In this document: in pieces, positions 1-64,000 of the stretch
How the letters are laid out: the number at the start of each line of letters is the position of its first letter
Position numbering within the stretch: position 1 is the stretch's first letter
Source: Clavelina lepadiformis
Lineage: Eukaryota; Chordata; Ascidiacea; Aplousobranchia; Clavelinidae
Assembly: GCF_947623445.1 (NCBI RefSeq)
Contig: NC_135248.1
Location: forward strand, 3,534,977-3,598,976
Reading direction: 5' to 3'
Length of the DNA: 64,000 bases
Position numbers and translations under genes: made by a program
The notes under the pieces: generated by a model
Told to the model about the DNA's origin: nothing
Seen by the model: only the letters and a program-made list of their open reading frames with translations
The model's database searches: none

Positions 1-78
1 ATTAAACACTGTTTCGTACAACAGCTAGAATTACATTGTAACCATAGATTTTTAACACCTACGGTTGGATTTGCTTAA

Positions 79-2525
79 TTAGAAATTGGGCGGCACTCTT
101 TGCTTCTGCACTGGGCGGTAAAAGCCCAGGCTACACCAATGAATACTACAAACACGTATTATCTTAAATAAAAACAAAAGAGCAGCCAAACCACATTTTT
201 GTTTTTACGGTGAACACAACATTGAGCAAACGTAGACAAATATAATACAAATTGCTATCATGTTACGCATCGGATGCTTTTTTAAATACATGGTATGACC
301 ATACCTGTTTGAAAAATTTGAAAACGGGGGCAGCACTCCCAATGTATCATATTCACAGTATGCTCCAAGCCTAAAACATACAAAAAACCATAATGTTATT
401 ATAATTTCGCTAGAAGTCATTGTTTCAGAATTTTTTCCATCAAAACGCCATATATAACAAAATTTGACTTCAACAGTTAGACCCAGCTACTTACACTCCG
501 ACTAAAGCAGGAGCTGCAATTGACACAACAACCACAAGACTTATGAGGTTAATTAGCCAAATTTCAAGTGGGTAGTAGAATATGTCAGATAAATGAATTG
601 CACTTTTGTCATGTGTTTCACGATTTGTCAGGTTTTCAGCTCTTAAGTCAAGAGAAGCCAGCACCATTGCACAAATAAGCGAAAGGACACAAGGGAAAGA
701 TGCTACAAAGATAAACTAATTTGTTGAGTTATTAATACATACAAATAAAAAACATAAAGAAATTTAAAAATTAATTCATACGAAATATTTTTTTAATAAA
801 TTGCGTTGAAAAACCAAAGTTTTAAAAATGTAATATCACACCTAATCAATTCAAACGTAATATTTAAAAAAAAAAACAAGTTGTAAATTTTGTTATCATA
901 TATACTCTGTATGTTTAGAAAATTAGCAGCAACAATCAAGCAAAATTGAGTCAGAACTAACATTGGCTAAAAATGTTTTTATACAGCTCAAATATTTAAG
1001 TTTAAAACAAAACTACTTTTAGAAACTAACCAATCCAAAGAGTGTATCCAAGAGCTTCACCAGCATACAAGCTCCCCAAAGCATTGTATGTTGGCAGTAG
1101 GACGTTAAAACTTATAATTTCTGCCTGGGTACATAGTAATGGTTAAAAAGTGGACAGACAGCTGATTTATTTTATGAAATATATGATGTATATATATATG
1201 GTATAATGTATAAAATATTTTAAAAGTAACAAACACATTTATCACCACTAGATTGAATAAAGAAATTCGTTCGTGAAAATAAAGAAATTGTTAAATAAGT
1301 TTAAAATAGTGTTATAACGTTTGTGCATTTACAAGTACTCACTATCATCGAGACACTAAATTGGAAGCCAAGTACTGAATTAAGATAACTATCTTTAAAC
1401 CACACAACTGCATATGTGTTTAATACTGCTGAGAGTGTCTCACACCCAGCACCAAAAACAAATCGACCGGCATTCATCAGCCACATAACTCTTAGATATC
1501 CACCTGGATGATCAAAATTTGTAATAAGCAAGAAGTAATCACATTTTAAAAACAATTTTTTTGAAAAGGAGGTATTTTGTCAACAAAGATTTAAGTTGCT
1601 CTTACACACCAAAAGTAGCCATTTAAAAGTAAATGCATTCTTTCCACACACCATGCAGTAAAGGCAATACGTTAGCGTTTCTGCAGTGTTATAATTTGCA
1701 TTTAAAATTTTACATCTTACCAAGTGCCACCATCCACTGTCCCAGAAGCATGACGGTCGACAAAGAAACTGCACCAATTCTTATTCCAATATAACGGTCG
1801 ATTAAAAATCCACCAAGTACACATAAAGCTATATTTGGCCAGGAATACCTGTACAAGATGCAAAATTTGCTGTACTATAAATGCCATTGGTCGACTAAAT
1901 AAACCTAGCTTAGAATGGTTTTAGAATAGCTCAATACAATGTTATAAGCTTGCAATACAAAATAGATGATATGTTGTATTAGAAGCTAGACGATAGTAGT
2001 TGATCGATTTTACTAAAGGATTTTTAAAATATCAATTAACCAGAAATAAAGCCCCATAAAGGTATCTTCATCTATACCCATTTCTTCTATAATTGGGTTA
2101 CGCAAGATCACAGGTGATTCCCAACAGAAGCCTTTGCCTATAACAAGAATTCAAATAAAACACATCGTCATCATTCAGAGGATCATGTAAGCCATTGTTT
2201 AAGCTGTTTGCTTATTATAAACAACACCTACAAAGTAAACTTATACAAAGCTGATTTATAGCTTATAACAAGTTTTGTTTCAACAAAAATGGTTCAAATG
2301 ACCCACATCTTATGTCATGGTAAAATATACCAAATAAAAATTAAATATACCAACGCCAAAATTAAATCTAAAATTACCAAAGCCCACAAAACACATCAAC
2401 GCAAGGATAAGTATGCGATGGAGAAATCTTGTGGGATCACAAATTCCATATCTTGCAGTTGCTGGCGTTGCATTTAATTCGACGTCTTCCTTGGGAATAA
2501 GCGGCCTCTTTTCTTCTTCACTCAT
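79..2525 (-). CDS. MFSD1-like major facilitator transporter, paralogue A (C-terminus uncertain)
   Basis: This is a lysosomal-type MFS transporter of the MFSD1 family, read from eight exons: 2378-2525, 2041-2137, 1721-1848, 1343-1503, 1031-1124, 495-702, 305-370 and a doubtful 79-145. All joins keep frame with GT-AG sites. The start has an acidic stretch and a dileucine-like RPLIP segment, typical of lysosomal sorting signals. Family landmarks are YSWPN, the GGFLIDR loop, GRFVFG and NTYAVVWFK. Exons 2, 3 and 4 are 97, 128 and 161 nt, exactly as in paralogue B downstream. It is much more diverged than B: SYFCYD is replaced by KGFCWE, and the SMARI segment by SVSMI. The eighth exon ends early and would give about 322 residues, missing the last membrane segments. 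Either the copy is truncated or its true exon 8 lies beyond the left edge. Confidence 0.8.
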
Positions 2526-5500
2526 GATGGTTTAGATTTCAAGATAATTCGATGCAAAAATTGATTACAACTATAACAAACTTACATAGGGTTTGATATC
2601 CCTACAGTAGCAAAAGTAATGTAAAACAGCTTTTTAGGTTTAGTGGCCTTGTTAACCTTCCACCATTATAGCATAATTAGTATCTTGAACATTTTAAGCT
2701 TCACCAGGCTTTGCTGTTTTTTCCCGGTTGTTGGTTATTTATGATCATTTTTCTGGTTAGATTTTGCTATAACAAGGCTAGCACCATTCTTTTCGTTCCA
2801 CATGATCAATGGCAAAAAATACACGATACAATAACAAAATATGCCAAGTCATGTTTGCAATGTTGGGCTGATGATACTTTAAAGAACAGTGATGACAAAT
2901 GTTAAAAAATGTTCTGACATCACAGTAATTTATACAGGAGCTGAACCTCAACATTACCTGCAACCAACTATGCTTTTTAATAAATACTTGAAATCATGTC
3001 ATAATTTTTTGTTCCTGTTCTAATTCTGGTTTTATACGGATAAAAAGCTAAAAAATTGTTCATAATAAAACCTCATAGAATCTAGTGCAGAAGTGCATAA
3101 CCACATGATGCATTTGTATACTAGAGCTCTGCTGCCCAAATGGTAATGCCATTTGGTTGTCCGCTTATGCACAATCTCCGCATCATCAAACTAAAAATGT
3201 CCACACAATGCGCTTTCAAGATGGCTGTCACTACTTCACTGGAAAAAATCATGCGTTCGAAGCTAATTTTCATAGTTTCTTGTTAACCCAAGTTAACTGT
3301 AGTAACATAGTGACCTAAGCTTAATCTAAATCCAACTCCAATAAAACCTTAAATAGCTAAAATCCATTTTTTCTCATATTCTTACCGCCTATCTTTAACA
3401 ACAGCAGAACGGGCAGCGTGACCTACTTACAATAAAATAATTTAACCACGTCGTTTCGAGATACTAAGTAGGCCAAGTAAGTGGGAAGTAGGTCAGTTAA
3501 ATATGTCAGTGGCAGAGAAAAGCAATTAACAACTGGCAGTGGAAATTTCGTCCACCGAGTTAATGGCGAAGAATTAATTGTATTAAATGACTGAAATATT
3601 CCAAGCGCAGTTCACGGTTAAGAGGTATAAGCTAAGCGTGATGCTGATCTCGTTTAAGGTAAAGTACCCTATTGTAGACACGGTTTAGATTTATTAAGCA
3701 TAGAACGAAGAATCCCATTAGATGATTAGAAATACGGCTACTAACCCAAAAAAAATGTTTAAAGTTTTTAGTTTTACAGCAGCTTTATGCTTTTAATCAG
3801 ATATTTTTCTTCTTTTTGCACATATTCAAAGATACTAAAGATATAGTAGGCGAAATATTAAAATACATCAGTTGGCAGATCTATTAACTTCGTTACTTTT
3901 TTGCTTATTTACTGCAAATTAAGGTTTTTTTGTATCTCGAAACAAAATTTGCAAAGCTTGATGCACAAAAAATCTAAATTGACCGAACAACTTATTTGAT
4001 CAAACAGTTTACGAAAATGATTTGTTGACTTTGTGAACAACTTTCTCCAAATGGTTACTTGGCATCTACATACTGTACAAATATACTAAATCAGTAAACA
4101 TTCCTGCAAAAAAATTATTACGCATCGCAACTCGCATGCTAAAATTAAATTTTCTCCAACCAAAAATTTTGTGAAAGTAAACCTAGCTACTAAAAATTTT
4201 AGACCTCAAGACTCAGGAGTACAATCAGATTTGACTGTTATTATACCGCACATTGTTTAGTACAGTATTGTTGCCATGGGCAAACTACGCAAATTAACGA
4301 ACACGCAACGAAAATTAGAAAGACAAGTGATTCAATGTTCTTTGTTTCCGTGGTCGGATGTATGCGGCCGTGCCGACCATTAGTGTTTTTTAACATGTCA
4401 ATTTAAAAACTGTGCACGTGTCAAAGCCTTTGGGGTTTTGCAGATTTTTCCCGCCTGATCGTTCGTTTGCGGAGCTTTTTTTCTTTTTCGCTCCCCCACA
4501 AGCTATGACAGAAAATAAACGACATTATATACACATGTTGTTCTGTTTATGATATTTAAATAAACTCCCACACAGACTGAAATAAATGACATCAGCACAA
4601 GTTAAGTTCACAAATTGTAAGACCCATTAAGGAATGAGCCAAAAGCCAAAACAACTTGCAAAAACCGCCACCATGTGCATACACTGTTCAGCTTGTCAAT
4701 TTAAATCGTATTCATACCTAGGGTTAACAAAACATATTAGCCAGCAACCCAGCCAACAGCACTACACCGTACCGTCTTACATCCACAAAAACTCCTTAAC
4801 AGGCTTTTCGTCTTCCAGCTGTTGTTCTCTGCAGGCATGATCTGCTTTGTCATGATCGTTCTCCTTAACTCACATTTGAAGTACCGGTACGCTTTTCATT
4901 GGTCAGCACCAGATGTGTTTGAGGTAACAGCTGGAAAGTCGTTAACAGCAGAAAAGCCATGATAATTTTTAGATCCGTTTGACTAATCCGAATTAAATAC
5001 TACGATATTGCTGTACCAATAACTTATTTCTTTGTACCCTGGGTTTATGAATACGCACATAATTTATAACAAGAAACTATGAAAAACAGCTTCGAACGTA
5101 CGACTATTTCCCGATGAACTAATGACGGCAATTTTTATTTATAATAGGCCTACATATTTTTCTACCAATTAGCCTACTTTTGCATCTTTCTCGGAAGTGA
5201 TATTATTTTGTTATTTTTGTTGCCGAACATGAGCAAAGTTTACCTGTAAAACAGAAACGAATAATGTAGCTCGAAGGGACGATTCGTTGTTATCTTGTTA
5301 TACATCCTCACTTTCTTAATACATCTGACAATTTGAGCGTGTTAGGTTTATATAACAAAACACATAAAACAGCAGAATACGGATGCACTCTAGTCTAGGA
5401 GTAAAATTAACAAAAAAGTTGGTATAGACGAGCAGTGGTCAAAATAGCAAACGTTAAACCGTGCAAAACTGAGTCCAACTGCAGTACTGGTTCAATGCTA

Positions 5501-5754
5501 ATGTGACTCAAGTCTATTAAATAAACAAATGAAAAATCCAAATGGTCGCATATTAGATTGGTTAAAAACAATGTTCCAAATGTGACTTGTGCTTAGAACA
5601 CAGCAGTATCGCACAGGGTGTGCTCATTCCTAAATCTTCGTGGTTGCGTGGTTGTCCAGTCTGCCAGTGCTCATTGTATCTGGTTGACCCCCCGCAGGCG
5701 TGTACGTGAGAATCAGGTCCTCGATGGCGAGTAACATCTGCTGGATGTCACATA
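2526..5754. other. intergenic, no gene recognised
   Basis: This AT-rich stretch upstream of MFSD1-A shows only short open frames without recognisable domains or paired splice sites. The promoter of MFSD1-A should lie near its left end, but no clear motif stands out. Around 5460-5520 there are short GAGTCC and GACTCAAGTC motifs resembling those at 8165-8215, possibly decayed transposon ends. Confidence 0.5.
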
Positions 5755-6130
5755 TTGTATTGTATTGTATTGTATTGTTCATTTTTCGCCATTAACTGCG
5801 TGGAGCGAAAGTTACGATGCTGACCGCTGTAGTTACAGCACAATAAAACACATGTTCAAAAATAATTAACGAGCAGGACAAAGTGACAAAGCCCAAGGGC
5901 TTAAAACATGCAAAATAGCAATAATAGAATTGTGCTATAAGATGGTAGGTTAGCATGGCCACCAAACTCACAAAATAATTCCTAAGTTTAACGAATTTAA
6001 GGACAAAATAACACAAACAACAAAACAACTACACTGTTGGAAGATGTACAGGACATGTTGCCCAGCATTAAAACCATGCATATTAATAGCCGAAATAAAT
6101 ATATAAAGTGACATGGTAAGATTAAAATGA
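5755..6130 (-). repeat. dispersed repeat, copy 1, with (CAATA)n-like tail on the minus strand
   Basis: About 375 bp match the block at 63633-64000 in the same orientation, at roughly 85% identity by eye. The shared part starts in a TGTATTGTATTG run and continues through GCCATTAACTG, GAGCGAAAGTTACGATGCT, GTGCTATAAGATGGTAGG and TATTAATAGCC. On the minus strand this reads as an AT-rich body ending in a short tandem CAATA tail, which is how many LINE or SINE 3' ends look. No reverse transcriptase is visible, so the family is unassigned. The right-hand limit is unknown because copy 2 is cut by the window end. Confidence 0.75.
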
Positions 6131-9111
6131 CAATGAATATCTGGTGATGGTAACAATGGTTATCGTCTCGAAGTGATACCACAGCTTATCAGATTTTTAT
6201 AGGCAAGTGGAAAAGCTATAGGGAGTTGTGTATTAGAAAAAAAGTGGCTGAATATGTAAAGTACCCATAGCTTATGCAGTCCCAATTTGTTTGGCAGCCC
6301 ATTATCTCAGACCAGCTTACGGCAAGTTTTTTGCCTTTTGTAACTTGACCAAAAGCGCCAGCCAATCTTAAGGAGCTGAATAGCAAAATGTTAACTCTGC
6401 TTGGTTGCATTTAATATCTTCAAACTTAACAGGTAGCCCACCAAGTAATGCAGCAGGTGGTTAGCTAAATATAAATTCAACAAGCTACTATCTATAAGTA
6501 GCTTCTTCAACCTTACCAAGTTACAAAGATGCCATAAGCTATGAAATTGCTTTATACTTAAAGGTGTCCAAGTTTAGGAAACTTGATGTCAAATCTTTGC
6601 CAACTAGCGCGGTCGTACAGAGGACAACAGGATAGGTTTTTGAACTCAATCTGTACAAAAACTGAAAGGCGTGGATATCATTTTTTCGGTGTTTTGCACA
6701 TAGGAAAGCACAGTATGCAACGCAAAATGAAATGGCACCATTCAAATACTAATCAACAATAAATTGTAAAAAAGCGTCCCGTAATATGCTACTTCCTCCT
6801 ACCATTTATCTTGTGTCGAAAGGGAAAATATTCTAAAGTCTTGTTTAAAGGTTTTAGCATATTTCACAGAAGGTTAGCATGGTGCTATGCTCATATTCTA
6901 CATAATGTAAATCTAAAATAACACAACTTTTTATAGTTTTGTTTCGTATTTGTAATTTTATTGTATCGTAACCGTAATTGTAATGTAACGTAAACGTAGT
7001 TATTTTATTGTTCTCGTACTCATAACAGTAATGATTTTGTGTGTTTAATTTCTGTTTTAATCTCAACCTTTTTATATAAAACCTTATGAAAGATTAGAAA
7101 ATCATAAAAACCCAACAAAAAAATAAATAAATTTATTCCTTACTATTATTCCTTTCGTAAATATTCTTTTCATCCTGTAATTAGATCTACACTTATATCC
7201 ACATTTAACGGGCTGCTATAAACCCATGTTGCCCACTGACAACGACATCACAACAAGGTGTTATAATATTAAAAAAAACATCAAACGGTAAAACAACGAC
7301 ATAAAACATATTTTTATCAACATCACACCGGTATCAAGACTGACTTCCAATGACCATCAAAGTAGGCGTGACAGTGTCACGTGAGACCTGTTGTTCGCGA
7401 CATTTACTTACATGGGCGCACCAATGCGTGTAACCTTTCAAGAAAGACAAGGTTTCCAGTGACATTTCTTCACAGAAACGAATCTATAATGGAAATATTT
7501 CACATTATAGGTGGTATTGGAAGCAAATGTTGCACCATACAAGTGTGCTTTGGTGAAATAAGGCAAACTTATCGAACATACACTGCGTCTGGTATCGCTT
7601 ACAATCATGTAACAGAAGAAACAACATTAAGAGCGCATCAAGTTGCTGACGAAACGGCTCATATTGTAACATTGTAGTTCTAGGAATCTAAGCCGTAACA
7701 ATAAAAGCTTCTTCTGTTGGCAAATTGGTTGACGAAAAAAGGAAAAAAGCTTGAATTAATTGCTCACTTGGTAACGATTTGTGTTTGCAGGTGAAAGATT
7801 GTCCTGTATGTTTGAAAGCAACCTTCTTTTATTGCTAGTGTTTATTTAAAAATCTCCAGGTACCATATATATACGACTGTGCAATTGCTGTGATTAAGAA
7901 TCTGCAATTGGGTGAAACCACAAACCGGCCGGAATGTTAGGACAGCCTCGAGCTCATGTAATGGTATAATCAAGGCTGGTGTTGTCGTTACTATATGTAG
8001 GAGAGTGCCAAGAAGGCACAGCAAGGAAGGGGGCAAAAATGACCAAAAAAGCAATTAGAACTGTGATTAGAATTTGCGGTCCTTCATTTGAGAAGATAGT
8101 GTCTCACCATTGCGTACTTCAGTCATATGATGATACCAAGCCAGAGTCATACCAGTCATAATAGAGTCGTCATGACTCAAGTCAATGATTTGACTTAAGT
8201 CCGACTCAAGTCACCTTTTACAAAGACTTTATGTGATTTGTAAGTTGTAGAAAATACGTATAACAATTAAAACAATAAAAACAATAATAACAATTTAAAC
8301 AATAATAATTTAAAAAATCGAACATTTTTAAGCCTAAACCCTTTTCATCAAGCGTTTACAAGCAAACAAGCATCTTGATGCCTTGTTACCGTAGAAATGT
8401 AACAATCTCATTGTGACAAAAAAATAGCAGTTTAAAAACGGAGCGTTGGGTATTTGCAGTATTTGCTTTTCATACTAGTTATACCGGTACTCGTTTTTAA
8501 CTTTTATTAATGAGGGCGTTCCATGACATTTCCAAAAGTACACCACGGGCTCCATGACATCAAGAAAGCTGAAGATTTAAACATTAATCAGAGGAAAAGA
8601 AGATGTCATAGTAATAATAACATTGTGGTGCATTTTCTCTTAGGTACTGCGTAATACGTCTTCATAAATACATAAAGCAATACTATTTTTGTAAGTGGAA
8701 CAAACTAATAAGACAATAAAAGGTATAATAGTTTAAAATACAAGTTAATCTGACACAATGGTTCAAATAAAATGGCTGCTTATTTCTACAATATCACAGC
8801 TACAACTGCGATGTACTGGGTTAACATTCATAACTTTTAAAGGAGTGCCAAAAAACAAGGCGCATAAAATAAACCGGTTCAGCATAATGGATGAAAAAAA
8901 TCAGGATATGATTACCAACCAAGTTAGTCAAGCAACTATAACGGTGTAAAATCACTTAAGGAACAACTGAAGCTGTAAGCCTTTATATGTGTTAGCTTAA
9001 AATACTGCACTACTATACAGATTTATTACAAAATAAGCATATTATCTTATTCAATTAAGTAATGACAACATACATTACAATGTACAGTTTTCCACATACC
9101 GTTATTTGATA
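6131..9111. other. intergenic, no gene recognised
   Basis: No convincing gene is seen. The longest open frame (7381-7677, plus, 98 codons) resembles no family I recognise. At 8165-8215 a cluster of ACTCAAGTC-type motifs in both orientations (GACTCAAGTC, GACTTAAGTC) looks like the end of a small decayed DNA element. The part next to 6130 may be the body of the dispersed repeat. Confidence 0.45.
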
Positions 9112-9494
9112 TTAGCGCTTTTTATTGGGTTCAATCCAACGTTCGTTTTGTGTATACGGAAGGTAAACTCTCACAATTTTTCTCGTTATTGATTTTAGTC
9201 TCAGCTTCCTCAACTGCAATGATATTGGATTTGTCCCAAAATCAAAACTTAGGTTGCGATTATCTTGTTTAGTGTGTCGGTTCAGCATTCGTTTGTATGC
9301 GCCATATCTGATAAGAAACATAGAAAGTAGGTGCTTGTAATTTGTGGAAGATTCATAATTTTGTTCAAGTTCTGTTTCTTGTATCTAAACTGCTTATTTT
9401 TGTTATCACCAATAAAGCTGTCATAATACAGGTGTTGATTTTTGTCTATTGCTAACTGGTCAACTACAAAGACACTTATTACCGAAGAAGCCAT
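9112..9494 (-). CDS. possible small two-exon gene, unknown protein
   Basis: A small gene may start at 9494, opposite the nucleotidyltransferase-TPR gene, with only 113 bp between the two ATG codons. Two open frames overlap here. A strong pyrimidine-rich acceptor ending in TTTCTTATCAG precedes 9315, and the frame behind it stays open to a stop at 9112. Joining it to the upstream frame needs a weak donor (CT before GTATTA, near 9425) and would give about 86 residues rich in basic amino acids, ending in NERWIEPNKKR. AATAAA overlaps the end of the frame. I recognise no domain. It could equally be a chance frame in the shared promoter, so this is a candidate only. Confidence 0.25.
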
Positions 9495-9607
9495 GTTGAT
9501 AAAAAAACCTTTATTCTGCTAAATCGAGTCCAGGACCATTGCGCTTCATAACAAACGAGCAAGTGTGTGAGTTTAGTTGGTTGTGTTGAAGTTAAGACTT
9601 TGGTAAA

Positions 9608-11998
9608 ATGATGGCAGGACCACTGCAAAAGGCTGACTTATCGTGGGGGCGAAAGATGAACAAAATGACCGATAGGTTGAAAGAATTTTTAGATAAAAAT
9701 GGTAAAGAAAAAGATGCAGAAAAATCTGCGTCCATCTTCCATCAGATGGGATTGCTTTATATGGAAAAAAGTGAGCAAGATGACTTCATAACAAAAAAGT
9801 TGACTCTAATCAGAAGCGCTGCGCTTTTGAATGCTGCAGTGACCAGACAACCTGGCAACGAGCAATTCCAGAAATCTCTGAAAGATTTCTGCTCGAACTT
9901 GCTGCAAACAGCTGGCGCTAAAATACTTAAAGCTGACCTTTTAGAAATCGCCAAAATAATAAAAAAAATGGCGGAAGAAATGAGAAGAGAAACTGAAGAA
10001 AGTTTGGTTACTTTGAGAAACATTTCTTATGATTTATCTAAACAAGAACAAAATAATTTGGAAAATGAAATAATTGCAAATATCAAAACAATCCAAACTC
10101 AGATTACTCTGAAATACAAAAATATGATGAAGTTCGTATCAAAAGAATGTGAGAAAATAATGGGGAATACCCCATGCAAGTACTCCATTACCGGTATGGG
10201 TTCCCTTGCCAGATGTGAAATCACACCTTACTCGGATTTTGAGCATATCATACTGTTGGAGGAAGGAGTACAGAAAAAAGAAAATTATCCTGAAGTATTA
10301 GAGTATTTTCGTTGGTTCTCTGTCATTTTCCAAACGATCATTATCAACTTGCAGGAAACAATTTTACCTAGCGTGGCCATTCCCAACCTCGAACAGGTTA
10401 CAAAGCGGGGTGAGAAAGGGTTCTTCGACGCCTTTACAAAACGTGGAATCAGTTTCGACTTCATAAGACCGTATGCTTGCCATTTTCCACTTGGTAGGAT
10501 GGAAAAGACTGAGAAGAAACAATTCACAAACGAGTTTATCAAACCAGTGAGTGAAATGCTCAAGTATTTGGATAAAGATGAGGACTTGAAGAATGGCTAC
10601 AATATACCGAATGTGTTAATAACTACTTGCCAGGTCTATGGAGATAATCAGATATACCAACAAATTTTTGAGGGAATAAAAGATGTTTTGCGAAGTGATA
10701 AACTTCCAAAATACGACAGATTGATGCAGCAACTCAACGAAGATTTGCAAAATTTCGACGCTTTCGACAGTTTGAATGCAGTCAGTGCAGACAGCAAGTG
10801 CAACATAAAACGACTTGTTTACCGTACCACAACCTTATTTATTTCAGCATTAGGTCAGCTGAACTCTATTGATGATGGCTCGTCCTTTGCGATCATCGAC
10901 CAACTAAATAACAACAACGAAATCGATGATGGAACTGCTCATCTCTTATCATACGCTGTTGCAGTGAGCTGTCAAGTTCGTCTCAAGGTCTACATGGAAA
11001 AAGAAAGCCAAGATGATTATGTTGGCGAAAACCAAATCTATGGTTGGTCGGATAACAAGGTGTATGACAACTTAATGAGTACAGTTGGCGAAAAAACTAT
11101 GGTAGATTATTTTGCAATTGCGTACAAATTGCAGAATGTGCTAAGACGGAATGATGGTTTGAGCAACATGAAATTCAACATTACATTGAAACCATTTGAT
11201 AAGTTCAAAATGCTTCATATGCTTAATCTCCACGCTCGCATCATCAGTGAATGGGAAAGTTATTCAAGAGAGCAACCACTAAACTCATCGTCCGGAGATG
11301 AACTGTTTATTCGATGGTGGGTGGCGAGCGCGTATAGCAATACGCATCAATACAACGAATCACTACTTATGTTGGAGTGGTTAGAAGAACGCGGTATAAA
11401 AGACCCGGATTTGAAACAAGAAGTGATGCGTGGCAAAGCATGGTGCTTGTTTTACTTAAACCGCTTCCAGGAAGTGCTTCAGTTCATTGGCCAAGTCAAG
11501 GCTGAAGTTTTCAACTTGAATTTATCCGACACTCGTAAACATTTACTTTACGTCCATCTTGCTTACATCAGTGGTTGGTGTCAATATAAATCGAAGGAGT
11601 ATCAACTCGCAATCGATCAATACATGGATGTGGCTGAATATGCAGCTCGTATCGATCAACGTGGTTTGCCGCTGAAGGAAATCCACAGAGCACTCTGGTT
11701 TTATAACATCGGAGATTGTTTGTTTGAGCTCGGTCATTATGACGCAGCAATGAATGAAGCAGAGAAAAGTCAAAAACATTACGAACAACACAATGGTACT
11801 GTTCGTGACAAATGTAAATGCTATTCGCTGTTAGGTCGGTGTCATCTTAAGAAAGAAGAATACACAAAAGCTTCAATTTTTTTTCGATCTGAACTTGATT
11901 TAAGGCTACAGTTCGTTCCAAACGAAAAAAAACATTCTGACAAATACATCAATTTTGCGAAAAAAAATATTCAGATTTGCCAAGAAAATGTGCAATAA
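9608..11998 (+). CDS. nucleotidyltransferase-fold (GlnD/DUF294-like) protein with C-terminal TPRs
   Basis: A single uninterrupted frame encodes 796 residues. Residues about 1-185 are helical and charged. At 198-212 lies a Pol-beta-type nucleotidyltransferase motif, GSLARCEITPYSDFE, with the glycine-serine pair and paired acids D210 and E212; D284 in RGISFDF is a plausible third metal ligand. This matches the N-terminal uridylyltransferase-like family (GlnD/DUF294). About 340-550 is helical, like the domain that follows the catalytic core in that family. From about 565 to 790 repeated helical hairpins, such as the pair around AYISGWCQYKSKEYQLAIDQY, read as tetratricopeptide repeats. No signal peptide or membrane segment is seen, so it is probably cytosolic. 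The substrate is unknown. It has no introns, unlike many neighbours, and its AATAAA overlaps the stop codon at 11994-11999. Domain call confident, function open. Confidence 0.85.
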   Translation: MMAGPLQKADLSWGRKMNKMTDRLKEFLDKNGKEKDAEKSASIFHQMGLLYMEKSEQDDFITKKLTLIRSAALLNAAVTRQPGNEQFQKSLKDFCSNLLQTAGAKILKADLLEIAKIIKKMAEEMRRETEESLVTLRNISYDLSKQEQNNLENEIIANIKTIQTQITLKYKNMMKFVSKECEKIMGNTPCKYSITGMGSLARCEITPYSDFEHIILLEEGVQKKENYPEVLEYFRWFSVIFQTIIINLQETILPSVAIPNLEQVTKRGEKGFFDAFTKRGISFDFIRPYACHFPLGRMEKTEKKQFTNEFIKPVSEMLKYLDKDEDLKNGYNIPNVLITTCQVYGDNQIYQQIFEGIKDVLRSDKLPKYDRLMQQLNEDLQNFDAFDSLNAVSADSKCNIKRLVYRTTTLFISALGQLNSIDDGSSFAIIDQLNNNNEIDDGTAHLLSYAVAVSCQVRLKVYMEKESQDDYVGENQIYGWSDNKVYDNLMSTVGEKTMVDYFAIAYKLQNVLRRNDGLSNMKFNITLKPFDKFKMLHMLNLHARIISEWESYSREQPLNSSSGDELFIRWWVASAYSNTHQYNESLLMLEWLEERGIKDPDLKQEVMRGKAWCLFYLNRFQEVLQFIGQVKAEVFNLNLSDTRKHLLYVHLAYISGWCQYKSKEYQLAIDQYMDVAEYAARIDQRGLPLKEIHRALWFYNIGDCLFELGHYDAAMNEAEKSQKHYEQHNGTVRDKCKCYSLLGRCHLKKEEYTKASIFFRSELDLRLQFVPNEKKHSDKYINFAKKNIQICQENVQ

Positions 11999-14900
11999 AA
12001 TTTGCAGCTTTTACAGGATTAGTAGCTGATATGCAGATGCAGGGGAAATTTGTTGTTATAGATTTGAACTTGTGAACGCATTATTTTATTAATCAAATAT
12101 TATCACAATTTCTTTAAAGGCAATGGAACTGGTCAATGACTAACATCCTCTGTTTAGACATTTTGCAGTTAAACTAAAAATCGCTCATCAGCGTCAATGC
12201 ATCTCTTGTACATGTCATAATTAGCTTTTCCTTCAAACTGTATTATATTGTTCTGCTGTAAATATGTTTGGCACTTTCACGCATTTCATGCATTTACTGG
12301 TTGGTATTGCGGATTAGAGTATGACGTCATCATGACAATTATTTCAAATCACTCTGATAATATAATTTACATGGCAAATTTTATCTTTTGGAACCAATTC
12401 AATATTTTTTGTTCCAGAATTGAGTTTCCTTCAGTTTGATCTGCGTTGACGCGATCACTTGTTTTTGTTTTGATATTGATTCTAATTACAGAGACACAAG
12501 TAACTTTATAATTGTAGCTGTTGATATATCGTACTGGTGGTCTACCACGCCTTTGTTTAGAACCGATCATAATTCGCCCTATAAATTCTTTGCAACGACT
12601 CATCGATTAAGCAGATTGGGCTCGCTGATTTAGAAAGCGACTAACTATCTTTGTACTCAAACACCATATGCTTAAGATTACATGGGAAGCGTGGAAATAA
12701 AGATGGGCTATGTAGTCGAGCATGCAAGCGTCGCAAGGGTAAAATGGTAGTTTGATGAAAGTGGCTTAGTGAGAGGTTGGCAATGTTCTTACAACATTAA
12801 GATTAGGCACTTTTATAAACATTTTGATTAAGTTTTTTTTAGGAAGATAATGTCATTGCCTACACTTTAAGTGTTTGTGAACCTCCGTTTTATAACTATC
12901 AATCCAAATCTCACTTGAAAAACTTTCGATCTGAATTCTAACAAATTCAGTAAAAGAGAAACAAACAAACAAACCGGCTGTTGTGCCATCATACTAAGAA
13001 TATGTAGCTACATTTAGCGGCAAACAATTTCCATGCTCAAGTCAAGCTTTCCATTGGCTTTTGGTTGTTGCAACAAGTTCGTTTTAAATTGATATATTGA
13101 GTACAGATTATACCAAAGCTGTTACCATCGTTTTATAGAATAATGCAACGCATCATCACTCAGTAAATGCAAAATTTTACAATACATTCCAGTGATAAAG
13201 CTAACACCAACGTTGGTAACAAGATGGTAGTCATACACGTAGAGCCTAATTGCCATACGAATCTAAAAGATTTTGAAATAATTTAATGTGAAAACTAGCG
13301 TGATTATTTTTGGCCATTTGGACGCCAAACAAGCGGGTTTTCATACGATCCCAGAAAATAATGTCGCAATAACTACCGTATATCATAAAAAATATTTAAG
13401 TACAAGTTTGTATAGCCACTGTACTTTTTTATGTCAAAATTATTATTTACCTGCATTGTTAAAGGACAAAGTTTCTATTTTATCACTTGACCGATAACCA
13501 ATGAACATGACCAATGACCGATTCCATAAGCGTGAGGGCACCACCGAAATGACAATGATAAATATCTCATATGTGTGACGTATAGAAGTACAACAAACTG
13601 CAAATCGAAAGTGAAACAAACATTAAATAAAATTATATGACCTCAGTAGCGATATCAGATGTCTCATTCTGATGCTGTGGCTACCACTCTCGTCTCGACC
13701 TATCTGCCAGCTTAGTGCAAGATTAGCCAGTCACGGATCCTGCTGGCGTACTTCGCAAATATTTTGAACCAAGCGGTCAACGGCTATCACATGGAGGGAT
13801 GAAATGCGCCATGGCGGTCAACGGTGATTTGTGGCGGAAGAACAACTACGGAGGTTCAGAGACCGTAATCCCTGGTGCGGAAAATAGCTGACAACCTAGC
13901 ACACTATTTAGTCAAGATAGTTTTCTACGCGATAAATACAGATCATTATCTATTCTATTATTGCTGCTACATGAACTGAACGCTTCTTTCAATCACATAA
14001 TTTCGTCTATTCGCGTTAAAAATCAACGAAATAAAATGAGCAATAAAACCGCTCAAAACAGCGACATATCATTAAACAGCTTCGTGGTTCTACGCCGCCA
14101 AAAGAAATTGCACAGGCACTTAATTGAGAAGCAGAAGGGTTTAATGTCATTCCTTATAGTAGTAGTACAAGTATGTGAACACACAGGCTTTGCTATACTG
14201 TAATGCTATGACATAAAGAAAGACACGTAAAGAAGTGTGTTTGTGAATATATAGAATTTGTTCTGCATATGCAAGCAATTAAACAAACCATTGATAAAAA
14301 ATATTCACAGCGTAATTAATACTTAATCTTTTAAACAGACTCATGTATGCCATAATCCCAATAACTGCAATTATGTGCTTAATAATACTTGATAAAGCAG
14401 CTTGGAAAATGCACACCTGAGAAAGATGGAGAGTAAGAAATATGAAAGCGCAATTCAGACCTGTCGTTCATTACAGACAAATGTTCAGATGTAGATAAAC
14501 ACGCAACATACTTCGAAATCTACTTGTAAGTCACACAGGCCAGTCGTATAAACACCCATGCAAAATATTTACAACCGTTGTAAGGCAAGAAATGAAGCAT
14601 TGTGATAAAGAACAATGAAAAATCATGGATAAAAGCTATAAAAGTTAAAATCTGAGACAAAGGTTCACAGCATAAACATATTGAAGTTGTGAATATTGTG
14701 TACTTTTGTACTGCAAAACTATTTGTAACATAAACCGTTTGGGTGATAAATCTAACATTGATTGCTGTGAGGATATCCTGGAAGGACTGGACAGTACCAA
14801 CTCAACAATAAAAATGAATGAGTCAATGTGGTAAAACACGTCCAGATTACGTACGAGTGTGAATGCATTGTATAGTTACTGATATATATGAATCGATAAA

Positions 14901-15018
14901 ATTAACTGTATAAAGATCTACACAGTGTGACATCGCGTTCTCGTAAGACTGGTGTGGGCAAGAAGATGTTCGGGAATCTGGGCTCCAATCCTATTTACAG
15001 TGATAGTTTGCAGCATTA
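11999..15018. other. intergenic, no gene recognised
   Basis: No gene is recognised. A minus-strand frame at 12367-12603 carries an RRGRPPVRY stretch recalling basic tails of LINE or DNA-binding proteins, but nothing around it supports a domain. A GC-richer block at 13650-13900 contains two copies of GCGGTCAACGG about 50 bp apart and looks like an unassigned repeat fragment. Confidence 0.45.
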
Positions 15019-15026
15019 GATTACAC

Positions 15027-15335
15027 CAGGCATGTGCAACCTTTTTCACTGGAGGGCCAAATACAAAATTTTGAATGACAACGCGGGCCACATGATTTTT
15101 TCAGAAAAAATTAGTATCATAAAACGACTTTCCTATGCAGTTTATATAGTTAAGAAATAGATTTAATGTAGTCCACGACACGAAAATGCGAAAATTTCCA
15201 TTGCTTTGATGTAAACTGCATCAAATAGTGATGGCTAGTATGAACTTCTAACATTTTTCTGAGCACCACGCAGGCCGCTTGGAACAACCTGGCGGGCCGC
15301 AGTGCGGCCCGCGGGCCACTGGTTGCACATGTCTG
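15027..15335. mobile_element. hAT-type MITE with perfect 8-bp target duplication
   Basis: A 309-bp element is bounded by inverted ends, CAGGCATGTGCAACC on the left and GGTTGCACATGTCTG on the right. It is flanked by the identical 8-mer GATTACAC at 15019-15026 and 15336-15343. The size, CAG/CTG ends and 8-bp duplication fit non-autonomous hAT elements. It has no coding potential, but GGGCC and GCGGGCC blocks lie near both ends. It sits just past the stop codon of MFSD1-B, in its likely 3' untranslated region, 44 bp downstream of the stop. Confidence 0.92.
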
Positions 15336-15386
15336 GATTACACCAACGGCTCATCCCAGTAGAAACTATTTAACTGTATTGATTGC

Positions 15387-18300
15387 TTACCGTGAATAGT
15401 ATCGATTACGAATGCCAAAAGCAGTTCTTGGTCTCCTGAGCTCCGGATCAGGAAGGCAAAGCTCCTCCTTTGCCACCTCTTCCTCTTGGGATGCTTCCCT
15501 GTGATTGAAAAGATGTAATTTTCAATAATGACGAGCTTTAACATGAAAAACGCATGTTTTAGGAGCAATATTTCAACTGGAAACTGCATGTTTTATAAAA
15601 ACGGACTTACACCACAGATTCACAATCAGATTTCTCTTTCCGCTTCCTGGCAGATAAATTCAGGTCACAGCTTTTCACAACATCAACAAAATAGAGCAAG
15701 AGCGTGGCTATGAGGGCAGCTAAACACCAATCATGTGATTAATTAGTGAAGAAAACATTGCTCAGCTGTATGTAGCATAAGTGGAAGACCTTATTTGGTT
15801 CAGCAGTATTGTCTCATTCAGCAGAAATTCTCCACTAAATCGAATGACTCATTTAGTTCAAATGCCAGCATACAGCAAACTTAGTAAAACTATCTCAAGT
15901 AAATAACGTATTTGTACATAAACATTGGAACAGCTTTAACAGGTTAACACACACAAATAGAACGCATATAAACATTCTTATGTAATTGTTATGCATTTGT
16001 AAACTGAATACTATCTACAGCATGAACTCAAAAAGTATTACAACAATAAAAAAGGCCAAATATTTACAAAAAATAACATACCACTGACACAGATACAAAA
16101 GAATATTTCAAGCATAAAATATCCACTTGAATCCAATATTAATCCAGAAACCTGGGATATAACTGCAAGCCCAAGATTCTGAATCGACTGCATGCTGAAA
16201 AGACATGGAAATTTTAAACATCACAGCAATCAATCAGCATCATTTTCAAGACACTGGTTTTGTAATTTAGATGTTAAAAAGTCCAAATATTACATTTTAG
16301 CAGCTACCGCAACAAAAAATTGATACTACAAATGTAGGTTTAAGTTTACAAGAATTAATATTTACAATCCATAAGCAGTGGCAAGTTGATGTAATGGGAC
16401 CACGTACGAAACCATGGGCCACAGCGCACAAGCAAGCAATGAATAAGATACACCCATTACACACTGCAAAAAAAATGTGAAGTGAAATTTTGTAAATGAT
16501 ACTTGCTAATTATCCAGCTATGAGAGCTAAAACAGCAGTTACAATATAAAGAAACAGGTTCAAAGGTGTTAATAGTTACTTTCTCCAAAACTTTCTAATA
16601 ACCACTTACCATTGCAAACCATGGATTTAAAAAGGTAAAACCAAGAAGACCATGACTAAACAATGTTGTTAAAACAGCAATGAGAACCCAGGAAATGTTG
16701 TAACCAAGCCGATCGACCAAAAACCCAAGCACTGGTGAACATGGGGCAGATAGGATGTAAACAATGCTGGAAAAATTAATGCAATGTTTATTCCTGCTGG
16801 TACCATAGGCAAAAATACTCAAAGTTGATTATTTTGGTTCACACTGCAGTAAATTTTACTGCGCATTTGTATACAAGTGGTTATGAGGAAAAATATTTAA
16901 AAACTTAAGCCTGTTGTTTGCAATTTACCTGTTCACTGCACTTGATTGAGTTGGAGAAAAACCAAACTTTTCTTCAAACAGCACTCTTTTAAAAGTACAA
17001 AACAGAGTTATGAACAATCACACAGTATAAGAACCATACATGAATGAAAAAGCAAGAATAGTCATGACAGAACATTAGAAAAATTAGTGCAATGCAACAC
17101 ATTTGTTGATCTCACTTTCCCAGCCCAATAAAAGGAAACACTGCAACGTAGTAGCCAACACATATTAAAAATATTAGCCAGAGCTGCAGTGGGAAATCTT
17201 TGACATCTGTGAACTTGACCACTTCTTCTTGTCCGGTCTTTTCCCGACCGAGCATTCGTTCAGCACGCCTGTCAAGATAGGCCAGTAACAATGCACAACC
17301 CAGTGAGAATATGCAAGTTATTGCAGCTGTGAAGGTAAATGACAGCAGCCGTGAGGGTCAATATATTGCTGTGGAAGGATTTTTCACACTATACCACATG
17401 ATTAGAATAGGTTGTTGCTGATGAATAACACAATGTTTGAGGTTTTCTTGACCTCGTGGTTTAATGGAAAATTGAAGAACAAAATGAACCAGAACAAAAT
17501 ATTTTGCATTGAACAATATTCTATTATGGCAATTTCTATAATCAAGTATGTTCTGAACAAAGTGCATTGGACAAGACAAAATCACAATATCGAGTGCTGA
17601 ATTGAATCTGCATATTTTGTAACAGGACTATAGTGATAAATATTTCATGCTGTAAACAAATTGAATCTGGGAGAAAAACATTAATTCAATTTGAAGCACT
17701 ATTTACTTAAAACTTGTTTTGTGTATTCTATTGGTTCAAAGCGGTTTACGTTTTATCTATGGAAAGCTTGTGTTACCTAATCACCTCAGATTACACATGA
17801 AAACAAACATTCTGCAGATAAAATACCTAGAAAGAGAGATATGCCAAGAGTGCGATCAGATGAGAACGTATTTTCCACCCAGTCATACACAGGTACCATC
17901 AGATTCATATTCACCGTACTTCCCTGAATGGGAGAAATGAAAAGGATATTAAGTTCTCAATCTAGTGTTCATTGTGTTGTGCTCTTGGTGCAACCTATTT
18001 TTTTGCAATATTACTAGGACCTAATTGTCCTTTGTTAGTATAACCTAATTCTTTAACCTACTGTACTTGTCTTTATTTGTGCAACCCACTACCATGAGAG
18101 TGTAACCTTGTATTTAAACACAATAAAACCGTTTGAATTGTGACATTATTAACAAAATGACATAGTGCATATGTTTTAGAATGTAGTATGTTTGCAACAA
18201 TTTCCAAGAATTTAACAAATCGTGTACTAAACATATCATATATGAGCAAGTATATCATTGTTTATTTAATTTAGCACGTTTTGCTGACGATATTTTGGTT

Positions 18301-19098
18301 ATCTAACATCAAGCAACGTTTGGAAATTTAGCAACTATTGAAATATATACACAGTTAAAAATAATAACAGTGTTAGGACATTAAGAAAATTTATATGCTT
18401 ACAATTCTGGCCATGCTCAATTGTAGACCAAACACCAGGTTCAAATCTTTCTCTTTAAACCATAAAACAGCGTAAGTATTTTGAGCCACAGCCAGTGATT
18501 CGCCTCCAATTCCAAATATAAATCGCCCCACATCCATTAGCCATAGCTTTTCCACTGTAGCTCCTATACATAACAGTGACAACATAAGAGTGATACCGAT
18601 AGTTTTGTATCCTTTAGATAAATAGCAATAAAATGAGATTCAATGAATGATTTTTTTAACTTTGTTAGTGTAAATCCTTTGCGCATGCTACCTAACAACT
18701 ACTTGCACAATTGGATCACAATGATTCGACAATAACTAAATGCTTGTGATAGATTTTAGACTAAATTTGTAGCAGGAGTAAATGGCAGAATTTTAAAAAG
18801 TGCTGCTAAAGAAAAAGACATACAATTATATATACATCTATGCAACGCATAAATCTAAGGGTATATATGTCGATTTGCATGTAAATAGAAATTATACAGC
18901 AATGCAGCGTTGCAAAATATTGCAACATACTTACCAAGAGCATAAATAAGTTGGCCAATAAGAACAAAAACGCTGAAAATTATGCTACCCAGTCTTACTC
19001 CAAAGACTCTGTCTAACAAAAAGCCACCAAAAAAGCACAACACCACATTTGGCCATGAATACCTGAAACACATAACAAATTCACATCGCATTTTAAAT

Positions 19099-19135
<37 letters not shown>

Positions 19136-19615
19136 CAATTGTTCAGATATTTTGTTCAATTGTGCCTACCATGCATAAAGTTGCATAAATGCTACTTCAT
19201 TGATATCCAAATCTTGACGTATCTGGTTATGTAATGCTGCTGGCGTGTCATAACAGAAGTAACTTCCTGAAGTTTTAGAAAAGAAATGGTAAAATGAGGA
19301 AAGTTTTGAACTTAAATGAAAACGTTGTACATTTTAACAAAAAACACTTTTATACTCCTTACTTGCTTAATTAGCTTGCTACCAAGATTTCTTTGCATGT
19401 TAGCAAACTTTATTGAAATCAAACTATTACTACAACAACTATATACACGGTAACTTGCCAAAGCTGAGAAAGCACATCAGTGTGAGCACAATCATTCGGT
19501 GGCTGAAACTAGTAGGATCTTTAATGCTACAAGTGAAACGTTTCGTTTCACGTACAACTATCACGGTCGCATTTCCCCCATTTGTGAGGAGCGGTTCTTT
19601 CTCATCTTTATCCAT
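15387..19615 (-). CDS. MFSD1: MFSD1 lysosomal MFS transporter, paralogue B, complete
   Basis: Twelve exons give 498 residues, close to vertebrate MFSD1: 19459-19615, 19170-19266, 18935-19062, 18403-18563, 17827-17923, 17116-17326, 16929-16985, 16610-16766, 16366-16463, 16082-16194, 15611-15719 and 15387-15498. MFSD1 is a twelve-helix lysosomal transporter, reported to export dipeptides and to need the partner GLMP. Diagnostic segments include SYFCYDTPAAL, YSWPNVVLCFFGGFL, RFIFGIGGESLAVAQNTYAV, STVNMNLM, FTDVKDFPLQLWL, CALWPMVSYVVP and MQSIQNLGLA. The N-terminus has EKEPLL, a lysosomal dileucine-type signal. The tail is charged and ends in NRYYSR. All introns are GT-AG except intron 1, which starts with GCAAGT at 19458. 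Its start codon lies 249 bp after the PIF1 stop, and a TTTTTTATAG acceptor sits 23 nt before the ATG. Confidence 0.95.
19105..19132. repeat. (TA)n microsatellite
   Basis: About 13 TA units lie in intron 2 of MFSD1-B. The tract is probably length-variable between individuals. Confidence 0.9.
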
Positions 19616-19637
19616 GTCACTTTTAAAAGCATTAAAA

Positions 19638-19660
19638 TCTATAAAAAATCTAAGACCTTC
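19638..19660 (-). promoter_or_regulatory. candidate splice or trans-splice acceptor before MFSD1-B
   Basis: Read on the minus strand, a T-rich run ends in ATAG at 19639, 23 nt before the MFSD1-B start codon and about 226 nt after the PIF1 stop. In ascidians many mRNAs, including downstream operon genes, receive a spliced leader at such a site. It could also be an ordinary 5' UTR acceptor. Confidence 0.45.
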
Positions 19661-19864
19661 TTCACTTTGACTTTTAAGCTGTAAAAATAGTGCCTAAATA
19701 AATCAATCGTTCCACTTGGTTACGTAATGGCAGTGAATAAAAAACACAACTGACACACAAACTTTCAAATGAGTTTAAAAATTGGCAAGGTACACAACAA
19801 GAATACTACTACAGGCCGTAGGATAAAAAAGGTACACAAACTATAGATGTTCCACAATTTCACT

Positions 19865-21733
19865 TCAAAATGACTGAATCGCTCGAATTTCACATTTCTG
19901 TTGCATGCGAAGATGACGATAAAAACGTAAAACATCAACACTTGATCGTACGCAAGATGCATTAAAGTCAAGCACACGTAAACCTTTCAAAGATTTTGCA
20001 CGGGACAGGGCTACGTATGCCTGACCGTTTTCAAACACCCTTGAAAGAGACATTTCAACACAATCAAGGGACATTCCTTGACTTTTATGAATTGAGATTG
20101 CCCATGCAAGCTTCAGTGGAAGTTGTTTCCGAAAAGCAGTGATGTCACTGGAAATTTTTAAAGAATAACTCTCATATTTTATCGCTTTTTCTGGACCAGA
20201 CAGGAAGCGAATAACTGGAATTCGTACCTCCGTGTTTGTAAAAGAAACAACAATTCCTCGAGCACCATTAACCAAACCATTAGTGACGTCTATATTTTTT
20301 GTTAACATTACTTGAGCACCAACTTTAAGCTCAATGGATTGCGTATCTGGCAAAAGTTTGTCTAATATTGAAGAGAAAGCAGTTGAACTGTCAATTGCTT
20401 GAAAAGTCTTTGAGTCACCAGAAAGCTGATGTAAATAATATTCATTGGTCTGCTTAACAGTTTTAATGTGGGTGCAAAGTTTTGTTGCTGTGATGCCATT
20501 ATGTTCGGTTTTATTGGAAGCTGTAGCCTTTAGCAGTGCAATTGATTTAGGGTCACATTTTCCAATACGAATGTCTTGCAAGACTTGAATAAGTCTGTCA
20601 TCTGTCTGGCGATAAATCTTGTGCAGCTCCCAGTTATACTCAATGCATTTCTGCCAGGATTTCGCCTGAAAGCAAAATTTCTTCTTAACAGTGCTTTTTG
20701 ACACTGGAGGAAGCTGAAAAAAGTCCCCACATATTATCAGTTGAATTCCACCAAATGGATCAGTGCTACCACGAACTGCTCTTGCTATGGCTTCGATGCA
20801 ATCAAAAAAATCGGCATCAATCATGGATATTTCATCAATGATCAAATGTTTGCATGTCTTCCATTGCCTTGCAACTACCTTGTGATTACGAACGCAGGTG
20901 ATGGCTTGATTAAATGGCATAGATTCCTTGATGCCAACAAATGAGTGTAATGTCATGCCACCAATGTGACAAGCTGCAACTCCTGTACTGGCGATAACAG
21001 CTGTATGAGATGGCGGTAACATTCCGATAATATGACGCAGCAAAAAGGACTTCCCGGTGCCAGCACTACCAGTGAGAAAAACATTCTTGCCTCTTTTAAT
21101 CATTTTGAGGACATGCTTCTGTTCAATGCTAAGGTTGTCTGTGGGCAGTACTAACATGCGCTTCTTGCTGGGTGGCACATTGGCTGTCTGCTTGCTACCA
21201 GAAGTCATGTTCGTTTGATCTGAAAAAGGTTGTTTTCTTTTCCCACCAGCTGCTTTCTCGTTTATCTTTATTTCATTTTCTTTCCGCATATTGTTAACAG
21301 TATTGATATCTTTTTCATTTATTGGACTGATTTCCTCAAATGCTTTTGGCAAACCAGCAAGAAGTTTTTTCCTTTGTGAGACTTTTCCATTGACCTTAAA
21401 ATTTGCCAACTTAACGGAAAGAACTTGGAAGAAGCGTTTCAAATCTGCAGGAGGGCAATTTGACAGAAGCAACCTCACGTTATGATTGGCCAGAATCAGT
21501 GTGCTTTTACCTTCTTTCATAAATTTTGAGTGAATCTTGACATCCTGCAGGACGTATTTCAAAGGTTCTAGTTTTGCTGACTTTGTAAGAAGAATGACAA
21601 TTTCACGAAATTCATTGCGCCATAGAGAAAGACTTGCTTTTAAATATTTTTGCCTTTTTACGATTTCTTGCCGTTCGTTTAAATTTTCAATATGAACATG
21701 ACAGTTCAATGATAGTTCGCTGCAGTTATCCAT
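19865..21733 (-). CDS. PIF1: PIF1 5'-to-3' DNA helicase
   Basis: One exon of 622 residues encodes the cellular PIF1 helicase, which unwinds DNA and G-quadruplexes in nucleus and mitochondria. Residues 1-135 match the PIF1 N-terminal region of animals (LLLSNCPPADLKRFF). A low-complexity basic linker (about 145-195) follows. Helicase motifs are complete: Walker A GSAGTGKS (222-229), the PIF1 signature around STGVAACHIGGMTLHSF, Walker B DEIS (300-303), CGDFFQLPPV, KLGAQVMLTKN, and near the C-terminus LAWAISIHKSQGMSLD with YVALSRA. Its length is close to human PIF1. No AATAAA or ATTAAA was seen between its stop and the MFSD1-B start, 249 bp downstream on the same strand, which suggests a shared transcript. 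The PIF1-type N-terminus and lack of a Rep domain argue against a Helitron. Confidence 0.96.
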   Translation of the reverse strand: MDNCSELSLNCHVHIENLNERQEIVKRQKYLKASLSLWRNEFREIVILLTKSAKLEPLKYVLQDVKIHSKFMKEGKSTLILANHNVRLLLSNCPPADLKRFFQVLSVKLANFKVNGKVSQRKKLLAGLPKAFEEISPINEKDINTVNNMRKENEIKINEKAAGGKRKQPFSDQTNMTSGSKQTANVPPSKKRMLVLPTDNLSIEQKHVLKMIKRGKNVFLTGSAGTGKSFLLRHIIGMLPPSHTAVIASTGVAACHIGGMTLHSFVGIKESMPFNQAITCVRNHKVVARQWKTCKHLIIDEISMIDADFFDCIEAIARAVRGSTDPFGGIQLIICGDFFQLPPVSKSTVKKKFCFQAKSWQKCIEYNWELHKIYRQTDDRLIQVLQDIRIGKCDPKSIALLKATASNKTEHNGITATKLCTHIKTVKQTNEYYLHQLSGDSKTFQAIDSSTAFSSILDKLLPDTQSIELKVGAQVMLTKNIDVTNGLVNGARGIVVSFTNTEVRIPVIRFLSGPEKAIKYESYSLKISSDITAFRKQLPLKLAWAISIHKSQGMSLDCVEMSLSRVFENGQAYVALSRAKSLKGLRVLDFNASCVRSSVDVLRFYRHLRMQQKCEIRAIQSF

Positions 21734-24339
21734 GAAATTTTTAACAGCATGTAAACAGTTTTACCACAAAACTATGCTATAAACCATTACAAACACATGT
21801 TCATACAACAATAAAACAACCACCCAAGTTCCTGAAATAAATGAGTTATACTTAACCACTACAGGATACCCTACATTGGCAATGCAACAAACATACCCTG
21901 ACGTCAAACTGGACCTTTTTCACTTTTTTAAACGAAAGGGGGAGGTGCAACAGTTTGTATATGAATACAAACAAGATGCAGCAATGTGAAAAAGACAGTT
22001 ATGGGCCGATAGAAGAAACAGATTAACAAACTAACATAGCTTATAAGCTATTTTACCAACATGCGAAACATATTGTTAACATACTTTTTAAGCTCCACGC
22101 GCTAACTTGTGAGATGGTGACTAAGGTTAGCAAGTTAATGTAAAATTCGACGCTTGGGTTTGTTTATGTTAATATATTACTGCATTATGTACTACGACGG
22201 TAACCATGAAACTAACACAGTTATCATAAAGCATAGGTTAAACGCAAACCTTATTGATAAATTTTGCTTTTGTGAGTCCTATATTCAACTGCTATTTGCA
22301 ACATATTACTTTGGCAACACTAGCTTTGAATGATTTACTAAACATTTCAAATGAGATATATTTTAGCTTATACAACTTGAGGAAAGTGGCATGAAAACCT
22401 GTTGCTTTAATGTTACAATAAGCTTGGCTGAAAAATGGTAAGTTTCATGGTCCGCTTTGGCGATATTACAAACTGTGACAGTAATAAGAATATAAAATAA
22501 AATTGCTGTCTCAATTCTAAAAGAAAAGCTTCAGTTTAATTAGAAAACTTTCAATATGTCAGTACGTTTTATGAAGTGACTATTTTACCGACATCCATTT
22601 TCCAAAGTTGTACAATCATAATAACTGTGACCGTCATATTTACGCTGATAAGTATATTAACTCTCATTTTTGACGAGGGAAAAAAGAAATGCAGTGGCAT
22701 AATGGTTAGTGATTGGGACCTTTTGCTTTTAAATCTTCTTAACGATGGGCTATTTTTTTGTTCAAATTTATTTTTGATATATACCGGCTACTGAATTTGG
22801 TAACGGCTAGCGGCTGCTAGCCGATGATGCAACGGGTATTTTCAACAAACAACCAGTCTTCTTGCATGTTTTAAGCCTTACGACTTTGCTACGTTTTTTT
22901 CCGGTTGTTGATTAAGTATCTTCCTGTGCGCATTGTTTGTTACCGGTAGTCCTGTAGTCGGATACCTCCAATCCAGAAGGCCAGACTGCGGAATTTGAAA
23001 TAGGTGCACTCAATATCGCTTTTCATGAGATTCAGTGCCGCACTTAAGGTGCATTATTTTTCACTTAATGACTTGGACAGAACTTCTGTCTGTGCACTCA
23101 ATTTTCAATTTACTTAAAAATTGAATAAGTAAACTAGGCCTAGTGTACATTACTGTGTAATTGCGCACTTCTAGGCCTAGTACGTCTGAGCATTTTTTTG
23201 CGCTCCGCAATTGTCGTTTTCGGTTGTTTGGCGCACCCAAAATCTTGCTGAAAACGGCAAAACTCTGTATTCCGCCTGGAACGGACGTATCGCATCCAAG
23301 TATATATACCAATAAAAACAATAGGCCAATACTCGCAGGATCAAATTAAAAGTTGCATGCCTTAACTTAGCGATTGCAACTAAATGGTATTTTTTTTTTT
23401 TTTTTTTTTTTGGTGGCCAATACGGGCCAATAATGGTATTGCATTCCATTAGCAGCAATTCTTCACTACGCTACAATTAACGGCAGAACTTTAAACCACG
23501 TTCAAACTTACCAACTCGCGACCACTTGACCAACCAAACAAAGCCAAAAAATTAGAATAGAAGGCGGTTCTCCCATTTTTAAAGACCGATGGTCACGTGC
23601 ACAAACAAATAACTCTTTAGCGCCACTATCCCACAATCTTTTTTGTTACATTTTACATCCTCACCTATAGATATCTTATTTACACATACCACTCGGTGCA
23701 TAGTAAATACTGCAGCAAATAGCTTACCTCCCTTGGGCCATAAGATTTTTACGTCTTCATTCCATTTCGTTTATTGCATTTCCTTATGTGCTACTACGTT
23801 GTATACGTCAAAAAATCATTGCATACGGCGTTTCAAAGTGTACAACATAAATTGGAAGCTATTGCAGGTATAAATATGAGAATTAATATAAATATACCGG
23901 AAACTTAGACTAAAAATTTTTAAAAACTTTTGGCCTCTTCTCAACGCAGTTTCAAATACAACATTGTCTGCAACCACTGACTGATATAAAGATAAAACCT
24001 TAGTTCTTGTATTTCTCTGGAAGTCGATTAAGCGCAGCCTTAACAGAAGTTTTTCAAAATTTTGGAAAACTTCTAATTTTACCAAAACAGAAATCTAAAT
24101 GTAAAAATATGCAGTTACTAGGAGTACCATATTTTTATCACTCAAAAGGAAGTTACGTAACGCCACCACACGCTCGCACAGTGCGGTATTTGGGATTGCG
24201 TTGTGGAGAGAAAGACAAATGTTTTTAAAAGCAATACCTAACATTTCCGCATTACTAAACTCGCCAAAATAGTTACTACATAGTATACATTACTAACTCG
24301 CCAGAGTTAAAAAATTTGAAGGTTTTACCATCAAAAATG
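21734..24339. other. intergenic, no gene recognised
   Basis: This interval separates the PIF1 start from the metallothionein region. It holds a 22-nt T run at 23390-23411 and a small inverted motif around 22805-22822 (GGCTAGCGGCTGCTAGCC). A 72-codon hydrophobic frame at 22576-22794 has no support. The PIF1 promoter should lie near 21750-21950. Confidence 0.45.
23390..23411. repeat. poly(T) tract
   Basis: Twenty-two consecutive T residues, possibly the A-tail of a decayed retroposon on the minus strand, though no body is recognisable. Confidence 0.85.
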
Positions 24340-24600
24340 AATTGTACCTTCATATTTACCCATACAATAGCGGCAATTTATGGTGTACAATTTGAAAACG
24401 CCGTACACGAAGATTTTAAAACGCTATTTACTCGCTTACTATTTGGTTTCCTAGATGATAGCTGATAAGGAATAGCAAACAAGAAAATGCAATAAATGAA
24501 AAGCAATGAAGACTTAACAACGCCTATAGTGAGAAAAACTTGACTTGTGAGAGGGCCATGGCCCTCCCTAAATACGCTTGTGCACTTGCTTTTCTAGTTT
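24340..24600. repeat. diverged direct repeat flanking metallothionein, copy 1
   Basis: This block aligns by eye with 27510-27800 in the same orientation. Shared pieces include a CAT-TTTAC-CATACAA segment, TTTGAAAACGCCGTA, ATAGCTGATAA, AACAAGAAAAT and the CATGGCCCTCCC-AAATACG end with GTGCAC. Divergence is high, perhaps 30%. GGGCCATGGCCCTCCC near its end resembles ends of small DNA transposons, so both copies may be members of one decayed family. Confidence 0.6.
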
Positions 24601-26605
24601 GATATAAGCTGTAACATATGTGAAAAAAGTAACATGCATCTACATTTGTTGGCCAAATGCGGCGTTATTGAGAAGGATTTAACAAATCACCTTATTTTTG
24701 AGGTTTTGAAATAAGTTTAGCAAAAAACAAAAACATTCTTTTGATCTCAGCGATTTAGCGGATCGTATATTATATCTTTTTGAAAACTTATATTTATTTA
24801 CTTACTTTTTTTCTTATATTATATTTTACCAATCTTTACGAAAACAATACGGTGTCATTGCGTTAATACTTTACAGTAATAGCTTTTGGACAACTTTTGC
24901 AATTGTAAACTAACTTATATACTACCGAATTTTGTGGTGTGTATTACGAAACGGCTTTCATACTTTTAACACACCGGTATGATTCATGCTTTGTTATTAA
25001 GTTGCAGTAATTGAAATTTTGTTTGTTTGTGTGATGCTAATACTACAATTACAGTAAAATATTCTGTTTTTAAGGTTATTTTGTATTTTCACGAAGGCTT
25101 TTTCTCACCTAGACTAAGTTGATGTAGAAGCTGAAGATTAATAGCTTACGGTTAGACTCTATACCCGTTAGAGTATGCGTTAACGCTAAGCTCGTGCCTC
25201 TGTAAATTTCGTGCGTCCTCTCCTGAATGGAATGCTAGCTACGGGCCTGGAAACCAGCATGAATTGCGACCTTCGATATGGTGAACGTTGGCATCACATC
25301 AGCCCAAGTTTGCCGTTTACAGACGTTCATGGGCTTTACTTCCAGGATGAGTTGATTGTAACCAATATGGGGCTAAAATTTCTTTGTTGTTATGTCTAAG
25401 CCGCTGTAAGGGTTTAAAATGATTACGCTTAATTTTGATTACGATTATTAGTGCTTACACATTTAGTAACTTGGCCATGTTTGTGACAGTGGTTGTGAAA
25501 TTGTTTTTCATCCGGTGTACCAATTAACGGCTTGGCGTATAAGTCTTTTCTTGCCTGGGTAATGGATGACCCAGTGGGGTGGTCTTATAATGAACACTTC
25601 GCCTCTTTGCTCAACAGCGAGATTAACGTTTATACCAATAATGTATCGATAGCAATGAGCCTATCGTATGTAAATATTGATGTCGAAATTACTCAAAAGT
25701 GAGTTCAAAAATTATAAAATAGCAATGGTAATTTACATAGCCCGTTATAATGGCAAAGTTTTATTTGTGATAAACAGTTCTACTTGTGGCTTATACAGTA
25801 CATAGGCTTACCAATAAAATTTCAAAATTAAAAATTTGTTTGGGTAAAGAGATAATAAGCAACAAATGCATATCACACTTTGTTTTACTGCAGCATAATG
25901 TAATTACAGTTAACTAATGCCAAATGTCAAGTCGATTATGTTTTAACCAACATATACAGCTGAGGGTTCATATACAATTATAGCCTATAGATAGGTCCTT
26001 TTATGGCAAGGAATACAAGATTTCTGTTCAGCGAACAACGTGGTCCTGCTAACATATCTGCTTGTGCGGCCACACCTGCGTTAATCATTTATAGACAAAA
26101 AATTCAAACGTCTCCATACATCGCCTACTTGAGAAATCGCAAAGGTTTTAAGGATAGCCCGTTGAATAGCATTTCTTTTGTATAAATAAAGGGAGACTTC
26201 GATAAAAAATACGCATACAAATTTTGTTGCTTTATTATGAGTTCATTTATTATCAAAAACAAATAATAAAGGACTTAAGGAATTTTAGTCCAGTCATATT
26301 TGCTGTGCTTTAAAGATTTAGAAAGAATACGTTTAAAAAGTTTCTTCTTATCCACGATATTTGGATTAACTTGTTTAAGTAATCACTAAACTGACTACGT
26401 GACTTTAGCCAGATTGCAGCAAACTTTATAAGTTATATGATGGTTGTCATGTGAGAAGGGGCGATTTTATGCTTTCCATATCTGGCAATGCTAAAATAAA
26501 GTGGAGCAATACAATTTTTAATTCATGTTCAAACTTATATTTCTGCAGATTGAACTTCTAGAAAAGTGTTCATAACCTAATCTAAGCTGTTTAAGAAAAA
26601 TTACA
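24601..26605. other. intergenic upstream of metallothionein
   Basis: No gene is recognised. The frame at 25211-25399 lies in a slightly GC-richer patch but resembles nothing. A CTGCAG acceptor-like site at about 26545-26550 could be a 5' UTR or trans-splice acceptor for metallothionein. I did not see a canonical metal-response core (TGCRCNC) in the 600 bp before the start, though this was a reading by eye. Confidence 0.4.
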
Positions 26606-26974
26606 ATGGAGCCATGCAATTGTGCAAGTGAGTGATTTACTCTAATTCAGGAAAAACTGAAGGAATTTCATTTTGGCACATGCTTCAAAGGAAAGAATGT
26701 TAATTTTAGCCTACTCTGTCTACTTGGTAGACCTAGGGCCCTAGGCCTACCTATATATATGAGCAATGTTATAGTTCTTATTTCAGCTTAAGTCTATTGG
26801 CAGAGATAACGTATTATCTGGATTATAGCTTATGTTTCAAATTTATTAACAGTAATTACTAATTTGCTAGAAACTGGAGGAGACTGCAGATGTGATCAAT
26901 GCAGCGATTGCACCAACTGTGCGTGCAATCCAAAAATATCCAAGTGTAAACGCTGCCCTAAGTCGAAAATGTGA
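26606..26974 (+). CDS. metallothionein, 41 residues, two exons
   Basis: Exon 1 (26606-26627) encodes MEPCNCA plus one base, before a GTGAGT donor. Exon 2 (26871-26974) follows a TTTGCTAG acceptor and runs to TGA. The 41-residue protein has ten cysteines in CxC and CxxC patterns (CNC, CRC, CDQC, CTNCAC, CKRC), no aromatic or histidine residues, and many lysines. This is a classic single-domain metallothionein that binds zinc, copper or cadmium through thiolates in the cytosol. Its length and NPKISKCK core recall the very short metallothioneins reported from ascidians; vertebrate forms have about 60 residues and 20 cysteines. The gene is too short for ordinary ORF calling. It lies between two diverged copies of a repeat. 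A polyadenylation signal was not clear (ATTAAA near 27273 is distant). Confidence 0.9.
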
Positions 26975-27509
26975 ATGCTCCTAATTGTAAGTTTTAAGTC
27001 TAAGCTAGACATGCTGCTGTAAATAACCTATAAAGCCGCATAAGTAACCTTATCCACTGGGAATCATTGGTTTCACCAAGAATATTATGCGCGCTAGAAA
27101 GTATGATTATAATAGCAAAGTAAGTATTTTTTGAAGAGCTATTTGTATTTTTCAGACTTCGCACATGACCAGCTCAATCTTTCACTTACGTATCCTACAT
27201 CTCATCCAATTTTTTATGTTTTAATTACAGCTAGTTTATTTTCGGCATTGTGTGTTTGCATCTCTACAGCTGCATTAAAATGAATAACATAAACAAGTTT
27301 TATATATTGATTTTCTTTTATACAGTACTTGATAAAATTTCATAGGAATGATTAAGTACTTTTCTACGGCAACAACGACACTCACTCAGGAGCAACGGAT
27401 CTTTAAAAGCTGGGTCCTAAATTCTTGTGTTTGTCCACTCCAACCAAAATCCGCAAAGCGCAAAAATTGTGGTATTTACGCTCCAAAAACTCTTTGCAAT
27501 GAAATATTT
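26975..27509. other. 3' flank of metallothionein, no gene recognised
   Basis: AT-rich sequence with no supported gene. The frame starting at 27348 runs into the downstream repeat block and has no recognisable domain. Confidence 0.45.
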
Positions 27510-27800
27510 TTTCACATTTATACGTACAACAGCTGCCAAATTAAGTTGCACACTTTTGAAACACCGTGTACATTGTATAACTTGAAATGTAAGGCCGCAT
27601 TCATCACAACTACTGTATTTTCAAACGCCGTATTATATGCGGATTATTTTAAGTTTTTCCTAAGTCATAGCTGATAAAGTAGTCGCCAACAAGGAAATCG
27701 ATAAACGAAAAGTTATGAAGACGTAAAACGATGGGTTCGTGAAAGAGATCATGGCCCAGTGTTCCCTCCCAAATACACTAGTGCACGTAGCAAGGTAAGT
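27510..27800. repeat. diverged direct repeat flanking metallothionein, copy 2
   Basis: Partner of 24340-24600 in the same orientation. TTTTCAAACGCCGTATTA, CATAGCTGATAAAG, AACAAGGAAAT, TAAACGAAAAG and CCCTCCCAAATACAC match the first copy in the same order. The two copies bracket the metallothionein gene, about 3.2 kb apart. Confidence 0.6.
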
Positions 27801-29171
27801 TTAGATTACGACTTGTATTTAGCGAGTCAAATGCAGTAGGCTATAGCCTGGTCAAGTCCAACGAATCTGTACCGTAGCAAATGGCATAAAAGAATCGGTT
27901 GAATTATCACGTAATAAGGAATGCAAAAAAGTAAACAACGAAAATTTAAGTTAAAATAGGCCTACCCCTTGACCAATTAACAGCCCGACTTATGAAGGAC
28001 ATGTTTCTCTTACGAGTTAAAAACTCAAAAAGTTTATAACACAATTCTTTGGAAAAACGTTGCTTTATATTAACTCTAACAGCACTATGAAAATTTAATA
28101 AAGAAGGGCCAAACCGAAAAACTTTATAAGCACAACAGGAATATAAGTTTATACTTATAAGTTAACTTTTTAAGTTTTTTAAACAAAGAAGTTACAAAAT
28201 CATGTTATTTTCGATAGAAAGGGACTTTTCCAAATAGGAAAATACAGATTGCTAAAACATTTCAACACAGAATACACCAAAGTGAAATCAATCAAAATAG
28301 AAACAACCGTAATGCAAAGAGATTCAAACACACGTTCAAATCTCTTTGCATCATGGAATTAGCGAAATTGAAAATAATAATTCAGAACACATGAACAAAA
28401 TCAGAAAAAAAGAAGTAGAATTTGCAAAAATCGAAAATAACCAGTAGCTTACAGAATTTATCAAAACTTCAGTATTGTTACATCTCGGTTAAAATCAACA
28501 CGAAAGCAAGTTTATTGCTTCACTGAGGTATGGCGCATCATAATGATGACAACTGGAAATTGTCAGGTGTGCTACGGTAAAAATAATGTCTGGTACATTA
28601 CAATTTTTAAAAAACTTTGTCTGAAATCATCCAATTTAGCAAAATCTTGTTTACAATTCTCCTTTTTTGTTTTGGTATATGTTATCCAATTAGTTAATTT
28701 CCCTTTTCCCTAGTTCTATGTGTTATTGTCCTATTGAAAATATTACGAATTCTTTGGGCTTTTTCTGGCAGTTTACGCCAAAAATTTATCCGTCTATTGA
28801 TAACAAACTTTTTTTTTAAAAATTCCTTCCGTCAGTTCATGATTTACCTTTTGTAATGGCAAAACTTGCGTCAATGAATTATGACGTCACCTAACTTCGT
28901 CACGCATCAAAAAGTTTCAACCTGGAAAAACTCGTATCGGCGCATTATTTAAAAGAGGCGATGTGAGTATGTGACGTTGTTTTTTATCGTAGTGGAAATG
29001 TTAAAGAAATATTTAGGTAGCCAAGACTCAGGCTATATTTACACGGTTCAAGAAAGTTTGCCAAGTTTTCTTAAAGTACGCGAGCTGTGTTATCTACTGC
29101 ACGATAATATGAGGTAGGCTAATTATACCCCAGGTGCCCTGTAGCCCAGGCCTACACCGTAACTTTCATTC
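27801..29171. other. intergenic, no gene recognised
   Basis: AT-rich, with no open frame worth reporting. A short inverted match, GCAAAGAGATTCAAACACACGTTCAAATCTCTTTGC around 28314-28350, forms a strong hairpin of about 13 bp per arm, but nothing else marks it as an RNA gene. Confidence 0.45.
28314..28350. repeat. perfect-looking hairpin
   Basis: GCAAAGAGATTCAAAC reads back as the complement of GTTCAAATCTCTTTGC after a few bases, with one or two mismatches near the loop. The stem is about 12-14 bp. It could be a small RNA precursor, a MITE centre or chance. Confidence 0.4.
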
Positions 29172-29179
29172 GCCTAGAC

Positions 29180-29489
29180 CAGTGGTTCCCAACTTTTTTC
29201 AGCTTGTGGCGCACTAGAAAAATTATAAAACGCTCGCGGCACACTTACAGGAGAAGAAATTTTGCTTTAAAAAATTTATTTTTACGTGTTAATGCGATGG
29301 AAGTGCTTATTGGATGGACATGTGCTTATTTATCAACTATTGAAGCAGTTAGAGCGCTTTTAAGTCGCATAGGCTATGCTTGTCTGCATGCCTTATTTTA
29401 AATATTTATACAGTTTTTTTCCAAAATTCCAAAAAGATTCGCGGCATACCTAAGTATCTGTGGCGGTACACACAGTTTGGGAATCACTG
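29180..29489. mobile_element. hAT-type MITE with perfect 8-bp target duplication
   Basis: A 310-bp element starts CAGTGGTTCCCAACTTTTTT and ends TTTGGGAATCACTG, with the identical 8-mer GCCTAGAC on both sides (29172-29179 and 29490-29497). This is textbook hAT structure. It has no transposase. A reversed fragment of the same family lies at about 43955-44081. Confidence 0.95.
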
Positions 29490-29497
29490 GCCTAGAC

Positions 29498-30630
29498 CCT
29501 TGGCTATAGCCTTTTAGGCTAGGCCAGGATGGAATGTACCGTAATTTTTTTGTGCACTGGAAAGCATCATTTCTAAAGACTGGTGTGCACCAGGTATCTA
29601 ATTTTGCACTGGTCACAACGCTTTTTTTCCATACCAGTATACGGGCTAGGCTATGACTGTATGAGAAAGATTGCATAAGTGTACACTTGGCCAGCTGTTA
29701 CACACCTGCAGACCTTCGCCAATTTCTCGGCAAATTCTGCCATAAAATTGGCTACATACCGGCATCATACTGCATGAGGCCCAAATGCTTACCTTTAAGC
29801 TTAACCTCTAGGCAAAGCTACCTGACTATACTGACTAGAAGGTATGACAGTTTTCGAAGAGAAATTGTGCACTGAAACCTCAATTTTTCTTTTATTTATT
29901 ATAAGTCGGCATTCAAACAAGTTGAAATGACTGGCTTTATTTATTATAAATCGGAAAGAAGATATAATTTGGTGTGCACATTGATAAATTTTGTGTGTAA
30001 CTGCCGCGCTTTCCACACTTGAGCCACCGGAGTTCTTTGTTTTCATCCCAAACGAGAGTAATAAGCCTGTCAACCCCTGCGTTGTATGGAGAAAATCACG
30101 TCTTGGTGCAATGGATTGCAAAGTATGGTGCTTTTTGACGATACCGGAACAGGTATTGTTCGAAAGTTCATGTCAATGGTCTTGTAAATGATGCATTATA
30201 TATAGTCTGTTCTATATCTGCAACAAATATCAAATGAAATAGTTTTGTCAAATTGCTTTGATGTGTGAATGCTGGTACACACTTTAAAACCTGGTAAAGC
30301 ATATTACTGGCTGACTTAATTAGGGATACTTTCAATGCAAACCACGCCAATTTTGTTAAAATCTTAAACAAAAGTAGGGTTTGACATTTATATTGTACAA
30401 AAAACAAATTTTCCTGTTTAGATTACCTGCAGTACTGCAATAAGTCTGTAGTTAAATAAGTTATCAAACTCTGCTGATGCATAAGTAGATGCAATGCTGT
30501 TGATATCGTCCTCTTCCTTAAGTGTAAATTGTACACATAAGCTGCCTTGGTTATTAGCACCTTTTTTGTCTGTCCCAGAATGCATGCTCTTTTGTCGCTA
30601 AGTCAAGTAATTTTGTCATTTTTTTTTCAG
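29498..30630. other. intergenic upstream of Aurora kinase
   Basis: No gene is recognised. A motif around 29945-30020 (AAATCGG followed by GTGTGCACATTGATAAATTTTGTGTG and CTTTCCACAC) also occurs in diverged form at about 42640-42700 and 42888-42950, so this is part of an unassigned dispersed repeat. The Aurora promoter should lie in the right half. Confidence 0.45.
30613..30630 (+). promoter_or_regulatory. strong splice or trans-splice acceptor before Aurora kinase
   Basis: A TTGTCATTTTTTTTTCAG tract ends at 30630, 42 nt before the preferred Aurora start codon. This is a near-ideal acceptor. With no other coding exon upstream, it is either the end of a 5' UTR intron or a spliced-leader addition site, as is common in ascidians. 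Confidence 0.6.
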
Positions 30631-30672
30631 TTTATGTTATTAACTTTGTTTTACCCAATAACTTTTGTGGAA

Positions 30673-31620
30673 ATGAATTCCGCTGATAATGAAAATAAAA
30701 CTCCAGCACCAATGACTGGAAAGTCCACTGCAGAAGGCAGTAGCAAGCAGCCTGAAAGCAGTGCTAAAAAAACGGGCGGAAAATCAGAAATGGACAATTG
30801 GTCTCTAAAGAATTTTGACATTGGCAAACCTTTGGGCCGTGGGAAGTTTGGCAGCGTTTATTTGGCACGTGAGAAGAAGAGCAAATTTATTGTTGCTCTA
30901 AAAGTTTTGTTTAAATCTCAACTGATGAAGAGCAACGTTGAGCACCAGCTTCGCCGAGAGATAGAAATCCAGTCACATCTTCGTCACCCACACATCCTCA
31001 GGCTCTATGGCTACTTCCACGATGATACCCGCGTGTATCTCATACTTGAGTATGCTCCACGTGGTGAGATGTACAAGGAGCTCCAAAAAAAGCAAAGATT
31101 TTCAGAGGAAACTACTGCCACTTACATTGCAGAATTGGCCGACGCACTGAAGTATTGTCATAGCAAGAATGTCATACATCGGGATATCAAGCCAGAGAAC
31201 TTGCTGATGGGTCTTCGTGGCGAACTAAAAATCGCTGATTTTGGCTGGTCCGTTCATGCACCTTCATCAAAAAGGCAAACTCTCTGTGGAACATTAGATT
31301 ATCTACCTCCTGAGATGGTGGTAGGTAAACACCATGATGAGAATGTCGATCTTTGGACTCTCGGAATTCTGTGCTATGAATTTTTGGTTGGCAAGCCGCC
31401 GTTTGAATCACAAACTAACCAAGATACGTATCGGAGGATTACAACGTTGCAGTACCAGTTCCCACCCCATGTCTCAGATGGAGCACGTGACCTGATCAAA
31501 CGCCTGCTGAAAATCAGCCCCAAGCAAAGACTTCCACTGGATGATGTGATGGCTCACCCCTGGATCAAGGCAAATGCCAAGGTACACAAGTTTGGGCCTG
31601 ACGGTCGTCCAATTGATTAG
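30673..31620 (+). CDS. Aurora kinase, single exon, mixed A/B features
   Basis: The product has 315 residues from the ATG at 30673. Two upstream in-frame ATGs exist, but only the one at 30634 lies downstream of the acceptor at 30630; it would add 13 hydrophobic residues unlike any Aurora. Aurora kinases phosphorylate spindle, centrosome and kinetochore proteins in mitosis. Residues 1-42 are low-complexity. The kinase domain has the GRGKFG loop (55-60), catalytic lysine K77, HRDIKPEN (169-176), DFG (189-191) and activation-loop T203 in [12 protein letters not shown], equivalent to human Aurora A T288. G113 in LYGYF matches Aurora A G198, whereas R130 and E132 in YAPRGE match Aurora B hinge residues. 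Ascidians are reported to have one Aurora, which fits this hybrid. The C-terminal tail ([11 protein letters not shown]) is short. AATAAA is at 31964. Confidence 0.95.
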
Positions 31621-31963
31621 TACTCACTTAACTTGACAATTCTAACTGCCCCGGTTCATTTGTACTGTCGCCTTTATTTTCGTTGTACATACACTCCTAC
31701 GAAATGGTAGGCCTTTATATTCCACTGCTTTGATTTCATGATACCCTACACATGACTAGTTTACAGCATTGACTTCATTAGCAATCTTTTTCTAAAAAGT
31801 TTTGGCAAACTTGCAGCTTTTTTCTGGGTTAGGCGTAAAATATGCTGCTGCTAATTTTCTCCTGTAACATTTCCTGCAGGATTTTCATTGGAGTTTTTGT
31901 TGTTTTTGTCTTGTATGCGCAAAATTTGGTTAAAATTACGCCTTAAACAAGATACCTGAAAGC

Positions 31964-31969
31964 AATAAA
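31964..31969 (+). terminator. AATAAA polyadenylation signal of Aurora kinase
   Basis: First clear AATAAA after the Aurora stop, giving a 3' UTR of about 350-370 nt. Confidence 0.55.
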
Positions 31970-33371
31970 ACCGATGAAAAAATTTGGGTTATAGTGGTTA
32001 ATGCTCAGCTCGTTTTTGCATAAATAACTAGCTAGTATATTCATAATTTTAAAGATACTGTCTCATGTATAAAAAAGCTGTGTCCCGATTAGGCAACTGC
32101 TTTTTCTCAATTGGTGAATACGATAATTGGAATAGGTGATAGCAAATTATCGGAAAGAATTCTCTTCATGACGCCAGGCCAGGAGATGACCAGCATGACT
32201 TGTTTTTTCAAGTCTTTTCTGAGACATTCTCGTGCAATCTTAGTTATGGCCTCTAAATTAGAAAATTTAGGGGCTTTGTATTTAATCTAATTAGCATTAT
32301 TCTTTGTCTGACATGGTGAACCATTGGGTAATCAGAAAGAACTTCATTTGAAATTATAGAATTATACTATTATTATTATATTTAGCCCACTGCAAATGTA
32401 TTCGTGGGGTTATTGTAGATCACTGACTGACTTGAGTGCAATGGCTTCGTCAGAGCCAATACCACAATCAAACAAACTATAATTTTCACACATTACAGAT
32501 AATGCTTTCACATGTAAACTACCAGAAAACAGAAGAAATAACATGTAGCACACATTTTTAATATTGAAGAATGCGTAATCGGATGAATAGAATGCAGCAG
32601 CAGCTCATCATTTCAGAATTGTAAAGAAAACCTTTTCAATTTGACTTAAAAATAGAGATAACACACTGACTACTTAGTACAATCGAAAATAACACTGTAT
32701 ATAATTGACGAATAACAATTTATTGCCACAGTTGAAGTGTCAAGTGAAAATTTGACTGATGTATCATTTCAAATTATACTGCTTATATACATTCGAATCC
32801 ACTTTATTTGGCCACAGGATCATCAGGACAAATGTCTCAAGAAAGCAACAATTAGCATAACACACATCATTCCATTGTTTAACTGGACAAACATAGCTGT
32901 TCAATTCAAAAAATGACAAGCATACATTTTGAGTGACCATGGCGTAATAATGATATAATAATGCTACTGTATTATTGGAAATAAGGTAAGACAAATTCAC
33001 TACCTATTGAGCCTATTGACATGATGCAGAGTTTTAAGTTGACTGCAGTAATGAAGGGTTATAGAGTTGGTTGCTCTATGTGCTTATCTTTTATTTTGAA
33101 TATTTTTTACACTTAAATGATCCTTTTCTGGGCCTAAGGGTTACTTTTTTGGACGTTTTCATTGCCTACCCGCTACCCTTTTACTGTATAATAGTAAAGA
33201 TAGGCATTTCAGCCACTTGACGCATATCTCTCCAATATTCAGAAAAGCTCATTTTTCTTCTTAATTTGAAGAAAATCAGGTGTAACCAAAGTGGCCAAAT
33301 AAAGAGAAGTTGACGTTTAATAATATCGGCATTGCGTATATTTTAAAATTCCTCCATGTTAAAAATCTGTT
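31970..33371. other. intergenic between Aurora and nucleoside hydrolase 2
   Basis: Apart from the hydrolase relic at 32429-32540 no gene is recognised. Minus-strand TTTATT near 33088 could supply the AATAAA of nucleoside hydrolase 2. Confidence 0.45.
32429..32540 (-). pseudogene. relic of a third nucleoside hydrolase copy (first exon start)
   Basis: On the minus strand from 32493, ATGTGTGAAAATTATAG continues as sequence related to the first exon of both intact hydrolases. The metal-binding stretch reads FDCGIGSDEAIAL where the intact copies have DCDTGSDDAIAL, so two key acidic or threonine positions are lost. Similarity also extends upstream of the ATG to about 32540. It breaks off after about 20 codons, and none of the other five exons is found to the left. 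The fragment is a dead remnant of the tandem array. Confidence 0.8.
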
Positions 33372-35269
33372 CTACTGAAACGTTTCCTTCAAAAGATTGT
33401 GATATTTTTCAAAATCAAATGAATCATAAACAGTAATCGTGCTGAAATTGTCCGACTTATTACAATAGTCAACAACCACATGTCCACGAGCGTGGTGTCC
33501 TCCAAGTTCAATGGTAACTTTAATTTGTTTCGGTTTCAAACCAATGCTGGAGTCAAGAGCAATGGACATGGCGTAGGCATCACAGAGTACCATTCCCCCA
33601 CTACAGTCTCTATCAGTGTCTCGTGAAAACACATCCAGTGGCCTTGTCACCATCTATCATACAAAGCAACTCGTCAAGAATGCGTTAATTGCAAATGAAC
33701 TGGGAAATTACGTTCAATCAATTACATACTATAGCTAATAAAACAAATATACGTGTGGTACTGTCCATAGAAAGCATACTTACGTGAGCAAATTTCTTTC
33801 TGTCATTTTGGTCTCCCGAAAATAGATCATCAAAATAATTCCAAGGGAGTGAATTTTCCAACGTGTATTCCCAGTTAACCAAATGTATAGGACATTTGTG
33901 TGAAAAAGAATCCAGAGTAATAAACACTGCTTCTGGGTCCATACAAAAATTAAATTCTGCTGCAGGAGTACAGTTTCCTATAAAAGAATGTTTACATTGC
34001 ACAGCTGTATGTCAAAGCTGTGCATCCAATAAAACGCAGTTGGAAAAGGTTTAGATGTCATTGTTGTTCATTACTATAATTAATTATTATTGTTTAATTC
34101 TTGCCTTGAGCAAAGCGTGTTCCACCCATTATATAAATCCCAACAAGTCTGCTTGGTAATTCAGGATCTAATTTTACTGCCATTGCTATGTTTGTCAAAG
34201 GGCCTGTAGCAACTATCTATAAATAAAACAACAAACTCTTCCAACAACTGGAGAAAAAACTATAAACAGTTCAGCAACGAACCATGTGCGGTTTGGATTT
34301 ATCATTCCTCAATGACAACTTTGTGGGCACATTCACTACATTTCACTGACTTTTAATTTTCCTGTATACTTTTTAGAGAGCTTGATAATTCCATTAACAG
34401 CATGATCCTCCTGCCATAAAAAGTTATCTTTAGGAGAATGTTATAAAAACTTAAAGACACCTTACCTTATTCATGCATGTAAGGTTTCAGATAAATATGA
34501 GAAATTTTAATCAATTGACATTTTAAAAATAAAATTCCTCACAAATGCACTAAAAAAGTAATGGTTGTGTACTTTTCAACACTAAACAAAAAAGACATTG
34601 GTCATAATACACAGCGAAAATACAGTAAAAGTAAGGTTTGGACAGTATCTTTAGACTCTGCCATAAAATCCAACAAAGCATCGCTACCTCTACAAAATCC
34701 AATAAATCCAAAGAAGCCTCAGGAAAAAAATCCGGACGTCCACCCATGCCATCCTCCCCATGTACACTCGAATTCTCTGTTGCCTGTGATGGGTGGATAG
34801 AAACAAGTGGCTGTGAGCATCCTTTATATACCGGAACCTATAGAATATAGAAGAGTGGTTGTGTGTTTCAAGGCAGGGGATATACAAAAACCCAACAAAT
34901 TTGTGTTCTTTAGAAAAAAATCGACAACTGGTGCTTGAACAACAAAGAATCATTTGCCAGAAAGCATTCATCTTTTTAACTAGCAATATGACACCACTGG
35001 CGATAGTCATTGTGCTGTGCTTGCTTTTAAGTATTTATTAAGAATCATTCATTTAATACTGTAATTAATAACAACGCTACCTTTCCCAACTGATTATAAA
35101 GCTTTAAAACTCTCAGATTGTTCATGACAACGTTATCCAACTTGGTGTTTCCTCCAACACAAGTTATACCAACTGCTTTTGCTTTGTGTGATTGCCCGAG
35201 TAGCATCATTAATGCAATGGCATCATCAGAGCCAGTATCACAGTCAAACAGAATATAATTTTCACACAT
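33372..35269 (-). CDS. inosine-uridine-type nucleoside hydrolase, tandem copy 2
   Basis: Six exons encode 328 residues: 35081-35269, 34688-34837, 34351-34410, 34105-34216, 33784-33977 and 33372-33653. Nucleoside hydrolases split ribonucleosides into base and ribose with a calcium ion. The N-terminal metal motif DCDTGSDD (9-16), IVATGPLTN, and the second motif GNCTPAAEFN with MDPEA are all present. In the C-terminal motif the usual catalytic histidine position holds cysteine (LCDAYAMSIALD, about C259), as in the group III enzymes described from nematodes. Intron 4 starts with GC (at 34104); the others are GT-AG. The last exon is almost identical to that of copy 1, although the middle exons differ, which points to gene conversion. 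No signal peptide is visible, so it is probably cytosolic. It begins 259 bp after the copy 1 stop. Confidence 0.93.
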
Positions 35270-35528
35270 TTTAGATATTGCTTTTGCATATAATTACCTG
35301 GAAAATGGAAGGCGAATATTCTTTCAGTATTTAAAAATATTTAACCAGTAAGTAAACAATTCGAACACAGCAAAAATTTAATGCTGTAGTTTATAATTCC
35401 TAACACTAATTTTCGATGTTGACATAAAAATACTTATGAGTTGACACACAGGACCACTTAAGCAAAAATACAATAAATGATATCGACAGATTATATACCT
35501 TATATGTTATCTACAATTAAACTCTGTT

Positions 35529-37358
35529 CTACTGAAACGTTTCCTTCAAAAGATTGTGATATTTTTCAAAATCAAATGAATCATAAACAGTAATCGTGCT
35601 GAAATTGTCCGACTTATTACAATAGTCAACAACCACATGTCCACGAGCGTGGTGTCCTCCAAGTTCAATGGTAACTTTAATTTGTTTCGGTTTTAAACCA
35701 ATGCTGGAGTCAAGAGCAATGGACATGGCGTAAACATCACAGAATACCATTCCATCAGATCCATCCCTACCCTTATTCCTTGAAAACTTATTCAGTTGAT
35801 TTGTGACCATCTGAAATAAAAAAGACTGTCAACATGCATTACAAAAAGGACAAAATAAGAACCCTATAGAAAAAAATAACACAAAGCCAATCAAATCAAA
35901 TGTGGTATGACCAGATTAAAATAGATTATGTGAAAGAAAAACAACAAATAAGCAAAACCAAACAGCATTACCCAACAAAACCAAGCTATGTTATCAAATA
36001 GTAAACATGTCAATCTTGAGTTATGTCCTTACACATGCAAATTTCTTTCTATCGTTTTGTTTTCCAGCAAAAAGATCATCAAACAAATGCCATGGAAGGG
36101 GGTTATCAAGAGTGTATTCATAGTTTATTAAATGTGTAGGACACTTGGGTGAAAAAGAATCCAGAGTAATAAATGCTGCCTCGGGGTCAATACAAAAGTT
36201 GAATTCGGCAGCGGGGGTCCAATTTCCTGGATATAAAGACAATAATCGCTTCATACACATGAAAAAAAGAGCATGTGAATGCACAAACTAAAATAATTTG
36301 GTTTTTGCTCTTGCCTCTTGCATAGCGAGTTCCACCCATCACATATAATGCATCAAGTCTATTAGGTAGATCAGGATCTAGCTTTACTGCCAAGGCAAGG
36401 TTTGTTAAAGGGCCTGTAGCAACTATCTGTCAAAAAATAAAATATTAACAGTTGCAACCAACGAATGGTGAATTGTACGACTTTCAACCAACTTTTCTTC
36501 TTAAGCCTATCCAATAAAATCCCGGTCTGAAATTTTATCAAGAAACACGTTTTCGTACTTTTAGTTTGCCTGCATACTGCTTTGAAAGCTCGATAATTCC
36601 ATTAACAGCGTGATCTTCCTGTGCAAAATGACTTTATCAATAAATCTTGTTGACAGGATAACCACAGTGCTTGTTAAACCAGTTAACCTTGCTTCAGTAA
36701 CAACCGCAACAACAGTTTTATCTTACATTTTACAATTAAAACTTATTAAGCTTCACATGAAAGTTCCAGTTAATTAAAATTATAGATATTTGATTTAAAA
36801 AAATGATAATGCTGGACACGGTTTAGCTGCATTTTAAATTCAACTAAATGTACATAAAAATTAGAATGCCACCTCTAAAAAGTCTAACAAATTATGAGAA
36901 GCTTCTGGATAAAAATCCGGTTGGCCTCCCATGCCATCATCACCATGTACATTGGAAGCTGATTTTTTCTGTGATGGATGGATTGAAATAAGTGGATCTG
37001 GGCATCCTTTATACACTGGAATCTATGAAGTATAATGACTTAAATACCAACAGATATTATAACAAATGTAACAACTGTGCCTGTTATAGCCTATTTGGTT
37101 TAGCTTGTAGGGTTTACATTTAGCAATTGCTAGGAGATAAGTGAAAGAAATTTATAAAAAATATCTTACATTTCCTAGTTGATTATAAAGCTTTAAAATT
37201 CTCAGATTGTTCATGACAACATTATCCAACTTGGTGTTTCCTCCAACACAAGTTATACCAACTGCTTTTGCTTTGTGTGATTGCCCGAGTAGCATCATTA
37301 ATGCAATGGCATCATCAGAGCCAGTATCACAGTCATACAGAATAAAATTTTCACACAT
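35529..37358 (-). CDS. inosine-uridine-type nucleoside hydrolase, tandem copy 1
   Basis: Six exons identical in length to those of copy 2 (189, 150, 60, 112, 194 and 282 nt) lie at 37170-37358, 36873-37022, 36559-36618, 36315-36426, 36033-36226 and 35529-35810, giving 328 residues. Motifs are DCDTGSDD (9-16), HGDDGMGG, IVATGPLTNLALA, GNWTPAAEFN with IDPEA, and FCDVYAMSIALD with cysteine at the usual histidine position. Intron 4 starts with GCAAGA at 36314, the same non-canonical site as in copy 2, so it predates the duplication. Substrate preference cannot be read from sequence; purine and pyrimidine ribosides are both possible. An ATTAAA on the minus strand lies downstream of its stop, so copies 1 and 2 may be separate transcripts. 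Confidence 0.93.
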
Positions 37359-37848
37359 TTTATTTATTTCTACCTCACAATAACTAGTTACACAGCAAAA
37401 AAACAGAAGCAGTATCGAAGCTTTAATTAAAAATTGTGGAAAATGTACATAATGAACACAATCATATTTACTTATGCTTAATTTTTTTCATTTTTGAATT
37501 GATTACTTTCTGACAATGAGGTGCAAAAAAATAGCTGACAAAATTAATTGCAGATTTATTAGCAATGGCCAAAGTAATTGCATTGTTGCCTTGTACTTTG
37601 CGAATGAAGTGTTAGATTCCGTATTAGTTGACCTGCATTATCGATTTTTTTACAGTATCTTCTTTACATAAAAAGCGTAACTATTCAGTAGAAAGTATTT
37701 GCCGTCAGTGAGTTTATTTCATGTTCATGATTTGTCATGTGAATATCGGCATAGTTTTTCAACCATTTTTGTATAGTATCTTTAGCTATTTTGGTTAATC
37801 AAATACATAATATCAACAAAATCAACGGGACACCTAATCCCCTTAGAC

Positions 37849-38936
37849 CAGGGGTTCTTAAACTTTTTGGCACACGCCCCCTTTGACGGTACCTAAAAAA
37901 TCCGCGTCCCACCCTATTGCAAAATAAAAAAGCATTAAACAAAACAATAATTTATTTTCAATTAACTTTTATTAATGTGAAGGATGCAGTTGTTTTTGGG
38001 AAACCAAACGTTTAATTCAAGGCTTTGTAGAAGATAATGCACATCTTAGGTCGGCTTCACAGTCAAATTTGTTCCTAGGTTTTGTCTTTATATTCATGAA
38101 GATGACGCTGCAAACGACTTGGTCTAAAATCGTCGTTGCTTAGCTTTTCTAAGCATATCACGCATTGCGGTACGACTTTTCCGTTCACTGTGGTATCTAT
38201 AAAGCCATACTTCAGATAATTTTGGTCATACTTTCTCTTTTTTCTACTCATTTTGTGTCAATACAATTAGTTTAATTACTAAAATACCTGGTTAGTAAAT
38301 CAATACTAAATCTAAGTTTTACTTCATTTTACGGTTTTAATATTGGCTGACGTTGGTTTCACCCTATTTAAACCAGGTGCGCGACATCACTATTTTAACT
38401 ATGTGTGGCCGACACTGCACACAAATTTTCAATCGTTAATAACTCGAAAATTATACGTCGTAAACTGACCGGATTTTTACATGTTAGTAGCAAAAACATC
38501 TGGCTTCCTGTATACATCATAATTGTAAAACTAAAGAAAATGCATTTAGTGTAAATTAAGTATTTCTACAAGTGATACATTTGTAAAAGTTTTTCTTGTT
38601 ACGCCGCCCTCCATTGTGAGAAAAACCAGGTCACCGCACAAAGAGAACACAAGAGAACAGTTAGTTAGTCGAGCTAGTAGTGCGGAATGAGTAAACGAAA
38701 ACAATACACTTCAATGTGGGGAGATAGCAAGTATCATGAGGTAACAATTGACGTATTTCAGAATCCAAATTTCAAAAATACACTTGCCATTGTGACACAC
38801 TTTAAAATTTTAGTAAAAATGAACCTATAGCGAAAGTCAAGAAAGCATGTTTAGACATAACTCATATAATAGACAGTTTGTCATCTCTCGCGCCCCCTTT
38901 ATGAATGTTACCTGCCCCCCAGTTTAAGAACCACTG
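37849..38936 (-). mobile_element. hAT transposon remnant with BED-finger start of a ZBED-like transposase
   Basis: A 1088-bp element begins CAGGGGTTCTTAAACTTTTT and ends with the complement of CAGTGGTTCTTAAACTG, so the ends are inverted repeats of about 16 bp. Flanking 8-mers (CCTTAGAC and TCTTATAT) agree at only five positions, so the target duplication has decayed. Inside, the minus strand carries a short transposase fragment (separate entry). The element is an internally deleted hAT of the type that gave rise to vertebrate ZBED5-like genes. It probably cannot move on its own. Confidence 0.85.
38075..38251 (-). pseudogene. BED-type zinc finger fragment of hAT transposase
   Basis: A 58-codon frame starts MSRKKRKYDQNYLKYGF and continues with VVPQCVICLEKLSNDDF and RPSRLQRHL. 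The order matches the N-terminal BED finger of ZBED5/FAM200-type hAT transposases. The two cysteines and the first histidine are present, but the second histidine is not at its usual spacing. A TAG follows directly, and none of the catalytic core or dimerisation domain is found in the rest of the element, so this is a broken leftover. Confidence 0.8.
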
Positions 38937-40562
38937 TCTTATATTTATATAAAAAGCCACGGACACATAACAGAACTTTTGACTTTAACTTAATTTTATT
39001 GGTAATCTAGAAGTTCGGTGCATATAATACCAGTATACAAATATCATACTGTATAATATTCTTCATGCACCACATGATATTTTACCAAAACACAGTGTTC
39101 AGATAAAGTAAACAAAAACATGAAAGCACAGAAACAACCAAATTACTGAAGTTAAAAGTTTGAAAAACTTTACAACACATTTCTCCAAACAAAGGCCACT
39201 CATCATTAATGTAATACCGGCACATGTCATATAAATTTATGGTTAATCAGCATTTTGTGAAATGTAAGAACAGAACATCAAAACATAGTGGTACATAAAT
39301 TTAAAGTTTCAATCTACACAGCACTAGGCTTAAGAAAGCGTTTTAAGTAACATTAATACGTCAAGTCAAGATAGAATTACTACAAATTACATACCAGTAC
39401 CACTTTAGCCATACCATGCACATGAGTGCATGCAATGTCTGCTTAAAGGAAACTTTGCGCATCATGAAGCAAAAAGTGTAGTTTCAAAAACCTAACAAAC
39501 TAAAAACAACCCTGATAGGAATCAAAGATAACTGATAGTAGGTGGCGCATTTTCAGCAAGTACAAAAAACTAGGGTAGCGCTATCTTTTTCTGTCTACAG
39601 CGTAAATCCAAATCGCAAGAACTGAATAGACTAACAAAGCATGTCTATTCAAGAGTAACTATCTGATAGAGACAACATAATCAGACCTATAACTAAAAAG
39701 ATATCTGCTAAATTATGTCTACTCAATATAGTGAGCAAAGCAAATAATTTGCGTTAAAGCATCTAACAATATTAATCATTAACTAGATTACCTACAACCT
39801 ATTCTTTAAGAGCAATCAGTACTGCTAAATATGAGACACTAAATCAGTGCAATGCTAGCAATCTACAGTATCAGCAAAAATATTTACTTACCAGTTAGTC
39901 GGCATTACTGCAATCATTTTGCAGTATCATCGCTTTGTCTTGAGCAAACTGGCAAGCAACAAAGCTATACTGTCAAAATGATATATGAAGTAATATGAAC
40001 CTGTACATAAAGCTGAAATATAAACGTATAAATAAATGTCATATCATTACTCAAGCAGAATTTCCAAGTGTTTGCGTAAACATGAATTTGGACATCACGC
40101 TGAGATTTGTAACAATGTCTGTTCATTAATTGTGCCTTTGAGCAATCTGTGCTACATAGCATAATTTACTTGTGAAGAGCTAAAGCCTTGGATTTTGCTA
40201 TTTAACACTTACAAATCTATTCGACAATTCATTACAAGCCCACAGAAAATAAGCAGACATCACATAAGAAAACATTAAACATGACACCATACAATGTTAA
40301 AACCGAAACCACATATTTCAGCATATGCAAAACACTCAATGAAATATAAAATGAATAACAATAAAACATTCTTAAATCTAAAGCTATTTTATTTATGCAA
40401 AGTTGGGGAATTGTAAAGACTTGTTGATGCATTACTAGCAATCAACATACATGACAAAATTTCCCAAATACAAAGTATCATTCAGACTGCAGCAAACTTC
40501 GTTTTTGCTAAATTGATTATTTTAAAACAGTGTTTAACCATTTTGTTTTACAATTATTCACT
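38937..40562. other. intergenic downstream of UFD1, no gene recognised
   Basis: AT-rich with no supported gene. Minus-strand AATAAA at 40388-40393 is a plausible polyadenylation signal for UFD1, about 170 nt after its stop. Confidence 0.5.
40388..40393 (-). terminator. AATAAA polyadenylation signal of UFD1
   Basis: TTTATT on the plus strand reads AATAAA on the minus strand, about 170 nt after the UFD1 stop codon. Confidence 0.5.
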
Positions 40563-41507
40563 TCATTTTTTCCTTTTATTTCTCAGACTTTGGCCTTGTC
40601 CAGAAAAGGCCTCAAAATCGGTTGATGGGCCAGCTTCAGGTTCCTTTTTTGGAAAATTGTTCCTAATGTATGTTAAGCTGCCAAACTTCCATTTATAGTT
40701 TGGTATTCCCCTTTTAATCGATGACATGTCCAACTCTGTTTTTTTGGCTTTAACTTTTTTCTTTTTGCCATCCAGTCGGTTGCCAGCACCTTCGAATGGT
40801 GAAAATGTGGTGTTTTCTTTCATGTACTCTTCGATTGCTTTCTTCATATCTGGAGTTCCAACTGAAAACGCTTCCTCTGCTTTTTTCGGTGCTGGTGGCT
40901 CATAGCCAACAGGAGCATCAAATTCCAGGCTGATGTCACATTCGATAATACAAACAGCTGTTTGGGGTTTCACTTCTAGCACGCATAGTTCATACTGACG
41001 GTTGTTGTACTGGATTGCAATAACATCCCCCTTTGTGAGACACGCAAAGTTACGAAGAGCATTCTCTAGAACTGCTTTCGGATTTGAAATATCATGAAAG
41101 TCTTTTGACTGAGGTTGAAACCGAGCATATGTTGCTATAGGCAATGTGCAATTTTCAACATGAACAAGATCTCCTTCTGAAAGCAATAGATTCTGCATCA
41201 TCCAGTACGGCAAAAATATCACACCTTCTTCAGCTACAAATTCAAGGACACCACAATGTGTTGAACGTTCATTGGCTGTGTTTATGTTAGTCAATTTAAA
41301 CAACATTGGATAAGATATATTTAGGCGGCTAAGCTGATCCAGGGCAGAAGGAGGCATGATAATTTTTCCTCCCTTTTTAATATCTTCACTTTTGGTATCA
41401 GAAAGAGCCCCAAAACTGCTCGAGTAGCACCTATATTTGTTGCTGAATCGATTTGCCCTTGGGCCGCCCATCATTCCAAACTCATCGAACATGTTCATTC
41501 CAAACAT
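40563..41507 (-). CDS. UFD1: UFD1, ubiquitin-binding cofactor of p97/VCP
   Basis: One exon of 314 residues (human 307). UFD1 pairs with NPL4 to bring ubiquitinated substrates to the p97 ATPase for ER-associated and chromatin-associated degradation. Residues about 18-200 form the conserved ubiquitin-binding double-psi barrel, with IIMPPSALDQLSRLNISYPM, FLPYWMMQNL, and QYELCVLEVKP. The C-terminal tail contains two p97-binding SHP boxes, FSPFEGAGNRL (235-245) and FEAFSGQGQSL (298-308), and the NPL4-binding region KRGIPNYKWKFG between them. The start MFGMNMFDEF matches the animal family. It is intronless, unlike vertebrate UFD1, consistent with a retrocopy replacement or lineage-specific intron loss. 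Confidence 0.97.
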   Translation of the reverse strand: MFGMNMFDEFGMMGGPRANRFSNKYRCYSSSFGALSDTKSEDIKKGGKIIMPPSALDQLSRLNISYPMLFKLTNINTANERSTHCGVLEFVAEEGVIFLPYWMMQNLLLSEGDLVHVENCTLPIATYARFQPQSKDFHDISNPKAVLENALRNFACLTKGDVIAIQYNNRQYELCVLEVKPQTAVCIIECDISLEFDAPVGYEPPAPKKAEEAFSVGTPDMKKAIEEYMKENTTFSPFEGAGNRLDGKKKKVKAKKTELDMSSIKRGIPNYKWKFGSLTYIRNNFPKKEPEAGPSTDFEAFSGQGQSLRNKRKK

Positions 41508-43523
41508 AATTAACTATATCAGATTTTTAAATGTATGATGTTCACTAACACTGCACAGGAAATAAAACAGTTAAGTAACTTTACAGAATTGCACTTATTG
41601 GATAGGCTAATCACATGCATACAATCAATCAGATAAAAGTTTTAAGTTAAAAAAGCATTTTGTTTAAAGATAAAGTGAGAAAAGACAGAACAGATGGCTG
41701 CAATATTAACAGCTCAAGAAAAGTGAACACTAATATACCACGGTACAATAAGTGGGGAATTACAAAATAATCATAGGTAACTTGGCAGCGTAGTTGTCAG
41801 AATGCCAAACATGAAATAATGTGAAGCGGGTGTTTTGTTGTCATTGGAATACCTTTGGTCAAAGCATTAATGGTGCTTTTTCTATTCAGTGAATCAGTGA
41901 TACTGGTGAATCAAATCAAACTAAATCCAGGCATAGCCACAAAAAAACAAATAAATAAACCAAAGAAAAATATGTCTCCATATAATAATGCACAATGTAG
42001 GGATCAACCAATTTATTCCGGCCAATATTTAACACTTCGATGCATATAGGCACATTTTCTATTAATGCAAAGGCTGATATGATAGTTATTTGGTGACAGT
42101 GTATGAGCCAATTAGAAGAGGAATTTCAGGACAAAAATGTTTTGCAGGAAAATCATCGACGGAAATGCAGAGCGTTAAAAGCAGTAAACGCTCTATTATG
42201 AAGTGTTGTTGAAATTTCACAACCATCGAAAAAATTAAAACGCTTTTGACTGACATTAAACTTTCATTATATGTGAGTGTGCAAAAACGCATGTGTAAAA
42301 AATCGTGTATTAAATCAAGTGCGCAAAAATGCAAATCTTGGTATGATGGCGTGCACTAAAGCCATAATTTTTTGTTTTTTTATTGTAAGTTGGTGATCGA
42401 ATAACTCATAGTGGAAAGTGTAGCACCTGCACGTACGAATATAAACCTGCACTCTGAACTTTTTTAGTTCACACAGCAATTTATAATAAACAAACAAGCA
42501 AAAATTGATTGCTTCATTGTCCATTTAAAATAAACATACAAAAAGTATGTTATTTGTTACAGTTGTGGTTGAAACCAGCCATGCCAAACCGCAGAGCATG
42601 GCAGTTTTTGCCGAGATCTCAGGGGTGCAGAAGCAATTCGGCGTGCATGTTGATGAACCTTCTGTGTGCAGCTGCAATACTTTCCACCATGTCATAGTCA
42701 AGGGACAAGTTTTTACAGTAAAAAACAGAGAAAAAAGTGGTTGTTACTTAAATTTTTTAGAGAGATTTCTCCTTTCCCCAGTGTGCAATACCAGATGTGC
42801 TTCTGCTGGCTGCCACACTCTAGGCCTATAGTCTGGTTGCCATGCTTTCCAGTTGGGCAAACAACAAGCTTTTCTTCGTTTATTGATTATAAATCGGCGT
42901 GCATGATAATGAATCTCATGCGTGAAGGTGCCACACTTTCCACTAGGCCTAATAGCTTATATGATACCGTTATCTTTTAGGTTCCATTCATGGAAAATTG
43001 GTGATTTTAAAGTTAAGCACCATAAGAGCTCATCAATGCGTAACCACATCAGGGCTACATTCACAAGTCTCTTTGTAACAGTCTGACTTTGTATAGGACA
43101 AGGGTATGCTACTAATTTATGTTTAAATTATAGACCTACGCTTGCACTTAAGATTCAGTATGTATTATCATTTGTAGACCTACAAAGATTAAAATGAGAT
43201 ATTTCACAATTCTTCACTTTCAGTAAGTCAGTAAGTGGGCAATGGGTTTATTCTGCACAACCGTAATAGGCCAATTCAGTGCCTTGGCGCTTTTCACAGA
43301 TTTGTTGAGCATTCTGCAGATTCCTCATTCCGCAAATTAAAAGGACAACTTGCCCAAACAAAAGTCAGTGTAAATAAAAAAAAATAACTTTGAATTTTTT
43401 AAAAGAATTTTTTGCAAAATAAGGCAGCAAATGCAGATAGGCCTAGATGATAATATCTACACGCCTAGTATCTTCTGATCCTACGGTAACAATCTATCCA
43501 GTTAATGCTTAGATCCATTAGAC
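41508..43523. other. intergenic, unassigned repeat motifs
   Basis: No gene is recognised. At 42640-42700 and 42888-42950 two related stretches (TCGGCGTGCATG, then GATGAA or AATGAA, GTG, and ACTTTCCAC) repeat about 250 bp apart, and a third relative lies at 29945-30020. Open frames over 42547-42980 look like by-products of this repeat. Confidence 0.4.
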
Positions 43524-43929
43524 CAGAGGTGACGAACTTTCGGTTAGGACCCCGCCTCCGAGTCCGAACACGCGACCAGCAAAATAATTTTGTGCCGCCC
43601 GCAAATCGGTTTGACAATCGCTCTTGCATGGCGAAGCATTTCGGGGAGACCAGCAGTCTTGCACTTTCTTTGACCTATTTCTAATCATTGCGCAATGAGA
43701 TATCAAAAGCTGATAGCACGATTGAGTCGCAGCAGTATGTCTTCAATAAATTTCCGAACTCAACCGATTTATTTTTTGCGGCCGCAGGAGCAGCTAAAAT
43801 CTGCCGAATAAAGCGGTTACACTTGAGTGCTAATTATTACGCAAAACTGTACAGGTTACAAAAAGTTGTGCGGGCCGCTTACTCAGCTGTAGCTGACAAA
43901 GTGGTCTGCGTCAGGGTTCGTCACCTCTG
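43524..43929. mobile_element. hAT-like MITE
   Basis: A 406-bp element has inverted ends CAGAGGTGACGAAC and GTTCGTCACCTCTG, a perfect 14-bp match. Flanking 8-mers CATTAGAC and CAGACCCT do not agree well, so the target duplication has decayed or the element was rearranged. It has no coding capacity. It directly abuts a fragment of another hAT family to its right. Confidence 0.8.
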
Positions 43930-43954
43930 CAGACCCTAGAATCTGCAGGATCTA

Positions 43955-44081
43955 GAGTTGTAAATAAATAAACACGTAAAAATAAACTTTTTTGAATTAA
44001 TTTTCCTCTCCTGTAAGTGTGCTGCGAGCGTTTTATACTTTTTCTAGTGTGGAACAAGCTGAAAACGTTTGGGAACCACTG
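43955..44081 (-). mobile_element. truncated hAT MITE of the 29180-29489 family
   Basis: Reversed relative to the intact copy, the minus strand reads CAGTGGTTCCCAAACGTTTT, then AGCTTGT, a TATAAAACGCTCGC-like segment and CACACTTACAGGAGA, all in the same order as 29180-29300. The other end is missing; the neighbouring MITE lies where it would be. Confidence 0.8.
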
Positions 44082-45533
44082 GTCTACGGCCTAGACCTAG
44101 ATCCATTACTAAGCAATTTTTCCGAAAATACGGAGAATCATGTGTAAAGTTACATAGAAATCTATCTGTTCATCAGATAAATTCCGAAATGATTTGAACA
44201 ATTCTGAAAAAAAATAAGAATTTTCAAAATGGTTGCAACGATTTCGTACCAGATAACTTTGGTTTAGCTTCACACACAATACCGATAAAATTTTTGGTAT
44301 ACTTTTTTAAAAATTTGTTATTGTTTTTGGGAGTTTCCCTATTTAGCACAGTATGTTTAAATCTTTGTTGGATCGTAATTTGATCTATTGACTAGGTCTA
44401 AGCCTAAGCGTTCACTCTATTGTAAACTTGTGCAGGTTTGTGCAGACCGTGTCCTATTTGCGAGCCAGACAGGAAAGATAGATATCGCGTAAAGGAATTC
44501 ATATGCTGCTAACTTGAGCGAAATCTTCAAAATCCCATGCCTAGAACGCTTGTGATTTAAAAAAGAATGAAAGTGGGTCGACAATTTCTGTTGTAAAATA
44601 AAGACGATCGAAAAAATCTTGTCACCCCAAAAAAATGGCGGCAGTAACTCAGAAAGGGCTTGTTATCTGGTAATACTTGTTATCTGATTTTTACTCTTCA
44701 TCTTTTAGTACTTTTGTGGGCCTCAATATAGTGGCCTCACTAGCCTAGGCCATGAAAACATGCTTTTAAGCCAAACTTCCTGGCTTTGCATGTACCTTTT
44801 TCTCATAAAGTACTGTACCGTATTTTCCAACCTTGAGTAAAAATTATTCTCAGTAGTTCTGGGTAATTTATATGTATACTTTGCCAACTGTTTAAACTGG
44901 ACTACAACCTCCTCTGACTTAAGTCGCACAAAGCTGAACATAGTTAATGCACATAGCTTCCCAATGCTTCACGTAGTTGTTGCACATAGTTGTACGTATT
45001 AAAAGACAATTAAGCTAGACTTTGAATTGAAATAAACGATGCGTTAAAACCGGAGCACATTGTAAAATGATTAAAAATAAATACTATACAGCAAAGCGCA
45101 ATGATTATGCTGTAACAAATGTCTGAAATTGTCTGCTTCTGCATTTATAATGTTTGTATCCACTTTAGCTCTAGTTTAAACTTAAAATAGTCAGTTCTTT
45201 AATGCTAACACAAAAAAGAACTTCCTGGTATTTGCACACATATGCACAAAGTTAAAAGGGATTATTTTAATATATGCCTTAACTATATTGAAATGAATAG
45301 CAGGCCACATTGGTGCTAAATTGACCTAGAACAAGCTGGTTATAAAGTATGGTGTCATAAAAGAAATCGCTCAATAAAAAAATGGAATCTAACTTTCAGG
45401 TTACTAAATGAAGATATAAGTAAATTTATTAAGGAGATGTGCTTTATTTTTGCGCACTTTTTCAATCTATCGATCTTTTAAACTTTTTTTAGAAGTTTTT
45501 TTATTGTAAAGTACCTAATTGTAAGTAGGTACA
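44082..45533. other. intergenic upstream of CENP-M, contains one dispersed repeat
   Basis: No gene is recognised. The part at about 44490-44665 is a diverged match to 49580-49750 (separate entries). The CENP-M promoter is expected near 45350-45500; a TTTTTTTAG-like acceptor stands at about 45483-45492 and could be a spliced-leader site. Confidence 0.4.
44490..44665 (+). repeat. dispersed direct repeat, copy 1
   Basis: ATCGCGTAAAGGAATTCATATGCTG, GCGAAATC, CGCTTG-GATTTAAAAAAGAAT, AAAAAATCTT and AACTCAGAAAGGG recur in the same order at 49580-49750. The pair brackets CENP-M and the tandem duplication after it, about 5.1 kb apart. Confidence 0.65.
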
Positions 45534-46587
45534 ATGCCATTTCCACGCAAAATTACTTTAACAAATGCTGGAGAGACACCATCATTGCTACTTGTTGGAT
45601 CTTTTGGCGAACACCTTCAGGAAATTGCTATGGGAGTTTTAAAAGAGGCTGAAGAGAGGCAGCAACATATCATTGTATATACTAGTGACAAACTGCCTGT
45701 AGATGGTAAGAAAAATCATAGCTGGAAAGTTTGGAAACTAAACGGAAAGTTATTTTAAGTCCTTATACTGCATTGTTATATGCTTTTTGATTCTTTTTAC
45801 TGTAGAGATTTCTTTCCCAAAACAAGAAACTTTCCCACCTGGAGAAAATAAAGTTATATTGTTAACTTGTCTGCAACACAAATGTTTTAACAATTTCTCA
45901 TTCAATATATTTTTACAGGATCTGGAGTGAATGATATTGTTCAAATTTCACTTGTTGTTTTTTTCATTGACGTGTGCGACAAAGAATCACTTGCTAGAGC
46001 AAAGTTGTCCTTGACATTTTTACCGGTAGAATTTTATTTGGGAAGACTTCTTTTTGTGGGTATGGCCTGTTGTTTCAATATTCCACTTTCTTCTTGAACA
46101 TGTTTCTGTTTCTTAACAGCTGCTTTTGCTAAACTATTGTTAAGAATTAAGATTCATGTAATTATTGCATTTTTTTACAGTTAAAGTAATGTGTTTAATT
46201 GTAATAAGCCTTATTTATTAATTGATGTCAATTAAAGTATATTAATAGCGCAGAGTTTACAACTTAGTTTTGAAATGTTTTCCACTATTTGCATGTTTTT
46301 TTTGCCCAATTTGAGTCTATTTTTTGTGAAATTATTTATTGTGTGTATTTGCAGGTTTGAATTTTTCTGATGAAAGTCAGTGGAGCATATCACCAGAGGA
46401 AGTGTCCATTCTATCAAAAGAATGTGATTGCCCCGTCCTCTGGGGTTCTCTGGACAAAGTATCTGGGAAAGCTGTCTTCATGTCACAAATTCTAACAAAA
46501 CTGAAACTATTATCATCTGATATTCCATACATTTCTCCAACCACAATGTGTGGGAATAGTAGAGATTATTCTACTGAACATGGCTGA
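45534..46587 (+). CDS. CENPM: CENP-M, kinetochore subunit with inactive small-GTPase fold
   Basis: Three exons (45534-45705, 45919-46059, 46355-46587) join in frame to 181 residues; human CENP-M has 180. CENP-M is a pseudo-GTPase in the CENP-H/I/K/M part of the inner kinetochore, needed to hold CENP-I. TPSLLLVGSFGEHLQEIAMG matches the first strand and degenerate P-loop region, without a Walker lysine, as expected. DIVQISLVVFFIDVCDKESL corresponds to the strand reading DLIVFVVNLHSKYSL in human, and LPVEFYLGRLLFVG to VDASFFLGKVCFLATG. The final exon matches the C-terminal helices. Similarity is modest, but order, length and the absence of GTPase residues agree. AATAAA follows at 46858. Confidence 0.85.
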
Positions 46588-46857
46588 TACTACTACTTCT
46601 CTAATTACGGAAGTGCTGTATGCTTAACTATTCAATTTAATTGGCCTTGAGTTCTTGTAGGTTAAAAGGCTGCTATTCACGACATGCGTCAGTGCATTTT
46701 GGCTTTTTAGAACTTCTGTTTTTGTGACAGTTACCGTTCAAAAAACTGTACAGTATGTACAACATATTCAAACTTGTAAATATTGTAGATTGTACAATAC
46801 CCTTGTACAAATTTAAACTACTAATGAACAACTTTCAGTGTTGAAATCGTAAATTAC

Positions 46858-46863
46858 AATAAA
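46858..46863 (+). terminator. AATAAA polyadenylation signal of CENP-M
   Basis: Clear AATAAA 271 nt after the CENP-M stop. Confidence 0.55.
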
Positions 46864-47334
46864 ATTTATTGTTGATTTTGAATTTATTATTGAAATTACC
46901 TTGCACACTTTATGCAAAACATCCACAGTCCAGTTCATACCCACATGATTGAATAATTATAATTATATACATTTTACAAAAGTAGGCTAAACAATTTTCA
47001 GTAAGTTAAAAAAATTTACCATTGGGTTTTTAGTTACTGAATAAACCTTTTGGGCCAAGTTCTTCATCTTCAAAGCATATCAATTAATGAATGCAAATGA
47101 TAACATCATAAATGTGATAAAATATTTTGAAGTTTTTAAACTATACTGTAAAACGTTTATTTTTCGTCATTGACTATTATGAGGAGGGAAAAGTATGGTG
47201 GTAACCTCGTTGAAGACTGGTCACACAAGAAATATTGTAAGATAAGTCATTTTTAGGAAAGTTCTATTTCAAACACATAGCAATAACATGTTGTATGTGA
47301 AATATGTGTGTACAATAACATGTTTGAACAGCAA

Positions 47335-47930
47335 GTTCTCTTAAATCAATTCAGTTGATGACTGAGAAAGTTATTAACGTATTTTCTATGTTGCAGCGCC
47401 CGTCAGATAAAAGCATTCTTGCAAAAGATAAAGTTGCTGGGGTTGGACTTGTGTCGAGTGTGACTATGCTGACTTCACGTTGTTTGCAAATACCTTCGAT
47501 TCAATTCTGATGCAAACGAACCTCTGTCAAGTAATATCGCTCGTGTTGGTCAGAATTCTTTGCTTAGTGCAAAACCAAACCAGCCGAAACGTCAACTTCA
47601 TCCAACTGCTGCCAAAGAAAAAATGCTGTTTGCTTCAAGGGTGAACTATCGAAAATCTAAAAGGGAAGAAAGGAGAAATTTATGCAGAAATTATGCAGTT
47701 TTACTCAAGAAAATGAACATTGCCACCAAAATGGACAGACGCTATTAATGTGGAAATGAGAATCAATAAGGCGTTGAAAATTCAAGGCTGTAGCAAACAA
47801 AAAAAAATTGTTACAAAAAAAACCGTAAATAAAAAGAGGAAGAAAATGAAGGAAAAATATTCACGAGTGGAGAAAACATAACTGAAAAGGTAGTCGTGGG
47901 ATCATCTACTCCTGAAAGATCCTAAGGAAG
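47335..47930 (+). pseudogene. decayed coding-like unit, tandem copy 1
   Basis: This unit pairs with 48425-48945. Both begin with a run to TTTTATGTTG(C/T)AGCGCCCG, which looks like an intron acceptor. A peptide related to ECDYADFTLFANTFDSI follows, then a stretch near CAGCCGAAACG, and the end is a lysine-rich segment with AAACCGTAAATAAAAAG. The frame is interrupted in this copy. I do not recognise the parent gene. A 62-codon frame at 47560-47748 is part of the unit and rich in basic residues. Confidence 0.6.
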
Positions 47931-48424
47931 TAAGTTGAAAAACTCGTACTGTAAGATTGTCAATTAAACTATAGGCCTATAGTTGACGAATAGCAGTGAA
48001 CGTTCCTTCATCTTCATAAAAGCATACCTAAACAAAGGCCTGTTACGTGAAGGTCAGCGTTCTTCTATATACCCACGCAGAAACGTAACACTAATGACTA
48101 CAAACTTCAAACCGAAGCTTCGTGTAAGGAACATTTATCGGAAGTCGACGGCAGGCTCTATGTACAACCGAATTGTTATCACTGTTATAGGTTTAATTGT
48201 AGCGTTGATTCTTAGCTATTTTTTGTTGTTTAGCCTTTTGTTTTACTATTGACGAGGTTTTCAATTTGTCTGAAAATAAGATCAGATGTGCATTCAAAGA
48301 AAGTAAGTTACAAACGTAACCTGTTAAAGATCGTAAAGATTTTTTTGATATTTTTTTTGATATTTCAAGGGTTATTCTACTCAGGTTGTTTCACACGTAA
48401 GTAGGCGTACAGTTATATATAAAT

Positions 48425-48945
48425 ATCATAATTAAATTTTTCACGAGTTAAAATGTTCATTAACGCATTTTTTATGTTGTAGCGCCCGATAAAATAAAAT
48501 ATTCTTGCAAATGATGAAGCTGCAGATGCTTGGGAGTGGTTTGAGTGTGACCATGCTGACCTCCCGTTGTCTGCAAACACCTTTGATTCATTTTTGAAAC
48601 AAACAAACCATGAAGACACCAACGATATCGCTCCCGTTGGTTATACCAAGTGAAAAACTAAACCGGCCGAAATGCCAATTCTATCCAATGAACTGGTTGC
48701 CCATTCCTTTGCAGCAGAAACATTTGAAAGAGCAATTTTTGCGAAAGCAAAAAAGTCATTACAAAACTTGGTAACAGTGTGGAAATGAGAACCAATAAGG
48801 TGTCGAACATTCAAGGTTGAAGCAAACGAAAAAACTGCCGCAACCGAATCCGTAAATAAAAAAAGAAAGAGATTTCTGGCAATAGAACCCTTGAGGAGAA
48901 AGCATAACAGGAAGGTGTTGCGCGGTCATTCTAACATACTAGTAT
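48425..48945 (+). pseudogene. decayed coding-like unit, tandem copy 2
   Basis: The second copy lies about 1.06 kb after the first. Its frame reads DAWEWFECDHADLPLS followed by ANTFDSFLKQTNHED, then stops soon after. The ECD(H/Y)AD and ANTFDS pieces match copy 1 in order, and the downstream basic segment also matches. Conservation of a readable peptide in both copies suggests an exon of a once-coding gene that was duplicated and then lost, or a repeat-borne exon. No family is recognised. Confidence 0.6.
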
Positions 48946-61781
<12,836 letters not shown>

Positions 61782-61920
61782 ATCATGGGAGTCAAATGTC
61801 AAAGGATTTTTATGCGTTTTTAATCGTTTCAACTTTCAAGCCAAGACTGCCACGTTCTTCGTTGTTATGTTCTCAGCAGTGATTGTTTGGTACAGTTCTT
61901 GTTGTCATGACTTTTGTAAA

Positions 61921-61926
61921 AATAAA
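61921..61926 (+). terminator. AATAAA polyadenylation signal of SMC3
   Basis: AATAAA 140 nt after the SMC3 stop codon; the convergent receptor gene ends 368 bp further on. Confidence 0.55.
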
Positions 61927-62293
61927 CAGGTTTTCCCAACAGAGTCCTCCTAACTCTACAGCAATTGGATAATAAATAGAAGTACATTAATACAAATAGT
62001 AGCACCAAATACTGTAAGCATTGTTTGAAATGAAGCACCTCGCCTATACAACCGGCAGGAAAAAGCACCACTGACAAAGGCTACACTATAATACTGTAAC
62101 ACAGTTTTTTGATTGACCTGACTGCAGTGCATAACAAACAACGATGTTGTCCAAACAGTGCCACATGTAGCTCAGCACATGACCTGTCGTTGAATTCGTC
62201 TGCAGCATTTTGCCCATTACTCTTTGCACCACTTGACTCTTTGCAGGTGCAGTCGTGGCTGGTACTGAATTTCCAATGTAGTAACTGATGCTG

Positions 62294-63583
62294 TTATGAG
62301 CCTGAAGGAAAGAGATCCTCAATACTTTGTTCTGCTCTGATACCAAGAGTTCTGAGAAGATTTGTCCAGAAGAATCTTATTCTCATTCTTGACTTGTATT
62401 CACTGCCATCTTGTGATGGCCAACGAAGAACACTAAATCCACTATAACGTGTTGGGAGTTCACAGCCTGAAATGCAAAAAATAACAGCAAAATAAAAATA
62501 GAGCAACACCACAACTAAAGTACTCTATTAGACAATAAAGCTCATGTTATCAGTCAATTTAAATTAATAAATCTATTTAACAATGTGTAGTAGACGGACA
62601 CAAGTTTAGAATTGTATTAGGCTGCACCATTTCAATAAATGCTGAAACCATGTTATCTACCTCAACTCATTTATGCTACATTATTAGGTTACCATCTAAA
62701 AGGATTGGTATAAATGTTCTTTTAAAACCAGTAGGGTCTGTATGATGAGCCATCAGCACTTCATATTGTTTCCAAGATGATAGCAAGTAGTCTTGACTAA
62801 AGCATATGATCATTTGCTTTGAGTGCTTGATGGATTCTAGAAATGAAATATCGCAAAATAAAGAAATGAAAAGGTTTGAGAACAAAAATAGCTGCCTCTA
62901 CACATGCCACACTATGCACAATTCAAGTGATAATTATCCTAACAGTGCCATTAACAAATCATACAAAATAATAAAAAATATGAATAAAAAGATTAGTTAA
63001 AAAACCTTCAATGATTTGTGATTGGCTGATGCCTGTTGGGCTGTCACGCTCAAACAAAAAACAACGCAGTTTTAATTTTTCCTCTAGAACTGGCAGTAGA
63101 TGTGTTTGAACCCAGTCAATTTGATTCTCATGACACGAAATGTTCACATCATAAAGAAATGTTTCTGCAATTAAGATTATCTGGTTTAAATAAACCATTC
63201 AGGAGCGAATATTTCAAATAGACGTCCTTATCACTATGAAGGTTTCTTTATTTTAAACTGGTACATATGTGCCATATTTTCCACTAACTGACCAAACTAT
63301 GGCAGATAATTCATTTCTAATAGGTTAAGTTTTAGATTTTGTAAGAAAAACTTCTTACAAAAATATCCAAGCCAAATTAAGTTCTAAAGGCAATAGATAG
63401 AATGGTGTATTAACTCAATGTACTAATTCAACTAACCTTCAGCATCATTCACTCTTTCACCGTGCTGCCCTTCGTTTACTTTCATATTTCCACAAGAGCT
63501 GACATGAATATTATGTGATGATTTTTTATCGGCATATTTTACTTTATGGCTTGAGAAACTACATCCCATCCCATGTAAAACAC
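62294..63583 (-). CDS. Toll-like receptor, intracellular TIR part (5' end beyond the window)
   Basis: Four exons are traced, in frame: 63437-63583, 63006-63164, 62693-62836 and 62294-62466. The first is a linker without a recognised domain. The next three encode one TIR domain, which relays signal by binding TIR adaptors such as MyD88. Box 1 reads FLYDVNISCHENQIDWV, the BB-loop region ERDSPTGISQSQIIEG, the middle SKQMIICFSQDYLLSSWKQYE with FIPILLDG, then CELPTRY and the box 3 FFW in IRFFWTNLLRTLG. PTRY and the W-P pair favour Toll-like receptors over IL-1 receptors. Box 1 and the BB loop are atypical (VNISC rather than AFISY; S-P-T-G rather than x-P-G). The leucine-rich ectodomain and membrane segment must lie to the right. 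It converges on SMC3, with 512 bp between the stop codons. Confidence 0.85.
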
Positions 63584-63632
63584 CTGTTAACGCATTGAAT
63601 TGTATGTAAGCTGTTATTGTACTATATTTTTT

Positions 63633-64000
63633 GTATTGTATTGTTTACTTTTTGCCATTAACTGTGCGGAGCGAAAGTTACGATGCTAACCGTTGTAATT
63701 ATAGCACAATGAAACATATGCTCACGAACAGTTAACGAAGCATAAAAAAATGGCAAAGCCTAATGGCTCAATACATGCAAGATAGTAATAATGCAATTGT
63801 GCTATAAGATGGTAGGTTAGCATGGCCACCAAACCCACAAAATCATTCTAAAGTTTTTAAACAAATTTAAGGCCAAAAAAAACACAAACAATGAAACAAC
63901 TACATTGATTGGAAGATGTAAAGCACATGTTCCCTAACATTAAAAACATGTATATTAATAGCCAAAACAAACATACAAAGTTACATGATTAGATTAAAAT
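63633..64000 (-). repeat. dispersed repeat, copy 2 (cut by window end)
   Basis: Same orientation and order as 5755-6130, starting in a TGTATTGTATTG run. GCCATTAACTG, GCGAAAGTTACGATGCT, GTGCTATAAGATGGTAGG and ATATTAATAGCC are shared. It lies upstream of the traced receptor exons, presumably within an intron of that gene. Confidence 0.75.

Follow-up and report, generated by a model that had tools for sequence, protein, structure and literature searches.

A DUF294-class nucleotidyltransferase family with C-terminal TPRs, greatly expanded in the genome of an ascidian and related to proteins of chlamydial bacteria

Described systems and how the locus compares

DUF294-type nucleotidyltransferases (NTases) belong to one superfamily with cGAS and the CD-NTases, a superfamily that includes enzymes acting on RNA or small molecules, such as MenT and the kanamycin and lincosamide nucleotidyltransferases. 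Neochlamydia already offers an example of an NTase paired with TPRs, and Pfam includes the domain; public databases also list DUF294 proteins from other invertebrates. No description of an animal DUF294-TPR family was found in the literature searched, in which subscription journals were thinly covered.

The closest described counterpart in architecture is the NEX2 family of Neochlamydia, given in one account as 50 proteins with F-box/OTU, DUF294 and TPR domains (PMC4209131). Like these proteins, those of the animal family described here have a mid-protein DUF294 domain followed by C-terminal TPRs and a DxE motif, and form a large paralogous family. In contrast to the N-terminal F-box of NEX2, no F-box is found in the protein studied here (Pfam, E up to 1). 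For catalysis, the reference points are the AMPylase domain of Legionella DrrA/SidM, with motif G98-S99-L100 and the metal-binding triad D110, D112 and D150, and GS-ATase, for which the triad is given as D701, D703 and D753 (PMC7815794). An animal AMPylase of another fold, FICD, is reported to choose its substrates through its TPRs (PMC8065156) and is described as a single gene in humans (PMC12409994). FICD and the present protein both unite TPRs and a nucleotide-transferring domain in one animal protein, although FICD has a Fic fold with the TPRs N-terminal to the catalytic domain, whereas here a DUF294-class domain is followed by C-terminal TPRs. As counted in a 2021 review, animal AMPylases fall into two classes, Fic and SelO (PMC8097203).

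The window gene and its copies

The window is a stretch of 64,000 nucleotides from Clavelina lepadiformis. Positions 9608–11998 of its forward strand form a single 796-codon open reading frame with an ATG start, encoding 796 aa. Of the four stop-to-stop frames in the window that reach 200 aa it is the longest, and the chance probability of 796 open codons at the base composition of the window is about 10^-25. GSLAR begins at residue 198 and SDFE at residue 209, which places two acids at D210 and E212, and D284 lies within FDF (residues 283–285). The initial annotation had reported this motif in a single coding exon, and both statements hold, "intronless" applying to the coding frame, so that the 5′UTR may still contain an intron. 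Its assignment to a GlnD/DUF294-class NTase fused to C-terminal TPRs is likewise borne out by Pfam, in which DUF294 (PF03445) scores 24.5 bits (cut-off 21) over residues 157–230 and TPR_2 scores 29.2 bits (cut-off 27) over residues 696–727; of the other profiles that it had named, DUF294_C falls below its cut-off (13.8 versus 22.5 bits) and no CD-NTase profile is matched. Fourteen families are matched in the whole-protein Pfam scan at E up to 1. Residues 1–140 contain no convincing Pfam domain, and the few TPRs are located in the C-terminal third. The features are as follows, with the basis of each in brackets.

9608..11998, forward strand: whole coding frame of the NTase-TPR protein, 796 aa (open reading frame, motif positions)
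9608..10027, forward strand: N-terminal region, residues 1–140 (Pfam; omega 0.30 for residues 1–180 in the window clade)
10028..11065, forward strand: nucleotidyltransferase region, residues 141–486, used in profiles A3 and A4 (profile and Pfam searches)
10076..10297, forward strand: DUF294 (PF03445) match, residues 157–230 (Pfam)
10199..10243, forward strand: G-X11-D-X-E catalytic motif, residues 198–212, with G198, S199, D210 and E212 (sequence, alignment)
10355..10357, forward strand: E250, candidate third acid, at D210 +40 as D150 of DrrA is at D110 +40 (spacing, alignment)
10457..10459, forward strand: D284, the other candidate third acid and that of the initial annotation; Asp in DxE members, Cys in six DxD chlamydial rows (alignment)
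10790..11014, forward strand: DUF294_C-like region, residues 395–469, below cut-off; contains K401, which never varies across the 36 A1 rows (Pfam, alignment A1)
11195..11995, forward strand: C-terminal TPR region, residues 530–796, less constrained than the NTase (Pfam, omega)
11693..11788, forward strand: TPR_2 match (Pfam)
12696..12701, forward strand: AATAAA, possible mRNA 3′ end (homology to paralogue L055 ends about 16 bases past it)

The missing introns had been read as fitting past transfer, retroposition or intron loss. Neighbouring frames in the window are likewise unbroken through their Pfam domains, namely a PIF1-helicase frame (19865–21760, reverse strand), a protein-kinase frame which we take to be Aurora-like (30541–31620, forward strand) and a UFD1 frame (40563–41513, reverse strand). 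Consequently, the absence of introns proves little, and we dropped it as proof of transfer or retroposition; the chlamydial relatives described below are real. The case for retroposition of the window copy is weak. Its homology to the paralogues L055 and L046 starts 35–37 bases before the ATG (about 37 bases for L055, possibly the mRNA start), at least 440 upstream bases are common to L055 and L046, and the end that was inspected shows no long A-run.

The gene had been presented as a single protein; it is in fact one of many. The genome searched comprises 209 Mb in 95 contigs, with the window lying within contig C9 (15.7 Mb), and contains at least 92 DUF294 matches, all above cut-off, distributed over contigs C1–C9. 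This Pfam-based count is a lower bound. That the genome is an animal one is borne out by nuclear-receptor ligand-binding domains, which are animal-specific: they give 9 exon-level matches in it, against none in 14 control genomes. An open frame of at least 700 aa is present at 72 of the 92 matches and one of at least 1000 aa at 11, while 15 have frames below 600 aa. Taking as clustered those matches that lie within 60 kb of the next, 59 of the 92 fall into 13 clusters, the largest of which has 23 members on C2, and 33 are solitary. From this list, 48 loci were fetched for closer comparison; the NTase-bearing frame reaches at least 730 aa in 40 of these and is shorter in eight. L055 is the closest of the fetched copies, with 72% identity over 792 residues. 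TPR content varies: L055 and L046 also have a TPR match above cut-off, the longer copies L053, L039 and L030 have many more TPRs, and in the three members of the C2 array that were scanned (L020, L028 and L059) all TPR matches are below cut-off. Two loci on different contigs, L041 (C4) and L042 (C5), are identical at 5012 of 5013 bases. There is thus an animal family of DUF294-class NTases with C-terminal TPRs that is greatly expanded in this genome, and the window gene is almost certainly a member of it.

Active site and kinship

All six of G198, S199, D210, E212, E250 and D284 are kept in 45 of 49 sequences (the 48 fetched loci and the window gene), the exceptions being L033, L052, L054 and L057. 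In alignment A1, which has 30 animal and six chlamydial rows, G198, S199, R202, E204, D210, E212, E250, E309 and K401 are invariant in all 36 rows, the second acid is always Glu, and D284 is present in all 35 rows that have a letter at that position. The wider chlamydial set of 37 rows, which includes two pairs of identical rows, has DxE in 30, each with Asp at position 284, and DxD in six, all with Cys at 284; in the remaining row the motif is degenerate. Position 250 is Glu in 36 of these rows and Asp in one, and E250 is more widely conserved than D284.

Like DrrA, the window protein has a G-X11-D-X-acid motif, and the spacing of G198-S199-L200, D210, E212 and E250 (12, 2 and 40 residues) equals that of DrrA. 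The second acid differs, being Asp in DrrA and GlnE and Glu here, and D150 of DrrA corresponds in spacing to a Glu, E250. Because the spacing of D210, E212 and E250 is that of the DrrA triad, E250 is favoured as the third acid. The initial annotation had proposed D284, whose invariance as Asp in DxE members agrees with that choice; since hhalign against E. coli GlnE sets the D284 strand beside the GlnE strand containing EVDAR, D284 could also fill this role. The DrrA alignment to the mixed profile spans profile positions 25–93 and 186–321, leaving E250 and D284 uncovered, so that the assignment rests on spacing and conservation, on which E250 may well rival D284.

Profile A3 mixes 19 animal and 20 chlamydial rows, 39 of the 68 offered, with DxD rows and many near-copies omitted. 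Against the PDB it finds DrrA first (6yx5_B, 2.6e-10; 3l0i_A, 2.2e-4; 3nku_A, 0.0072), as does a profile built from the 20 chlamydial NTase domains alone (6yx5_B, 3.7e-12; 3l0i_A, 1.2e-5; 3nku_A, 9e-4). The 19 animal rows alone find neither DrrA nor any other NTase at E up to 10, the sole hit being one chance-level chain (0.39), and the window protein alone finds TPR chains only (0.15–0.42). The link to DrrA in these searches is therefore carried by the chlamydial relatives, and a direct relation of DrrA to the animal rows was not found in the animal-only search. Pfam SidM_N at E up to 1 is matched by 37 of the 39 mixed members (best 7e-7) and by 18 of the 19 animal members (best 1e-6). The corresponding figures are four of 39 and one of 19 for GlnE, and 33 of 39 and 13 of 19 for DUF294_C. 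In the window protein itself SidM_N gives a weak match (0.028; 14.1 bits, below the cut-off of 27), and this family is absent from the whole-protein Pfam scan at E up to 1. Judged by these comparisons, the chlamydial relatives would have a good kinship with DrrA and the animal proteins an indirect one; among characterised proteins, the AMPylase domain of DrrA/SidM appears nearer than GlnD or cGAS, by way of the chlamydial relatives and the weak SidM_N matches of the animal proteins. In place of the GEF and PI4P-binding domains of DrrA, neither of which is found in the window protein by Pfam at E up to 1, there are TPRs.

GlnD and GlnE share the superfamily and the G-X11-D-X-[DE] motif, which hhalign aligns, but the similarity is weak: with A3 against the single E. 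coli sequences, the hhalign probability is 44.8% for GlnE and 24.9% for GlnD. Identity as GlnD is rejected, as the window protein scores 15.5 bits against the 799 of the NCBIfam GlnD equivalog and has no GlnD_UR_UTase, HD or ACT part among its 14 Pfam families (E up to 1). Identity as a CD-NTase is not supported either; with cGAS, to which the initial annotation had drawn a parallel, only the superfamily is shared, and no CD-NTase or Mab-21 family is matched by the window protein (Pfam, E up to 1), by the 39 members (Pfam) or by four proteins searched with PADLOC. The candidate defence model PDC-S09 of PADLOC is weakly matched (0.009 in the window protein, 1.4e-4 in L024). Kanamycin and lincosamide nucleotidyltransferases rank after DrrA in the PDB lists, at 0.34–2.0 with A3 and 0.13–0.44 with the chlamydial profile.

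The relatives in chlamydial bacteria are, by their sequences, real. Among 72,556 plasmid records, Neochlamydia sp. S13 alone is matched, with a best E of 9e-25 over its 11 places. When genome_contigs was scanned with a degenerate motif, four stretches came back, all from one Parachlamydiaceae MAG, and 24 of the 232 genomes of the class of this MAG matched at E up to 1e-5, the MAG included. A single-protein scan of genome_contigs returned no relatives, nor did phages; viral contigs gave none by motif and none by A1, six pattern matches having failed confirmation. Identity between the window protein and those of Neochlamydia and the MAG is about 27–33% in the NTase part. DUF294 and TPRs occur together in all four chlamydial proteins scanned, with an N-terminal F-box in both Neochlamydia proteins and in neither protein of the MAG (MGR_bin34); TPR_12 stretches number up to 29 in the Neochlamydia proteins. 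The Neochlamydia loci matched here are presumably NEX2 members, to judge by their genus and by the order of their domains.

Two trees were built from animal rows of this genome and chlamydial rows. For the 71-row tree a fixed rule removed loci present in duplicate, short matches and those extending across more than 450 residues, which leaves 33 of the 48 fetched animal loci (L045 and L046, for example, are absent). Its 34 animal rows group together (100/100) on a branch of length 1.42. This group joins 15 chlamydial rows (Neochlamydia, the MAG, G093, G095 and the long-branch L071) at 98/97. A realigned 64-row tree drops L071, L075, L089, L052, L013, L011 and L042, which comprise two chlamydial branches that are long or degenerate, a further degenerate row, a fragment and three duplicates. 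Rooted on six DxD rows, it unites 32 animal rows with 12 chlamydial ones at 99/97. The root is an assumed one in each case (midpoint, or DxD rows).

Constraint, possible function and alternatives

Omega values were derived from parsimony counts, with bootstrap ranges. In 13 copies of the C2 array, omega is 0.29 (0.22–0.39) for the NTase (residues 190–530 of L020) and 0.90 (0.72–1.15) for C-terminal residues 590–780 of L020, or 0.84 for the whole of 590–876; the N-terminal part is raised too (0.64 for residues 1–190, 1.66 for 121–160). When the window gene is compared with L055 and L046, omega is 0.21 (0.15–0.28) for residues 181–475 and 0.60 (0.45–0.81) for residues 530–796, and with L050 added to this clade they are 0.16 (0.12–0.21) for the NTase and 0.49 (0.38–0.62) for the C-terminal part. 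Two pairs of copies leave the parts unseparated: L024/L036 at 0.13 (0.05–0.26) versus 0.28 (0.19–0.39), and L021/L026 at 0.43 (0.20–1.11) versus 0.90 (0.61–1.46). In the two larger sets, then, the catalytic domain is constrained (omega 0.2–0.3), whereas constraint on the C-terminal repeats is weaker by a factor of about three, with repeat omega not significantly above 1. Such a contrast would fit changing readers on a fixed enzyme, although relaxed constraint would explain it equally well as diversifying selection.

Our best overall explanation, held tentatively and at slightly less than even confidence, is a protein nucleotidyltransferase aimed by its TPRs, perhaps an AMPylase and perhaps engaged in host–microbe conflict. 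For transfer of a nucleotide to protein, as one part of this explanation, the chances appear even; a role in host–microbe conflict, as another, is somewhat more doubtful. A metal and a nucleoside triphosphate would be bound by D210 and E212, with either E250 or D284 as third acid; what is passed to a hydroxyl of a TPR-bound protein would be the nucleotide, probably AMP, and the copies would differ mainly in the partner bound by their repeats. AMP as the group transferred, protein as the acceptor, the TPRs as selector and the immune role are all points that we infer. The conserved core with its less constrained repeats, the tandem clusters with broken copies and the relatives in intracellular bacteria would together fit a repertoire for host–microbe conflict.

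Several other readings have to be weighed against this one. The initial annotation had left the choice between a protein-modifying and a nucleotide-signalling enzyme, and the former now seems the likeliest kind. Production of a diffusible second messenger in the manner of cGAS and the CD-NTases, with the TPRs sensing a trigger, would agree with the shared superfamily, with a possible sensing part fused to the catalytic one, with the many copies and with the weak PDC-S09 match; we nevertheless regard it as very unlikely, given that the CD-NTase and Mab-21 families go unmatched in the Pfam and PADLOC searches and that DUF294 and SidM_N come closest. Decidedly unlikely, too, is the addition of a nucleotide to RNA or a small molecule while the TPRs hold a partner, as might be suggested by the known activities of the superfamily and by the kanamycin and lincosamide enzymes that follow DrrA in the PDB lists. 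Those matches are non-significant and cover about 25–31 profile positions around the motif, and DrrA fits the chlamydial relatives far better, its helical part included; for the animal members themselves this reading keeps some probability, because the animal-only profile finds neither group of enzymes. An ordinary expanded family of cytosolic enzymes, playing no immune part, whose repeats drift through copy redundancy, is rather unlikely, though it accords with the omega of the repeats and with the frequency of broken or short copies (the 15 of 92 and eight of 48 given above). Against it, long frames (72 of 92) and retained catalytic letters (45 of 49) indicate that selection maintains many copies, and in the two larger sets constraint is not the same for the catalytic part as for the C-terminal one.

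A further reading concerns origin and is compatible with any of the others: an effector-like gene could have been transferred between chlamydia-like bacteria and animals and retained to counter or mimic the bacterial version. The NTase precedes TPRs in Neochlamydia and in MAG MGR_bin34, and both trees unite the animal rows with Neochlamydia, the MAG, G093 and G095, apart from the remaining chlamydial rows. We consider this reading improbable, however, as the root is assumed, the eukaryotes sampled are those of this one animal genome, a long branch leads to the animal group, and the chlamydiae may instead have acquired the gene from their hosts.

Returning to the TPR-aimed protein nucleotidyltransferase, its boldest form is unlikely yet worth stating: animals would have, in addition to Fic and SelO, a third AMPylase class, one shared with chlamydia-like intracellular bacteria. 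Its genes, some 70 of them with long frames, would combine a constant catalytic core with TPR readers that have diversified, and would form an innate repertoire of protein nucleotidyltransferases against invaders or hijacked host proteins. If AMP transfer to proteins is true of this family, it would add a third AMPylase fold in animals. The family would then be a gene repertoire in which the choice of target evolves separately from catalysis, and it would link an animal gene family to tools that intracellular bacteria use.

Uninterrupted frames near the nucleotidyltransferase gene

Features of the window:
19865–21760, minus strand: PIF1-like helicase frame, 631 aa long, whose N-terminal part matches the LRR1 pleckstrin-homology domain
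30541–31620, plus strand: protein-kinase frame, without a break through its Pfam domain
40563–41513, minus strand: UFD1 frame, without a break through its Pfam domain

Because both the protein-kinase frame, which we take to be Aurora-like, and the UFD1 frame are unbroken across their Pfam domains, uninterrupted frames are not rare in the window. The helicase frame's N-terminal match, to PF25344, scores 64.6 bits against a cut-off of 27.

Additional copies in the animal genome

Two family loci on separate contigs, L041 (C4) and L042 (C5), are identical at 5012 of 5013 bases, reflecting either a very recent duplication or an assembly artefact. Downstream of the gene at L055, the closest copy fetched, the C-terminal part occurs a second time as a partial copy, which shares 75% identity with the window gene over 581 bases.

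Catalytic motif and position 284 in chlamydial relatives

Among the chlamydial rows, Cys occupies position 284 in all six with a DxD motif (L076, L077, L080, L083, L084 and L088), and Asp in all those with DxE (30/30, two identical pairs included). This pairing in the aligned sequences suggests that the DxD/DxE difference and the residue at position 284 represent a linked active-site change.
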